Part shown: positions 1-64,000 of the stretch, one piece after another
Layout: the number at the start of each line of letters is the position of its first letter
Numbering within the stretch: position 1 is the stretch's first letter
Origin: Caldifarciminota bacterium
GTDB lineage: Bacteria > Hydrothermota > UBA3072
NCBI GenBank assembly: GCA_016930175.1
Contig: JAFGHJ010000018.1
Coordinates: forward strand, 37,625-101,624
Reading direction: 5' to 3'
Length of the DNA: 64,000 bases
Notes under the pieces: generated by a model
Told to the model about the DNA's origin: nothing
Databases searched by the model: none
Seen by the model: only the letters and a program-made list of their open reading frames with translations
Position numbers and translations under genes: made by a program

Positions 1-8
1 AGAAGGCG

Positions 9-104
9 TCACAACCATCCATCAGAATCCTGCGATACTTCCGCGTAAATCGAAACGGAAATAAGAAAAGCAATTAACACAAAGGACATATATATATCTT
101 TCAT
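9..104 (-). other. 31-aa signal-peptide-like mini-ORF ending in an in-frame TGA; possible truncated or frameshifted secreted protein gene
   Basis: Reverse strand GGAGG...ATG then MKDIYMSFVLIAFLISVSIYAEVSQDSDGWL*; near window edge. Confidence 0.3.
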
Positions 105-255
105 TAAAGAACCTCCAGAAATTTTGAGTATTATATATTAAAAAATAAAAATATATATGCAACCGTTTTCAATATATTTGTGATATTGTTTCTGTTGTCT
201 AGCAAAAAATGAATTTTTTACTCTCTTAAAATAAAGTGCATCCCCATTGATACAA

Positions 256-819
256 TCAATAATGTTTCTCTATTCCTCCGAATCCTATCATTTTATTTTC
301 TCTGGTTCTTTTAATAAAGTTTGATAATCGTTTATTGAATTCTTCCGGGCGTTTTCGGGCTCCTTCTATATAGGCTATTCGGACTCTTTTATACGCTTGC
401 GAAAACTTTTGAAAGTTTTCCCACGCCTTTTTATCCTTTTTTATTGCGTCTATTATATCAACGGGAAAGACGAATTTTTCTTTGAGAATTTTTTTAGCGG
501 ATTCTTTGATTGAGGAATGTATCATATCTTTTTTAAGAAGCCATCGAAGTCTTTCCTTGTTAGCTTGGGAGTATTTACTTTTAGGATTTCTTGGCGAAAA
601 ACGCTGCATACTGTTTTCTTTATCAAATTTTCTTACAGTACTGTCGATCCATCCGAAACATAATGCTTCTTCGACTGCGTCGTTATAAGTAATGCGTGGT
701 TTACCCGAAGATTTATTTGGGTATATAAGCCATATTTCTTTTTCTTTGTCAAAGTTTTTTCTAAGCCATTCACGCCACTCGTTTCTCTCTGTTATATACA
801 GTGTTTTAAATTTTCTCAT
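256..819 (-). CDS. YdeI/OmpD-associated family protein
   Basis: ORF 187 aa; EIWLIYPNKSSGKPRITYNDAVEEALCFGWIDS motif typical of the YdeI family. Confidence 0.8.
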   Translation of the reverse strand: MRKFKTLYITERNEWREWLRKNFDKEKEIWLIYPNKSSGKPRITYNDAVEEALCFGWIDSTVRKFDKENSMQRFSPRNPKSKYSQANKERLRWLLKKDMIHSSIKESAKKILKEKFVFPVDIIDAIKKDKKAWENFQKFSQAYKRVRIAYIEGARKRPEEFNKRLSNFIKRTRENKMIGFGGIEKHY

Positions 820-1153
820 ATTTTCCGTACTGCATAGTCCATTTATCGGCGATTTTTAAAAATTTTTCATACCCGTTTTCCCTGATGAAGTCCAATGCCT
901 CCTTATATTTTTTGTATTTATATCCTTTTTTGCTTTGAAAATCCCGGATAATCGGGCAGAAATCATATTTATCGCAATCCGCACAGGAAGTATAATTGTT
1001 CTTAATACAGCAAATTTTTATTTTGCATTTTGCTTTTGAGATATCTCTTTCGCCGTTCTTGTAACCCAACTTACATCCGCGGCAATAGTTTTCTATCAAA
1101 ACTTTACATGTACCGCAGTATGCGCCGCAGCATCCGATTTCTTCCTTACTCAT
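806..1153 (-). CDS. DUF3795-type Cys-rich protein
   Basis: 115 aa with CCGAYCGTC...YCRGC...CADCDKYDFCPI Cys pattern. Confidence 0.75.
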   Translation of the reverse strand: MSKEEIGCCGAYCGTCKVLIENYCRGCKLGYKNGERDISKAKCKIKICCIKNNYTSCADCDKYDFCPIIRDFQSKKGYKYKKYKEALDFIRENGYEKFLKIADKWTMQYGKYEKI

Positions 1154-1308
1154 ATTTCCTTCGATTTTTTAAACATTTTTTATTTTAGCTATGATCTGGA
1201 TTGTAGATAATTATGGGAAATTGTCAATACAAGTTCGCAAGTACAAGCAGACTAAATAAGGATTGACATATAAAAATTGAGAGATATGATAAAAAAAGGT
1301 AATTTAAA

Positions 1309-1863
1309 ATGAATTTGATTACTATCTTTGGAATCGGAATAGGCCTATCGATGGACGCTCTTGCGGTTTCCGTCATAAATGGATTCGTTATTAAAAAATT
1401 AAAGATTCAGAATGCGTTTAAAATAGCTTTTTCTTTTGGTTTCTTCCAGGCTCTGATGCCCGTAATAGGATGGTCGGCGGGACTGTCGTTCAGAAAATAT
1501 ATTCAAAGCTTCGATCACTGGATCGCTTTTTCGCTACTCTGCCTTGTCGGCGGAAAAATGATCTACGAATCAATAAAGTGTAGTGAAGAAAAAAAAGATT
1601 GTCTACAATTTCCCGCGTTACTTATGCTTTCGATTGCGACAAGTATAGACGCGCTGGCTGTTGGATTAAGTTTTTCGTTCCTGCAGGTTGAAATAATATT
1701 CCCTGCTTTAATAATTGGTGTTGTTACATTCATAATTTGTTTAATCGGAATATACGTCGGAGATAAAATCGGTAAATTTATTGGAAATAAATTAGGGTTG
1801 ATAGGAGGTTTAATTTTGATAATTATTGGGATTAAGATTGTAATAGAGCACACGGCATATTAA
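1309..1863 (+). CDS. mntP: manganese efflux pump MntP family
   Basis: 184 aa, polytopic, GLSMDALAVSVINGF and SIATSIDALAVGLSFSF repeated motifs. Confidence 0.88.
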   Translation: MNLITIFGIGIGLSMDALAVSVINGFVIKKLKIQNAFKIAFSFGFFQALMPVIGWSAGLSFRKYIQSFDHWIAFSLLCLVGGKMIYESIKCSEEKKDCLQFPALLMLSIATSIDALAVGLSFSFLQVEIIFPALIIGVVTFIICLIGIYVGDKIGKFIGNKLGLIGGLILIIIGIKIVIEHTAY

Positions 1864-2011
1864 AGTACTACCCTTCAGCAGTTTCTGTTTTCCTGTTTCG
1901 CTATTTTTCTATTTTAGCATTTTTCTGTTTTATCTTTTATTCGGCATCCTGTATCCGACTTTAACTCTCTACTGTTTCCTAAACTCCAAATTCCACATCC
2001 TGAACCCTTAC

Positions 2012-3109
2012 TTAAATCCCTAAAGAAAGTCTGGCAAAAGGTCCCGAAAAGTTGACCCCCGCATAATTATTATAGTTGAAGCCGAGGCCAACATTAAGCA
2101 CATAAAATTCGCGATTCAAGGAAGCTGAAACATTATTGAAGTTAAGCGAACCGTAAGATGAATTTATTGTATATAGATCCAAATTGTAATTACCTGGAAG
2201 GAAAATCTGTAAATCAGCCCCGTAAGAGAATTGAGCTTCCTCGAGCGGTTCGATATAAAAACCCCCTACGAAAGGCGTTAAAATAAAGTTAGCCAGGGCA
2301 AAAGAAACACCGCCATTCACCGAATAAATAGTCAATTTTTCCTCGCTTGAGAAGATATTCTGATAAAAACAATTAAAATGCAAGTTATAAAGATTTGCGG
2401 AAATTTTCGCCGTAACCCCGTAAGTATCCCGGAGATCCTTACCCAGATAGGCGGCTTCTACCGTGGAACTAAGGAATGGTATTCTTCTCGGATGCCTATA
2501 CGTATATATAGGACTGCGAGAAATCAAATCCGAATCATCGATATAAGTGTAATCGTCGTATACTACATCAGTCACGATAATGGGAGGGTCATAGAAATAT
2601 AAATCATCGTAAACAAAATAAGGATAATCTCTATATGTTTTCTTATAGTATCTTCTGCCATAATCATGAACATAGTCACGGCGAGGATTGTTTTTATAAT
2701 CATGATCATAGTCATAACCACCCTTATACTTATCATTATGCTCGTCCTTTTCTTTTGCTTTTATCTTCTCCGGCTCTTTCTTTTTTTCTTTACTCTTAGT
2801 TTCTATTTTTTTCTCCTCCCTTGCGATCAAATCCTTAACTTTCTCAATACGGCTATTGTTTTCGGCTGGTTCTTCCTTCTTATTCTTATCTTTACTTTCA
2901 TATGAATCTTTATTCTTTTCTTTCACTTCTGCTTTCACTATATCCTGTTCTTTTTCTTGGCTTTTCTCTTCTACTTTTTCTTTCTCTTTGGTAATATTTT
3001 CCTTAATTTCCCGGATAAAGCTCTTTCCTTCTGCGGATTTTCCCTCAGCAAAAAACGGAACGAAAAATAAAACCACCACCAGACTTATGAGATTTATTTT
3101 GTTTTCCAT
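2012..3109 (-). CDS. secreted protein with K/E-rich linker, Y/D-rich segment and beta-strand-rich C-terminus (possible outer-membrane barrel)
   Basis: signal peptide, about 100 aa K/E-rich low complexity, C-terminal alternating aromatic/hydrophobic strands; SD upstream. Confidence 0.55.
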   Translation of the reverse strand: MENKINLISLVVVLFFVPFFAEGKSAEGKSFIREIKENITKEKEKVEEKSQEKEQDIVKAEVKEKNKDSYESKDKNKKEEPAENNSRIEKVKDLIAREEKKIETKSKEKKKEPEKIKAKEKDEHNDKYKGGYDYDHDYKNNPRRDYVHDYGRRYYKKTYRDYPYFVYDDLYFYDPPIIVTDVVYDDYTYIDDSDLISRSPIYTYRHPRRIPFLSSTVEAAYLGKDLRDTYGVTAKISANLYNLHFNCFYQNIFSSEEKLTIYSVNGGVSFALANFILTPFVGGFYIEPLEEAQFSYGADLQIFLPGNYNLDLYTINSSYGSLNFNNVSASLNREFYVLNVGLGFNYNNYAGVNFSGPFARLSLGI

Positions 3110-3159
3110 TTTTTCCTCCTTTTACAAATAAGACCTTGCGAAATCCCTAACGGTTTCAT

Positions 3160-3364
3160 ATTGGACTGTTGGTCAGTTAGTCCGTCATAAAAAAGACCGG
3201 TGACCGAAGACGGCAGACCGGGTATGAAAAAATGGTAAAATTGGGAAATGGTTAAATGCGAACTATTTCTCTATTTAGCTATTTATCTATTCAACCTGGA
3301 TTCGCAGAATCCTCTGCTACGGACAAGGAACTACGAACTAAGAACTAATACCTAAGACCTAAAG
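3160..3364 (+). repeat. composite intergenic repeat block
   Basis: GTTAGTCCGTCATAAAAAAGACCGGTGACCGAAGACGGCAGACCGGGTATG...CTATTTCTCTATTTAGC...CAACCTGGATTCGCAGAATCCTCTGCTACGGACAAGGAACTACGAACTAAG. Confidence 0.85.
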
Positions 3365-3370
3365 AACTTT

Positions 3371-3646
3371 TTATATTTCAGGGTCTGATCCCGACAATAC
3401 ATTATCAAAAGAATCGAATGGTTCTTTGTTTAAGATTCGGAGGGCTCTGGTAGCATCTTCTCTTCTTACCTGAAGCCTAACCTCTGAACTTCCGATAAAG
3501 TGATTATGTAACGATCTGGCAAGACTTTCATCCGGCAGAAAACATTCTATACCTTCCGACTCGATTCTGGACGCGATCAAATAGGCATCCATAAGCCGGT
3601 TAAATCTCCCAATTGTTATTAATTCCTTATTTTTCTTACCATCCAT
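3371..3646 (-). CDS. DUF2007-like putative signal-transducing protein
   Basis: 91 aa: FNRLMDAYLIASRIESEGIECFLPDE...EVRLQVRREDATRALRIL. Confidence 0.7.
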   Translation of the reverse strand: MDGKKNKELITIGRFNRLMDAYLIASRIESEGIECFLPDESLARSLHNHFIGSSEVRLQVRREDATRALRILNKEPFDSFDNVLSGSDPEI

Positions 3647-3870
3647 ATTTAATATTTATAAAGCAAAAAAACCATTTTTTAGACTTTATCGAGGTTTTTT
3701 TTCTATTAGACCCATAAAGACGCAAAAAGTTCGATTTTTTTAAAAAAACCATATTCTCAAAGTGACACAGAGAACACAATTTTTTTTAACTGTTGGTCGG
3801 TCGAAAAATGACGGATGACAGCAGACGGTAGACCGGAGTTAACTATGAACTACGAACCGGGAACCAATTA

Positions 3871-5523
3871 CTATCTAATCAGAGTTATTTTAAGGCTCTC
3901 TTTGGAATCTCCGGATTTTAATACGGCGAAGTATATGCCGTTAGGAGCCAAGACCCCGTCACTGTCGCCGAACCATGTTACCGAGTGGCTTCCTGCAGGC
4001 ATTCCTCTCGCGAGCGTTTTGACATGAGCCCCGGTAATGTCATATATATCCAGAGACATATCGCCGTTATTCTTAGTGGCAGGCAGATAATAATTTATGT
4101 CTATTTTACTGGAAAAGATAGCTGCAGTACTCGAGATGGATATTGTATTTTTATCCGTCACATCTTCATCAATGCCGCTTCCCCAGTCGCTTCTGTCGAA
4201 CCATGCCATCTCTCCGGGCCAGTTGACATATAATGTACCGTAGACTCCGTCCGCTATCCTTTCGATGGAGGGCTTTACGTTGTTGCGGGGTACATTGTCG
4301 GCAAAAGAAACAGGGGTAATAAAATCGGCAGAAGGATAACCTCTGTGTGTATAAAATCCCTCGGCATTATTGACTGTTACGTAAACAATTCCAATCCCAT
4401 CTCCATTTCTTGCCGTGACGTCATTTACAAAGCTTTGATTGGTCGAGTCCATGAATATGGGTCCCCATGCCCAATCCGTTCCGCCGTCGTAAGTAATTCT
4501 ATATACGACCCAATATTCATCTAATGTTGAATGATAAGAGGGAACGACTGTTATGACGGTGTCTCCGTAAGCGCTGATAGATGTTACGTAAGAACTATTG
4601 GTTCCGGAATAATACAATTTATAATGCGACCAGCTGCTCCATCCCCCGACAACATAAAGACTGTCGTCTGTACCGATATACGAAGTCCACACTTTGTTCG
4701 GGACTGCGCAGCAGGCGTCCAGTCCTCTGTCTGCGTTTGAGATACCTAAATTGTAAAAATTGACGTCACGAATCCAGGACGTTGCCAGTGTATCGAAATT
4801 AAAATATAATCTCAGTGAGTCGTTTTCCATAATGGATAAGTAAATTAGATATCGGGAAGAAGGGGCATCGGCATCACTGGTTAAAGAGATATCTTTTAAA
4901 GGAACCCCTTCCGAAATTACGTATATGTTGCCGTATACCTCATCCGAGCTGCCGTCACTTGTGTTGAATCTTCTTATACGACCGGTATGTGTTGTAACTG
5001 AATATGCAACATAAAAGTAGTCTCCAAGAACGGCACAATCGACATCCGAAGTAATTGAACCCCAGGTAAAAGTTTCCGCCCAGGTCTTTCCCGTATCCGT
5101 TGATATGTTTGCAGTCCAATGGTGGCTTGTGCCTTCCTGATGCATAATCACTGCGAACAGGTGCCCGGTAGAATTATCTACATCGAGGTCCACTACTCTG
5201 ATCGAATCATTGCTGCCAACCTGAACATCTACAGACCATCTCGAGGACATTTTTACAGGTTCTTTCCATTGTATCCCTATTGCTTCATCATCCAGTTCCG
5301 GTGAATTTTTGAGTAATCCTATGGCTTCTTCGTAATTTCCGCTATTCCATGTTTCTTCGATTACATCGGCTCGAGCCTGGGCTCCCTCTTCGCATTCTAT
5401 ATCGATAATGGCATTCGATTTTTCATAAGCGGTTAAATTTTCGAGTGTTTGTGAGGGGATCGCATGCAAGCGTATGGTTAAGGTAATCGAAAAACAGACG
5501 ACAAATATTACACAATACTTCAT
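3871..5523 (-). CDS. secreted sialidase/BNR-like beta-propeller protein with FlgD/T9SS-type C-terminal domain
   Basis: signal peptide from MKYCVIFVVCF; STDTGKTWAETF-type Asp-box-like segments; C-term LDIYDITGAHVKTLARGMPAGSHSVTWFGDSDGVLAPNGIYFAVLKSG. Start set at internal ATG 5523 with AGGAGG. Confidence 0.65.
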   Translation of the reverse strand: MKYCVIFVVCFSITLTIRLHAIPSQTLENLTAYEKSNAIIDIECEEGAQARADVIEETWNSGNYEEAIGLLKNSPELDDEAIGIQWKEPVKMSSRWSVDVQVGSNDSIRVVDLDVDNSTGHLFAVIMHQEGTSHHWTANISTDTGKTWAETFTWGSITSDVDCAVLGDYFYVAYSVTTHTGRIRRFNTSDGSSDEVYGNIYVISEGVPLKDISLTSDADAPSSRYLIYLSIMENDSLRLYFNFDTLATSWIRDVNFYNLGISNADRGLDACCAVPNKVWTSYIGTDDSLYVVGGWSSWSHYKLYYSGTNSSYVTSISAYGDTVITVVPSYHSTLDEYWVVYRITYDGGTDWAWGPIFMDSTNQSFVNDVTARNGDGIGIVYVTVNNAEGFYTHRGYPSADFITPVSFADNVPRNNVKPSIERIADGVYGTLYVNWPGEMAWFDRSDWGSGIDEDVTDKNTISISSTAAIFSSKIDINYYLPATKNNGDMSLDIYDITGAHVKTLARGMPAGSHSVTWFGDSDGVLAPNGIYFAVLKSGDSKESLKITLIR

Positions 5524-5863
5524 AGCAAACCTCCTTTTTTTTAAATAAGTTAAGTAAGAAGTTCTCAGAATTAGCTTTGGTGTAATCAATATAATGAGAT
5601 TTTGATTCTTTGTCAATGAATCTTGATGGTTAGGGGATATACGGCTAATTAGTTATTAGTAAAGTGGTCAGTCTTTATCCGGTATCTGGTGTCAGATCTC
5701 TTATATCTTTTTGTTACTGAAGACTGGCGAGCCGGTTATCTATTCTATATATCCTATCCCTTAATGTAATCTATTGACTATTGTTGGGGTATCGATATCT
5801 TAAGGTAAATATGAAACTCGGAAAGAATCAAAATGGGATTTCCCTTGATATAATGAGGTTTTG

Positions 5864-6832
5864 ATGAATGTCATAGATACCAGGAATTTGACAAAGAAAT
5901 ACAAAGAAGTAACTGCAGTAGATGACCTGACCCTGCAGATAAAGGAGGGCGAGATATTCGGATTGCTGGGACCCAATGGTGCCGGAAAGACCACTACTCT
6001 TCTAATGCTTACAACTCTCAGGAAGCCGACGTCCGGAACCGCGACAATAAATAACTTTGACATCGTAAGGCAGCCTGATAAGGTCAGAAAATCAATAGGA
6101 ATAGTTTTCCAGGACCCCAGCTCAGATGAAGTACTGACAGGATACGAGAACCTGAAACTGCATAGATGGTTGTATGGTATGCCTGGGGATCTGGCAGAGA
6201 GAAGAATAAAAGAGGTTTTAGAGCTTGTAGACTTAACAAAGAGGAAGAATGATCTGGTGAAGAAATATTCCGGAGGCATGCGAAGGAGATTGGAAATAGC
6301 AAGAGGCCTTATGCACCATCCAAAAGTTTTATTTTTAGACGAACCCACACTGGGCCTTGACCCGCAGGCTCGAGGCCATATATGGGGTTATATAAAAAAA
6401 CTGGCACAGGAAGAAAAAATTACCATCGTAATCACGACCCATTATATGGACGAGGCTGATAATCTCTGCGGCAGGCTGGCAATAATAGATGAAGGAAAAA
6501 TAATTGTTTCAGGCTCTCCCGGGGAACTAAAGAAGAAATTTGGCGGAGATATAGTCCGGTTGAAGGCAAAGAATCTAAACATCGGCGCCTTAAAAAAATT
6601 GAATTACGTGAATAAAGTTGAGAAACGTGATGATGAAGTATCTCTAACAGTTAAAGATACCAATGAACATTTGCAAGAAATTTTGATGCTTGCCGGGAAG
6701 GTAGAATCAGTCGAAGTACACTCACCTACATTGGATGACGTTTTCATTCATTATACCGGAAGAACTATAAGAGAAGGCGCACCCGAAGGCGGATGGGCTC
6801 AGAAGGCTATGGCTTTTAAGACAAAAAGATGA
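5864..6832 (+). CDS. ABC transporter ATP-binding protein (DrrA-like)
   Basis: Walker A GPNGAGKTTT, signature YSGGMRRRLEIARGL, Walker B VLFLDEPTLGLD. Confidence 0.92.
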   Translation: MNVIDTRNLTKKYKEVTAVDDLTLQIKEGEIFGLLGPNGAGKTTTLLMLTTLRKPTSGTATINNFDIVRQPDKVRKSIGIVFQDPSSDEVLTGYENLKLHRWLYGMPGDLAERRIKEVLELVDLTKRKNDLVKKYSGGMRRRLEIARGLMHHPKVLFLDEPTLGLDPQARGHIWGYIKKLAQEEKITIVITTHYMDEADNLCGRLAIIDEGKIIVSGSPGELKKKFGGDIVRLKAKNLNIGALKKLNYVNKVEKRDDEVSLTVKDTNEHLQEILMLAGKVESVEVHSPTLDDVFIHYTGRTIREGAPEGGWAQKAMAFKTKR

Positions 6833-7599
6833 ACAACTTAAAAGGAATTTACGCGCTGTGGTACAGGGAATTCAAAGTCTTCATCCGAGAGAAATCCAGG
6901 TTAGGATTCTCGGTAATAAATCCGCTGGTATGGCTGCTGGTAGTCGGCGGCGGTTTAGGCTCTGTTGTCTCGTTCGACGGAGTAAATTACCGGACCTTCA
7001 TTTACCCCGGCATTTTAATTCAATCCGTTATATTTTCATCTATCTTCTTTGGCGTTTATATTGTTCTGGATAAGAAGATCGACTTTATGAAGGAAGTTCT
7101 GGTAGCGCCTATATCAAGAACAGCTATGTTTGTCGGAAAAGTGGTCGGAGGGTCGACCGACGCGCTGATTGAGATTGTGACATTGTTAGTAATCGGTTTT
7201 ATTCTTGAGTCGACCGGAATCTTGACCGGGGTTTCCATCAACTTTGTCTCCGGCATAGTTTCTCTTGGGTTCTTGCTCTCGACGACTGTGGCGATGGTAA
7301 GCCTGGGACTCATAATCGGCTCCCAGATGGAGAGCACGGAAGGCTTTCAGCTGGTAGCCAGCTTTCTGCTGTTTCCTCTGTTCTTCCTCTCAGGCGCACT
7401 CTTCCCTATAACCAACCTGCCGTCCTGGCTGTCTCCGGTAGTATTCTGTAACCCTATCACATATTCAGTAGACGGTTTAAGAGGAATTCTTATCGGTATT
7501 TCAAAGTTTAATATCGGGCTTGACTTCGCGGTGATAGGTACTTTTGCCTTAATTACTATTCTTATCGGAACTTTCGCCTTTAAAAGTATGGAAGTTTAA
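6829..7599 (+). CDS. ABC-2 type transporter permease
   Basis: 256 aa, overlaps ATPase stop by 4 nt; six TM-like segments; FLSGALFPITNLPSWL motif. Confidence 0.9.
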   Translation: MNNLKGIYALWYREFKVFIREKSRLGFSVINPLVWLLVVGGGLGSVVSFDGVNYRTFIYPGILIQSVIFSSIFFGVYIVLDKKIDFMKEVLVAPISRTAMFVGKVVGGSTDALIEIVTLLVIGFILESTGILTGVSINFVSGIVSLGFLLSTTVAMVSLGLIIGSQMESTEGFQLVASFLLFPLFFLSGALFPITNLPSWLSPVVFCNPITYSVDGLRGILIGISKFNIGLDFAVIGTFALITILIGTFAFKSMEV

Positions 7600-7785
7600 G
7601 CCATTAGCGTTCAGCGATAAGCCGTTTTTAGGAAAATGGAAAATGGGAGAAGGGGAACAATTTCTCTATTTAGCTATTCAACTTGGATTCGTAGAATCTA
7701 TTAATAGGGCGCAGATAGACGCTGATGTTTAAGATTTTTTATGGTTTTTTACTCACTAACGCACTAACACACTAACAAAATTATT
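7600..7785 (+). repeat. composite intergenic repeat block
   Basis: shares CTATTTAGCTATTCAACTTGGATTCGTAGAATC and CACTAACGCACTAACACACTAACAAAA words with other intergenic tracts. Confidence 0.8.
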
Positions 7786-7800
7786 GAATAACACCTAAAG

Positions 7801-8745
7801 TTATCCTGTGTATATTGATTGTGTTATTTCGTTCTTACCGCGTTTCTTTGCCGAGTACATTAAAGAATCTGCCAGAGTTATCGTGCTGTCCACACTTGGT
7901 GGACACTCTTTGCAGGTCAGAACACCGATGCTAAATGTTACAGAAAATTTCTTGAGGTATTTGTTCTGAAGAAGAGCATTTTTTATTTTTTGTATAGCTG
8001 TGGACGCGTCCTTGTCCGCAGTTTCCGGAAATAAAATGACGAATTCGTCGCCTCCGAGGCGAGCTAATATATCAACCTTTCGAATATTGATTTTTACGGT
8101 ATTGGCAATAGCCTGCAAGACATTATCTCCTACGGTATGTCCGAATCGGTCATTGAGGTCCTTAAAGTTGTCTATATCAATATAAGCTATAGTGAAAGAG
8201 CATCCGTATCTATTGCATCGTTCGATCTCCATAGAAGCTGACTCATAAAAGGAGCGCCAGTTCACGGCTCCGGTAAGGTAATCAACCCGTGACAGAGTCT
8301 GCTCAGCCCTTAAAGCGGTCTTAAAACGTCCCAGTAGTAAAGTCACGCCCACGCAAAAGCTAAACCTGGCGACTGCGTACAGGAAGTAAGTCCTGAAAGG
8401 TGAATAAGGCTGATTCGAGGCATTCTCAATAAAAATCCACGTAGCCACGCTTGCCACTGAAAGAAAAAGACCATAGCGAGTTCCGATATACCATGACGCA
8501 AACCCGACAGGAATCAAGTAAGTAAGTGATAACGTAAACTCGGGAGGTAAGAGGTAATGAACAAGTCCAATACATCCGAGCAGAGCAACGGCGATAATAG
8601 CCAATAGCCAGCTGTTTTGGGGACTCGAGTTTAATAGTCCTATTTCTCTTTCCCACTCTTTAAGTTGTTCTAAAATTTGTTTCTGCAATAGTATCAATAA
8701 TCTCCATTTTGGTATTGAAGGTAATAGAATTTCTCTTTCTGTCAA
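7801..8745 (-). CDS. membrane GGDEF-domain protein (putative diguanylate cyclase)
   Basis: TM N-terminus; DYLTGAVNWRSF...DIDNFKDLNDRFGHTVGDNVL...ARLGGDEFVILFPET. Confidence 0.9.
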   Translation of the reverse strand: MTEREILLPSIPKWRLLILLQKQILEQLKEWEREIGLLNSSPQNSWLLAIIAVALLGCIGLVHYLLPPEFTLSLTYLIPVGFASWYIGTRYGLFLSVASVATWIFIENASNQPYSPFRTYFLYAVARFSFCVGVTLLLGRFKTALRAEQTLSRVDYLTGAVNWRSFYESASMEIERCNRYGCSFTIAYIDIDNFKDLNDRFGHTVGDNVLQAIANTVKINIRKVDILARLGGDEFVILFPETADKDASTAIQKIKNALLQNKYLKKFSVTFSIGVLTCKECPPSVDSTITLADSLMYSAKKRGKNEITQSIYTG

Positions 8746-8764
8746 GGAGAATTAAATCGGAATC

Positions 8765-8950
8765 CAATATACCGTTAGTCTGTCATAAAAAAGACCGGCG
8801 ACCGAAGACGGGAGACCGGGTATGGAAAAATGGGGAAATTGGTAAATGGAAACTATTTCTCTATTTTGCTATTTGGCTATTCAGCCTGGATTCGCAGAAT
8901 CCTCAGCTACGAACAAGGAACTACGAACTATATTATTCAAAAAACAAGAC
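8765..8950 (+). repeat. composite intergenic repeat block
   Basis: near copy of 3160-3364: GTTAGTCTGTCATAAAAAAGACCGGCGACCGAAGACGGGAGACCGGGTATG...GGATTCGCAGAATCCTCAGCTACGAACAAGGAACTACGAACTA. Confidence 0.88.
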
Positions 8951-8978
8951 CTGAACCCGGATCCTTAAAAATATACTC

Positions 8979-9006
8979 TTGACATTATATTAAAATTATA
9001 TAAAAT
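8979..9006 (+). promoter_or_regulatory. sigma70-like promoter upstream of 9073 ORF
   Basis: TTGACA (8979-8984), 16-nt spacer, TAAAAT (9001-9006). Confidence 0.55.
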
Positions 9007-9072
9007 AGACAAGAAAAAAACAAAAAATTATATAAAAAAGCGTTAAAACCATATTTTAAAAAGGAGGTAGCA

Positions 9073-9402
9073 ATGGCAAATATTCGTAAAAACTTTGACA
9101 GTTACAAGGTACAGTGCACGGGCTCTAGGAGAGATTTACCCTTAGCCAGTATTTCTTGTTATGAAGGGGCAACCTGGGTAGGGCTTCTCGAATTTTGGGC
9201 AGATCCGGCAAGGGTACGTGAACCTTTTGTCTGGAACGAAAGAATTGTCCTTAGTTACACTTTAGATAGGTTCGGAGATATAGTAGATATACTCAGAAAC
9301 GAGAAACCTCTTGAATTATATCTCAATCCTTCCGGCAAATGGGGTTCGCTACTCACGAAGGAAGCGGAACCTGTTGGTGAGGGCGAACCGGTCGGCGGAT
9401 AA
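9073..9402 (+). CDS. hypothetical protein (109 aa)
   Basis: good SD AAGGAGG, promoter-like motif upstream. Confidence 0.6.
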   Translation: MANIRKNFDSYKVQCTGSRRDLPLASISCYEGATWVGLLEFWADPARVREPFVWNERIVLSYTLDRFGDIVDILRNEKPLELYLNPSGKWGSLLTKEAEPVGEGEPVGG

Positions 9403-9627
9403 CGAAGATTATAATTACAAAAAATCGAACCTTCAAATAACGGGATTATTGGTCTGTTTTTGCTGTCAGCGGTCGGCTGTCAGCTATTGTTTTTTCTCAT
9501 GACACAAGACACATGACTCTCGACGCAATCTCCCTTAGCACCCTTCAAAGGAGCGCCCTCCTCAAACATTTTCTTGACGAAATAAAAAAGTCGTTTAAGA
9601 TATACCATAGTTTAAATAACAATTAAA

Positions 9628-10113
9628 ATGGAGATTCCTGTGTCATATTTTTATAAAATAAAGTATCGATTATTATTTATGGTGGTTTTTCTTTTTATCT
9701 CAAGTGAATTATATGGGCAGGAGTATTCTTTTCCTGAAATCAAAGAGATTTTTCTCAAAGAACGACCGCAAACAGGTGATCTTGCAATTCGGGAGAAATG
9801 TTTTGGTAGTATAGACGATCTTATTATGGGAACCTTTCCACCCCTCCATCCCTATATTGAACCATTTTACACATCTATGATGCAGAAAGCGCTGTTAGAA
9901 ATCGAAAATGAGGTTGTAACAGAAGGAGCAACTATATGGCAGATATATAATCACGGCTTTGTGGTGAAGACGCCTTCTGTGATTTTTGGTTGCGATTTGT
10001 ATGATTCAAATAATCTTAAGGTTTTTTCGTATGATGATTGCGGCAATCAAAGCAGAACATACGCGGAAACCACTGTAGCTAAAAAGAAAAATCGAAATTG
10101 TATTTGGTTTTAA
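9628..10113 (+). CDS. secreted hypothetical, possibly N-terminal fragment of an MBL-fold protein
   Basis: signal peptide; ATIWQIYNHGFVVKTPSVIFGCDLYD resembles the start of metallo-beta-lactamase-fold domains, then non-matching tail. Confidence 0.4.
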   Translation: MEIPVSYFYKIKYRLLFMVVFLFISSELYGQEYSFPEIKEIFLKERPQTGDLAIREKCFGSIDDLIMGTFPPLHPYIEPFYTSMMQKALLEIENEVVTEGATIWQIYNHGFVVKTPSVIFGCDLYDSNNLKVFSYDDCGNQSRTYAETTVAKKKNRNCIWF

Positions 10114-10267
10114 AATTAACCTGAACCTTTTAAATACTGTAACACAGAGAACACAGGGATTTTTTGTCGGTTTTCAATCGAAACCCGAAACACGAAGTTT
10201 TTAAATAGTTAGTCTGTTTTTTTACGCACTAACGCACTAACACACTAACAAAACTTTCAACTACGAA

Positions 10268-11578
10268 CTACCTCATACCTTCATAATGATCAACAAGCAT
10301 ATTAAGTATATCTTCCGGCCATATGTCCCGGACATCTTCATACTCTTGCGTATTAGAAGAAAGTACATCCAGGAATAAATTAAACTTATCTATAACTTCG
10401 GTTGGGTTTTCTGTTACTGTTCCATCCAGATAATCCCTGAAAGTCTGTTTAAAAGGTTCCCATCCTATTTCTTCTTTTATCCAGCAGAACCAAGTGGTTG
10501 GAGCAAGATCATTATCTGGATCGCCATCGTTTATATTCTTTTCATATAGCCTTTCCCAGAAATCGTAAATTTCTTCACCCTGAAAATAGCCGAATTCTGT
10601 CGGTACTTTAGCATCTAACATTTCGACGACGTAAGTGAGTTTAAAATTTGCCCAATGTTCAGCATCAAAGTTCCAGCGTGCATCTATGTCATAATCGTGC
10701 CCAATCTCATGTATTATTCCAAAGGACCAGTGACCATCATTTTCAATACTTTCCAGTTCTTCCCCTACCCACTGTTGATTCCATTTTATCGGGTTACCCG
10801 CGACAGCCCAGCCTCCCGGATTGTGCAGTACCGAAAGAATAGTTATTTTTTCCCCATTAAACGGATAACTTCCGACCAGATTATAATATTCTTCATACAC
10901 CAGATCCAGTTTGTCAAGCCAGTCATTCAATGCTTCATCTGATATTCTCTCCTTATCTGTTGGTTCAATTCGAAGAGTAAAGTATTTAGATTCGTAATTT
11001 AGCAGTTCCAGTTCATAAATCCCAATGTTATCAAAATAGGCTGTCCCTTTAACATAGCTGTCATAAGAACCTAATCTACAGTACAACATTATTGATTCAT
11101 AGGGAGCGAAGAAAGTATAACCTACTTCTTTCCAATCAGATTCGTATATATCCATCTCTCCGGAGGTCTGCAATACGTCCGGTATATTGGAATTTGCACC
11201 GCGAATGACTATATGAGCTATCTCTATATTAGCGGTATCAGTGGCGCCTTCAGCTAACCCTATATTCTCTGTCTTTATCCAGCCTATGCAATTATAATAA
11301 TTCGAAGGAGTTAGTTCCACGATAGTGTATAAACCCGAAAATTTAAATTCATTATTTATTATTCTAACACAGTTTGAATTATCTATTCCGCCGCTGTCTA
11401 AAAAACTAATTTCAGGAATCGAACCGTAACTGCGGATTGTCCAATCAGCTATGTCCGACTCAAAGTCTTCAAAAAAAATAGGTTCGTCATCATCGTCGTT
11501 ATGATTCTGGCTAAGAGAGCAAGATAATAACGTAATAACAACTATTGAAATCATTAATAGGATATTCTTTTTATTCAT
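10268..11578 (-). CDS. lipoprotein with putative zinc peptidase domain (HEIGH; M60-like)
   Basis: lipobox LLSCS; GIIHEIGHDYDIDARWNFDAEHWANFKL (HExxH plus downstream Glu). Confidence 0.55.
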   Translation of the reverse strand: MNKKNILLMISIVVITLLSCSLSQNHNDDDDEPIFFEDFESDIADWTIRSYGSIPEISFLDSGGIDNSNCVRIINNEFKFSGLYTIVELTPSNYYNCIGWIKTENIGLAEGATDTANIEIAHIVIRGANSNIPDVLQTSGEMDIYESDWKEVGYTFFAPYESIMLYCRLGSYDSYVKGTAYFDNIGIYELELLNYESKYFTLRIEPTDKERISDEALNDWLDKLDLVYEEYYNLVGSYPFNGEKITILSVLHNPGGWAVAGNPIKWNQQWVGEELESIENDGHWSFGIIHEIGHDYDIDARWNFDAEHWANFKLTYVVEMLDAKVPTEFGYFQGEEIYDFWERLYEKNINDGDPDNDLAPTTWFCWIKEEIGWEPFKQTFRDYLDGTVTENPTEVIDKFNLFLDVLSSNTQEYEDVRDIWPEDILNMLVDHYEGMR

Positions 11579-11669
11579 GGCAGCCTCCTTTATGGTTTAG
11601 ACCTAGCTGTAAGTTTTGATGTTCCACGATTATAATACATATATTAATTCTGCCAATGACGGTTTTTAC

Positions 11670-11880
11670 TTTGCGGTCGGTAAGTTATAGGAAAGACGGA
11701 GGATCGCAGACGGTAGACCGGTTATGGAAATTCGGGAAATGGGTTTTTGTCTTTTCTAAACCCTAAACCCCATATCCTAAATCCTAAATATGCTATTCAA
11801 CCTAGATTCGTATAATCCTCTGCTACAAACGAAGAACTGAAATCTTATTGCTGTCGGCGGTCAGCTTTTCGTTTGTGTTT
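11670..11880 (+). repeat. composite intergenic repeat block
   Basis: GGTCGGTAAGTTATAGGAAAGACGGAGGATCGCAGACGGTAGACCGGTTATGG...CAACCTAGATTCGTATAATCCTCTGCTACAAACGAAGAACTG. Confidence 0.8.
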
Positions 11881-11896
11881 ACAACTATCGCAAAGC

Positions 11897-13441
11897 TTAT
11901 TTAACGGTAATTATCTTGCCTCTGTATGTCTTTATATTACCTTCTAAGACCTCAATCAAGTATATGCCGGTCCCTTTTAGTTCGGGATTTATTAAATTTT
12001 CTCCTGCGTTCATAAATTGAGGTCCGATTTTATCGACCAGTCTGCCGCTAATATCGTATATCCTGAGTTCGATGTAACCGGCATGGGGAACCGAGAGCAG
12101 CAGAGTTTCACTTTTAAACAGTATTTCAGGATAAACAGAGAAACTTCTTATTTCAGCATCTTTTTCTTCTATGCCGGAAACCCATGGTGCGTCGAAGTAC
12201 AGATTTTCACCTACGTATCCCGAATAAATGACACCTCCGCCGCTTTCAGGTGCGCCCGGAGAATAAACAACCCTGGGGGCTGCTCCGCGAGGCCAGGGGT
12301 GAGCCATGTGCTCATTTATAACCTGGTCTTCATTCCATGTTCCCGGGTTACTTCCGGCTGACCATGTCCAGTGGATATCCCTGGCGTCACCTCCGTTATC
12401 ATAAATCCACGCCATATTCACATATTGATTAGGCGACACTTTATTAAATTCTATGTCTCCCCAGTATTCAGGAGTAGATGTTGTTGCAATGGGAGTGGAA
12501 GGCCAGGATAAAGGATAGTATGCATCTATTGAATCGGGATGAGGAACATAGTGTACATATAAGTCGTTCTGGACTCCGGGACCGATTCGCGGGCTAGAAA
12601 TCCATATTGCCGGATTATTTACATCGTGTGATGCAGCAATATGCGGGTCTCCGTCTCTCACCGAATTATTGGTGATTAATTGCGACCATGCCCAGTCTGC
12701 ACCCCCATTTGTACTATAAAAGATTTTAATTTCAAAACTGTCCTGAATAAACGGGTCCGAGAAATTTCTGTTTTTAATATAAGACAAATAATAATTAGAT
12801 GGTGGACCCCATGCGATTGAAAATTCCTGGCGGGAACTAATTGGAGTGCTGAAACCATAAGGTAAGAAAGACCAATTTTCACCATAATCCGTTGATCTGT
12901 AACATTTAATCCAGTAAATCGCATCAGGAGATGTACTGCTGGGGGTAGCTCCGGCGAACACCATCGAATAATCATCTTCGATAGATCTTACCACGTCAAA
13001 ACCTGTTTGTTCGACATTAACAGTATCTATTCTGAACCCCTGACCGGGACCCGAAAAATCACCAGGTATTTTCAATACATAGGGAAAGCTGTCAAGGGGA
13101 TTAACAAAGAAGAAGTAAAGGTAATTATGCAGTGGTTCGCCGACAATAATATTCATTTTTGATATCCTTCCGAAAGAGGCAGTTTCGTGCCTCTTTTCCC
13201 ATGACATTCCGTGATCGGATGAAGTATAGAAACAAATTGGATAAGCAGTTGAATCCTTCTGGAATCCGAGATACATAGTTCCGTCCATCGTATAATCGAC
13301 ATCGAAACAGGTAATTTTTCCCTCATATATCATTATATCGTTATCCCATCTCTGACTTATCGCATTCATAGGTATAAAAATTAAGAAGACAGTCAATATA
13401 GTTGAGAATACATATTTATTGTACAATAACATACAAAACAC
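11897..13441 (-). CDS. secreted BNR/sialidase-like protein with T9SS-type C-terminal sorting domain
   Basis: signal peptide; STDYGENWSF, STNGGADWAWSQL Asp-box-like motifs; C-term ELRIYDISGRLVDKI...GIYLIEVLEGNIKTYRGKIITVK. Confidence 0.65.
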   Translation of the reverse strand: MFCMLLYNKYVFSTILTVFLIFIPMNAISQRWDNDIMIYEGKITCFDVDYTMDGTMYLGFQKDSTAYPICFYTSSDHGMSWEKRHETASFGRISKMNIIVGEPLHNYLYFFFVNPLDSFPYVLKIPGDFSGPGQGFRIDTVNVEQTGFDVVRSIEDDYSMVFAGATPSSTSPDAIYWIKCYRSTDYGENWSFLPYGFSTPISSRQEFSIAWGPPSNYYLSYIKNRNFSDPFIQDSFEIKIFYSTNGGADWAWSQLITNNSVRDGDPHIAASHDVNNPAIWISSPRIGPGVQNDLYVHYVPHPDSIDAYYPLSWPSTPIATTSTPEYWGDIEFNKVSPNQYVNMAWIYDNGGDARDIHWTWSAGSNPGTWNEDQVINEHMAHPWPRGAAPRVVYSPGAPESGGGVIYSGYVGENLYFDAPWVSGIEEKDAEIRSFSVYPEILFKSETLLLSVPHAGYIELRIYDISGRLVDKIGPQFMNAGENLINPELKGTGIYLIEVLEGNIKTYRGKIITVK

Positions 13442-13649
13442 CTCCTTGTAAAAGGTTTTTTACAGTTTAAACTATATCCAAATATTCCTTATTTTTCCCT
13501 GATTCTACTATAAACTCGGCTTCGCTAATCCGCCTGCAATTTTCGTCATACTCAAAAATGTATCGTAATCAATATATATATTATATCAAAAAAGAAGATA
13601 TGTGTCAAGGATGCGGTAGTTTGGCCCCGTTGATACTCGCTAGAATCAT

Positions 13650-14510
13650 TTACTTTAAAAATTCCTTAATTATTTTCTCAAATTCATCCGGTTTGCTCCA
13701 GGAAGGAATATGTCCTCCTGTTTCGAAATTATATACCCTGGCGTTAGGATAACGCTCATATAATTTGTTTTTTAGTACCTTTATTGTTGATTTATCATCT
13801 TTTGAATTAACAATAAGCACTTTACCCTTATACGGATCAGGTAAGCTTGAATAGTTTTTCATATAATCCCATTGATTATTTTGTAAACTAAGATAATCGT
13901 CATACGTATAACAGTTAAAAAAAGTATCATTTAAGAACGCCTTCCAAAATTCTTTATTCGATTCCGGTACTGCAAGCAGAGAAATCAATTGTTTTTTGTA
14001 TAAATTCAAAGCCGTTTCTGGTTTAAACAGAGAAAAGACTTTACAATTCAATTTAAAGAAATCTGTAATGAATTTTGTCGTGCCCGAGAGGGTATTAATA
14101 AGGATAAGTTTTTTAACTCTGCGAGGATACAAATCCGCATAACATTGGGCTACAATACCCCCGAATGAGTGTCCCATAACATAGAGCCGATTAATTTTTT
14201 TATTTTTAATTATTTCCTCAATTCCATTCAGAATATTCTTGATTTTATTAAGTTTGGGGTATGATGGGGCTATAATTCTATAATCTTTTTTCAAAACATC
14301 TATATAAGAAAATGATGAAAGGTAAGATTTTCTCAGCCCGCCCGAAAAGATAAGAATTGTTTCCTTGCCCGTGCCTGTGTCAATGATATCCCATTCTTTA
14401 TCTTTTATTGTTATCTTTTCAAGAGTATGATTTTTTAAAAAATATTTAATTCTATTTATATCTTCTTTTTGAACTCGACTGTATAATTCTTCATTTATAT
14501 AGAATATCAT
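13650..14510 (-). CDS. alpha/beta hydrolase
   Basis: LYVMGHSFGGIVAQCYADLYP nucleophile elbow; GGHIPSWSKPDEF catalytic His. Confidence 0.85.
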   Translation of the reverse strand: MIFYINEELYSRVQKEDINRIKYFLKNHTLEKITIKDKEWDIIDTGTGKETILIFSGGLRKSYLSSFSYIDVLKKDYRIIAPSYPKLNKIKNILNGIEEIIKNKKINRLYVMGHSFGGIVAQCYADLYPRRVKKLILINTLSGTTKFITDFFKLNCKVFSLFKPETALNLYKKQLISLLAVPESNKEFWKAFLNDTFFNCYTYDDYLSLQNNQWDYMKNYSSLPDPYKGKVLIVNSKDDKSTIKVLKNKLYERYPNARVYNFETGGHIPSWSKPDEFEKIIKEFLK

Positions 14511-14734
14511 TTAAAAAAACCTCCTGCTTAGCTCTAAATATCTTTTGAATTTTAGATGTTTCCGGATAAATGTCAAGGAATATATTATCTCACACGGAGA
14601 ACACAGAGATTTTTTTGTTGTTTTGACTAATGACTAGTGACCAGTGACTGATGACTCAATTATTTGAAATTTTTAGTGTTGACATAAACAATAAAAGATA
14701 TTACCATAACTGTAACAACAAGGAGTTAGAATTT

Positions 14735-15022
14735 ATGTTAAAAGAAATCAAGGAAAAGTTAAGAAAAATACAACCTGAACTTCATGCAAAATACGGAGTC
14801 TCAAGAATTGGGGTTTTTGGTTCTTTCTCTAGAGGTGAAGAAGTCAGGGATAGTGATATAGATATTTTAGTCGAGTTTGATAAGGATATCGACATATTTG
14901 AATATATAGATTTAAGGGATTTTCTTTCTGAAAATCTATCAAGAAAGGTAGACCTGGTAACAAAAGATGCAATAAAACCTCTAATTAAAGATGATATAAT
15001 GAAAGAAGTTGTTTATCTATGA
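14735..15022 (+). CDS. mntA: MntA-type minimal nucleotidyltransferase antitoxin (type VII TA)
   Basis: GSFSRGEEVRDSDID matches GS-x10-DxD; overlaps hepT; start at ATG 14735 with AAGGAG. Confidence 0.85.
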   Translation: MLKEIKEKLRKIQPELHAKYGVSRIGVFGSFSRGEEVRDSDIDILVEFDKDIDIFEYIDLRDFLSENLSRKVDLVTKDAIKPLIKDDIMKEVVYL

Positions 15023-15360
15023 GAGAGGCAAATCTTTACTTAAGCGATATACTCCAATCGATAGAAAAGATCTTAAAATTTACAGAAGGAATGAATTTTG
15101 AAGATTTCAAAAACAATGATTTAGTTTTTGATGCTATAGCAAGAAACTTCGAGATAATTGGGGAAGCCTCGATTCAGCTTTCAGAAGAAATAAAATCTAA
15201 ATATGTTGATATACCCTGGCAAAAAATGAGATCGATGAGAAATATAGTAGCCCATGAATACTTTGGAATAGATAAAAAGATTATCTGGACAACTATTCAA
15301 AAATCAATTTCCGAACTTAAAGATAAAATAAGTAATATTTTAAAAGATATAAAACCGTAA
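15019..15360 (+). CDS. hepT: HepT-like (DUF86) ribonuclease toxin
   Basis: RNIVAHEY matches R-x4-H-x-Y; paired with MntA. Confidence 0.87.
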   Translation: MREANLYLSDILQSIEKILKFTEGMNFEDFKNNDLVFDAIARNFEIIGEASIQLSEEIKSKYVDIPWQKMRSMRNIVAHEYFGIDKKIIWTTIQKSISELKDKISNILKDIKP

Positions 15361-15437
15361 ATTCAAGCAAATCATTTGTTATAAAGATTTTAAATTGTTG
15401 GTTGTTGGGATAGCTGGTTGGCTGATACAGTATTAAC

Positions 15438-15470
15438 GAAAAGAAGCGGGGAATACCCGCCTCTTTTATT
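15438..15470 (+). terminator. Rho-independent-like terminator
   Basis: AAGAAGCGGGGAATACCCGCCTCTTTT hairpin followed by T-rich run. Confidence 0.65.
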
Positions 15471-15907
15471 CTTCTCAGGTTCTTATATTTAATTTAAGTT
15501 TTTTGCTATCTGGTATTCTGCTCTATATTGTTCGAATCTTTTATTTATTAATTTCATTTTTAAAACCTCCGTTTATTTATCAAGTTAGACGCGGATGGGT
15601 AGGATTTGTTTCAGAAAAAAATTATTTCGCACAGAGACACTAAGGCACTGAGTTAATTATGAATGTTTAATGTTGAATTAATTCTTAAAGTTAGAGTGTT
15701 AGCGCGTTAGAGGGTTAGGGAGGGAACAAAAACTAAAAATTCTGTCAGGAAGTCCTCGATAAAATTAAAGAATTGGAGAAAAAACCCCCCCCACAACAAA
15801 TAATCCACTCCCAAACTTCACATTTTTGTCCGTAACGAAAATGTGAAATTTGGTAATTGTATTATGTAAACTTTTCTATCAGTGAATCTGTGGTCGAATC
15901 TAGCCAC

Positions 15908-16009
15908 TTGACAAATCAAAAAAATCCGAAAAATAACAAAAGGATTGATTTAATGTGTGATAAATATTTTACTCTTCACGATTTGCCGCAGGATAGAATT
16001 GTTAAATAA
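15908..16009 (+). pseudogene. duplicated radC promoter/5' end remnant (18-codon truncated ORF MCDKYFTLHDLPQDRIVK*)
   Basis: TTGACA at 15908; ATG at 15953; nearly identical to the 5' end of radC at 17017 then stop at 16007. Confidence 0.75.
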
Positions 16010-16214
16010 GGTATTGCGAAATGTTAAATGTTGAATATAGAGCATTTTATATAAGTATTTGAAAAACAAATAGAAAAGAATATATTATGTTAAATGTTGG
16101 GAATTCTGATTGCAAATTTTAGCTATCTTAGAAAAAACCTAAAAATAAAGAAGAATGGAATCAAAACTGTACCATCATGTCCCTGAACTCTCCCGGGAAG
16201 GAAATAGTGATAAC

Positions 16215-16243
16215 TTGACAAATATTCGGGATTTCTGTATTAT
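16215..16243 (+). promoter_or_regulatory. sigma70-like promoter for PIN module
   Basis: TTGACA-17-TATTAT immediately upstream of ATG 16255. Confidence 0.65.
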
Positions 16244-16254
16244 TTAAAAGAGAT

Positions 16255-16707
16255 ATGAAGATATATATGGATGTATGTTGTTTGAATAGGCCGTTCGACG
16301 ACCAAACACAAGATAGGATTCATCTGGAATCTGAAGCTATATTGACAATTTTATGGCATTGCGAGAGAGGAGATTGGAAATTAATTCATAGTGAGATAAT
16401 TGATTTAGAAATATTTAAAATACCTGATAAATACCGAAAGGAAAAGGTGTATCATTTATCTAAAATCTCTAAGGTTAAAGTTGAAGTTAATAAGCAGGTA
16501 TGGGATAGATATGAAGAATTGGAAGAAATTAATCTTACTCATTTTGATGCTTTGCGTATAGCTTGTGCTGAAATAGGGAAAGCTGACATTTTCTTAACTA
16601 CAGACGATGATATAATAAAAAAAATTAATAAGAGTAAGATTGAATTAAGAGTAGATGTAAAAAATCCTATTAAGTGGTTAATGGGGGTAGAAAATTATGG
16701 GGATTAA
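16255..16707 (+). CDS. PIN-domain protein (putative toxin)
   Basis: MKIYMDVCCLNRPFDD N-term Asp; LTHFDALRIACAEIGKADIFLTTDDDII acidic PIN motifs. Confidence 0.8.
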   Translation: MKIYMDVCCLNRPFDDQTQDRIHLESEAILTILWHCERGDWKLIHSEIIDLEIFKIPDKYRKEKVYHLSKISKVKVEVNKQVWDRYEELEEINLTHFDALRIACAEIGKADIFLTTDDDIIKKINKSKIELRVDVKNPIKWLMGVENYGD

Positions 16708-16900
16708 AGCTAAAACTCCAAATGAGATAAGGAAAGAAGGAATAGAGATCCTTTCCAGGGAACTTGGACCTATTGAGATGGTCAGGTTTTTACAACAATA
16801 TGATATTGGTGAGGGAGATTACACGAAAGAACGTCATAAATGGCTGCGAAAAAACTCCGGTAAAGATATAAAAGAAGAATTAAAGAAACTTAAGAAATAG
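16697..16900 (+). CDS. small protein partner of PIN protein (putative antitoxin)
   Basis: 67 aa, overlaps PIN stop; IKAKTPNEIRKEGIEILSRELGPIEMVRFLQQYDIGEGDYTKER. Confidence 0.65.
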   Translation: MGIKAKTPNEIRKEGIEILSRELGPIEMVRFLQQYDIGEGDYTKERHKWLRKNSGKDIKEELKKLKK

Positions 16901-17016
16901 CCTGGAAGGTAATAAATTAAAAAATATCCAAAGGTCCAAAATTGGTACCTGAATAGTTCATCAATGTTATAAATTAAGTCTCGAAAGAAAAATGATACCC
17001 GAAAATAAACAAAATC

Positions 17017-17724
17017 ATGTGTGACAAATATTTTACTCTTCACGATTTGCCGCAGGAGGATAGACCAAGGGAACGGTTGAAAGAGGTCGGGGTCGATAAC
17101 CTTTCAATTCAGGAACTTCTGGCACTGGTAGTCGAAAAAGGCAGAAAAGGAAAGAGTGTTCTCTCTGTTTCTCAAAACTTACTGGCAAGGTTCGGAAATC
17201 TTGCCAAAATGAAGGAAGCATCGATCGAGGAATTGCAGGAAGTCGATGGGATTGGTTTTGCTACCGCGTGTAAATTGAAAGCGGCTTTAAAACTGGGAGA
17301 GAAAGCTTTAAGTAAACATAATAAATTCGATTATCAGATTACTACACCGAAAGATGTGTTTGAATTGCTCAAAAATGATATGGGAAATAAAAAGAAAGAA
17401 CATTTTAAAATATTGTCTTTAACTACGAGAAAAAAACTTATTAGTATAGATGATATATCGATCGGTATTCTGGATAGTAGTCTCGCGCATCCGAGAGAAA
17501 TATTTAAACCCGCCATTCAAAACTCCGCCGCTTCGATTATATTGGTTCATAATCACCCATCAGGTGATCCAACTCCGAGTAAAGATGATATAAAGATGAC
17601 GGAGAGGCTAATCGAAGCAGGAAAAATCATAGGAATAGAAATCGACGACCATGTGATTATTTCGGATAATTTATTCGCCAGCCTCCGAAGCGACCCCAAA
17701 ACATCGAGGTTGTGGAGAAAATAA
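17017..17724 (+). CDS. radC: RadC-family JAB/MPN protein
   Basis: LPQEDRPRERL, HhH EVDGIGFATACKLKA, ILVHNHPSGDPTPSKDDIKMTERL. Confidence 0.92.
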   Translation: MCDKYFTLHDLPQEDRPRERLKEVGVDNLSIQELLALVVEKGRKGKSVLSVSQNLLARFGNLAKMKEASIEELQEVDGIGFATACKLKAALKLGEKALSKHNKFDYQITTPKDVFELLKNDMGNKKKEHFKILSLTTRKKLISIDDISIGILDSSLAHPREIFKPAIQNSAASIILVHNHPSGDPTPSKDDIKMTERLIEAGKIIGIEIDDHVIISDNLFASLRSDPKTSRLWRK

Positions 17725-17754
17725 AATTTTGGGCGTTTTTATTTTCTAATATGT

Positions 17755-18459
17755 ATGGCTAAAATAGTCGGGCATAGAGGCGCGGCAGGATACGCACCGG
17801 AAAATACCATTCTCTCCTTTAAAACGGCTATCGATATCGGGTGCGATGAAACCGAGTTGGATGTGAGATTATCAAAGGATAGTAAGGTCGTTGTGATTCA
17901 TGATGAAGAAGTATCACGGGTTACCGATGGTTCGGGTTTCGTGAATGAAATGAGCCTGGCGGAATTGAAAAAATTGAATTGCCCTGAAAAACAAAAAATC
18001 CCGACTTTGCAGGAAGTTATCGATTTCTGTAAAGGTAAGATAGGTCTCCTGATAGAGCTGAAAGTACCGGGAACGCCGAAGAAAGTCAATCGAATAATCT
18101 TAAAAAATAAAATCATGGGAAATGTTGCCGTGATTTCCTTTCATTACGAATTGCTGCGCGAGATTAAAAAATTAAATCCGAAGTTAAGAGCAGGTCTGTT
18201 GTTTGAAAAATGTTCCGAAGAAATATGGAAATTGGCAGAAGAGATACCGATCGATTTTATTGGTCCGCGGAAAGACATCGTTACCAAAGGAATTGTCGAC
18301 AGAGCTCATAAAATGGGTAAGACAGTATATGCTTACCATGTCAACGATGAAAATACCGGAAAAGATTTTTTGTCTTTAGGAGTAGATGAAATCGGTACGG
18401 ACTTTCCAAAATTGTTTAGAAGTGACCTCAAAACCTCGGGATTATGGAGGAAAACTTAG
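17755..18459 (+). CDS. glycerophosphodiester phosphodiesterase
   Basis: GHRGAAGYAPENTILSFKTAIDIGCDETELDVRLSKDSKVVVIHD. Confidence 0.9.
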   Translation: MAKIVGHRGAAGYAPENTILSFKTAIDIGCDETELDVRLSKDSKVVVIHDEEVSRVTDGSGFVNEMSLAELKKLNCPEKQKIPTLQEVIDFCKGKIGLLIELKVPGTPKKVNRIILKNKIMGNVAVISFHYELLREIKKLNPKLRAGLLFEKCSEEIWKLAEEIPIDFIGPRKDIVTKGIVDRAHKMGKTVYAYHVNDENTGKDFLSLGVDEIGTDFPKLFRSDLKTSGLWRKT

Positions 18460-18720
18460 GTCTTAGGTATTTGGTTTTAGGTTTTAGGTTTTAGAAAACA
18501 TAGTCACCAGTCCTCAGTCTCTAGTCACCGGTCAAAGAAACAAACAAAAGGGAGAATAGGGTTAGGCCTTAAAACATGAAAAGATTTCAAAATAATCGCG
18601 GAAAATCAGCTCGCAGCTTACGGCCCACAGCCAACCGCTAAAAAACAACAAAAAAACTTCTTGTCTTTGTGTGAACTAGAGTTTCGAGTTTAAAGTTTCG
18701 TGTTTCGAGTAACAAAAAAA
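18460..18720. repeat. tract of several degenerate word families
   Basis: GTCTTAGGTATTTGGTTTTAGGTTTTAGG; CACCAGTCCTCAGTCTCTAGTCACCGGTC; CAGCTCGCAGCTTACGGCCCACAGCC; GTTTCGAGTTTAAAGTTTCGTGTTTCGAG. Confidence 0.75.
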
Positions 18721-18755
18721 TCTGTGATAATCTGTGTAATCTTGTGGTTCATTCC

Positions 18756-18784
18756 TTGACTTTTATCTTGCTTTTTAATATTAT
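18756..18784 (+). promoter_or_regulatory. sigma70-like promoter of three-gene cassette
   Basis: TTGACT (18756-18761), 17-nt spacer, TATTAT (18779-18784). Confidence 0.55.
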
Positions 18785-18900
18785 TAATGACAAAATCTAA
18801 AAGAGAAGTGATAGATAAAAGAAATTTGAAATATATTCGATAAAACACGATTTGCTGCAGGAAAATATTGAAGAGTGTTAATAAAAAAGGAGGCATTATA

Positions 18901-19614
18901 ATGGGTGATAAGAAAAGTTCAAAATCTTCGGACAAAAGAAAGCCTGAAGCTCAAGAGCTTGTACTCTGGCTATATAGAGATTACGCGACAAGGGTAAGCA
19001 AAAATCTTTGGCCCTGGGAAAAAGCGCGGTGGTACGAGTTAGTGTTTTGCATACTTGCCACCATTGGGGAACCCGAAGTTATGTCAGCCACTATACGTCA
19101 TCTCACAACAATTATGGCAAGGTTGGGTCTTCTGGAATTGAGTTCATTAGCCGGGCTTAAATTTCCCGGAAATCCGCAAAAATCAGAATCTCCAATACTT
19201 ACTACAATCGATACTTTGTTACAAAGGGTGGGTTTTACCCCTGAAAAAGCAAAATTTGCGTTAAATATAATCTGTACAGCGGCTTCCAGTATAGGGAAAA
19301 AGTATGACGGTAAGGTGCAAAATTATCTTCGAAAGTATGGAGACCACATGCTTGAACACATTAATGAGGATTTTGGTATCGATGGATTTGATGAGGCGCC
19401 AAGAGCCATAGCTATTTGGTTGCAGAACACCTTGAATATGCCCGTTCCCGCATCAAATCCGTTTGCCGACCAGGCGTGCGAAAGCCTGGGTGTAAAATAC
19501 GAAGAACTGGTAAAAGCAGCTTATAAACAGGATATAAACGTTGCTTTATTGGACGACGCCCTGAGGGCGTACTGGGGGAGGAGGATAAAAGATAAGCAAG
19601 GCAGTAATGTCTGA
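18901..19614 (+). CDS. alpha-helical protein of unknown function, weak HhH-GPD/EndoIII-like pattern
   Basis: ORF 237 aa from ATG 18901 with AAAGGAGG; LLQRVGFTPEKAKFALNIICTAASSIG...IDGFDEAPRAIAIWLQNTLNMPVPASNPFADQACESLGV. Confidence 0.7.
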   Translation: MGDKKSSKSSDKRKPEAQELVLWLYRDYATRVSKNLWPWEKARWYELVFCILATIGEPEVMSATIRHLTTIMARLGLLELSSLAGLKFPGNPQKSESPILTTIDTLLQRVGFTPEKAKFALNIICTAASSIGKKYDGKVQNYLRKYGDHMLEHINEDFGIDGFDEAPRAIAIWLQNTLNMPVPASNPFADQACESLGVKYEELVKAAYKQDINVALLDDALRAYWGRRIKDKQGSNV

Positions 19615-19648
19615 GTGGATTTTTGCGAATTAAAAGAGAGGAGTAATA

Positions 19649-21481
19649 ATGAGGAAGAAGATTTATTTCTTAGGCGGTTTTCTAAGTAAGGAAGAAAGGA
19701 AGGAGAAATTTGATATTTATTCCAAGAAATTAAAGGCTGAATACCGTGATTTTGCAGAGGACAACGAACGTTTCTCAGAATTTGAGTTTGTTCACAAGCC
19801 CAAGTGCGATAGACAAGAGTTAACCAAAATCTTAAAAAGCGAAGATACGTACGGCATTATATGGTTTTCGCATGGCGATGGTAAAGGCCGTATTATGGCT
19901 TACCATAAATGGATCGATGATGAGCCTTGGAAAGTTTGGAATGTTGGTGAAGATGGAGAGCGTAAGATAAACCCACAAGTATATAATGAAACTTTAGTAA
20001 ATCCCAAAGATTTGGAAGGTAAAGCCGGTCTCAATGTGAAGTTTTTTGGAGTTTTTGGCTGTGGAGCCGAAAAACTGAAGGAAGCATGGGAAAAAACAGC
20101 CCCAGGAGGTTTAGTGAAAGCGCATGCTGGCGATCTATTGAAAACTGAATACGAAAAATGTTCTAACATCGATCATTTTGGAACCTGGATTAAAGGAGAT
20201 AGCCAGAAAATTTTTGAGCATATTCTCAAAAGAACTCCTATGGTACCCGACGCGTCAATATACACTCAAGACCCGGGAGATGCGGGAGTTGTGCCTGCCG
20301 GCGGAATGCAGTCTCCTTCTAAAAAAGCACCTGATGCATCAATATACGACCAGAAAGATGCGGGAGGACCGAGTTCTTCAAAAATGCCTGACGTTTCAGA
20401 CAGGATAAAAATTTTGGGATATGAGGATATTGAGGATTCAGGTCAGTTCAAAGGACCTAACAGATTATCGGAATTCGCTGAAGGGTTAAAAGGAGGAAAT
20501 GAACCGGAGTTTTCTATAGTACCTGAATTATCGGACAGGATAAAAATATTGGATGATACAGTGGCAACCGGTCCCAGGATAAATCAATTCGACGAAATTC
20601 CTAGATTATCCGATTACGCAGAAGGGCTGGATAGAGGGAGACAAATGGAAGGCCCCCCAGGTATTGCACATGGAGAATTTTCTGTAATTCCTGATTATGC
20701 AGACAGGATTAATATATTGGATAATATTCCGGGAAGAAATCCCGATATGGAAGTTTTCAGAGGGCCTAACAGATTATCCGATTACGCAGAAGGGCTGGAT
20801 AGAGGGAGACAAATGGAAGGCCCCCCAGGTATTGCACATGGAGAATTTTCTATAATTCCTGACTCTTCACTCAGTAATATGTTGACTAATTATGATCATC
20901 TTTGGGGGATTGACAAATCGTCCGACAATGCAGAAGCGTTGAAGATAGCGAGGCAAATAGGGCCGCACTCAACCGAGACGCCATTCGGAGGAAGTGCTGT
21001 AACTCACGCTTTTTTGGAGAATAGAAATATTTTAGATGGTATTCGAGAGAGAAGCCACAATATGGATCATTTTGAATCACCTAACAGATTATCCGATTAC
21101 GCAGAAGGGCTGGATAGAGGTAGACAAATAGGAGGCCCCCCAGGTATTGCACATGGAGAATTTTCTATAATTCCTGATTTTTCGCAAAGGATGAATTTGG
21201 GAGGGAATATAGACGGAGGTCTTCACGGTGGACATCAGTTAGGAGAACCTTTAACGAAACAATGGGAACATAATGGATGGGACAGACCCTTTCAAAGTGG
21301 ATCCGGAACATTTCAGAATATGGGTCCTCAACAATCAATTAATACGCCTTTCCCTTCTGCACATCAGCCCCTTGGTCAATTATCCGCAGGCACTTTCCAG
21401 AATATGGCGCCCGTTCAATCCCATGCTGGTTATACTCCCAATCTACTTCAACAGCTTGGTAGCTCCCTTCAAAGGGGATAA
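19649..21481 (+). CDS. putative caspase/CHAT-like protease domain fused to repeat region and Q/P-rich tail
   Basis: 610 aa; YGIIWFSHGDGKG (His75) and VKFFGVFGCGAEKLKEAW (Cys138) in caspase-like order; repeats RLSDYAEGLDRGRQMEGPPGIAHGEFSIIPD. Confidence 0.65.
   Translation: MRKKIYFLGGFLSKEERKEKFDIYSKKLKAEYRDFAEDNERFSEFEFVHKPKCDRQELTKILKSEDTYGIIWFSHGDGKGRIMAYHKWIDDEPWKVWNVGEDGERKINPQVYNETLVNPKDLEGKAGLNVKFFGVFGCGAEKLKEAWEKTAPGGLVKAHAGDLLKTEYEKCSNIDHFGTWIKGDSQKIFEHILKRTPMVPDASIYTQDPGDAGVVPAGGMQSPSKKAPDASIYDQKDAGGPSSSKMPDVSDRIKILGYEDIEDSGQFKGPNRLSEFAEGLKGGNEPEFSIVPELSDRIKILDDTVATGPRINQFDEIPRLSDYAEGLDRGRQMEGPPGIAHGEFSVIPDYADRINILDNIPGRNPDMEVFRGPNRLSDYAEGLDRGRQMEGPPGIAHGEFSIIPDSSLSNMLTNYDHLWGIDKSSDNAEALKIARQIGPHSTETPFGGSAVTHAFLENRNILDGIRERSHNMDHFESPNRLSDYAEGLDRGRQIGGPPGIAHGEFSIIPDFSQRMNLGGNIDGGLHGGHQLGEPLTKQWEHNGWDRPFQSGSGTFQNMGPQQSINTPFPSAHQPLGQLSAGTFQNMAPVQSHAGYTPNLLQQLGSSLQRG
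20603..21170 (+). repeat. intragenic near-identical repeat, 3 copies (starts 20603, 20771, 21086)
   Basis: AGATTATCCGATTACGCAGAAGGGCTGGATAGAGGGAGACAAATGGAAGGCCCCCCAGGTATTGCACATGGAGAATTTTCT repeated with few or no changes. Confidence 0.9.
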
Positions 21482-21494
21482 AAAGGAGGTTACT

Positions 21495-22019
21495 ATGCCC
21501 GATGTCGTCATTAGACTTCGAATAGGGAAACAAATTATCCGTATGGCTTTACCTTCGGATGTTCCAATCGACGATTTGCTCAATGAATTGCTTTCCAAAT
21601 TCCGTTTGCCTACCCGGGAAAAAGACGGCAGTCCGATCAATTATCAAGTGCGTCATGTGAAGAGTGGAAATATACTTACGAAAGACGCAACACTGGGTGA
21701 AGAAGGTATTTCAAAAGACGATACTGACGATACTTTTGAACTCGTGATAAAAACACCTCGTATTAATGTCACTGAAGGAGTAAGGGAGGGACAAACCCGG
21801 CAAACAACTTTAACGAGAAATAAGACATATGTGCAAGAGGGTGGTAACGACTCTCCGGACATTCTCTTTAATATAGGATTCTTTTTAGTTTACTGTATAG
21901 CCGGGGGATTATTAGGAAGTTTGGCAGTAAGATTAGTAACGGGGGGTAATATTCTTATCGGCAGTATCATAGGTTTCATCATAGGCTTAATTATTTGGTT
22001 TATAAGGGAAATTTACTAA
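21495..22019 (+). CDS. ubiquitin-like (YukD/EsaB-type beta-grasp) domain with C-terminal transmembrane hairpin
   Basis: ATG 21495 with AAAAGGAGG; VVIRLRIGKQIIRMALPSDVPIDDLLNELLSKF...GNILTKDATLGEEGISKDDTDDTFELVIK; two TM segments at C-term. Confidence 0.65.
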   Translation: MPDVVIRLRIGKQIIRMALPSDVPIDDLLNELLSKFRLPTREKDGSPINYQVRHVKSGNILTKDATLGEEGISKDDTDDTFELVIKTPRINVTEGVREGQTRQTTLTRNKTYVQEGGNDSPDILFNIGFFLVYCIAGGLLGSLAVRLVTGGNILIGSIIGFIIGLIIWFIREIY

Positions 22020-22359
22020 TATCAAAAGATAGTAGGTGAGCATCAGGTTCGATGTCTCAGTTAGTAACGAGGATAGTGGTCAGATCTTGTTCTTTGAATT
22101 TTTGGGATCAAAACCAGAATCCATAAACTGGTATAATGAGAAGGTGCATTTGGGATAAGAAAGGCGGTTATTATTAAGGTGATAGACTTTGATACCTGGA
22201 TGAAGAAATATAAAGAAGAAAATGATCATGATTAAGTAGGGAGTAGAAAATAGCAAAGTTTTAGGTCTCGGGTTTTAGTTCATCATTCGTGGTTAATAAT
22301 TTTCAAAAGTGAATAAAATGTACAATATATAATATATTACAATAAAAGGAGGTAAAAAA

Positions 22360-22542
22360 ATGAGAAAACTATACCGTTCTAAGGATTATCGTGCGATTGC
22401 TGGAGTTTGTGGGGGATTAAGCGAGTATTTTAATATCGATCCGATAATTTTTCGCATGATCTTCATTGCCTTATTGGTCAATGGAGGTGCGGGTATAATA
22501 ATTTATTTCCTTATGTGGATTTTTGTGCCAGCTAAACGTTGA
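22360..22542 (+). CDS. PspC-domain protein
   Basis: MRKLYRSKDYRAIAGVCGGLSEYFNIDPIIFRMIFI. Confidence 0.92.
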   Translation: MRKLYRSKDYRAIAGVCGGLSEYFNIDPIIFRMIFIALLVNGGAGIIIYFLMWIFVPAKR

Positions 22543-22644
22543 AATGGAACATAGTCACCAGTTGCTAGTCAAATTTTGTTAGTGGGTTAGTGTGTAAAAA
22601 ACCGCCCGCTCACGACGAAAAAATAAAGGCGAAAAGGAGGAAAT

Positions 22645-23284
22645 GTGAACATTGTCATTCGAAGGGAAAAAACAACTGATTATCGAATTGTTGAAGAATT
22701 AACTCGAGAGGCATTTTGGAACCTTCATTTTCCCGGATGTGTTGAACATTATCTTGTGCATATATTAAGAAACCATCCTGACTTTATTGAGGAAATGGAT
22801 TTTGTCGCTGAGTTTAATAATAAAGTAATAGGTAATATCATGTATACAAAACCATTTGTCACCGACGAAGAAGAGAATAAAATTAATACTATTACCTTTG
22901 GTCCAGTAAGTGTTCTGCCTGAGTATCAAAGAAAAGGTGTCGGTTCTGCATTAATCAATTATACCAAAGAAATTGCTGTTAAAAATAAATCAAATGCAAT
23001 AATCATTCTTGGTCATCCTCATAACTATTGTAAATATGGCTTTAAGAATTCAAGAGATTACTTGATTAGTGATACCGAAGGGAGATATCCCGTACGGGCA
23101 ATTAGTGCTTGAGCTTGAAAAAGGGATGTTTGAAGGGAAAAAATGGAAATTTCATTATAGTTCTACATTTGATATAGACTCGAAAAAAGCTGATGAATTC
23201 GATAATCAGTTTCCTCCAAAAAAGAAAGAGTTTAAAACATCACAGGTAGAATTTTCAATTGCTGTTCGAGCATATCTTGATTAA
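22645..23284 (+). pseudogene. GNAT N-acetyltransferase interrupted by a frameshift near 23087-23100
   Basis: 22645-23112 (frame 1) ends YPVRAISA*; frame 2 continues IPYGQLVLELEKGMFEGKKWKFHYSSTF to 23284. Confidence 0.75.
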
Positions 23285-23378
23285 AATAAAGGCAAATTGG
23301 GCAGGTCTTGGGTATTAATTCTTAGTTCGTCGTTCCCGGTTCGTAGTTAATTAGAGTTTCGTGTTTCGATTTAAAAAA

Positions 23379-23663
23379 TTATTCTTCCTTGAATCCTATT
23401 GTAAACATCCTTTCTAAATCATGGCGTGAATAGCTGCGGAAAGCTATCATTGTTTCTGTTTTAATAATCCCTTCCATTTTTAACATTTGCTTGGTAACAA
23501 GATCGGCAAGTTTCTCATTATCGGATACTCTTATTATAGCAGCCAGATCAAAACGTCCACTTATAGAATAAACTTCTGAAATACCCTTTATCTTGGAAAG
23601 TTTCTGCGCCAATTCATTAATACTTTCTCGCTCTGCGTTTATAAGTATAATTGCCGTTACCAT
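23379..23663 (-). CDS. stand-alone Lrp/AsnC ligand-binding (RAM) domain protein
   Basis: 94 aa: AIILINAERESINELAQKLSKIKGISEVYSISGRFDLAAIIRV; no HTH. Confidence 0.85.
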   Translation of the reverse strand: MVTAIILINAERESINELAQKLSKIKGISEVYSISGRFDLAAIIRVSDNEKLADLVTKQMLKMEGIIKTETMIAFRSYSRHDLERMFTIGFKEE

Positions 23664-24006
23664 ATTTCTCTCCTTGTTTTAGATAAATATAAAAGCAAAT
23701 GTCTGCTTAGTCAAGGTAGCAACCTTCTTTCTTATAACAGCCCTGCAGACCGGCATTTTAAATACTTCGTATGCTCTGTGATAGTATTTGGGTCCCCTTG
23801 ACTTTTCTTGAAAATAAAGTATTTTAGTAATAGTAAATGTAGGTTAACGAACCTTCAAGATCGTAAGGATTATAATTGCTTTCTTATTTGTTTATCTACC
23901 TTCTGGTTTTGCCGGTTAAATGTCATGATACGTTTTCCGTAAAAGCGTATGCGGATTTAATTACATTTACAAAATTATGTAAATATTCAAACCCTGAGGA
24001 GGTAAT

Positions 24007-24312
24007 ATGAATATATACGTAGCCACCATTTCACCGCAAATAGCCGAAGAAGAAATAAAAGAAGCTTTTGCGGCTTATGGAAAGCTCTCTTCGTTTAAAT
24101 TAATTAAAGATAATTACACAGGCGCATTAAAAGGATTTGGATTTATCGAAATGCCTAAGAAAACTGAAGCAGAAGCCGCAATTGCCGGTTTAAACGGTAA
24201 AAAATTTAAAGGTAAAAAACTTACCGTAAAGGAAGCTCGTTCGAATCCGGATGGCATTATATTTGGTCCTAGAGGAAAAATTAGAACATCCAGTTACGGC
24301 TTTTCCAGATAA
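24007..24312 (+). CDS. RRM RNA-binding protein
   Basis: MNIYVATISPQIAEEEIKEAFAAYG...GALKGFGFIEMPKKTEAEAAI RNP1/RNP2. Confidence 0.93.
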   Translation: MNIYVATISPQIAEEEIKEAFAAYGKLSSFKLIKDNYTGALKGFGFIEMPKKTEAEAAIAGLNGKKFKGKKLTVKEARSNPDGIIFGPRGKIRTSSYGFSR

Positions 24313-24374
24313 TCAAACTATTATTTGTCTGAAAACATAGCTTTTTACGGATAGAAGCCCATGGCTTTTTTGAA

Positions 24375-24560
24375 TAATCTAGTGCCTCGTTCCTCGTTCT
24401 CGGTTCGTATCAGAAGATTCTACGAATCAAAGTTGAATAGATAAATAGCTAAATAGAGAAATTGTTACCCTTCTCCCATTTCCCAATTTTTCAATTTTCC
24501 TAAATACGGCTTACCGCTTGCTGATCAACGCTTTAACGCCCTAACATCTCACTATTTTTC
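24375..24560 (-). repeat. dispersed intergenic repeat block, inverted copy
   Basis: reverse complement shares ordered segments with 7600-7720 (AGCCGT..TTTAGGAAAAT.GAAAA..GGGAGAAGG.G.AACAATTTCTCTATTTAGCTATT..CAACTT.GATTCGTAGAATC). Confidence 0.75.
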
Positions 24561-24619
24561 TTCTAAATTTTTTAGCGGGCAACATAATATATCTGCGTTT
24601 ATCTGTGTCCAATTTCGCC

Positions 24620-24648
24620 TTGACATTTTGACTCAAATCCCCTATAAT
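24620..24648 (+). promoter_or_regulatory. consensus sigma70 promoter
   Basis: TTGACA (24620-24625), 17-nt spacer, TATAAT (24643-24648). Confidence 0.8.
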
Positions 24649-24672
24649 TGAAACATAAATAAGGGGGGTATC

Positions 24673-25485
24673 ATGAAAAAATTTATTTTTTTCAAGACAA
24701 TTATTTTAGTTCTGATTATCGGAATGCCTTTCATAGCGAACAGCAAGAATAATAGCAGAGAATTAATCCTTATACCCGCAAAAAAGGGTGCAACCTGGGG
24801 ATACGTATCTCCAAATTCAGAGAAAGCGATACCATTCATATATGATGGCGCCTTAGTTTTTTCCGAAGGTTTAGCTCCAGTTTTGAAAAACAGCAAATGC
24901 GGATATATAGATAAATCCGGGAAAGTGGTTATTCCCTTTGAATATGATGGCGTCTTAGATTTTTCCGAAGGTCTGGCTGCAGTTGTAAAGGATAATAAAT
25001 GCGGATATATCGATAAATCCGGAAAGGTGGTTATTCCCTTTGAATACGATGATACCTATGATTTTTCCGAAGGTCTGGCCACGGTTATAAAAAATAATAA
25101 ATGCGGATATATCGATAAATCCGGAAAGGTGGTTATTCCCTTTGAATATGATGATACACGCGATTTTTCCGAAGGTCTGGCCGCAGTTCAAAAAGACGGT
25201 AAATGGGGATATATCGATAAATCCGGAAAGGTGGTTATTCCCTTTGAATATACTGCTTTTCCTCCGGGGATTTTCTCCGAAGGCCTGGCTTCAGCAGTTA
25301 AGGACATTGCGAGAACCGGATTCATCGATAAATCCGGAAATGAGGCTATTCCCTTTGAATATGATGATGCCCTGGATTTTTCCGAAGGTTTCGCCGCAGT
25401 TGTTAAGGATAATAAATGGGGTGTAATCGATAAAACAGGGAAGACAGTTATAGAATTTGTTTACGATGATATTATATGGCCTTAG
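24673..25485 (+). CDS. WG-repeat protein, secreted
   Basis: signal peptide; tandem KxGYIDKSGKVVIPFEYDDxxDFSEGLAxV units. Confidence 0.9.
   Translation: MKKFIFFKTIILVLIIGMPFIANSKNNSRELILIPAKKGATWGYVSPNSEKAIPFIYDGALVFSEGLAPVLKNSKCGYIDKSGKVVIPFEYDGVLDFSEGLAAVVKDNKCGYIDKSGKVVIPFEYDDTYDFSEGLATVIKNNKCGYIDKSGKVVIPFEYDDTRDFSEGLAAVQKDGKWGYIDKSGKVVIPFEYTAFPPGIFSEGLASAVKDIARTGFIDKSGNEAIPFEYDDALDFSEGFAAVVKDNKWGVIDKTGKTVIEFVYDDIIWP
24898..25308 (+). repeat. 102-bp tandem coding repeat (WG units)
   Basis: GGATATAT(A/C)GATAAATCC starts at 24901, 25003, 25105, 25207. Confidence 0.9.
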
Positions 25486-25651
25486 ACGATAGAAATCACG
25501 GAGTAGAGAGTAGTTAGCAGGTATTAGGTATTAGTTCCTGGTCCGTTGTTCGTGGTTAACTTAAGTTTCGAGTTTCAGGTTTAAGGTTTCGAGAAAAAAA
25601 ATAAAACAACAGAATCCTGAAAATCAGCGTTTATCTGCGTCCTATTTCTCC

Positions 25652-25680
25652 TTGACTTTTATCTTTCTTTCCAATATCAT
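25652..25680 (+). promoter_or_regulatory. sigma70-like promoter
   Basis: TTGACT-17-TATCAT upstream of 25699 ORF. Confidence 0.55.
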
Positions 25681-25698
25681 TAAAAATAGCTATATCCA

Positions 25699-26082
25699 AT
25701 GAAAATAGATATACTTGATATAAATGGAGTTTGTATTGCCGAAATAGTATCGGACGATATTGAAATTCGTAATGTCCAGGATGCTCTGGATATTCTTTCA
25801 GAATGTTATTCGATAGGAGCAAGCAGCATAATCTTAAATGAGAAAAATATTGTTCCTGATTTCTTTGATTTAAAAACGGGATTGGCTGGAGAAATACTCC
25901 GGAAATTTTCGATGTATCATTTTAAACTTGCTATAGTAGGGGATTTCTCGGATGTTTCAAGTAAAAGCTTGAAAGATTTTATTTACGAGAGTAACAAAAC
26001 AGGTGATACCTGCTTCGTAAGTTCGGTCGATGAAGCAAAAGAAAGATTGGTATATATTAGTAAGATTAGACCCTCTTTTTAA
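25699..26082 (+). CDS. DUF4180-like protein
   Basis: 127 aa: DALDILSECYSIGASSIILNEKNIVPDFFDLKTGLAGEILRKFSMYHFKLAIVGDF. Confidence 0.75.
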   Translation: MKIDILDINGVCIAEIVSDDIEIRNVQDALDILSECYSIGASSIILNEKNIVPDFFDLKTGLAGEILRKFSMYHFKLAIVGDFSDVSSKSLKDFIYESNKTGDTCFVSSVDEAKERLVYISKIRPSF

Positions 26083-26310
26083 GATTCTTTGAATCCTGGT
26101 CGAGTCGTTAAATGGTTGAGTAGTTGAGTTGTTAAGTAGGAAAACAAAAATATAATCTTTGTGTTCTTTGCGTCTCTGTGTGAGATATTAGTTTTTTGGG
26201 TGCATGGGATGGGGTTTAAACAACAAAAAACCTCAGTGTTCTCTGTAAGTTTGTTTTTTCTCTGTGGGCTCTGTGGTTCAATTTCTTTTGGGGAGGTGGT
26301 GGTATCTATC

Positions 26311-26338
26311 TTGACAAGCTTATGAAAACTCGTACAAT
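26311..26338 (+). promoter_or_regulatory. sigma70-like promoter
   Basis: TTGACA-16-TACAAT upstream of 26363. Confidence 0.5.
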
Positions 26339-26362
26339 TAATATCGAAAGTTCTTTAATATT

Positions 26363-26902
26363 ATGATTGTTACCTGGTTTGCGAAAGTTTTTGTGGCAAT
26401 AAACTCGAATAAAAAAACATCGCAGATTGCGCTGGCGATAGCTTTCGCTTTTCTTCTTGCGCTGATTCCCAAAGCGAACCTTTTCTGGATATCCTTATTT
26501 GTTCTCACCTTCTTTCTTAAAGTAAATCAAGCGGTGGAAATGGTCTTCATCGCAGTTTTCAGTCTGTTTCTTGATTTCCTGGATACATTTCTCGATAAAA
26601 TCGGATTCGCTATTCTTACAGTTCCCTCTTTGGGTGACTTCTTTACGAAACTTTTCAACAGCCCGTTCTTTTATATGACGAAGTATTATAATTCTATTGT
26701 TATGGGCGGACTGGTGGTGGGATTGGCAATGTTTGTACCGATTTACTTTTTGTCTAAGTATCTGGTCGATATTTACCGCGATAAGGTTAGAGAAAAAATT
26801 GCAAACAACAAATTTGTTAAGGCAGTAGTGAACCAACCAATCCTGGTTGGCATTAAAAACAAATTTGGTGCTGCTGTTAGGTTTTACGATAATATCAGGT
26901 AA
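26363..26902 (+). CDS. TIGR03546-like membrane protein
   Basis: polytopic 179 aa, immediately upstream of TIGR03545-like ORF. Confidence 0.75.
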   Translation: MIVTWFAKVFVAINSNKKTSQIALAIAFAFLLALIPKANLFWISLFVLTFFLKVNQAVEMVFIAVFSLFLDFLDTFLDKIGFAILTVPSLGDFFTKLFNSPFFYMTKYYNSIVMGGLVVGLAMFVPIYFLSKYLVDIYRDKVREKIANNKFVKAVVNQPILVGIKNKFGAAVRFYDNIR

Positions 26903-26907
26903 TTTAT

Positions 26908-28977
26908 ATGAGTGAAGAGAAAAAAATATCGAAACTATTTAAAGGAACATTCTCTGAGGAAGAATTTAGAAAGAAAATCCTTCGCAAACTCTACATACAC
27001 GAGTACAGAAATTATATAAATGAAGTTTTTACCCGGGATAGTGAAGGCAAATATAAATTAAAGGAAAACCTCGGCAAAAAAGATATAAAGAAACTCAAAA
27101 GTATTGCGAAGAGCATTAAAAGCAACGAAGGATTCGTCCTCCGGGGCAAGCTGGCTCTTATCCTGATTTTTCTCATCGGAATAATAGTCTTCAATATCGT
27201 TTTTCTGGATAGGCTACTTGAGCGAGCGATAGAAAGAAATCTAGAAACTATATTCGAGGCAAAAGCGGACATGAGGGGGCTGGATTTGCAGATTTTTAAA
27301 GGGCGTCTTCTTTTTCAATCTCTCGAAGTCGCTAACAGCAGAAAACCTTTCCGCAATTTATTTGAACTCGGAGAGGTTGATTTACAGCTCGATATCGAGC
27401 AGCTCGTAAGGAATAAGGTCGTCATCAACAATGTTAAATTACAGGAAATCAGGTGGGATACGGAAAGAAAAACCTCCGGAGCCCTTCCGGGAGCACGTGT
27501 TTCAAAGGCAGAAGAGATGGGGGAGGAAGAAGGGAAAACTTTTGTGGGTGCTTTTCTGGAAGACGCGGGAAAAGTCGTAGCTGATATTATAAAGAAAGAA
27601 ATGGAAAATATCAAATCCCCGAAACTTTTGGAAGAACTTCCAAGAAAATATACGAATTTAAAGATGGCGTGGGAAGAAACCTTAAAGGGTCAAAAGAAAG
27701 AACTGGAAAATCTTCCGAAATTGGTTGAACCGGTAAAAGCGATAAAGTTAGAAAATATAAAAACCGCCGACGAGGCATTAAGCGCTTATAACATGGTCGA
27801 TGAAACATATAAATCCATAAAGTTGACGGAAACGAATCTTATAAAATCCTACGATAAACTAAAAACAGATCTGGTTATGGCTAACAATGATAAAAAAAAC
27901 GTTAGCGCAACCATCAGCTCGGATCTGGCGTATCTCTCTTCTTTTATCAAATCACCTGAAAAGGGAGAAGAAATTGCCAGCGCGATTCTTGACCCTTACA
28001 TAGAGAAATATCTTGGCGAGATACACGGCAAATTTAAAAGGTGGAATTATTACTTTGAAAAACTAAAACCTATGATAAAGAGGAAAGAAGGAAGGGAATT
28101 GATATTAAGGGCTTATGGTCGAGACGTTACTTATCCCTGTGTGGCAATTCCGAAGTTCTGGCTTCAGAACATGGATGTTTCTCTGGGCAGTAACCAAGAA
28201 CGAAATCTTTACAGCGTAAAAGCCACCGATATAACAAGCGATCAGAATGTAATAAATAACCCGACCACTTTTTCTATCAAAAGAATTAAAAGCAGTGAAG
28301 AAGTCGAGTGGGCGGGTTTGATAGATAAAAGGGAAAACAGGGAAAAATCGGCAGAGTTCGATTTTAAAGCAAAGAATATACCATTTGTCTTAGGAGAAGG
28401 CATGAAAGCCTTGAAAGTCAGCAGCGTAAAAGGCACCTATAATCTCTACGGAGAACTTTCTTTTGACCGTCTAAATAGAGCAGGCGGAACTCTGCATTTA
28501 CAACTTTCCAATCTCGCGCTGGATTTAAGTGACAAGGAAGATAAAATCGCGGCAAATATCAAAGGTGTTCTTTCTTCTAATCCTGTGGATATCGAAGTTA
28601 GTTACACTGTCAGCGAAGACGGAAAATATACTTTCAAGATAAAGAGCAATCTGGATAAATTAATTTCCGGGACAATAAGTAAATTGGTAACGGAGTGGGT
28701 AAACGAAACCAAGGCTAAACTCGACGCGGAATTGAATAATTTGCTCAGAGCTAAACTCGAGGAATACCAGGATAATTATAAAGGCTTTATCTCCCTGGAA
28801 GAGGACCTTAAAGGGAATCTTCGGGAGGTAAAGACATATACGGAATTGGTCGAAAAGAAAAAACAAGAACTGCAGAAGAAGATAGACGAAAAGAAAACAG
28901 AAGCAAAGGGAAAAGTCGAAGATAAAGCAAAAGAAGAAGTCGAAAAGCTCAAAGAAAAAATAAAACTTCCTTTTTAA
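26908..28977 (+). CDS. TIGR03545-like protein
   Basis: 689 aa, single TM near N-term, GLDLQIFKGRLLFQSLEVANSRKPFRNLFELGEVDLQLD AsmA-like strand segment, coiled-coil tail. Confidence 0.75.
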   Translation: MSEEKKISKLFKGTFSEEEFRKKILRKLYIHEYRNYINEVFTRDSEGKYKLKENLGKKDIKKLKSIAKSIKSNEGFVLRGKLALILIFLIGIIVFNIVFLDRLLERAIERNLETIFEAKADMRGLDLQIFKGRLLFQSLEVANSRKPFRNLFELGEVDLQLDIEQLVRNKVVINNVKLQEIRWDTERKTSGALPGARVSKAEEMGEEEGKTFVGAFLEDAGKVVADIIKKEMENIKSPKLLEELPRKYTNLKMAWEETLKGQKKELENLPKLVEPVKAIKLENIKTADEALSAYNMVDETYKSIKLTETNLIKSYDKLKTDLVMANNDKKNVSATISSDLAYLSSFIKSPEKGEEIASAILDPYIEKYLGEIHGKFKRWNYYFEKLKPMIKRKEGRELILRAYGRDVTYPCVAIPKFWLQNMDVSLGSNQERNLYSVKATDITSDQNVINNPTTFSIKRIKSSEEVEWAGLIDKRENREKSAEFDFKAKNIPFVLGEGMKALKVSSVKGTYNLYGELSFDRLNRAGGTLHLQLSNLALDLSDKEDKIAANIKGVLSSNPVDIEVSYTVSEDGKYTFKIKSNLDKLISGTISKLVTEWVNETKAKLDAELNNLLRAKLEEYQDNYKGFISLEEDLKGNLREVKTYTELVEKKKQELQKKIDEKKTEAKGKVEDKAKEEVEKLKEKIKLPF

Positions 28978-29064
28978 TAGATGTTGATTCGAAACACGAA
29001 ACACATAACACGCAAATTTAAGTAACGACGAACTCTAAAATTCAAAAAAAGAGACCTGACACCT

Positions 29065-29814
29065 CTACGGCTTGATCTTTCTAAATAAGATATTCATTAT
29101 TTGAACTGTCATAAAAATATTGTCATCCACAACTTCCATTTTATATTTATTGACAACCTCGCCTGCTTCACCATCTATGAGATCCTGATATCTTTTATTG
29201 TATTTTCTGGGATATCTTATATATGAATCAAATATCTTCTCCTTGATAAATCCCTGATTGTTAAAAAGTTCTATTATTTCATTTTCGTAATAGAAATGAT
29301 TATGACCATCTTCTAGAAATTTTTGAAACTCATCAATAAATCCTTTTTTGTCTATATCATATGTTTTTGCATCGGATAGAATGAAGAACCCGCCCTTTTC
29401 CAATACCCTGTTAATTTCTCTAATCGAATGATTTATGTTCGGAAAATGATGCATGGCATACCGGGATATACCGCCGCTAAAAAATCCATCCGGATATGGA
29501 AAGTTAATACCATCATAGGCTTCAAATTTAATGTTTTTTAATCCTTTCTCCTTCACGATCTGTTTGTTTTTCATTATAGAATTCTCTACAATATCGAGGC
29601 CTTCAACAAAAATACTTTTATTCTTTTCTGCTAACGCAAATGCTAAATAGCCGTTTCCTGTGCCGAGATCGAGGTAATGACAATCCGGTTTTAACTCGAA
29701 TAGATTAAGCAGATTTCTTAAATGTTTCTCATCGCTATGAATCTTTTTGTATCCATCGGTATGAAGTATTGAATCGAATTTTTGTCTTGTTTTTTCTATT
29801 TGCTCTTTTTCCAT
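29065..29814 (-). CDS. class I SAM-dependent methyltransferase
   Basis: YLDLGTGNGYLAFALAEKN...DGFFSGGISRYAMHHFPNINHSIREINRVLEKGGFFILSD. Confidence 0.88.
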   Translation of the reverse strand: MEKEQIEKTRQKFDSILHTDGYKKIHSDEKHLRNLLNLFELKPDCHYLDLGTGNGYLAFALAEKNKSIFVEGLDIVENSIMKNKQIVKEKGLKNIKFEAYDGINFPYPDGFFSGGISRYAMHHFPNINHSIREINRVLEKGGFFILSDAKTYDIDKKGFIDEFQKFLEDGHNHFYYENEIIELFNNQGFIKEKIFDSYIRYPRKYNKRYQDLIDGEAGEVVNKYKMEVVDDNIFMTVQIMNILFRKIKP

Positions 29815-29868
29815 AAAACACCACGGAGTGAAAAATCGTGATGAAAAAGGGACCGAAGTACCCTATAT

Positions 29869-30294
29869 CTAAGACCTGAGCTGCAACCTTGGTTCCCCCC
29901 ATTCTTTAAGGTATCTCTCAAAAGTATTTTTTATTTCCGGATCATCGGTTTTTACTTCCATGTTTCTTATTTTGTTTTCGTATGTTTTTCCCCAGAGACC
30001 AACGAAAAGAGTTATCACTCCAAATAGAAACAGTATAAGAGCCGCCTCTCCGAATAATTTATTCAGTACCAGAACCCCCAAAACAACCATTAGCAAAACA
30101 TAGAAAACAATATAGTATACCGCAAGTTTCATGTTGAGATTGATAACTTCTTTAACTATTTCCAGATCATTCATCGACATAATCATACCACCCGTTTCTC
30201 TCAATGCGGTTTTTATCTTCGAGACAGCATAGAAATGGAAAATCAGTGCTACCAAGACCGAACATCCGAGTATAATTAAAGAAATTTGAAACAT
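29869..30294 (-). CDS. hypothetical membrane protein
   Basis: 141 aa, three TM-like segments. Confidence 0.6.
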   Translation of the reverse strand: MFQISLIILGCSVLVALIFHFYAVSKIKTALRETGGMIMSMNDLEIVKEVINLNMKLAVYYIVFYVLLMVVLGVLVLNKLFGEAALILFLFGVITLFVGLWGKTYENKIRNMEVKTDDPEIKNTFERYLKEWGEPRLQLRS

Positions 30295-30374
30295 AAAACC
30301 TCCCTATTTTTATCTAATTGTAAATAAAAACTTTTATCATGTCAAGATTGTTTATTTGGCCCACCACCCCCATT

Positions 30375-30500
30375 TTTTACCACAGAGAACACAGAGAAAA
30401 AAGAACACACAGAGCACACTGAGATTTTTTGTTGTTTATGACTCCACTCAACCCTAAAATTAGCCACTGATTAACACGGATATTTTTGTTTATTTTCACT
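30375..30500. repeat. ACACAGAGAACACAGAG-type intergenic repeat tract
   Basis: TACCACAGAGAACACAGAGAAAAAAGAACACACAGAGCACACTGAGATTTTTTGTTG. Confidence 0.75.
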
Positions 30501-30587
30501 ACTAACTACCCTCTATACCCTTCCATCTACTTTTTTGACTCATGGCTTATAACTCGAGATACAGGACTATTTGCGAAGCAACATCCC

Positions 30588-30616
30588 TTGACTTTTTATT
30601 TTTAAGGTGTTAAAAT
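30588..30616 (+). promoter_or_regulatory. sigma70-like promoter
   Basis: TTGACT-17-TAAAAT upstream of 30653. Confidence 0.5.
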
Positions 30617-30652
30617 GAAATTCATGTTCAATTACGGAAAAATGGAGGTATA

Positions 30653-31672
30653 ATGAAAGTTATTAAAAATTTAGGCATTTCTTTAGTAAGTTTATTTTTG
30701 TCGATCCTACTAATGTTATGCTTCTCGGCATGCAACAAAACTAAAAGTGAAGCTTCCGAAGACCTTGTTAAGAGAATCGAGAAAGGGAATACTTTAGATG
30801 TAGAATTGGTTTTCGAATGCCCGGATCCTCTTGTGGCTGTCGATTCAGATAAAGAAGGAAACTTCTATCTTGCAAGTTATAACGGAGACGTATTCAGGGT
30901 TTCCAAAGACGGGGCGAATGACAAGGTTTATTCCGGCATTAATTGCTGCGGCTTCAGTCTCACATCCCTTACCGTACTACCTGGGGGAGATTTGATTGTG
31001 AATGATTGCGTGGACGATAAAGATGTCCTGTTCAGAATTTATAAAAACGGCGGTAGAATTAAAGTGGTTGAGATAGACGGCAATCTACTTTCTTTAACTT
31101 CGGATAATTCCGGAAGGATTTTTGCGGGAGTTTGGGTCAGCGAAGGGAATCTTACCGTCAACTTTAACCCCAATCACTTATCGGCAGCCGATTATATTGC
31201 CGGCAAGATTCTGAAAATCGACGAAAATGGGAAAACTGCGGAAATATATGAAGGTGGTTTACCTATGAATTTAAGAATCGATGCATCAGAAAAATTAACC
31301 GCAGCAATCTGGGGAAAAAAGGGAGGGTTTGAAGCTGAGGCAAAAAGTTATTCAGTAGCTGACCTGCGCCATATGTTCTGGGTTACTTTAACCGAAGATG
31401 CAAAAATAATATCTGTCGAAGGAGAAAAAAAGATAAATACGGGCGACTTAGAATCAATTTCGTCTTTCGACTTCTTAGGTAACGGCTCACTCGTGGTTCA
31501 GGGCATTCCTGCGATAGGCGGAGCAGGACTATATCTTTTAAAAGAAGGAACCGACCCGATAGAACTGACGTTCAATCAGGATAAAATCGACCACAGCATA
31601 ACCGGCCTTAAAGTCTCAAACGGAAGTTTGTTCTTCACAAACGTAGACGGGAAGTTCTATAGGGTAAAATAA
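30653..31672 (+). CDS. lipoprotein, beta-propeller-like
   Basis: lipobox LMLCFSAC; repeats such as DSDKEGNFYLASYNGDVFRVSKDG. Confidence 0.65.
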   Translation: MKVIKNLGISLVSLFLSILLMLCFSACNKTKSEASEDLVKRIEKGNTLDVELVFECPDPLVAVDSDKEGNFYLASYNGDVFRVSKDGANDKVYSGINCCGFSLTSLTVLPGGDLIVNDCVDDKDVLFRIYKNGGRIKVVEIDGNLLSLTSDNSGRIFAGVWVSEGNLTVNFNPNHLSAADYIAGKILKIDENGKTAEIYEGGLPMNLRIDASEKLTAAIWGKKGGFEAEAKSYSVADLRHMFWVTLTEDAKIISVEGEKKINTGDLESISSFDFLGNGSLVVQGIPAIGGAGLYLLKEGTDPIELTFNQDKIDHSITGLKVSNGSLFFTNVDGKFYRVK

Positions 31673-31881
31673 CATATCTTCTGTTTAAAATATAAAAATT
31701 TTTTAAAGAAATTAGAATAACAGAACACTAAAACCCATAAAATCTTAAATTTACGTAAAAAATTTTTGTCTTTACTAATAAGTAATTTACATTCTTAAAA
31801 GCTAATTAATTCAATATCAACTACTTAATATTTGGAGCCGTTTTTGCACGAATACTTAAAGTCTCAAATAAGGAGGTTTGA

Positions 31882-34800
31882 ATTAAGGGGAAGGACGCTG
31901 ACAGGACAAAAAAGCAGCTTCTAAAAGAACTTGAGAAAGAACGAGCAAAAGTCTCAAGACTTCAAGAAGAACACAAAATTTTAAAAGAAGTAAAAAAAGA
32001 GCTAAAGGCAGAGCGGGATAAATTTGAGTGCATAATTAGCTCTATGTCAGATGGATTGGACATCATCGATAAAAATTACAGGATATGCTTTCAAAATAAG
32101 GTATTAAAAGACAGGTTTGGGGATCTTACAGACAAGGTTTGCTTCGAAGAATACATGAAGCGCCAGTCTCCTTGTGAATTCTGCCTGATAAAAAAAGCTA
32201 TCAAGACAGGAACCACGCAGAAAGTGGAATTAACGGCTCCTGACGACAGGGATTATGAGTTAACATCGATACCTTTCAAAGATATCGATGGAAAAACTAA
32301 GGTGATTGAAATTGTCCGCGACATAACCGAACGGAAAGAAAGGGAAAAAGAATACAAAAATTTAATCAATGGAATGAATGATACTGCTTTCGTTATTAAC
32401 TTTGAAGGAAAATTTGTCGATGTCAATGATACCGCTGTCGAGTTCCTGGGGTATTCAAGAGAGGAACTGCTTACAATGGGACCGACTGATATTGATCCTG
32501 TTCTTTCCGCAAAAGATATAAGGGGGCTCATTGAAGGAATGAAGATGGGCGAAAAGCAGGTCTTTGAAACTGCGCATAAGACTAAATCGGGGGAAGTAAT
32601 TCCTGTCGAAGTCAGCTCGAGCCTGATATCTTATCATGGTAAACCAACGATTTTAAGTATTGCAAGGGATATTCGCGGACGCAAAAAATCAGAAGATGCT
32701 ATTCGAAAAAGCGAAGAACAACTCTCACTAATTTTTAACAACACTTCTGATTTGCAGATACTTTTTTCCGCCGCAGAGGATGGAGAATTCAGGATAGTGA
32801 ACGCAAATAAAACTGCTGTCGAGACCGCCAGAAGATTAGGGTTTGGTGTTTCCAGGGAAGATTTTTTAGGGGAAAATGCAAAGGTAATAGTTAGAAACTT
32901 TCTCAATCCAGTCCAGAGAAGTCCTGAAGAAACCCTTAAAACCTTCGAGCAGGCAGCAGAAACAGGCAAGCCGGTTTTCTACGAAGAGTCCTATGCCTTC
33001 GGAAACAAACGTTACAGCGCAGAAGTCACATTAGCCCCGGTGTTAGATGAAAAAGGGAAATGCACATATTTACTTTGGTCTTCCCACGACATAACCGAAC
33101 GTAAGAAGGTACTGAAAGAACTGCAGGAAAGCGAGGAACGATTTCAGAGGGTAATCGAAAAGCTTCCGCTAGGCATTCTTCTTCACAACCTTGACGGTTC
33201 TATCTTAATGGCAAATAAAGCATCCTGCGAATTGGGAGGATATACAAAAGAGGAACTTCTCAATCTGACAGTGGCGGATCTGGACCCTCAAAGTATATCA
33301 AGAGACGACAGAAAAAAACTCTGGACAAAATTAAAAAAGGGAGGGTCAAGTAGGATAGAATCGGCCGTCAATCGCAAGGACGGCTCTATGTTTCCTGCCG
33401 AAATATACATTAACGCAGTTAACATAAAGGGCACTCCTATGATATTGGCTGCAGTTACTGATACCACAGAACGTAAGAAAACGCTAGAAAAACTTAAGGA
33501 AAGCGAGGAACGATTTCAGGCGGTAATTGAAAATCTCCCTGATGAAATCTTTGTTCATAACCTTGACGGGAAATTCATATTGGTAAATAAAGCATCCTGT
33601 GTAAAGACCGGATATTCAAAAGAAGAACTTTTAGGTATGGAAGTGGAAGATATCGACCATGAAAGCGTCAAAAGAGATGATAGAAAAAACATCTGGGAAA
33701 GACTTCAAAAGAAAGGCGGCTTCGAGCGAATAGAAACCACTCACTATCGTAAAGACGGCTCCTCATATCCGGCTGAAATATACTTCGGCACTGTTACTTT
33801 TAAAGGAAGTCCCATGATAATAGGTATAGCCCATGATATAACCGAGCGCAAGAAGGCAACGGGAGAACTCAAGGAAAGCGAAGAGAGATTTCAAACAGTT
33901 ATTGAGAATCTGCCTCACGGAGTCTGTCTTCACGATCTAGACGGCTATATGACGCTCGTAAATAAAGCCTTATGCAAAATGACGGGTTATTCCGAAAAAG
34001 AACTCTTAAACATGAACGTACAGGAGGTCGACCACGAATGTGCTACCAGAGACGACAGACATAACCTTTGGTTGAAATTAAATAAGGGAGGGCATGACTA
34101 TGTTGAATCTACTCTATATCGAAAAGATGGGTCTGCCTTTCCCGGAGTCATATATCTAAACGCAGTTGATTTGAAAGAGCAACCTATGATTTTAGCAATT
34201 ACGCAAGACATCACCGAGCGCAAGAAGGCAATAGAAAAATTAAAAGAAAGCGAAGAAAGATTTCAAACGATAATCGAAAATCTTCCGCACGCCGTTTCCG
34301 TACATGATCTTGACGGAAACTTTGTATTGGTAAATGAAGCGTTATGCGAACAAACCGGTCATACGAGAGATGAATATATGAAAATGAAAGTAGAGGAGGT
34401 TGACCGTCTCAGCCAGACACGTGACGATAGAAAGAAAATCTGGTTGAAATTGAAAAAAGGCGGCCATACTCATTTTGAATCGAGACTCTCCTGTAAAAAC
34501 GGATCCGGCTATCCGGTTGAAATATATATCAACTCTATTACTCTTGAAGGCAAACCCATGATATTAGCTATTGCCCAGGACATCTCAGACAGAAAGAAAG
34601 CACTGGAAAGTCTACAGAAAAGCGAAGAAAAGTATAGAAACCTGTACGAAAGCATGATAGAAGCTTTCTCGCGCACCGATATGAAAGGCAACATAATTGA
34701 ATTCAATAAACAATATTTAGATATGCTCGGATATACCGGGGATGAGATAAAAAATTTGAAGTATACCGATTTAACTCCGGAAAAATGGCACGAAATGGAA

Positions 34801-36111
34801 GCTAAAATAATAAATAACCAGATTATCAAAAGAGGATACTCTGACGTTTATGAAAAGGAATACATAAGAAAGGACGGTACTTTATTTCCTGTAGAGCTAA
34901 GGGTTTTTTTACTCAAGGATGATGACGGCAAACCGAACGGCATGTGGGCGATTGTGCGCGATATAACCGAGCGAAAGAAAATAGAGGAAGAGTTACGAAA
35001 AATAGAGCGTCTTGAATCACTTGGTATTCTTGCCGGAGGCATTGCTCACGATTTCAACAATCTTTTGACCGGAATACTTGGGAACCTTTCACTCGCTCAA
35101 ATGACAGAGGGAGAAGATTTTAATAATATATTAGAAGAAGCCAAACAGGCATCCATCCAGGCTAAAAACTTAACCCGACAGCTTCTCACATTTTCAAAAG
35201 GCGGAGAACCCATCAAGGGAAAAGTCTCTATAGAAGATATAATCCGAGAATCTTCAGAATTCAGCCTGCATGGTTCAAATGTTAGATGTGAATTCGATTT
35301 CGCAGAAGATTTATGGAAAGTAGAAGTTGATAAGGGGCAAATGTCTCAGGTCATAGACAATCTTGTAATAAATTCAAATCAGGCGATGCCAGAGGGCGGA
35401 AAGATACATATACAAGCCCAGAATATTACCCTCCAGAAAGAAAATTTACTATATCTTCCGGAAGGCAAATACGTAAAAATAACTCTCCGGGATGAAGGAA
35501 TCGGGGTGCCTGAAGAATATCTTTCGAAAATATTCGACCCATACTTTTCTACAAAGCAGGAAGGAAGTGGGTTAGGCCTTGCAACAGTATATTCTATTAT
35601 TCAGAAACATGAAGGTTATATCACAGTACAATCTAAAGTGGGCGAAGGAACCACCTTTTTTATCTATCTTCCGGCGTTAGAAGAGAAAATATCGGAGAAA
35701 GGAGATAAAAAGGCGAGCAGACGGGCTCTAAAAGGTGAAGGCAGAATACTAGTAATGGACGATGAAAAAATAGTCCGTAAAGCTGTTGGGGGAATGTTGA
35801 GAAGACTGGGATATACAGTAGAGTTTGCCGAAAACGGAGAGGAAGCTATATTTAAATATAAAGAAGCCAAGAATTCAAAAAAGCCCTTTAATGCAGTTAT
35901 TCTTGATTTAACAGTACCCGGCGGAATGGGAGGCAAAAAGACGATAGAGAAGCTACTAAAGATTGATCCAAATGTGAAGGCTATAGTTTCCAGCGGATAT
36001 TCCACAGATCCGGTAATGGCTAACTATAAAAAACACGGATTTAAAGCTGTAGTAGCAAAACCCTTTGACCTTAAAGAACTGAATGAAGCAATTAAAGAGG
36101 TTCTGGAGTAA
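31882..36111 (+). CDS. multi-PAS hybrid sensor histidine kinase with C-terminal receiver; probable ATT start
   Basis: ITERK-type PAS units; GIAHDFNNLLTGILGNL H-box; GSGLGLATVYSIIQKH G-box; receiver ILVMDDEKIVRK..AVILDLTVPGG. Reading frame open from 31882 with AAGGAGG at 31870-31876; first ATG only at 32044. Confidence 0.88.
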   Translation: MKGKDADRTKKQLLKELEKERAKVSRLQEEHKILKEVKKELKAERDKFECIISSMSDGLDIIDKNYRICFQNKVLKDRFGDLTDKVCFEEYMKRQSPCEFCLIKKAIKTGTTQKVELTAPDDRDYELTSIPFKDIDGKTKVIEIVRDITERKEREKEYKNLINGMNDTAFVINFEGKFVDVNDTAVEFLGYSREELLTMGPTDIDPVLSAKDIRGLIEGMKMGEKQVFETAHKTKSGEVIPVEVSSSLISYHGKPTILSIARDIRGRKKSEDAIRKSEEQLSLIFNNTSDLQILFSAAEDGEFRIVNANKTAVETARRLGFGVSREDFLGENAKVIVRNFLNPVQRSPEETLKTFEQAAETGKPVFYEESYAFGNKRYSAEVTLAPVLDEKGKCTYLLWSSHDITERKKVLKELQESEERFQRVIEKLPLGILLHNLDGSILMANKASCELGGYTKEELLNLTVADLDPQSISRDDRKKLWTKLKKGGSSRIESAVNRKDGSMFPAEIYINAVNIKGTPMILAAVTDTTERKKTLEKLKESEERFQAVIENLPDEIFVHNLDGKFILVNKASCVKTGYSKEELLGMEVEDIDHESVKRDDRKNIWERLQKKGGFERIETTHYRKDGSSYPAEIYFGTVTFKGSPMIIGIAHDITERKKATGELKESEERFQTVIENLPHGVCLHDLDGYMTLVNKALCKMTGYSEKELLNMNVQEVDHECATRDDRHNLWLKLNKGGHDYVESTLYRKDGSAFPGVIYLNAVDLKEQPMILAITQDITERKKAIEKLKESEERFQTIIENLPHAVSVHDLDGNFVLVNEALCEQTGHTRDEYMKMKVEEVDRLSQTRDDRKKIWLKLKKGGHTHFESRLSCKNGSGYPVEIYINSITLEGKPMILAIAQDISDRKKALESLQKSEEKYRNLYESMIEAFSRTDMKGNIIEFNKQYLDMLGYTGDEIKNLKYTDLTPEKWHEMEAKIINNQIIKRGYSDVYEKEYIRKDGTLFPVELRVFLLKDDDGKPNGMWAIVRDITERKKIEEELRKIERLESLGILAGGIAHDFNNLLTGILGNLSLAQMTEGEDFNNILEEAKQASIQAKNLTRQLLTFSKGGEPIKGKVSIEDIIRESSEFSLHGSNVRCEFDFAEDLWKVEVDKGQMSQVIDNLVINSNQAMPEGGKIHIQAQNITLQKENLLYLPEGKYVKITLRDEGIGVPEEYLSKIFDPYFSTKQEGSGLGLATVYSIIQKHEGYITVQSKVGEGTTFFIYLPALEEKISEKGDKKASRRALKGEGRILVMDDEKIVRKAVGGMLRRLGYTVEFAENGEEAIFKYKEAKNSKKPFNAVILDLTVPGGMGGKKTIEKLLKIDPNVKAIVSSGYSTDPVMANYKKHGFKAVVAKPFDLKELNEAIKEVLE
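33121..34611 (+). repeat. tandem PAS-encoding repeat, four units of 372/375/372/372 bp
   Basis: L(Q/K)ESEERFQ(R/A/T)(V/I)IE(K/N)LP...DITERKK units begin at 33121, 33493, 33868, 34240. Confidence 0.9.
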
Positions 36112-36189
36112 AAAAAAGAGATCCAAAAACTTCTTATAGCTACACTCCTAATCTTGCAGAAATTTAATTTACACTTATATTTTAAGACC

Positions 36190-37833
36190 ATGAGGAAAAT
36201 TATCCCGTTAACTTTAATTATATTACAAATACCGCTGTTTTTATCCTCCGCCACTTTTTATCTGGACCCCCAAGAAGGAAGTATGGTAAATGACGGAAGT
36301 TCCGAACACCCATGGACAACTGTTCAGGAAGTTCTCGATTCCAATCTTGTCGAAACCTACGCACCTGTTAATTATCCATACAGCGAGGGCGACCCTTTAA
36401 TGCTTGTAAATGAAGGCGCACCGGTAAAAGCAGGAGATACTTTAATCTGTAGGACAGGTCATTACGGGCCACTTCACATATCGAGAAAATTCAATAACGA
36501 TTATATTACTATCCGCGCGGAAGAAAATAACATCCCTACTTTCAAAAATATTCGTTTTTCCGGAGCAAGATACTGGCATCTCAAGGGTCTTACCGTAACA
36601 CCTTCAAGCGCCCCCGAATACGAAAACACTACACTAATGTCTATCGAATGGCATAATTGGTCCGGGCCTTCCACCTACATAATAGTAGAAGACTGCGATT
36701 TATATTCGGTCGAAGATGCCTCCTCGTGGTCCGCCGAAGACTGGGACGAGTTATCATGCACCGCAATTTCCTGTCAGGGTAAACATGTAATTATACGGAA
36801 CAACAACTGCAAAAATGTAAATTTCGGCATCTCTTCAAGTAACGATTCCTGCCTGGTGGAATACAATACAGTAGAAAATTTTGCCGGTGACGGACTCAGA
36901 GGCTTAGGCAATTACAACACCTTCCAGTATAACATAGTAAGAAATTCATACGACGTTAACGCCAATCACGACGACGGGTTTCAATCATGGTCAGTAGGAG
37001 AAGGCGGGGTTGGCACTGATACTGTATGGGGCGTGATCTTAAGAGGCAACACAATCATAAATTACGAAGACCCCAACCAGCCCCACAGAGGTACCTTACA
37101 GGGAATCGGCTGTTTCGATGGATTTTACGCCGATTGGATTGTCGAAAACAACGTTGTTGTTGTCAATCATTACCACGGAATAACTTTAAGCGGGGCGGTC
37201 AACTGCCGTATAATCAATAACACAGTGGCAGATAGAGACACAACAGACTCAGATATAAGCCCCTGGATAAGAGTCGGAAACCATAAGGACGGTTCCGCAA
37301 GTGTCGGCTGCGTAATCAGAAACAATATTTATTACAGGTCTTTATCGATCGATTCGCCGCAAACAGAAGACCACAACTTAAGGGTAAGAGATTATGACAG
37401 TAACTTCGTGAATTTCGGACAGTTCGACCTTCGTCTAAAAGAAGGAAGCCCCGCAATTGACGCGGGCGCAAGTGAACTTGCACCGTCGATAGACATAAGG
37501 GGAATTTCACGCCCCCAGGGGTCTTTGTACGATATAGGGGCTTACGAATATACGACTGACGAAGAGAGTAACTTTTTTAGCCCCTTAAGTATCTATCCCA
37601 ATCCTTTCAACACTTTCACAGATATAACTTTTACCCTGCACACGTACGGAGACGTTCGCCTCGAAATATATAACTCTTCAGGCTCAAAAATCAAAGAATT
37701 TGCCGATTACAGCATGACTCCGCAGATGTATCATTATACTTTTTACAGGGAAAACTTCCCAAGCGGCGTTTATTTTATATATTTGAAAGTCAACAATCAG
37801 ATCGCAGCGGAAAAAGTTATTTTGATTAAATAG
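36190..37833 (+). CDS. secreted right-handed parallel beta-helix protein with T9SS-type C-terminal sorting domain
   Basis: signal peptide; IIRNNNCKNVNFGISS, YNTVENFAGDGLRG beta-helix coils; C-term LSIYPNPFNTFTDITFTL...GVYFIYLKVNNQIAAEKVILIK. Confidence 0.85.
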   Translation: MRKIIPLTLIILQIPLFLSSATFYLDPQEGSMVNDGSSEHPWTTVQEVLDSNLVETYAPVNYPYSEGDPLMLVNEGAPVKAGDTLICRTGHYGPLHISRKFNNDYITIRAEENNIPTFKNIRFSGARYWHLKGLTVTPSSAPEYENTTLMSIEWHNWSGPSTYIIVEDCDLYSVEDASSWSAEDWDELSCTAISCQGKHVIIRNNNCKNVNFGISSSNDSCLVEYNTVENFAGDGLRGLGNYNTFQYNIVRNSYDVNANHDDGFQSWSVGEGGVGTDTVWGVILRGNTIINYEDPNQPHRGTLQGIGCFDGFYADWIVENNVVVVNHYHGITLSGAVNCRIINNTVADRDTTDSDISPWIRVGNHKDGSASVGCVIRNNIYYRSLSIDSPQTEDHNLRVRDYDSNFVNFGQFDLRLKEGSPAIDAGASELAPSIDIRGISRPQGSLYDIGAYEYTTDEESNFFSPLSIYPNPFNTFTDITFTLHTYGDVRLEIYNSSGSKIKEFADYSMTPQMYHYTFYRENFPSGVYFIYLKVNNQIAAEKVILIK

Positions 37834-38025
37834 TAATAATCAAGAAAAACAAAAAATCACACGATTAAAAAAGACAGTTTTGCAAATATATCGGCTCACC
37901 GATACATCAAAAACTAAACCCAACAAACTTACAACGCCGCAAAGCCCAAAAAGCTGATTGAAACACAAAGAACGGGAAATTTTTTTCGATTTTCCCATTC
38001 GCCAATCAAATAAGCCCTTCCGAGC

Positions 38026-38253
38026 CTATAGTCCTTCAGTCAGTTTCGAAATTTTTACTTTTAAGGCTTTAGAGACTTTCTGGATGTTCGCGAGGGTAAT
38101 ATTTTTTTCACCCCTCTCTATCATCCCGATATAAGTACGATGGACACCGGCTTTCTCCGCAAGAACTTCCTGCGAATAACCCAGCTTCTTTCTCTCTTCT
38201 CTTACCTTCTTTCCGAACTTTACTAAAATTTCTCGCTTTTTCATGGTAAGCAA
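38026..38253 (-). CDS. XRE-family HTH regulator
   Basis: 75 aa: FGKKVREERKKLGYSQEVLAEKAGVHRTYIGMIERGEKNITLANIQKVSKAL. Confidence 0.93.
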   Translation of the reverse strand: MLTMKKREILVKFGKKVREERKKLGYSQEVLAEKAGVHRTYIGMIERGEKNITLANIQKVSKALKVKISKLTEGL

Positions 38254-38334
38254 TATATAGGAAAACTATAAAAAAATCTACATACTAAAAGTAGCTTTTT
38301 ACTGATTTTTAGCTGGGCTCGCGAAGACCGCTGC

Positions 38335-38362
38335 TTGACAAACAATCAAAATACACTATAAT
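38335..38362 (+). promoter_or_regulatory. sigma70-like promoter
   Basis: TTGACA-16-TATAAT upstream of 38396. Confidence 0.65.
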
Positions 38363-38395
38363 TATACGCACTATAATTGCTAAGATTAAGGAGAT

Positions 38396-38755
38396 TTGAG
38401 GATTTTGAAAAAAATATTGATTGTTGGCAGTGATTTAAAAGATACTCAGAAATTAGGGAATTGTATTAAAAGTAATTTCGAGGTTTACTCCTCATACCTG
38501 GAGGAAGGTGCTTTGGGTTTGTGTTTGGCGAAAAATTTCGACCTTATTATTATCAATTACTCGTTAAAAGATGCCAGGTGTATAACACTCATCAAGAAGG
38601 TAAAGGAAGTCCAGCCTGACATAAAAATCATCCTTATCTCGGGTTGTAAGATTCCTGACGAAGGGAAAATCAGACGATTAGGCATCGACGCCTTTATAGG
38701 AAAACCATTCAAAATGAATTTTTTGAAAGAAATTATCGATCTGATTCTGGGTTAA
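38396..38755 (+). CDS. degenerate response-regulator receiver domain
   Basis: TTG start with AAGGAG; receiver-like DLIIINYSL...IKIILISGCKIP...GIDAFIGKPF but Asp phospho-site replaced by Asn. Confidence 0.75.
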   Translation: MRILKKILIVGSDLKDTQKLGNCIKSNFEVYSSYLEEGALGLCLAKNFDLIIINYSLKDARCITLIKKVKEVQPDIKIILISGCKIPDEGKIRRLGIDAFIGKPFKMNFLKEIIDLILG

Positions 38756-38825
38756 GAGAAATACTAAAACAAAAAACCGGTTTCCGCTTTTTTACTTGAC
38801 ATCGTCCAAATAATCCATAATTTCA

Positions 38826-39323
38826 TTGATAATGATTAAACTTATAAGTTCCGGAGAGATATTGGAAGTAATTATTCGCACCGCAATCATTTTTCTTGTG
38901 GCTTTTATAATAATACGAATTAGGGGGAGAAAACAGTTAGCTCAACTTACTCTCTTCGACATACTAATAGTAATAGCTCTAGGCTCTGCGGTAGGAGATG
39001 TAATGATTTATCCTGAAGAAGTTGTATCCCTCCTTCGTTCCATAATAGCCATATGTACCATCGCCGTATTAATTCATGTATTTGAATATTTAGCCTGCAG
39101 AGCACCTAAAAAAATAACGAAAATAATTTACGGAGATTCTGCGATCATAATCAAAAACGGAAAACTAATCAAGAAAAATTTTGCTAAAACAAACCTCACG
39201 GAAGACCAATTAAGGGCAAAATTAAGAGAAAAAAATATACAGTATTATTCCGAAGCAAAAGTCGTACGCCTCGAACCCGACGGCGGGCTGAGCGTACAGA
39301 GAAAAAGAAACGACAAAAAATAA
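38826..39323 (+). CDS. DUF421/YetF-type membrane protein
   Basis: RTAIIFLVAFIIIRIRGRKQLAQLTLFDILIVIALGSAVGDVMI. Confidence 0.9.
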   Translation: MIMIKLISSGEILEVIIRTAIIFLVAFIIIRIRGRKQLAQLTLFDILIVIALGSAVGDVMIYPEEVVSLLRSIIAICTIAVLIHVFEYLACRAPKKITKIIYGDSAIIIKNGKLIKKNFAKTNLTEDQLRAKLREKNIQYYSEAKVVRLEPDGGLSVQRKRNDKK

Positions 39324-39486
39324 TAAATAGAAACCAGAATCCAGAAGCAAGAAGTTAGAATTCCAACCCACAACACAACCAGAAACAACGAATTAAACGA
39401 ATAGCACGAATTGTTTTTTACTCGAAACTCTAGTTAATAACGAACCAAGCACTGCGAACTAAGAACAAAGACCTAACATCTGCTCT

Positions 39487-40239
39487 CTACTTCCCATGTT
39501 TCAGCAACCACTCATATATCTCGCTGTGTTCATAAATTTTATGAATGGAATGCCCCTGCCCTTTAAGCTTTGAATATCTCACCCTACCCCCGGCTTCCCT
39601 TAAAGCATTAACCATTTTCTCGGTTTCTGTTGGGGATACAACCCTATCATTTGCCCCATGAAAAGCCCAGACCGACAGATTTTTCATTGCCTTAATATTC
39701 TTCGTACTCCACCCCCCGCACATAGGAATAGCTGCCGCAAAATACTCCGGGTGTTTTATTGCCAATGCCCAAACTCCGGAACCACCCATACTCATACCCG
39801 TAAGGTAAATTCTCCTCCTGTCGATCCTGTACTTATTCGACAAACTCTTGTATAATGAAGGGAACCACTCATCCGTACTCCAAATCCTATCCGGAGGACA
39901 CTGCGGCGACACGATAATGAATGGAAAATTCCACCCCTTGCTTACGAGATAAGGCGGACCGTACTTCTTCAATTTCTCCAAATTGTACCCTCGACATGAT
40001 TTACCGTGAAGATATACTAAAAGAGGCCATTCCCTGGAAGGATTTCTCCCGTAATCCTTTGGCAAGTACAGAAGATATCTGTAAGAAATATTGTCGTCTG
40101 CTACGACCATACCGGTATTCCGATAAGACTGACCAGCGCCGGCAAAATTCGGATTAATACAGGAAAACAAAAACAAAAAAAGAACAACAGATAATTTTCT
40201 TATTACAACTGCACAACTCGAGCTGCTATCTATGTTCAT
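39487..40239 (-). CDS. secreted alpha/beta hydrolase (esterase/prolyl-oligopeptidase-like)
   Basis: RYLLYLPKDY..WPLLVYLHGKSCRG...IYLTGMSMGGSGVWALA. Confidence 0.88.
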   Translation of the reverse strand: MNIDSSSSCAVVIRKLSVVLFLFLFSCINPNFAGAGQSYRNTGMVVADDNISYRYLLYLPKDYGRNPSREWPLLVYLHGKSCRGYNLEKLKKYGPPYLVSKGWNFPFIIVSPQCPPDRIWSTDEWFPSLYKSLSNKYRIDRRRIYLTGMSMGGSGVWALAIKHPEYFAAAIPMCGGWSTKNIKAMKNLSVWAFHGANDRVVSPTETEKMVNALREAGGRVRYSKLKGQGHSIHKIYEHSEIYEWLLKHGK

Positions 40240-40789
40240 TTTCCTCTTTCCACTCTTTTCTCAGAACACCGTAAATTACAAGATCCTCATACTTACCACT
40301 TTTAGGAACATGCTTCTTTAGAAAACCCTCTTTTTTCATTCCTATCTTACGCATTACTCTTCCCGAAGAAGGATTCCTGGCAAAATGAGATGAAGTAATT
40401 TTATGCAACAACAATTGGTTAAAGCCATAATCCAAAACAGCTCTTGAGCCTTCCGTACAATAGCCTTGATTCCAATACTCTCTTCCTATCCAATAACCTA
40501 ATTCTCCCCTATTAAAACCCTTATCGATAATTAATCCAATTGCTCCGATTAATTCCTGCGTTGCTTTCAAGATAACTGCTAAATGCACGCATTCTCCAGA
40601 CTCAAATTTAATTCGACTGCTTGATATCCATTCTTCTGCCATTCCTTTTTCGTATGGATGAGGAATATTCGTTGTTGTATCCGCAATTTCTTTATCTCCG
40701 GCTAACTCTCTCACCCTCTCTGCATCCGACAAATCTAATAATCTCAGCAAAAGTCTTTCTGTCTCAAGCTTCAGGGTTTCTTTTTTCAC
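40226..40789 (-). CDS. GNAT N-acetyltransferase (RimJ/RimL type)
   Basis: LETERLLLRLLDLSDAERV...GELGYWIGREYWNQGYCTEGSRAVLDYGF. Confidence 0.9.
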   Translation of the reverse strand: MKKETLKLETERLLLRLLDLSDAERVRELAGDKEIADTTTNIPHPYEKGMAEEWISSSRIKFESGECVHLAVILKATQELIGAIGLIIDKGFNRGELGYWIGREYWNQGYCTEGSRAVLDYGFNQLLLHKITSSHFARNPSSGRVMRKIGMKKEGFLKKHVPKSGKYEDLVIYGVLRKEWKEENEHR

Positions 40790-40882
40790 TTTTAACCTCT
40801 ACACAAATCACCAAACCTAGTTCTTTTAAAAACCGTACTGGAAAAAGGTTAAATGTCAAGGGGTTATGTTTTGGTTTTCCCC

Positions 40883-40911
40883 TTGACTTATTGGCAGGGA
40901 ATCTTTAGAAT
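40883..40911 (+). promoter_or_regulatory. sigma70-like promoter
   Basis: TTGACT-17-TAGAAT upstream of GTG 40937. Confidence 0.45.
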
Positions 40912-40936
40912 TAAAGAAATCAATCTGGAGGTAAAC

Positions 40937-41863
40937 GTGTGTAAAAAGAATATTTTATGTTTGAGTACACTTGGTCTTTTAATCATACTTGGTCTTTCAA
41001 ACTGTTTTTTGTTTAAACAAAAGTACAGCGAGAGATTGTTTATCGAGGGGAATATCGGCTCCGGGCCCGGAGAGTTAAGCTGGAAAACAATCGATTATTT
41101 ACCAACCGGTCCCACGAGTTTCGGCATTAATAACAGGCAGGAAATATTCGTCCTGGATTTCTTAAATAAAAGGGTAGTAAAATATGATAAAAACGGTAAT
41201 TATGTCGAAAGTTTTTCGCAAGACGCAAAGAATCCTCTCATGGATATTACCTTCGACAAAAACGATAACATATATATCGAATATACATCCGGCAACATCG
41301 GCATTTACGATACAGATATGATACTGAAACGCATACTCGATTTAAAAAGACTCGTACCTCCCATAACGCCCAAAATAACCCCCCTGGAAGTAACCGACCG
41401 TAATACAATTTTGCTTGTAAACCCCAAAATTAACAAAGAAAACGAAATAATAGAAGTAGATACCACAGGTAACATTATTGAAGTAAGAGACAAACGCAGA
41501 GGTTACATCGTCACAAAGGGCGAATACTACATGCAGGAAACAACTGAAGCGGATTTTTGCGTTTACAATAAAGAAGATAGGCGAATACTCTCTATACGAA
41601 AGCTTAAGTTAAAGGATGGCATTCCTGAAATCATCGGCATCGACTCCTCAGGTAATTTATATTTAAAAGTCGGAGTAAAAGGATTAATGCAGGATCGTAT
41701 CATAAAAGTAAGCCCCAGAGGCAGGATAATGGCGGACTTCGTAATAAAGTATAGTTCCGGACACACCGATGTTTGCCGGACTGCGAGAGTCTCAGGCGAC
41801 GGAAAAGTTTATATTCTCGATGATCTGGGTGAAAAATTCCAGCTATGGGAATATTCTCCGTGA
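40937..41863 (+). CDS. lipoprotein, 6-bladed beta-propeller-like
   Basis: GTG start with GGAGG; lipobox LGLSNC; GINNRQEIFVLDFLNKRVVKYDKNGNYVESF NHL-like. Confidence 0.7.
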   Translation: MCKKNILCLSTLGLLIILGLSNCFLFKQKYSERLFIEGNIGSGPGELSWKTIDYLPTGPTSFGINNRQEIFVLDFLNKRVVKYDKNGNYVESFSQDAKNPLMDITFDKNDNIYIEYTSGNIGIYDTDMILKRILDLKRLVPPITPKITPLEVTDRNTILLVNPKINKENEIIEVDTTGNIIEVRDKRRGYIVTKGEYYMQETTEADFCVYNKEDRRILSIRKLKLKDGIPEIIGIDSSGNLYLKVGVKGLMQDRIIKVSPRGRIMADFVIKYSSGHTDVCRTARVSGDGKVYILDDLGEKFQLWEYSP

Positions 41864-41872
41864 AGGCTTTTT

Positions 41873-42181
41873 ATGAGCGTTGAGATAGGAAATTATTCCT
41901 TCGAGGGATATTACTCCTCACCAACATATCTTGACGATGAACCTGGTTTATACGCGGTTTTTTGCCGGCAATACGAAAAGGACGTGCTTGTAGATATCGG
42001 AGAATCGGAAAACGTAAAATCAAGAGTTCAAGATAATGAGCAATCGTCCTGCTGGATCCGTAACTGCCCCAGCGCTTTAGGCTACGCTGTTCTCTACACT
42101 CCTGACTTGGACGAAAAAGGAAGAATGCAAATAGAAGAAGAAATTAGAGATCAATATAATCCCGTCTGCGGGAGAAAATAA
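41873..42181 (+). CDS. GIY-YIG-like small protein
   Basis: GLYAVFCRQYEKDVLVDIGESENVKSRVQDNEQSSCW..IEEEIRDQYNPVCG. Confidence 0.6.
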   Translation: MSVEIGNYSFEGYYSSPTYLDDEPGLYAVFCRQYEKDVLVDIGESENVKSRVQDNEQSSCWIRNCPSALGYAVLYTPDLDEKGRMQIEEEIRDQYNPVCGRK

Positions 42182-42182
42182 A

Positions 42183-42767
42183 ATGAAAAAAGCAATAAAA
42201 GCCATAATTGTCTTGATTTTAGCTTTAATTCTGATCGGAGGTTTAGCTATGTCTTTCCTACTTAACAAAATTGGCGATACGGAACCAGAAATTGTTACTT
42301 TACAAGAACCTATTAAGTTTGTCGGGCTATCAGTAAAAACAGATGTCAAAAGCATTTATAAAGATGCCACGCAACTTGGAAAAGATTATTCTCAATTCAA
42401 AAAAACACATACCATTACTAATTTAAAAGAGCCATGGGCATTTGTAGCGTATAGCAGAGATTTTGACGAGAAAACTAGAAGCTGGGAATATATTATGGGT
42501 GACGTCGTAACAAATCTGGATTCGGTACCTGAAGGATTAAACGGATACGAAATAGAACCCGGCAAATACGCTATTTTTCAAATTAAAGCCAAGCTTGGCT
42601 TTTTATGGGGTTTAGAAATAGGTAGAATGAAGAAATATGTTTTCACAGAATGGGTTTCAAAATCAAATTATACAGCTACAGGAAGCGACTTTGAATATCA
42701 CGATAAAAGGAGTATCGGGAAAAACCCAAGTATAGATTTGTATGTGGCAATTAGAGAAAAAGAATAA
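42183..42767 (+). CDS. membrane-anchored GyrI-like/effector-binding domain protein
   Basis: N-terminal TM; VPEGLNGYEIEPGKYAIFQIK segment. Confidence 0.55.
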   Translation: MKKAIKAIIVLILALILIGGLAMSFLLNKIGDTEPEIVTLQEPIKFVGLSVKTDVKSIYKDATQLGKDYSQFKKTHTITNLKEPWAFVAYSRDFDEKTRSWEYIMGDVVTNLDSVPEGLNGYEIEPGKYAIFQIKAKLGFLWGLEIGRMKKYVFTEWVSKSNYTATGSDFEYHDKRSIGKNPSIDLYVAIREKE

Positions 42768-43091
42768 AATTAGCAGTTTAATTCGAACTCAATAAAGGCT
42801 TGCTACCTACGAATTAGCTTTATCAAAAAGCCCAATTTTTCTAAGTATTGTCAGGCTATATCAGTGCTAAGACGTTAACAATCAAAGTTTTTGCAAATTT
42901 TGTACTCCTCGTGACCGTTGTGTTGGTAAAGAAGTTACTAGTTGAAAATCAAAGAAACAAAAATCTCGAGTTAATCTTGCGTAATACCGGGGTTCCTTTT
43001 GTGGAATTGGGTAAAACAAAACAATTTTTTCTTTGTGTTCTCTGTGTCTCCGTGTGAGAATTATTCCGGGGTGGGGGTGGGGATTACCCTC

Positions 43092-43120
43092 TTGACTTAT
43101 CGTTGTCAGATTCATATATT
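43092..43120 (+). promoter_or_regulatory. sigma70-like promoter of accB-pilT-accC cluster
   Basis: TTGACT-17-TATATT upstream of ATG 43148. Confidence 0.55.
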
Positions 43121-43147
43121 TTAAGAAACGATAACAGAGGAGAAACA

Positions 43148-43591
43148 ATGAATATAGGATTTATCAAAAGAATGATGCAGATTCTCGAAGAAAGCAATTT
43201 AGCGGAAATTGAATTCCAGCGTTTTTGGACAAGAGTAAGAATATCGAAAAACACAAGCCACTCTGCCCCAAAAGCATCTGTAATCAACTTAAAAAGTGAC
43301 GAATCACGAGAGCTAAGCTCCTCCACAGAAGAAGCAGAAAAAGAAGAAACCGACATTTATGTTATCAGGTCACCTATGGTTGGAACCTTCTATAGAGCGC
43401 CAGCCCCCGATGCTCCTCCCTATGTTGATATAGGAGATAAAATAAAGAAAGGCGACGTAGTTTGTATTATTGAAGCCATGAAAATAATGAATGAAATTGA
43501 ATCCGATGTAAAGGGAGAAATTGTAGAAGTTTTAATCCCCAATGAAGGACCCGTAGAATATAACCAACCTTTATTCAAGGTTAGGAAATGA
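43148..43591 (+). CDS. accB: biotin carboxyl carrier protein
   Basis: SPMVGTFYRAPAPDAPPYVDIGDKIKKGDVVCIIEAMKIMNEIESD. Confidence 0.95.
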   Translation: MNIGFIKRMMQILEESNLAEIEFQRFWTRVRISKNTSHSAPKASVINLKSDESRELSSSTEEAEKEETDIYVIRSPMVGTFYRAPAPDAPPYVDIGDKIKKGDVVCIIEAMKIMNEIESDVKGEIVEVLIPNEGPVEYNQPLFKVRK

Positions 43592-43597
43592 TAAATT

Positions 43598-44680
43598 ATG
43601 GACCTTAAACCTATTTTAAAGAAAATGATAGATAGCGATGCTTCAGACCTTCATTTGAAGGTAGGAACACCCCCTATCTTAAGAATAAACGGTGAACTTG
43701 CTCCTATGGAAATGAACAAACTCAGCAAAGAAGAGGTTAGAATCGCCGCTTCTTCTCTTATGACAAAAAAACAGCAGGAGATGTTCCTGAAAGAGAAGGA
43801 AGCAGATTTTGGTATCGGTATCCCCGGCATATCAAGATTCAGAGTGAATATATATATTCAAAGAGGCAGTATAGCTCTTGCAATAAGACCTATATCCAGA
43901 GAAATAAAAACTATCGAAGAGCTCAATCTCCCTCCCGTACTCAACGAAATGGCTTTCGCGGCAAGAGGTCTTGTTTTAGTAACCGGAACAACCGGTTCGG
44001 GAAAATCAACTGCTCTTGCTTCAATGATTGATTATATTAACCAAAATAAAAGAAGGCACATTATTACTATCGAAGACCCAATAGAATATTTGCTTACAGA
44101 CAAAAAATCTATCATTTCACAAAGAGAAATAGGGACTGATACGAAAAGTTTTGCTAATTCGCTAAGATACATACTCCGTCAGGATCCTGATATCATAATG
44201 ATCGGAGAAATAAGAGACGCAGAAACGATGGAGACAGCAATAAAAGCTGCAGATACGGGACATCTGGTTTTTTCGACTCTTCATACTTTAAACGCACCAG
44301 AAACGATAAACAGAATCATAACTTTCTTTCCACCTTATCAGCACCAACACATTAGAACTTTGTTAACCAGTGTGTTAAAAGGGATAATTTCTCTCCGCTT
44401 GCTTCCTAAGATGGATGGCACGGGCCGTATCCCGGCTACAGAAGTTCTTGTTTCCACCCCAACAATAAGAGAATATCTGTTAGACGAGGAAAAAATAACA
44501 GCAATTTTAGATGCAATAAGGGAAGGAGAAAAATACAAAATGCACTCCTTCGACCAGAGCGTGATGAATCTCTATAAAGAAAGGATCGTTGACCTTGAAA
44601 CCGCCCTCGAAAACGTCAACAATCCGGATGAATTCAAGATGAGGCTTAAAGGTATAGAACAATCCGCCAAACGCTGGTAA
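43598..44680 (+). CDS. pilT: type IV pilus retraction ATPase PilT
   Basis: ASDLHLKVG; GTTGSGKSTALASMID; IRDAETMETAIKAADTGHLVFSTLHT. Confidence 0.93.
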   Translation: MDLKPILKKMIDSDASDLHLKVGTPPILRINGELAPMEMNKLSKEEVRIAASSLMTKKQQEMFLKEKEADFGIGIPGISRFRVNIYIQRGSIALAIRPISREIKTIEELNLPPVLNEMAFAARGLVLVTGTTGSGKSTALASMIDYINQNKRRHIITIEDPIEYLLTDKKSIISQREIGTDTKSFANSLRYILRQDPDIIMIGEIRDAETMETAIKAADTGHLVFSTLHTLNAPETINRIITFFPPYQHQHIRTLLTSVLKGIISLRLLPKMDGTGRIPATEVLVSTPTIREYLLDEEKITAILDAIREGEKYKMHSFDQSVMNLYKERIVDLETALENVNNPDEFKMRLKGIEQSAKRW

Positions 44681-44684
44681 TTGA

Positions 44685-46025
44685 ATGAAAAAAATTCTCA
44701 TTGCGAACAGGGGGGAGATAGCCCTAAGGATAATCAGAGCAGCTAAAGATTTGGGATTAAAGACTGTGGCAGTTTTTTCGGAAGTTGACAGAGATTCCCT
44801 TCATGTCAGATTTGCGGATGAAACTGTATGTATAGGCAAAGCACCACCTTCTGAAAGCTATCTTAATATACCACGCATAATTGCTGCCGCAGAAATTACT
44901 GGCTCGGATGCAATTCACCCGGGTTACGGGTTCCTGGCAGAAAACCCATCGTTTGCAGAAGCATGCGAAGACAATCACTTTACTTTTATAGGACCTCCTT
45001 CCAAACTTATTAAACAAATGGGAGATAAGGCGGAGGCGAAAAAAATTATGGCAGAGGCAGGGGTACCTGTAACTCCCGGAAGCCCAGGTACGGTTAAAAA
45101 CGAAGAAGAGGCCCTTAAAATCGCAAAAAAAATTGGTTATCCGGTACTTGTGAAAGCAGTTGCGGGAGGCGGAGGAAGAGGAATGAGGCTGGCAAATAAC
45201 GATCTTGAGCTTAAAACCGGCTTCGTAATGGCACAATCCGAATCTCAGGCTACCTTTGGAGACAACAGATTATACATCGAGAAAGCCATTGAGAATCCTC
45301 GCCATATAGAAATACAAATTCTTGCCGATTCTTCCGGAAAAGTTATACACCTCGGAGAAAGAGAATGTTCCATTCAGAGAAGGCATCAAAAACTTATCGA
45401 AGAAACTCCCTCCCCTGCCGTGGATGAAAAACTCCGCCAAAAGATGGGAGAAGCAGCCAAGAAAGGAGTAAAGAAATTAGGCTATAAATCAGCGGGGACT
45501 GTTGAATTCATTGTTGACGAAGACGGCTCTTTCTATTTTATGGAAATGAACACGCGTATACAGGTTGAACATCCAATAACAGAAATGACAACAGGGGTCG
45601 ATATATTAACCGAGCAGATTAAAATAGCGAATGGTTCCCGTCTTCAAATACCTGATCAGAACGAAATAAAAATAAATGGACATTCCATGGAAGCTCGTAT
45701 AAATGCGGAAGACCCTTCTGCGGCATTTGTACCCAGACCAGGAACGATACACGCATTACACCTGCCGGGAGGAGCAGGAATCAGAATAGACTCTCACATT
45801 TATCAGGGCTATAAGATTCCCCCCAATTACGATTCGTTGCTTATAAAATTAATTACATACGGAGAAAACAGAGAACAAAGTAGAAAAAGAATGCTGCGAG
45901 CTCTGGATGAGTTTGTGATAAGAGGTGTTCCCACAACCATACCCTTGCATAAAGAGATTTTCACCCATCCGGATTTTATAGAAGGAAAAACAAACACAAA
46001 TTTTTTGAAGAGGCTGGGATATTAA
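44685..46025 (+). CDS. accC: acetyl-CoA carboxylase biotin carboxylase subunit
   Basis: [52 protein letters not shown]. Confidence 0.96.
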
Positions 46026-46033
46026 AAACAAAA

Positions 46034-46627
46034 ATGGCTGTTATCAAATATGCTTCTAGGGAAATTGTATGTAAAATTGTTTACTATGGTCCAGGAAGGG
46101 CAGGGAAAACGACTAACGTGAAATATCTTTTCTCAAGGATACCGGAACAAAGAAAGTCCGACATTATTTCAATGGCAACCAAACAGGATAGAACCCTTTT
46201 CTTTGACTTTATGCCTGTAGAGTTAGGTTCTTTTAAAAACTTCAACACAAGACTTCAAATTTATACTGTTCCCGGTCAGGTCGTTTATGATTCTACAAGA
46301 AAACTCGTTTTAAGGGGTGCCGATGGTGTTGTTTTCGTGGCGGACTCCATGAAAAGCAGACTTGAAGATAATATATGGAGCTGGGAAAACATGCTCGAGA
46401 ACTTAGAAGAGAATAATATCAAACTCGAGGACGTCCCTGTAGTTTTAGAATATAACAAAAGAGATTTAGATAATATAATACCCCTTGAAGATTTAGACAA
46501 CCAATTAAATCCGGATAATTACCCTTCTTTTCCTTCTATTGCCACTACCGGAGAAGGAATTATTGAGGTATTCAAGACTATCGGCACCGAAGTATTAAAG
46601 CAAGTAAAAAATAAGTTAGGGGATTAA
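46034..46627 (+). CDS. mglA: MglA-type small GTPase
   Basis: KIVYYGPGRAGKTTNVKYLF; TVPGQVVYDSTRKLVLRGADGVVFVADS. Confidence 0.92.
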   Translation: MAVIKYASREIVCKIVYYGPGRAGKTTNVKYLFSRIPEQRKSDIISMATKQDRTLFFDFMPVELGSFKNFNTRLQIYTVPGQVVYDSTRKLVLRGADGVVFVADSMKSRLEDNIWSWENMLENLEENNIKLEDVPVVLEYNKRDLDNIIPLEDLDNQLNPDNYPSFPSIATTGEGIIEVFKTIGTEVLKQVKNKLGD

Positions 46628-46628
46628 A

Positions 46629-47810
46629 ATGGACAAAATAATTTCTTCAAAATTTAATATTGAAGCTATTAAAGCGATAAACAAAGCTCTTTCATCAAAA
46701 GAAGTTAATCCTCTTTTTATTTATGGTCCTTCCGGATCCGGGAAAAGTTTTCTGGTTCAAAACATGCAGGAAAACTTCAAAGGCACCTCTGAAATTATTA
46801 AGGCAGAAGAAATAGATTCCCAATTTATAGAACAATTCATAAAAAACGATTTACTCGTTATTGAAGATATCCAATTACTAAAAACATACAAACCCGTACC
46901 CGAAAACCTGCTGGACATAATTGATTATTTCATCGAAAACGAAAAACAGATAATTATTACAGGCGATCGCCATCCACGAGGTTTGAATCTGCCAAGCAGG
47001 ATAATATCCCGCATTGAAAGCGGAGTCATTGTACCAATAAAAGAATTTGATTCCCTTTCGAAAAGAAAGGTTTTAGAAGCACTTGGAAAGGGTTTATCTG
47101 AAAAATTCCTCAAAAAGCTCGAGAATTTAGATATAAGAACAATGAGCCAGGCAATCGGAGCCATAAAAAAAGTAAGAGTGCTGGGATACGTTCCGGAAGA
47201 AAAAGATAGGATAGAAGAGGAAAAAAGAAAAAAAGAAGAAAAGGAAAAGAAAAAGGAAGAAATAAAGAAAGAAGCAAGCGAATTCGAGCGGTTCATTCAA
47301 GATGTAAAAAGAGGTTTCTCTGAAAAATTGGCCGGAACAGAAAAAGAAGAGATCCTCCGCGATGAGTACCGCGCAAAGATGTTTGTCTGGAAAATGAAAG
47401 GCTTTAATACAGACAGGATAAAAAAAGTAATAAACGGCAACCTGGATTTATTAACCGGTGAGTTTGTATCCTATACAACAGACATACAAAGGCTTATAGA
47501 GTTACAAAAGAGATATGGTATGATAGCTGTTGAGAATCTGATAAAGAATTCTATAATATCGAAAGAAGAAAATAAGGAATTAGAAAATGCACTTTTCAAC
47601 CCGGATAAAGCCGAGTGGCTATCAAAAACAATAACAAAACTGGAAGAAGAAGAAGAAAAATTAGCGGAAAAAGCCCGCAAGAAACTCGAAGTTACAGAAA
47701 AAAGAACAAGAGAAGAAAAAGAGATTTCAAAGGAAAAAATAAAAAATTTGAAAAAAGTATTAACGATGAGCTTAAGAGACGAAAGCTTTCGACTTATAGG
47801 GGATTTTTAA
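46629..47810 (+). CDS. DnaA/AAA-like ATPase with coiled-coil C-terminus
   Basis: FIYGPSGSGKSFLVQNM; LLVIEDIQLL; KQIIITGDRHPRGLNLPSRIISRIESG. Confidence 0.8.
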   Translation: MDKIISSKFNIEAIKAINKALSSKEVNPLFIYGPSGSGKSFLVQNMQENFKGTSEIIKAEEIDSQFIEQFIKNDLLVIEDIQLLKTYKPVPENLLDIIDYFIENEKQIIITGDRHPRGLNLPSRIISRIESGVIVPIKEFDSLSKRKVLEALGKGLSEKFLKKLENLDIRTMSQAIGAIKKVRVLGYVPEEKDRIEEEKRKKEEKEKKKEEIKKEASEFERFIQDVKRGFSEKLAGTEKEEILRDEYRAKMFVWKMKGFNTDRIKKVINGNLDLLTGEFVSYTTDIQRLIELQKRYGMIAVENLIKNSIISKEENKELENALFNPDKAEWLSKTITKLEEEEEKLAEKARKKLEVTEKRTREEKEISKEKIKNLKKVLTMSLRDESFRLIGDF

Positions 47811-47811
47811 A

Positions 47812-49395
47812 ATGCCAATAAAAGGTTCTCTCTCTGATCTTTCAATAATGGATATCCTACAGATGTTATACATAGGAAGCAAAACAGGCGAATTGGCAAT
47901 AACGAACGAAGAGAACCTCGTATATCTTTATTTAAACACCGGGAACCTTACCCATATACACTGGATGAACAGAAAAGATAGACTCGGCTCCCTTCTTGTA
48001 GAAAATGGATTCATTGAGGAAAAGGACCTGAAGGAAGTTTTAGAACTCCAGCAGGAAAGGGAAAATATCCCTCTGGGTGAACTTATCTTAGAACTTGAAT
48101 TAGTAGACAAAAAGACCCTGACCGAATACATAAAGAAACAAATGAGAGATGCAATAATAGAGTTATCCGGATGGGCAAAAGGCTACTTCGTTTTTGAATC
48201 CAGAGAAGCTTATCAGCCCGAAGGTTTGCCTGTTTCAATCAAAATAGACGATGTACTGCTTGAATCTGCAGCCCTAAAAGATGAATTAGCCGCTTCGTCC
48301 CTTCCGGACAAGGACTCTATACTCGTTGTTTCTCCTGATTGGAGTGACGAATCAAGTTTGACGGAAGAAGAACAGATGATTATTAATAAAGTAGATGGAG
48401 AAAAAACCCTGTCTTCTCTTATAAATGTGCTTCCAATGGAAGAATTTAAAGCTTTAAAATTGCTTTCTGCACTTATAAAAAAAGGCGCTTTAAAAGAACT
48501 CGAAATAAAAAGGGAAACACTTGTAAAAGACAAAGAAAAAATAGAGGAGCACATGAACCTGGGAATAGCTTTTGTAAAAATCGGAATGCTAAACGAAGCT
48601 CAACGGGAATTTAACAGAATACTGGAACTAAAACCCAATAATCCCGAAGCTCTATTCTACAAAGGAATAATTGGTTTCAAGTTGAATGACCTCGACGAAG
48701 CAGAAAACGCTTTTAAAGAAAGTCTTAAAACGGTTAAACGGACTTCAACTTTAAATAATATTTATCTGATAAACGAATTAAAGGGAAATAATGAATCTGC
48801 GCTGGATTACCTATCGAAAGCTCTAAAGAGAGAAGAAAACAACGAAAAAATCCTTTTAAACAAAGCAATCATATACTTAAAAATGAAAAAGGACGCTGAA
48901 GCTTTAAATATCTTAGATAACATTAAAACAAAAACACCATATACTATTTTCTATTATTCTTACATTCTGGCAAGAAAAGGAAAAATAAAGGAAGCAATGC
49001 AGATTTTAGAAGAAGGTCTTTCATTAGCCCCTGAGTTCGGAGAATATTTCTTCAATCTTGGTAAATTATACGAGACCATTGGAGAAGAAAAGAAAGCCAC
49101 AGAAATGTACCAACAGGGGTTAAAGTCAGATCCCGAGTGTATAATACTTTCAAAAGCATTAATCGACTATTATTACAGAAATAAACTCTTCGACATTTGC
49201 GAAGTCAGGATTGAAACTCTGATATCGACGGGTATTAGAGACTGGGATTTATTCTTCAAGAAAGGCAATATTCTTTTTCAGCGGGGAAACACGAAAGAAG
49301 CTCTCGAATTATGGAAAAAAGCTTTAGAATTAAATCCTGATAACAAATTAATAAAAAGAACTATTGAGCTGGCAAAAGGTAATGAAGAATTTTGA
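47812..49395 (+). CDS. DUF4388-like (PatA N-terminal-type) and TPR protein
   Basis: KGSLSDLSIMDILQMLYIGSKTGELAIT; multiple TPRs. Confidence 0.85.
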   Translation: MPIKGSLSDLSIMDILQMLYIGSKTGELAITNEENLVYLYLNTGNLTHIHWMNRKDRLGSLLVENGFIEEKDLKEVLELQQERENIPLGELILELELVDKKTLTEYIKKQMRDAIIELSGWAKGYFVFESREAYQPEGLPVSIKIDDVLLESAALKDELAASSLPDKDSILVVSPDWSDESSLTEEEQMIINKVDGEKTLSSLINVLPMEEFKALKLLSALIKKGALKELEIKRETLVKDKEKIEEHMNLGIAFVKIGMLNEAQREFNRILELKPNNPEALFYKGIIGFKLNDLDEAENAFKESLKTVKRTSTLNNIYLINELKGNNESALDYLSKALKREENNEKILLNKAIIYLKMKKDAEALNILDNIKTKTPYTIFYYSYILARKGKIKEAMQILEEGLSLAPEFGEYFFNLGKLYETIGEEKKATEMYQQGLKSDPECIILSKALIDYYYRNKLFDICEVRIETLISTGIRDWDLFFKKGNILFQRGNTKEALELWKKALELNPDNKLIKRTIELAKGNEEF

Positions 49396-50158
49396 AGACG
49401 AAGATCTGGGGAAAGTCGTTTCAGTAATAAAAAATTTCATGGATTTCAACCCCGAGAATTATAAGGTTAAACCTTTAGTTAGAAGAATCAACTCCCGCAT
49501 GCGGAAAGTAGGCGTGGATAATTTCAATGATTATGCCAAATTATTAAAAGGCAGCAAGGAAGAAAAAAGTAAACTCAAAGAGTCCCTTACTATAAATCTT
49601 ACGAGTTTTTTCAGAAACAAAACCGTCTTCGATACCTTAAGATCCGAAATTCTTCCCTTGATGGAAAATCCTGTAATATGGAGCGCCGGTTGTGCTAACG
49701 GCGCTGAACCTTACGCGATTGCGATTTTATGCAAAGAAATAAAACTTAAATGCTCAATTCTGGGAACAGATATAGATAAGGAATCAATAAAAGCAGCCTG
49801 CAAAGGTATTTATGATGAATCTGCTTTAACAGAAATGCCCTCTTATTACAAACTCAGATACTTTGAAAAAGTAAAAGAAGGATATAGGGTAACTCGTGAG
49901 ATTAGAAATTCCGTAGAATTTCAAAACCTGGACCTAAAGGATGCAGATTTTAAAGAGAAATTTGATTTAATTTTTTGTAGAAATGTACTTATATATTTAA
50001 ATAAGGAATTTCAGGAAAAGATTTTAGGCTGTTTTTCTGCGGCTTTAAAAAGAGACGGGATCCTGGTACTAGGCAAAGTTGAATCCATCCCCAACAATGC
50101 AAGAAAACTCTTCACGCCGATAAACATAAAGGAAAGAATCTATGCGAAAAGCAAATGA
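49382..50158 (+). CDS. cheR: chemotaxis methyltransferase CheR
   Basis: NLTSFFRNKTVFDTLRSEILP; WSAGCANGAEPYAIAIL; FDLIFCRNVLIYL. Confidence 0.92.
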   Translation: MKNFEDEDLGKVVSVIKNFMDFNPENYKVKPLVRRINSRMRKVGVDNFNDYAKLLKGSKEEKSKLKESLTINLTSFFRNKTVFDTLRSEILPLMENPVIWSAGCANGAEPYAIAILCKEIKLKCSILGTDIDKESIKAACKGIYDESALTEMPSYYKLRYFEKVKEGYRVTREIRNSVEFQNLDLKDADFKEKFDLIFCRNVLIYLNKEFQEKILGCFSAALKRDGILVLGKVESIPNNARKLFTPINIKERIYAKSK

Positions 50159-50624
50159 AATAACAGTCGAGACAGGGAATATTAAAGTTTCCAACGATTC
50201 TGCAGCTCTTATAACTGGCGCACTCGGGTCTTGTGTAGCCATAACACTCTACGATAGAAAACAAAAATTGGGAGGCATGGTACATTATATTCTGCCTTTA
50301 AACCCGGGAGGAAAGAAGAAAGCAAAATATGCAGATACCGGCATAATGCTTCTTTTAGAAAAGATGATGGAATGTAACGCAAAAAAGAAAGATATTGAAG
50401 CAAAAATGGTTGGCGGAGCAATAATGTTTGAGGAATTCATGGATGATATTGAAAGTTCGATAGGAAAAAGAAATATAAAAAAAGGAAAAGAAGTTTTAAA
50501 AGATCTTGGAATTAAACTGGTTTCGCAGGACACCGGGGGAAATTACGGAAGATTGGTAAGATTTCAGTTGTCTGACGGAAAAGTTTATATAAATTCATAT
50601 AAAGCCGGAGCTAAAATAATTTGA
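50142..50624 (+). CDS. cheD: chemoreceptor glutamine deamidase CheD
   Basis: TGALGSCVAITLYDRKQKLGGMVHYILP; KMVGGA. Confidence 0.93.
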   Translation: MRKANEITVETGNIKVSNDSAALITGALGSCVAITLYDRKQKLGGMVHYILPLNPGGKKKAKYADTGIMLLLEKMMECNAKKKDIEAKMVGGAIMFEEFMDDIESSIGKRNIKKGKEVLKDLGIKLVSQDTGGNYGRLVRFQLSDGKVYINSYKAGAKII

Positions 50625-51637
50625 TTGATGTTTTAGTTGTTGAAGATTCAGCGTTTATGAGAAAGGTCATTTCCGAAATCCTGAATGAGGATCCCGAAAT
50701 CAAAGTGGTCGATCAAGCCATAAACGGTTTAGAAGGAGTCAAGAAAGCCTCTCTTATCAAGCCCGACGTAATTACAATGGATGTAGAGATGCCTAATATG
50801 GACGGGATAGAAGCCGTAAAGAAAATAATGAAAACAAATCCAACACCTATAATAATGATATCCGCTTACACAAAAAAAGGAGCTCAAAAGACTATTGAAA
50901 CTCTAATCGCAGGGGCAGTAGACTTCGTTGAAAAACCCGGGGGGCCTATCTCTCTTAACATAAGAGACGTAAAGGAAGAAATAATTAGAAAAGTTAGGAT
51001 TGCATCAAAAGCAAATCTGAAAACAACAACAAAAAGAAAACAAGTAAGTTTAAATAAGAAAAAAATGGGCGATAGTTTAGTTATAATAGCCGCCTCTACG
51101 GGAGGACCGAAAATTATTAGCTTAATATTCAAAACACTCCCCAGAGATTTCCCCGCTCCTATAGTTGTTGTTCAACATATGCCAGGCACCTTTACTAAAG
51201 CCTTCGCCAAAAGATTAGACGAACACTCTCCTATCTCGGTAACGGAAGCAAAAGAAGGAAATTATCTTAATAGGGGCAAAGCTTTCATTGCGCCCGGAGA
51301 CTTTCACCTCGAGTTCAGCCAAGATAGAAAAATTAAACTAAATAAAAAACCCTCCCTTCATGGAGTTCGCCCCTCCGCCGACATAACAATGAACTCAGCA
51401 TCGGAGAATTTCGACGGCAATCTTATCGGAGTTGTACTTTCAGGTATGGGGAAAGATGGCTCCATAGGTGTAAGGAATATTCGTAAAAGAGGTGGATTTG
51501 TAATTGCACAGGATAAAGATACTTCTGTCGTCTACGGAATGCCTAGCTCTGCAATTAAAAGCGGTTGCGTGGACTTGGTTCTACCATCTAATGAAATTGC
51601 TGACAAGTTAATAGCTCTGGTAAAGAAAGATGTTTGA
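50621..51637 (+). CDS. cheB: chemotaxis response regulator/methylesterase CheB
   Basis: VEDSAFMRKVISEIL; IIAASTGGPKIIS; VVQHMPGTFTKAFAKRLD; TTG start overlapping cheD stop. Confidence 0.94.
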   Translation: MIDVLVVEDSAFMRKVISEILNEDPEIKVVDQAINGLEGVKKASLIKPDVITMDVEMPNMDGIEAVKKIMKTNPTPIIMISAYTKKGAQKTIETLIAGAVDFVEKPGGPISLNIRDVKEEIIRKVRIASKANLKTTTKRKQVSLNKKKMGDSLVIIAASTGGPKIISLIFKTLPRDFPAPIVVVQHMPGTFTKAFAKRLDEHSPISVTEAKEGNYLNRGKAFIAPGDFHLEFSQDRKIKLNKKPSLHGVRPSADITMNSASENFDGNLIGVVLSGMGKDGSIGVRNIRKRGGFVIAQDKDTSVVYGMPSSAIKSGCVDLVLPSNEIADKLIALVKKDV

Positions 51638-52463
51638 TAAAATAAAAAACTTATTATCAGAAATTGAAACAACCGGGATCAAAAATAGAGAACAAAACGA
51701 AAAAAGTTTAATTACAATTTTATCAACAATCAATAAAATAGGGGAAGAAATCTCGGAACTTGAAAAGAGAGCGGAAATTCTTCTGGATCTAATAAAAACA
51801 AACGCACCGAAAAGACGCGAAGACAAAAAGGACCCCGTTAGAGAAAAGGAAACCGCCGAGTCGTCTGGTTTTATAAACAAAATTCAATCAAGCAGGGTAA
51901 ATATTACAACTTTGATAGATAAAGGTTGGAATCTTATAGTTAGCGGAAAATATAAAGAAGCAATAAAGGAACTAAACAGAGCAAAAAAAATGGACCCTAA
52001 AAATATAAAAGTACACAACTTACTCGGTTGGGCATATATACACCTCCAGAAATACGACAAAAGCTCCCTTGTCTTCCAGGAAGTTTTAAAAATGGATCCC
52101 AAGAACGAAATGGCTCATGCGAATCTCGGCTACATAAATCATAAAAAGGGATTATATGGAGAAGCAATCGAAAAATTATCTGCTATAGAGAACCATGCAA
52201 AAGACAAACAGGCTATTCTCTACGCTTTATTCTACCTTGGTTTGGTTTATTACGAAAGAGAAATGTATGAGGACGCAGTCGAATTTCTGAACAAAGCAAT
52301 CAGCGCTGGTCCGAACTTGTACGAAGCCTATTATTACTTAGGCAAAGCTTACCAAAAACAGGGATTAAAAAACCTGTGTACTCAAATCTGGGAAAAACTA
52401 ATAAAAACGAATAAATATAACATCTGGGCTAAAAAAGCGGAGGAAGAATTAAATGGTAAATGA
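51630..52463 (+). CDS. TPR protein
   Basis: TPR units KYKEAIKELNRAKKMDPKNIKVHNLLGWAYIHLQKYDKS. Confidence 0.8.
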   Translation: MFDKIKNLLSEIETTGIKNREQNEKSLITILSTINKIGEEISELEKRAEILLDLIKTNAPKRREDKKDPVREKETAESSGFINKIQSSRVNITTLIDKGWNLIVSGKYKEAIKELNRAKKMDPKNIKVHNLLGWAYIHLQKYDKSSLVFQEVLKMDPKNEMAHANLGYINHKKGLYGEAIEKLSAIENHAKDKQAILYALFYLGLVYYEREMYEDAVEFLNKAISAGPNLYEAYYYLGKAYQKQGLKNLCTQIWEKLIKTNKYNIWAKKAEEELNGK

Positions 52464-53253
52464 GTACTGGGGACTCTCTAAGAAACCATTTTCTAACACA
52501 CCCGACTTGAGTTTCCTTTATAACAGTGATGAATTTGAAGAAGGCTACGCAAGGCTCTTATACAATATAACCGAAATCAGGGGTGGTTTAACCCTGGTAA
52601 CAGGAGAGATAGGCAGCGGGAAGACATATCTTGCAAACGCATTAAAGGAAAACCTTAAAAGACAGAACAATCTCCCCTTTATAATAAGAAATCCAAAACT
52701 TTCTTCAACTCAATTGATAAAAATAATTTTACAGAAACTGGGTGTAGAGGAAATACCCCGGTTCAAACTAAAAGTTTTAAACTCATTGGAAGAAACCCTC
52801 CTAGACCTGAACAGAAAAAATATAACAGTTATAGGGCTAATTGACGAAGCTCAAATACTTTCTCTTGACGCTCTAAGAGAAATACGCCTGCTTCTAAACC
52901 TGGAAACAGCAGAAGAAAAATTACTGCATCTTGTTTTACTCGGGCAACCAGAGCTGAAAAATAAAATCGATAAGGTACCTCAGTTAAAACAAAGAGTTAA
53001 TGTTCGCTTTCATTTAGAACCCCTTTCGCGAAAAGAATCGCAATCTTATATAAAACATCGGCTTAAAGTAGCAGGAGCCAAAAACGAAATATTCGAGCAA
53101 AAAAGTTTAGAAACGCTTTATACAATAAGTAAGGGCATTCCAAGAGTGATAAATAATATTGCCCAAAATGCTCTTTTCGTAGGAGCAACAGAAAATTTGC
53201 AAAAAATTCCTCCTGATGTTATTGAATCCGTAGCTGCCGATCTGGAGATTTAA
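52453..53253 (+). CDS. ExeA-like AAA ATPase
   Basis: YWGLSKKPFSNTPDLSFLY; GEIGSGKTYLANAL; GLIDEAQIL; LPELKNKI-type LLGQPELKNKI. Confidence 0.9.
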   Translation: MVNEYWGLSKKPFSNTPDLSFLYNSDEFEEGYARLLYNITEIRGGLTLVTGEIGSGKTYLANALKENLKRQNNLPFIIRNPKLSSTQLIKIILQKLGVEEIPRFKLKVLNSLEETLLDLNRKNITVIGLIDEAQILSLDALREIRLLLNLETAEEKLLHLVLLGQPELKNKIDKVPQLKQRVNVRFHLEPLSRKESQSYIKHRLKVAGAKNEIFEQKSLETLYTISKGIPRVINNIAQNALFVGATENLQKIPPDVIESVAADLEI

Positions 53254-53946
53254 GTGAAAAAAAGAAAAAAGATAAGTTTTAAAAAAATATTATCCCGTAA
53301 AGACGAAAAAGAAACAATCTCAACAGAATTAAAAACCGCCAAAACAGAACCCCAAAAGCAAATAGACATTCCAGCAAAAAAAGAAGAAACAAAGGGAAAA
53401 GGAGTCGAGGATAAAAAATCGGAAGAGAGAAAAGTTACAAAGCCAAAAGAAGTTATAGAGAAATCTGACGAAAGAAAAATTTCTCTAAAGAGAGAAGAAA
53501 TCATGATAGTTAGAGTAGAAAACGAATTCTATGGAATACCTCTCTTGTGCGTAGAAGAGATCAAGAACGAAATAAAATTAACTCAAACTCCTCAACTCTC
53601 AGAATTTCTCTCCGGAATTGCCGAAATAAGAGACTTAATAGTTCCCGTAATAAACCTCGGAAAACTCTTCGGAATTGAAACGGAAAATAAAAAATCAAAC
53701 AAAATACCTGTTATCGTTGTAAAAATTTCCAACCAATTTGTCGGTATTCAGGTATCCAAGATTGTAGAAATTATAGAAATACAGAAAACCGAGATACTTC
53801 CTCTCCCAGACATTTTTCCTCCAAAACTTTTCTCAGGAGGATTTTCCCATAAATCAATAGTTGTTGGCATTATAAATATAGAAAGTTTATTGAAAGGTAA
53901 ACAAATTCAATCATTTAAGGAGAAAATAGATGAAGCTATCAAATAA
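53254..53946 (+). CDS. cheW: CheW-like protein with K/E-rich N-terminal extension
   Basis: VENEFYGIPLLCVEEIKNEIKLTQTPQLSEFLSGIAEIRDLIVPVINLGKLFG. Confidence 0.88.
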   Translation: MKKRKKISFKKILSRKDEKETISTELKTAKTEPQKQIDIPAKKEETKGKGVEDKKSEERKVTKPKEVIEKSDERKISLKREEIMIVRVENEFYGIPLLCVEEIKNEIKLTQTPQLSEFLSGIAEIRDLIVPVINLGKLFGIETENKKSNKIPVIVVKISNQFVGIQVSKIVEIIEIQKTEILPLPDIFPPKLFSGGFSHKSIVVGIINIESLLKGKQIQSFKEKIDEAIK

Positions 53947-55609
53947 ATTCGCCTTAATATCTTCTCTGGTAAGTTTTGCAACAGGAACCCCCCTTCTGAT
54001 TTCATGTGTCCTCTGGACTATCTCTCTCGAGGACTACACTAAATTTCTTCTTGCTCTATCAGTACTATCTTTAGTTCTTGCCGGTCTTTTCTATTTCTAT
54101 CAGGAAAACCGCTTGAAAAAAGCAATCGCCGGAGAAAGAAAACAAGTCATCTACAATACACCTGTAGTTTCCGGAGTACATGCGTTCTTTAATTTTACTG
54201 CTTTTATTTTACTGCTTTCTTTAATCATTAACCCTTTACTTGAACTAACTTCAATTAAAAACATATTTAAAATCGGTATTTATATCATTCCTATAGGACT
54301 AATCCAGCTTAGTCTTATCTATCACTTAGGGTTTAATCTTCTCTCTCCTTATTACAGAACACTCAAAGAACCAAGACTCACAGGATTAAATATTACTCGG
54401 AAAATCCTATTGTTAGTTGTACCTGCAGTAATTTTCTCCCTGTTTACGGGCTATATTTTAACAAAATCCTGGTTCGGATTATTTTACGTCGTTTTCCCAT
54501 CTTTAATAATCTGGATACTTATTAAAACAATTAAAGAACCTGTTAATATTATACATGAAAGAATACAAAAAATACTAAAGGAACCTGCTTTGCCTTCTCC
54601 TAAAACAGCGGTCGTTTCCGGAGACGAAATAGCCCTTGTAAATGACGGACTTACTATTTTAACGGAAAGAACAATTTCCTTAATCGGAGGAGTAAAAGAT
54701 ACGGCGGAGAAAATCCGCACTCAAGGAGAGGCAATATTAAGCGGCATAAAAAGACTCTCATCTTCTTCCAAACAAATTGACAATTCCGTCCATGAAATAC
54801 TCGGAAACAAAGAGGAATTTCAGTCGGTTGTTAATTCTGTACAGAAAAACAACGATGAGCTGTCTTCCCTTTCTTCAGAAATTGAATCGCAGATTAAAAC
54901 GCTGGTGAATACTTCCAAAAAATCAATCGATCTCGCAAACTCAGGAGAAGAAAAATCGGAAGAAGGAGTCAATAAAATCAACACTTTCGTCCAGAAAATA
55001 GAAGAGGGTTCAAAAAGCCTGGAAGAACTGTCTTCGGCTTTTGAAGAAATCAAAGAATTTAACTTACTAATGGAACAGATATCTGATGACACTAACCTTT
55101 TGGCACTCAACGCATCAATAGAAGCTACCAGAAAAGAAGGCGCGGAAAGCAAGGGCTTCAGTGTGATTGCAGATGAAATTCGAAAACTTTCAAATGATTC
55201 TGCTTCTTATCTGGAAAAAACGAAGGACAATATTAAAAGGATGAGTGAAGCCGTCAAGTCAATAGTCGAATCCACAGAAAAATCAATATCAATATTCGAA
55301 GAAAGCAAAGCAATTATTCAAAAAACAGCCGACGACCTGAAAGAAATCTCCGAATCGATCGGAATGAGCACAAATATGGCTGATCAAATTTCCGGTATAT
55401 TAAAAGAAGGATCCGATTCAATCGGAGAGATAAAAAAATCAGCAAAAAAATTATCTTCATTAAACGAAAAACAAGTAGAATCAGCTCTGGATTTGTCAAA
55501 AGAGACAGAAGATCAGGTCGCCTCTATGGAAGACACCGAAATAAGAGTCCAAACTTTAATATCATTAATAGATAAAATAAAGGAAAACGCCAGTATAAAC
55601 ATTGAATAA
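53930..55609 (+). CDS. methyl-accepting chemotaxis protein, polytopic N-terminus
   Basis: multiple TMs; signalling tip LMEQISDDTNLLALNASIEATRKEGAESKGFSVIADEIRKLSNDS. Confidence 0.9.
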   Translation: MKLSNKFALISSLVSFATGTPLLISCVLWTISLEDYTKFLLALSVLSLVLAGLFYFYQENRLKKAIAGERKQVIYNTPVVSGVHAFFNFTAFILLLSLIINPLLELTSIKNIFKIGIYIIPIGLIQLSLIYHLGFNLLSPYYRTLKEPRLTGLNITRKILLLVVPAVIFSLFTGYILTKSWFGLFYVVFPSLIIWILIKTIKEPVNIIHERIQKILKEPALPSPKTAVVSGDEIALVNDGLTILTERTISLIGGVKDTAEKIRTQGEAILSGIKRLSSSSKQIDNSVHEILGNKEEFQSVVNSVQKNNDELSSLSSEIESQIKTLVNTSKKSIDLANSGEEKSEEGVNKINTFVQKIEEGSKSLEELSSAFEEIKEFNLLMEQISDDTNLLALNASIEATRKEGAESKGFSVIADEIRKLSNDSASYLEKTKDNIKRMSEAVKSIVESTEKSISIFEESKAIIQKTADDLKEISESIGMSTNMADQISGILKEGSDSIGEIKKSAKKLSSLNEKQVESALDLSKETEDQVASMEDTEIRVQTLISLIDKIKENASINIE

Positions 55610-56039
55610 AATTCTGGTATTCTGCTTAGATAAAATTTTTTTCGGAGTTAATATTAAGGATATCAAATCGGTAAGCAGATTGGGTAAGATAAAAAAGATA
55701 CCCGAGAGCCCGGAATGGATTGGAGGCTTAGGTAAATACCGAAACAATTCGTTTCCTCTTATAAAACTCTGGGAAATAATGAAATTAGAAGCACCCAAAA
55801 AGAAGGTTTTAATGTTGCCTGCCGCTTTTGATTACTGTGCTTTTTTGATTTCCGAAGTTAAAGGAATTTACGAATTTGATACGGATAAAGAATCGACCAA
55901 AATATTCTCTCTACCCTATCTCTCCGGATTTGGAACCCTGGAGGACAAAACTGTACTTCAAATTGAATTAGATAGAATTCTTACAGAAAAACAAAAGAAA
56001 ACCGTAAAAAACCTGAGTAGAAAAAATGAAAAAAAATAA
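55602..56039 (+). CDS. CheW-like protein (second)
   Basis: LVFCLDKIFFGVNIKDIKSVSRLGKIKKIPESPEWIGGLGKYRNNSFPLIKLWEIM; TTG start. Confidence 0.75.
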   Translation: MNKILVFCLDKIFFGVNIKDIKSVSRLGKIKKIPESPEWIGGLGKYRNNSFPLIKLWEIMKLEAPKKKVLMLPAAFDYCAFLISEVKGIYEFDTDKESTKIFSLPYLSGFGTLEDKTVLQIELDRILTEKQKKTVKNLSRKNEKK

Positions 56040-56469
56040 ACACTCACTCTGGAAAAAATTCATAGGAAGTTTTTTCTTTTTAGGAAAAATCAAAGGCGGA
56101 GGGACATGGTCATCTATTGTTACCGGTACGATTCTGTTTTTTTTTCTGGATTGGAATTCTCCTTGTTACTTCATAATTGCTGTCGGAGTTCTATTACTGA
56201 GTATACTGTTGTCACTCGAACTTTCAGATGATCCTTCCTGGTTTACTCTCGACGAAGTTATCGGTACAATGGTAACCTTTGCCTTTCATAACAAAGACGT
56301 ATCGACTTTGATGATCGGACTTATTTTATTTCGACTATTCGACATTTTTAAACTTCCTCCGATAAAAAAAGTCGAGCAATCAAAGATAGGAATAGTCTTA
56401 GATGATATCATAGCAGGAATATTGGCAAGCATATTTCTATTTGTTATTCACTCCATAAAACCTTTATAA
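56026..56469 (+). CDS. pgpA: phosphatidylglycerophosphatase A
   Basis: GKIKGGGTWSSIVTG; DPSWFTLDEVIGTMVTF; LILFRLFDIFKLPPI; DDIIAGI. Confidence 0.88.
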   Translation: MKKNKHSLWKKFIGSFFFLGKIKGGGTWSSIVTGTILFFFLDWNSPCYFIIAVGVLLLSILLSLELSDDPSWFTLDEVIGTMVTFAFHNKDVSTLMIGLILFRLFDIFKLPPIKKVEQSKIGIVLDDIIAGILASIFLFVIHSIKPL

Positions 56470-56960
56470 TGCAGAAGAACCTTCGAAAACTACTCGAGGA
56501 TATAGGAAATCTATTGCGAAAGAAAGGATGGACTATCTCTACAGCTGAGTCCTGCACCGGAGGATTGATAAGCTCCTTTTTAACTTCTATTCCCGGAAGC
56601 TCCGATTATTTCGCCGGAGGAATAATCGCATATTCTAATGAAATAAAAACGAATCTTCTTTCTGTTTCTCCTCAGACTCTTAAGAAGTTCGGAACTGTTT
56701 CAGAAGAAACCGTAAAAGATATGGCTCAGGGCGTAAAGCACCTCTTAAAAACCGATGTCGGTATTTCCATTTCAGGTATTGCCGGGCCAACCGGCGGAAC
56801 CGAGAAAAAACCAGTGGGAACTGTAGCGCTGGGAGTTGACATTCCGCAAAAGATAATTACTAATATGGTGAACCTCGAAGGGAATCGAAACAATATTAGA
56901 AAGTTAGCTGGAATAAGGCTTTTAGAAATGTTAAAAAACTTGCTGGAGGAGATAAAATAA
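56469..56960 (+). CDS. pncC: nicotinamide-nucleotide amidase (CinA C-terminal domain)
   Basis: TAESCTGGLISSFLTSIPGSSDYFAGGIIAYSNEIK; GISGIAGPTGG. Confidence 0.92.
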   Translation: MQKNLRKLLEDIGNLLRKKGWTISTAESCTGGLISSFLTSIPGSSDYFAGGIIAYSNEIKTNLLSVSPQTLKKFGTVSEETVKDMAQGVKHLLKTDVGISISGIAGPTGGTEKKPVGTVALGVDIPQKIITNMVNLEGNRNNIRKLAGIRLLEMLKNLLEEIK

Positions 56961-57496
56961 GACTATTTACGGCAATTAATATACCAGAGGAGGCAAAAAT
57001 TTTAATTTCATCTCTTTATGAGGACTTGAAAACTCCGTTTTCTGTTAAGTGGGTAAGAAAAGAAAATTTACACATTACTCTAAAATTTCTTGGTAAAACC
57101 GATAAAAAGACAGCTATTGAAGATAAAATGAAAGAAATCACCGAAGAGTTTTCTTCATTTAACGTCTCCTTAAAAAGGATAGGCGCTTTCCCTTCCTCAA
57201 AAAGAGCAAAAATTCTCTGGGTTGGAGTCGAAGAAGGCAGGGATGAACTAATCGAATTATTTTTAACTATCGAAAACAAGCTTTCCCCTCTGGGATTTGA
57301 AAAAGAAGTGAGAAAATTCACTCCGCATGTAACATTTGCCAGGGTTAAAAAAGGAAATTATAGCTTACCCGAACAAATAGACTTCTCATTTGATTCTTTT
57401 TCCGTAAATGAAGTGGCTCTTTTCAAAAGCACTCTAACGCCAAAAGGACCCATATATGAAACCCTATCATTAATCCCTCTCGGAGGTAAAACTTGA
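56957..57496 (+). CDS. thpR: RNA 2',3'-cyclic phosphodiesterase; probable ATA start
   Basis: from ATA: (M)RLFTAINIPEEAKILISSLYEDLKTPFSVKWVRKENLHITLKFLG; HxTxK motifs HITL and HVTF; GGAGGA 6 nt upstream. Confidence 0.88.
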   Translation: MRLFTAINIPEEAKILISSLYEDLKTPFSVKWVRKENLHITLKFLGKTDKKTAIEDKMKEITEEFSSFNVSLKRIGAFPSSKRAKILWVGVEEGRDELIELFLTIENKLSPLGFEKEVRKFTPHVTFARVKKGNYSLPEQIDFSFDSFSVNEVALFKSTLTPKGPIYETLSLIPLGGKT

Positions 57497-58479
57497 ACAT
57501 TCACCCGCCAATAGCATATCTTTTTGTAATTCTTATGCTTGCCTTTATGTCAGCCTCGATTAAAAGATCTAAAATAATTGACTTTATAGGCGAAAAATTT
57601 CTAAAAGGCACAAACGAGAAAACGGCAACAATGAAGCTTATTGCGTTATCACACATTCTGGCACCATTTTTTCTTTCCTTCGTTCTTATTTCCTGTTTCG
57701 AAAATTGGATTCTGCGGTTTAAGGAAAAAGAAAAATCACTAACACTATTGGTTGCCTCAGCTATAATGGGAAGCATAATTACTCCGTTTGGAAACCTTAG
57801 AAACATTTTTATCGTTATAGCTTTGGGAAAAGGGACGCCCACCTTTAGCTTTTCTGCTTTTATAGCAACAATGCTGCCTCTGTGGATAGCCAGTCTCTTT
57901 ACCTTGCTTGCGGTAACTTATTTTATCTGCGAAGAAAATATAATAAAAGAAACAAGCAGCACTGTAGAATGGAAAAGAACAGAACTCATTTTCTCAATAA
58001 TTCTCTTGTTCTTTGTTTTTGGATATTTCAATGTAGGAAAACACTACAATCTAAATTTGATCGGATTGATCATCTTAGGTGGAGTGTTCTGTATTGCTTT
58101 TATGGGAACAGAACCCCTAAAGGCTGTCAACTGGTGGCTTTTTATACCTGTGGGAGTTTGTTTTGTTGTTTTCTATATACTTTACTTCTTACCCCTGTCT
58201 GGTATGGAGCTTGCACCCTGGATAATATATCCCTTGGGGAGTATTGGCTCAGCGGGTCTATCATCAAATTTACTTTCTTTTATACTTCCACTATTAAATT
58301 CTGATAAATCCATTATCTTATACTCGGTGGCGGCAGGTAGTCTTGCGGGCATGCTTGGATCCTACGAAACAATTTGGATACGGGCAAGAGGAAGAACAAA
58401 AATCAAATTGAGTTTAATGTTTCAACTGTTTTTTATAGTTCTATCAATATCGCTTATAATACTTTTCTTTAGGAGGTAA
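57493..58479 (+). CDS. polytopic membrane transporter (ArsB/NhaD or DUF1646-like)
   Basis: about 10 TM segments, 328 aa. Confidence 0.55.
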
Positions 58480-58484
58480 TAATT

Positions 58485-59525
58485 ATGGAGAAAAATAAAG
58501 ACAAAGAAAAAGCTATCGATTCAGTAATAAGCAAAATAAACAAACAATACGGAGACGGAGCTTTGATGAAATTGGGCAGCAAAAAAACAATAGAAGTTCC
58601 CATAATACCAACCGGTTCTCTTTCCCTGGACGCCGCACTGGGGATAGGGGGAATACCAAGAGGAAGAGCCATCGAGATATACGGTATGGAAGCCTCGGGG
58701 AAGACAACTCTTGCTCTCCACATTGCTGCCGAATCGCAAAAAAGAGGAGGAACGGTTGCTTTTATAGACGTGGAACACGCCCTTGATCCACAGTACGCTA
58801 AAAAGCTAGGTGTGAATACGGAAGATTTATTGATATCTCAACCCGACACAGGAGAGGAAGCTTTAGAAATAGCAGAAATGCTGGTTAGAAGCGGAGCGGT
58901 AGATTTAATAATAATCGACTCGGTCGCAGCTCTTGTACCAAAAGCCGAAATTGAGGGTGAAATGGGAGATGCCCACATGGGTCTTAGAGCACGTCTTATG
59001 TCTCAGGCTTTACGAAAATTGACAGGTGTTTTAAGCAAAGCTGCGACCTCTGCCGTCTTTATAAACCAGGTCCGACAAAAAATAGGTATTTCTTTTGGAA
59101 ACCCATACACAACGCCGGGAGGACTGGCTTTAAAATTCCATGCTTCGGTTAGGATGGATATCAGGAAAATCAGCACTTTACAACAAGGAAACGATTCAAT
59201 TGGAATAAGGGTAAAAGTCAAAGTAGTAAAAAACAAACTCGCTCCTCCTTTCAAAGAAGCAGAATTCGACATAATGTACGGTACAGGTATATCAAAAGAA
59301 GGAGAGCTTATTGATTTCGGGCAGTCTTTAAATATGGTCGAGAAATCCGGCACCTGGTATAATTACGGTAAAACCTCCCTCGGACAGGGAAGAGAAAACG
59401 CAAAGCTCTTCCTCAAAGAAAACCCCAAAATATCTGAAGAATTAGAAAACAAAATAAGAGAAGAGCTAAAAATCGGCCATGGGCAAGATAACCAGGATAG
59501 AACAGCAGAAGAAGAAAAAGAATAG
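58485..59525 (+). CDS. recA: recombinase RecA
   Basis: [45 protein letters not shown]. Confidence 0.97.
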
Positions 59526-60084
59526 AGTCAATATATATATCGATGAAGAGTTTTCATTAGGTCTATACAAAGACACAGTAATAAAATTCCATCTTTACGA
59601 AAATAAAGAAATCTCCCCCGGCGAGATCTCTTCAATAAAAGAATTTGAAGTAATCACAGACGCAAAAGAAAAAGTTAGAAATTACATTTCATATAGAGAG
59701 AGGTCTAAAAAAGAAATAAAAGATTATCTTACAAAAAGAGGAGTTAAAGAAGAGATGGCAGAAGAAGTTATAGACGACTTCGAAAAAGCCGATCTAATCG
59801 ACGACCACAAATTCGCTAGCGTATGGATAAAAGACAGAAACAAAAATAACCCTAAAGGCAATTTTGCTCTTAAAATGGAATTAAAGGGAAAAGGCATTGA
59901 GGAATCCGAAATAGAAAATCTGCTTCAATCTGTCGACGAAAAAGAAAACGCCCGCAAAGTTTTCGAAAAAGCAGTTAAAAAATACGGGAACAACAAAGCC
60001 TCAAGGGAAAAAATTTTCAAATATCTTGAACGACGAGGGTTCGAAACACAAACCATTCTTTCTCTGTTAAAAGAACAACCATGA
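59479..60084 (+). CDS. recX: regulatory protein RecX
   Basis: position after rec[53 protein letters not shown]. Confidence 0.92.
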
Positions 60085-61013
60085 ATACGGAAAACAAAAT
60101 AAAAGAAAAAGCGAGAGAAATTGGATTTGACCTCGTAGGAATAACCGATTTAGAACCCTCAGTTTATCAAAAAGAATATAGAAGTTCTATTGAAAGATGC
60201 GTAAATAGAGATATTAAATATTTAAAGGAAACAGAAGAAGAAAGGCTTTTCCCCAGGAAAAAGTTTCCCTGGGCGAAAAGTGTTATTGTATTGGGAATAA
60301 ATTACTGGCAGGGCCCTCTTCCTCTTTTAAGAAAGGGAGAAGTCAGCATATCGAGATATGCCCTTGGAGTAGACTATCATACTGTTCTCTCAGAAAAATT
60401 GTCAATCTTATCAAAATTTATAAAAGAAGAAACAAAAGCAGAAAAAATCAAGTATTATGCTGACACGGGAGCTATTCTTGAAAAAGAGTTAGCCGAGAGA
60501 GCGGGTCTCGGCTGGATCGGAAAAAACGCTCTGCTTATAACAGAAGATTTCGGTTCCTGGATATTTTTAGGAGAAATACTTCTTGATATTGAGCTGGAAA
60601 AAGACAAAAAGGGAGTGAATAAATGCCATGATTGTGAGCTTTGTCTTCTTTCCTGCCCAAGTAAAGCTCTCTCCGCACCTTACTCTCTTAACATAGAAAA
60701 GTGCACGGCATTTCAAACTATTAAGAAAAAAGGTGACTTGCCATCTTGGTTTCCGTCGGATGAAAATTTTTTCGTTTTCGGTTGCGATATTTGCCAGGAA
60801 ATATGCCCTTTCAATTCGAAGGCAAAAATAACAAAAATAAAGGATTTCATACCAGATAAAAGGATAATAAACCCATCCATTGAAACTCTTCAATCTTTAT
60901 CCGAAAATGAATTTAAGGCTTTGTTTGGACACACTCCCGTTAACTGGGCGGGTAGAGATGTTTTATTGAGAAATATAAACAATTTTTCTGCACATTATGC
61001 TTTTAAGACATAA
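60081..61013 (+). CDS. queG: epoxyqueuosine reductase QueG
   Basis: ISRYALGVDYHTVL; YADTGAILEKELAERAGLGWIGKNALL; two 4Fe-4S motifs CHDCELCLLSCP, CDICQEICPFN. Confidence 0.95.
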   Translation: MNTENKIKEKAREIGFDLVGITDLEPSVYQKEYRSSIERCVNRDIKYLKETEEERLFPRKKFPWAKSVIVLGINYWQGPLPLLRKGEVSISRYALGVDYHTVLSEKLSILSKFIKEETKAEKIKYYADTGAILEKELAERAGLGWIGKNALLITEDFGSWIFLGEILLDIELEKDKKGVNKCHDCELCLLSCPSKALSAPYSLNIEKCTAFQTIKKKGDLPSWFPSDENFFVFGCDICQEICPFNSKAKITKIKDFIPDKRIINPSIETLQSLSENEFKALFGHTPVNWAGRDVLLRNINNFSAHYAFKT

Positions 61014-61122
61014 AAAACAATAAGATTTTATTCTCTTACGACTTCTTAGTGGTTAAAAAAAGTTTTTTAAAAAGATTGCGAAATCTTATTTATATACTAT
61101 AATATTGTTTTAGGAGAAATTT

Positions 61123-61812
61123 ATGCCAAGATTAATAAAAGCAGAGGAAGTCGATTCAACTAACGAATGGATAAAAAAGCGTTTATCAAAACTCAACGAC
61201 CTTGATAGCTTTATCGCTGAAATACAAAATTCGGGAAAAGGAAGGAATTCGAAAGACTGGTTCTCTCCCAGAGGCGGATTGTGGTTCTCAATATTACTTG
61301 AAAAGTTCCAAGGGGCCGAAGGAGCTCTTTCTTTACTTTGCGCGACCGCAGTATGTGATGCTCTCGAAGAACATAATCTTTTGACCAACATTAAGTGGCC
61401 AAACGACATAATCTTGAAAGGGAAAAAATTGGGCGGTATTCTAATTGAAAAAGTGCAGGGTAAATTTATAATAGGAATAGGTTTAAATCTCAATCTGAGC
61501 AAATCCGATTTTCCTATACCCCTTAAAGATATTGTAATAACATCGAAAGAAACAATACATAAAGAACTCGATAACGAAGCAATTGCAAAAGAAATAATAA
61601 AAAGAATCGCAATAGGCAGAAACAATCTTGAAGAAATTCACAAGAAATATCTGAAACTAAGCGGTGATTTAAACGAAAAAGTTAAAATAAATAACGGGGA
61701 AGAAATTTTCACGGGCAAAGTAATTGAAATTCAAGCTGACGGAGGAATAAAAATAAGAAACGAAGATTCCGAAAAAGTCTTCTACTCCGGTAAGCTTTCT
61801 TATTTGAGTTAA
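61123..61812 (+). CDS. birA: biotin-[acetyl-CoA-carboxylase] ligase, no HTH
   Basis: EEVDSTNEWIKK; GKGRNSKDWFSPRGGLWFSILL; IKWPNDIILKGKKLGGILIE. Confidence 0.93.
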   Translation: MPRLIKAEEVDSTNEWIKKRLSKLNDLDSFIAEIQNSGKGRNSKDWFSPRGGLWFSILLEKFQGAEGALSLLCATAVCDALEEHNLLTNIKWPNDIILKGKKLGGILIEKVQGKFIIGIGLNLNLSKSDFPIPLKDIVITSKETIHKELDNEAIAKEIIKRIAIGRNNLEEIHKKYLKLSGDLNEKVKINNGEEIFTGKVIEIQADGGIKIRNEDSEKVFYSGKLSYLS

Positions 61813-61926
61813 CCTAAAATAAAAAAACCTTGCAGAATAACCAAGATATTAGCTGAAAGTATTCAGAGTTTAAATTTCTTAATGCTAACGTCTAAAGGCA
61901 AAAGGATAAATGTTATTTGCTAAGCT

Positions 61927-62502
61927 TTATTCCCCTTTAAATAATTTCTCTATCTCGCTCATATGTTTTTCTACAATTTTCCAATTTTCTTTGCTGGCTT
62001 TCATCTCCTCGGATTCCTCAGTTTCTTTGAGATTTTTTCTTATCTCCTCTTTTTGCTCTTCGGATAAATTAGGATTATCAAGCATCTTTTTCATCATCCC
62101 TCCGGTGGCTGATTCCATTTGACTGTAAACAATAGCACCCAAAATTTTACTATAAGTTGCACCAAAACTTTCAAGTGTAAAACCATATTTTCCTAAAGAA
62201 CCTTCAAGCTCTTCCGCGTATTCTTTAAACTCCTCAGCAAACTGCATACCACTCAAAGGGCTTTGCTTATCCGCCAGGGGTTTAACCTCTTGCTCCGTTC
62301 GCTTGATAATTTCAACAAAAACCGGATAGGCTTCGATGAAAGACTTTACCTCTTGCTCCGTCAAGTAGAGATTCTCCTCTTCTTCTTTCGCTGCTGCTTC
62401 TTTTCGCGCACTCGTCTCACCTGCTTTTTTGTCTCCTTTGCAGCCTGTTAGCACCAAACCGCCCAGCAAAAGCAATACTAATAAAAGCACAAACCTTTTC
62501 AT
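61927..62502 (-). CDS. lipoprotein, alpha-helical, unknown function
   Basis: lipobox LVLTGC; SD AGGAGG; helical charged body. Confidence 0.7.
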   Translation of the reverse strand: MKRFVLLLVLLLLGGLVLTGCKGDKKAGETSARKEAAAKEEEENLYLTEQEVKSFIEAYPVFVEIIKRTEQEVKPLADKQSPLSGMQFAEEFKEYAEELEGSLGKYGFTLESFGATYSKILGAIVYSQMESATGGMMKKMLDNPNLSEEQKEEIRKNLKETEESEEMKASKENWKIVEKHMSEIEKLFKGE

Positions 62503-62549
62503 ACTAAACCTCCTTTTTTATAATTGTTTAACATATGTTTCCGTTATTT

Positions 62550-63656
62550 CTACTTAGCTGTTAAAACGTCAGTAAGTCTACGATTCGGAACACTGTTCTC
62601 TCCCACGACAGGGAAATCTCCTTTATAGCACCAGTGACAATACGCAATATTGTTAGAATTAAAGATATCGCAAACGTCCTTATACCATCGCAGGGCAATA
62701 TCTTCGGGGATTGTAGGATAAATGCCAAATTCGCCACAAAATAAAGGTAAATTTTTATCCTTTGCAACTTTTATTGCCGGAGACATTATTTTGGTTAGAG
62801 TATCTTTTGTGAAATATCCGTTTGCATATTCTCTCATAACCGCAACAGTCTGTTCCGAAAGTTCTTTATAATGTGCCGTATCAATAATCTGTCCCGGATA
62901 ATTTATCTCTCCTTTATATTCGGCTACAGGGGACCAAGGTGCCAGATGATGAGTAAGCGCCATAGGATTATAGAAATGGAAACTCAAGATAATATTTCTA
63001 TCCTTCAGAGGAACTTTCAAATCGGGAAAAGTCGAAGCAATCTGCCATTGATTTGAGCCGACGACTATTTTCCTTTTCGGTTCTTTTAATCTGATTTCCG
63101 CAATAACTTCGCCCAGGAGATTATTCCAATCCTCCGGGTCGTCTGCAACAGCTTCATTAAGGATTTCGTAGGCTACCATGTTAATTGGATATCCTTTTAA
63201 TTCTGCTGAAAGCTGCCGCCACAAATCGATCAGCTTTTCCTGTTCGGCGGGTTCTGTCCACAGGGGATTCGTTTCTGCAATAAAATGATGAGAGCGGATA
63301 ATATGTAAATCGACAATTACACTTAAATTAGCCGCAAGAGCCCAATTAATTGCGTTATGAAGAAGTTCGAACGCTTCTTTTTCTTTATTTCCTTCCTCAT
63401 CCCACATCTGTTCTTCATCTATCGGAATTCTTACATGGTCGAATCCTACGGAGGCGATTGTGTCAAAATCAGCCTTTGTAATGTAATTTCTTCTCTCTTC
63501 TCCTCTTTTCTTACTCTGGGATAACCAGTGACTGACATTGACTCCTGTCCTTATTGCAAATTCTTCATTTTCTTCATCGGACCTTATATTCGAGCTGCAC
63601 ATCGCAGTTAACAATCCAAAAATTATAAAAAGGATCAAACCGAATTTATTATGCAT
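62550..63656 (-). CDS. glycoside hydrolase family 5 (cellulase-type), lipoprotein
   Basis: GVNVSHWLSQ; FDTIASVGFDHVRIPID; VAYEILNEAVADD (acid/base NE); LFCGEFGIY (nucleophile Glu). Start at ATG 63656 with AGGAGG. Confidence 0.88.
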   Translation of the reverse strand: MHNKFGLILFIIFGLLTAMCSSNIRSDEENEEFAIRTGVNVSHWLSQSKKRGEERRNYITKADFDTIASVGFDHVRIPIDEEQMWDEEGNKEKEAFELLHNAINWALAANLSVIVDLHIIRSHHFIAETNPLWTEPAEQEKLIDLWRQLSAELKGYPINMVAYEILNEAVADDPEDWNNLLGEVIAEIRLKEPKRKIVVGSNQWQIASTFPDLKVPLKDRNIILSFHFYNPMALTHHLAPWSPVAEYKGEINYPGQIIDTAHYKELSEQTVAVMREYANGYFTKDTLTKIMSPAIKVAKDKNLPLFCGEFGIYPTIPEDIALRWYKDVCDIFNSNNIAYCHWCYKGDFPVVGENSVPNRRLTDVLTAK

Positions 63657-63805
63657 TACTAAACCTCCTAATTTATACATTTTTTACAATCAAATCAATA
63701 AAAATCTATCTTAATTATTCAATCTGTCAAGCTAGTTTCCAGAAAAATAGAGCACCGAAAAAAATAGAAGTCGGTTCAAATCATAAAAATCTGTGTTCAT
63801 TTGCA

Positions 63806-64000
63806 TCACATCTCACTTTTCACATAACTCTTATAAATAATATATAAAAGAGCCAATCTTTCCTGAATCCTGAGGGTAAAAAGAGGAAGAATCTTTTGTA
63901 AACCAAAAACATAGGGAATAAACGAATGAACGTTCTTTACCAATAGAATCCCTTTTTCTCTTAACTCGGCAGTTCTACTATAAATTTCGTTAACAAGTTT
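63806..64000 (-). CDS. C-terminal fragment of a protein running off the window edge
   Basis: reverse-strand open frame KLVNEIYSRTAELREKGILLVKNVHSFIPYVFGLQKILPLFTLRIQERLALLYIIYKSYVKSEM*, no start in window. Confidence 0.4.
   Translation of the reverse strand, partial: KLVNEIYSRTAELREKGILLVKNVHSFIPYVFGLQKILPLFTLRIQERLALLYIIYKSYVKSEM

Follow-up and report, generated by a model that had tools for sequence, protein, structure and literature searches.

A rare helical protein gene adjoined by exchangeable partner genes in a Caldifarciminota bacterium and three distant genomes

In a 64,000-nucleotide stretch of a Caldifarciminota bacterium genome (contig JAFGHJ010000018.1, positions 37,625 to 101,624; hereafter the window), we analysed a cassette of three consecutive genes, ORF1, ORF2 and ORF3 (Table 1). 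Gene-neighbourhood comparison of four loci from distant genomes indicates that the conserved unit is ORF1 together with an exchangeable downstream partner, and not the protease/ubiquitin-like trio that had originally been predicted. ORF1 is conserved and closely paired at all four loci, each time with a different partner, and we consider the chances about evenly balanced that ORF1 is a constant adaptor or chaperone, that the downstream gene is a swappable effector and that the third gene contributes a variable membrane part.

Table 1 Positions of the cassette genes and of the features proposed within them (window coordinates)
Feature	Position	Strand	Basis
ORF1 (237 aa): all-helical member of an undescribed family with a WLQNTLNMP block; proposed adaptor/chaperone for the product of the next gene	18901..19614	+	Homologues in three genomes
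ORF2 (610 aa): N-terminal alpha/beta-looking domain and repetitive tail; proposed effector	19649..21481	+	
ORF2 N-terminal domain (about residues 1-197), candidate caspase-order motifs His-Gly ... Gly-Cys	19649..20239	+	Low-confidence model
ORF2 His75 codon, context IIWFSHGDGKG	19871..19873	+	
ORF2 Cys138 codon, context FFGVFGCGAE	20060..20062	+	
ORF2 low-complexity acidic tail (pI 4.9, net charge -23, four copies of RLS[DE][YF]AEGL)	20240..21478	+	
ORF3 (174 aa): YukD/ubiquitin-like domain and two-helix membrane hairpin	21495..22019	+	PF08817, hydrophobic segments
ORF3 stretch matching YukD (residues 10-72)	21522..21710	+	Pfam
ORF3, two predicted membrane helices	21873..22004	+	Hydrophobic segments

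Re-reading of the sequence matched exactly the earlier description of three co-directional ORFs preceded by strong SDs (AAAAAGGAGG, AAAGAGAGGAG and AAAAAGGAGG 5' of ORF1, ORF2 and ORF3, respectively) and separated by gaps of 34 nt (ORF1-ORF2) and 13 nt (ORF2-ORF3). The promoter predicted along with them, TTGACT-17-TATTAT, is indeed present 5' of ORF1 (18756-18784) but does not exceed chance, the window holding 13 promoter-like sites against a mean of 9.7 (sd 2.9) in shuffled DNA. The genes neighbouring the cassette are RadC, GDPD, PspC and GNAT, and no MoxR, vWA, FtsH or Ubl-conjugation gene adjoins it. The RadC and GDPD proteins (17017-18760) share a near-identical C-terminal peptide (KTSRLWRK/KTSGLWRKT), and the DNA behind the two genes (about 18443-18760) belongs to a family of short repeats scattered over the genome; 3' of ORF3, a PspC-domain protein (22360-22542; E 4.9e-24) has a DNA copy 88% identical elsewhere in the genome. 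Other parts of the window encode an MntA/HepT-type toxin-antitoxin pair (14651-15360; a nucleotidyltransferase, PF01909, and a HepT-like RNase, PF01934), a 150-aa protein that overlaps a 67-aa ORF (16255-16900; a PIN-type toxin-antitoxin look by eye, with no Pfam match), a 1355-aa sensor with many PAS domains, a histidine kinase and a receiver (32044-36111), and a protein that carries a C-terminal sorting domain of type IX secretion (36154-37833; PF18962, E 4.1e-8).

Scanning 85,488 species genomes with ORF1 recovered three real homologues, all with the WLQNTLNMP block: one in an Omnitrophota MAG (L031; 56% identity over 208 residues), one in Nostoc spongiaeforme (L032; 45% identity) and one in the proteobacterial MAG SZUA-336 (L033; 35% identity). 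The four proteins align with 47 invariant columns, WLQNTLNMP included, and the family is present as one copy per genome in each of the genomes. A further candidate (L034) was rejected as a metallopeptidase with one 8-mer in common by chance. No further homologues were found in 147 genomes of the window's phylum, nor any beyond those already known in 388 cyanobacteria, among 316 genomes from the phylum of the Omnitrophota relative or in the class (91 genomes) and phylum (379 genomes) of the proteobacterial relative; matches in the window's phylum at E 0.04-0.1 were set aside as chance, the two loci inspected containing TPR-like and housekeeping-enzyme genes. ORF1 and its homologues had no match of any strength in Pfam, NCBIfam or PADLOC. 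As judged from these searches, the ORF1 family is rare, lies outside named families and is spread over distant genomes.

The first protein had been predicted to be helical, in agreement with an AlphaFold model built from the four-sequence alignment, which is all-helical (pLDDT 75); no TM-like segment was found in ORF1. In a Foldseek search of the PDB with this model, the top seven matches were all HhH-GPD DNA glycosylases (probability 0.77-1.00, best E 0.007), with TM-scores of only 0.29-0.36. Against an EndoIII/MutY profile, ORF1 reached an hhalign score of 28.6, above all 200 column shuffles (14.0 +- 2.6, maximum 22.6) and with the fold aligned in register; the probability of this alignment was 13%, its score is only slightly higher than the 25.2 that an unrelated single protein reaches against the ORF1 profile, and comparisons with MutY alone, or between single sequences, stayed at background level. 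The catalytic Lys and/or Asp that define the HhH-GPD glycosylases are not conserved, the position of EndoIII Asp138 being N/N/S/D in the four ORF1 proteins and the hairpin Lys being absent. We take the likeness to this fold, suggested by a predicted model and a profile comparison, as modest and as a lead. ORF1 could, on this resemblance, be a degenerate HhH-GPD glycosylase-like sensor of damaged or modified DNA that licenses the partner effector; we regard this as quite improbable, in view of the low TM-scores, the low hhalign probability, the score of the unrelated protein and the lost catalytic residues, and a cell-wall enzyme as partner, as found in Nostoc, would fit it poorly.

At each of the four loci, the next gene lies on the strand of ORF1 and starts 34 (window), 18, 14 or 1 nt downstream, and the N-terminal domains of the four partners have no significant pairwise similarity. 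Four independent genes that merely lie beside ORF1 would explain why the partner is different at every locus, but a same-strand neighbour at 1-34 nt in each of four distant genomes makes such coincidence very improbable. In the Nostoc partner, Tlde1_dom (E 9e-6) scores just below its curated cut-off, YkuD at its cut-off and LysM (E 2.4e-5) above its own, and an HG...SKGCI motif is present; similar plasmid proteins are annotated tlde1, and the predicted start of the protein has no obvious signal peptide by eye. Among the four partners, this one alone resembles the Tlde1 L,D-transpeptidase effectors, in its Tlde1_dom and motif, and differs from them in its LysM fusion and its pairing with ORF1; the window holds no such enzyme. 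Each of the Omnitrophota and proteobacterial partners has an orphan domain and, behind it, a long low-complexity tail that is strongly basic (whole-protein pI 11.2 and 11.7). The tails of these two of the three relatives' partners are comparable in kind to that of ORF2, whereas that of the Nostoc partner is mostly LysM and not disordered.

Net charge, given as ORF1/partner, is +3/-21 in the window, 0/+44 at L031, and -20/+21 and -17/+44 at the other two loci, which suggests, as far as calculated charges can, that the two proteins may form a direct complex; the L031 pair, with its neutral ORF1, is unlike the others. The core of the ORF2 repeat resembles a stretch of the L031 tail (RLSDYAEG/RLASYAQG; P<1/300, uncorrected for the nine comparisons made), and an unbiased test for shared tail sequence was weak for this pair (P 0.03-0.1) and gave nothing for the other tails. 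A common tail motif picked by eye, G[ST][LF][QR]..M, failed the unbiased tests.

The third gene also varies. At L033 it begins 8 nt after the partner and encodes two N-terminal hydrophobic segments followed by an nSTAND NTPase (E 4e-9); at L032 it is doubtful (a pentapeptide-repeat protein after an 83-nt gap), and at L031 there is no same-strand third gene close by. PADLOC models of known anti-phage defence systems matched neither ORF1-3 nor the relatives' partners, and on the proteobacterial nSTAND protein gave weak, unlikely matches only. The L033 region behind the ORF1 pair (9771-16597) continues from the membrane nSTAND NTPase to two genes on the opposite strand, one for a PspA/IM30 protein and one for a large protein that has an AAA-like P-loop. 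The original prediction had treated the helical protein, the protease and the ubiquitin-like protein as one conserved unit, and had named homologues that never co-occur as a trio as grounds for giving it up. Because the ORF1 homologues adjoin other partners, with no YukD or caspase-like gene beside them at any of the three relatives' loci, the trio is not the conserved unit, and across these four loci it never recurs. Nor does an 'NTPase-free variant' hold as a class, one relative (L033) having an NTPase as its third gene.

The second protein had been read as a caspase/CHAT-like protease, of which the order of the proposed catalytic residues stood; the searches neither supported nor refuted the fold. 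His75 and Cys138 of ORF2 are where they had been placed, in caspase order, a hydrophobic strand with His-Gly being followed by a later strand with Gly-Cys, as in the caspase/CHAT cysteine peptidases (clan CD). Unlike those enzymes, ORF2 has no profile or structural support, and the searches gave no homologue: we found no match up to E 1 in Pfam, NCBIfam or PADLOC (for Pfam, none up to E 10) and no relative in the PDB. When ORF2 was compared by hhalign with a profile built from caspase-family proteins of bacteria and a yeast metacaspase, the score stayed at shuffle level (z -0.2), the best short alignment happening to end on the His-Gly block. The single-sequence AlphaFold model of ORF2 is poor (pLDDT 43), a confidence at which a fold search is meaningless and the geometry of His75 and Cys138 is too uncertain to be read. 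The first 107 residues are modelled, with low confidence, as strand-helix-strand-helix-strand (67-74)-His75 and then short strands, a predicted order that, at this confidence, fits the caspase layout. ORF2 itself was the only member found in the 147 genomes of the phylum (1/147), and no relatives were recovered from plasmids, phages and viral contigs (in searches that mostly reach close relatives), from 85,488 genomes searched with the motif SHGxGKG, or from degenerate motif-steered searches, in which the synthetic alignments A1-A5 served only to steer the search patterns and carry no information on conservation. The profile tests of ORF2 use a single sequence and so have little power; the failed searches for relatives are likewise weak evidence because a single sequence reaches close relatives only. 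Caspase activity of ORF2 is a guess from motifs. The four RLS[DE][YF]AEGL copies described for the tail were located at residues 272, 319, 375 and 480; three of them are near-identical as DNA, which suggests recent duplication.

That the cassette is a conserved minimal NTPase-free switch, formed by the helical protein together with a caspase/CHAT-like protease and a ubiquitin-like membrane protein, would be in keeping with the motif and predicted secondary-structure order of ORF2, with the ubiquitin-like ORF3 and with the co-occurrence of caspase-like and Ubl proteins in published conflict systems (PMC7159879). We nevertheless hold this to be rather improbable: in searches that mostly reach close relatives, the trio was not found again in the phylum, in plasmids, phages or viral contigs, or in the 85,488-genome SHG-motif search, and the different partners of the ORF1 homologues and the lack of profile support for a caspase argue against it.

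The prediction that ORF3 carries a YukD/ubiquitin-like domain followed by a TM hairpin was borne out. Residues 10-72 match Pfam YukD (PF08817; E 2.3e-6, 28.7 bits, above the gathering cut-off of 27), and two hydrophobic segments, and only two, begin at residues 127 and 152; because of this match and these segments, ORF3 is supported, at the level of sequence, as a ubiquitin-like membrane protein. It shares its ubiquitin-like domain and membrane helices with the YukD/EccD proteins of type VII secretion, including a weak match to the EccD N-terminus (TIGR03920; E 0.0036, 16.2 bits, below the cut-off of 94.95). ORF3 falls outside the definition of EccD, however, as it misses this cut-off, has two membrane segments only and no multi-helix domain, and has no adjoining type VII genes. 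YukD was found in 2 of the 147 genomes of the window's phylum; in the other (G100, L004 1486-2798), consecutive ubiquitin-like, E2-like and JAB-like genes, recognised by eye, are probably a prokaryotic ubiquitin-type operon and not a type VII secretion locus.

The cell-wall character of the Nostoc partner makes export the main rival to the adaptor-effector reading, with ORF1 as a secretion chaperone, ORF2 as a toxin for neighbouring cells and ORF3 as a docking or immunity protein. A peptidoglycan-directed Tlde1/LysM protein with no obvious signal peptide by eye would fit such a route, as would type VII secretion parts as the closest named relatives of ORF3. We judge export possible but on the unlikely side, since secretion genes adjoin none of the four loci, this genome and the Omnitrophota genome lack the contractile sheath family PF04984 (present in the other two), and the second YukD locus of the phylum is of the Ub-E2-JAB-like kind. 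Contractile injection as a theme common to the four genomes was dropped, PF04984 being absent in two of them.

The MoxR-vWA, FtsH-ternary and EACC1-caspase systems combine a constant component with exchangeable effectors and membrane association (Kaur et al. 2020, PMC7159879). The cassette is like the EAD/EACC1-caspase and MoxR-vWA systems in its small constant part, swappable effectors, caspase-like and Ubl parts and membrane link, and unlike them in that no MoxR, vWA, FtsH or E1/E2/RING/JAB genes adjoin it and that ORF1 has neither a membrane helix nor a Pfam or PADLOC match. In EACC1-caspase systems a partner with one TM helix stands beside the caspase gene, whereas here ORF1 has no TM helix and ORF3 has two and a YukD domain; the genes that define MoxR-vWA and FtsH ternary systems are absent among the neighbours. 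Judged by title or abstract, none of the papers retrieved from a literature library for naming both YukD and caspase seems to describe such a system.

In the adaptor reading that we prefer, which draws on four loci (the third gene being absent at L031 and uncertain at L032), the soluble, helical ORF1 would bind the product of the gene immediately downstream, mainly through the partner's disordered and often oppositely charged tail, and would hold the partner inactive or position it. The partner would be the effector-like, variable part: in the window, a domain of alpha/beta appearance that may carry a His/Cys protease site, with a tail of four repeats; in Nostoc, an L,D-transpeptidase of the Tlde1 type joined to LysM; and at the remaining loci, two proteins with no assigned activity. 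The third gene would be the variable membrane part, a ubiquitin-like domain on a two-helix hairpin here and an nSTAND NTPase behind two N-terminal membrane segments at L033, which could anchor the pair at the inner membrane or serve as trigger or immunity. In its boldest form, which we think unlikely, ORF1 would represent a new adaptor family, whose fold may be that of a DNA glycosylase that has lost catalysis, and which would license exchangeable effectors (a protease, a cell-wall enzyme and others) across distant phyla as an undescribed compact conflict or stress system.

Together, these results make the WLQNTLNMP block a handle for finding effector genes whose products have no recognisable domain, a situation seen in two of the three relatives. 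Should ORF1 control its partner, the family would constitute a compact adaptor-effector system present in several distant lineages, and may offer a test bed for studying how a single constant protein can recognise partners alike in little but their tails.
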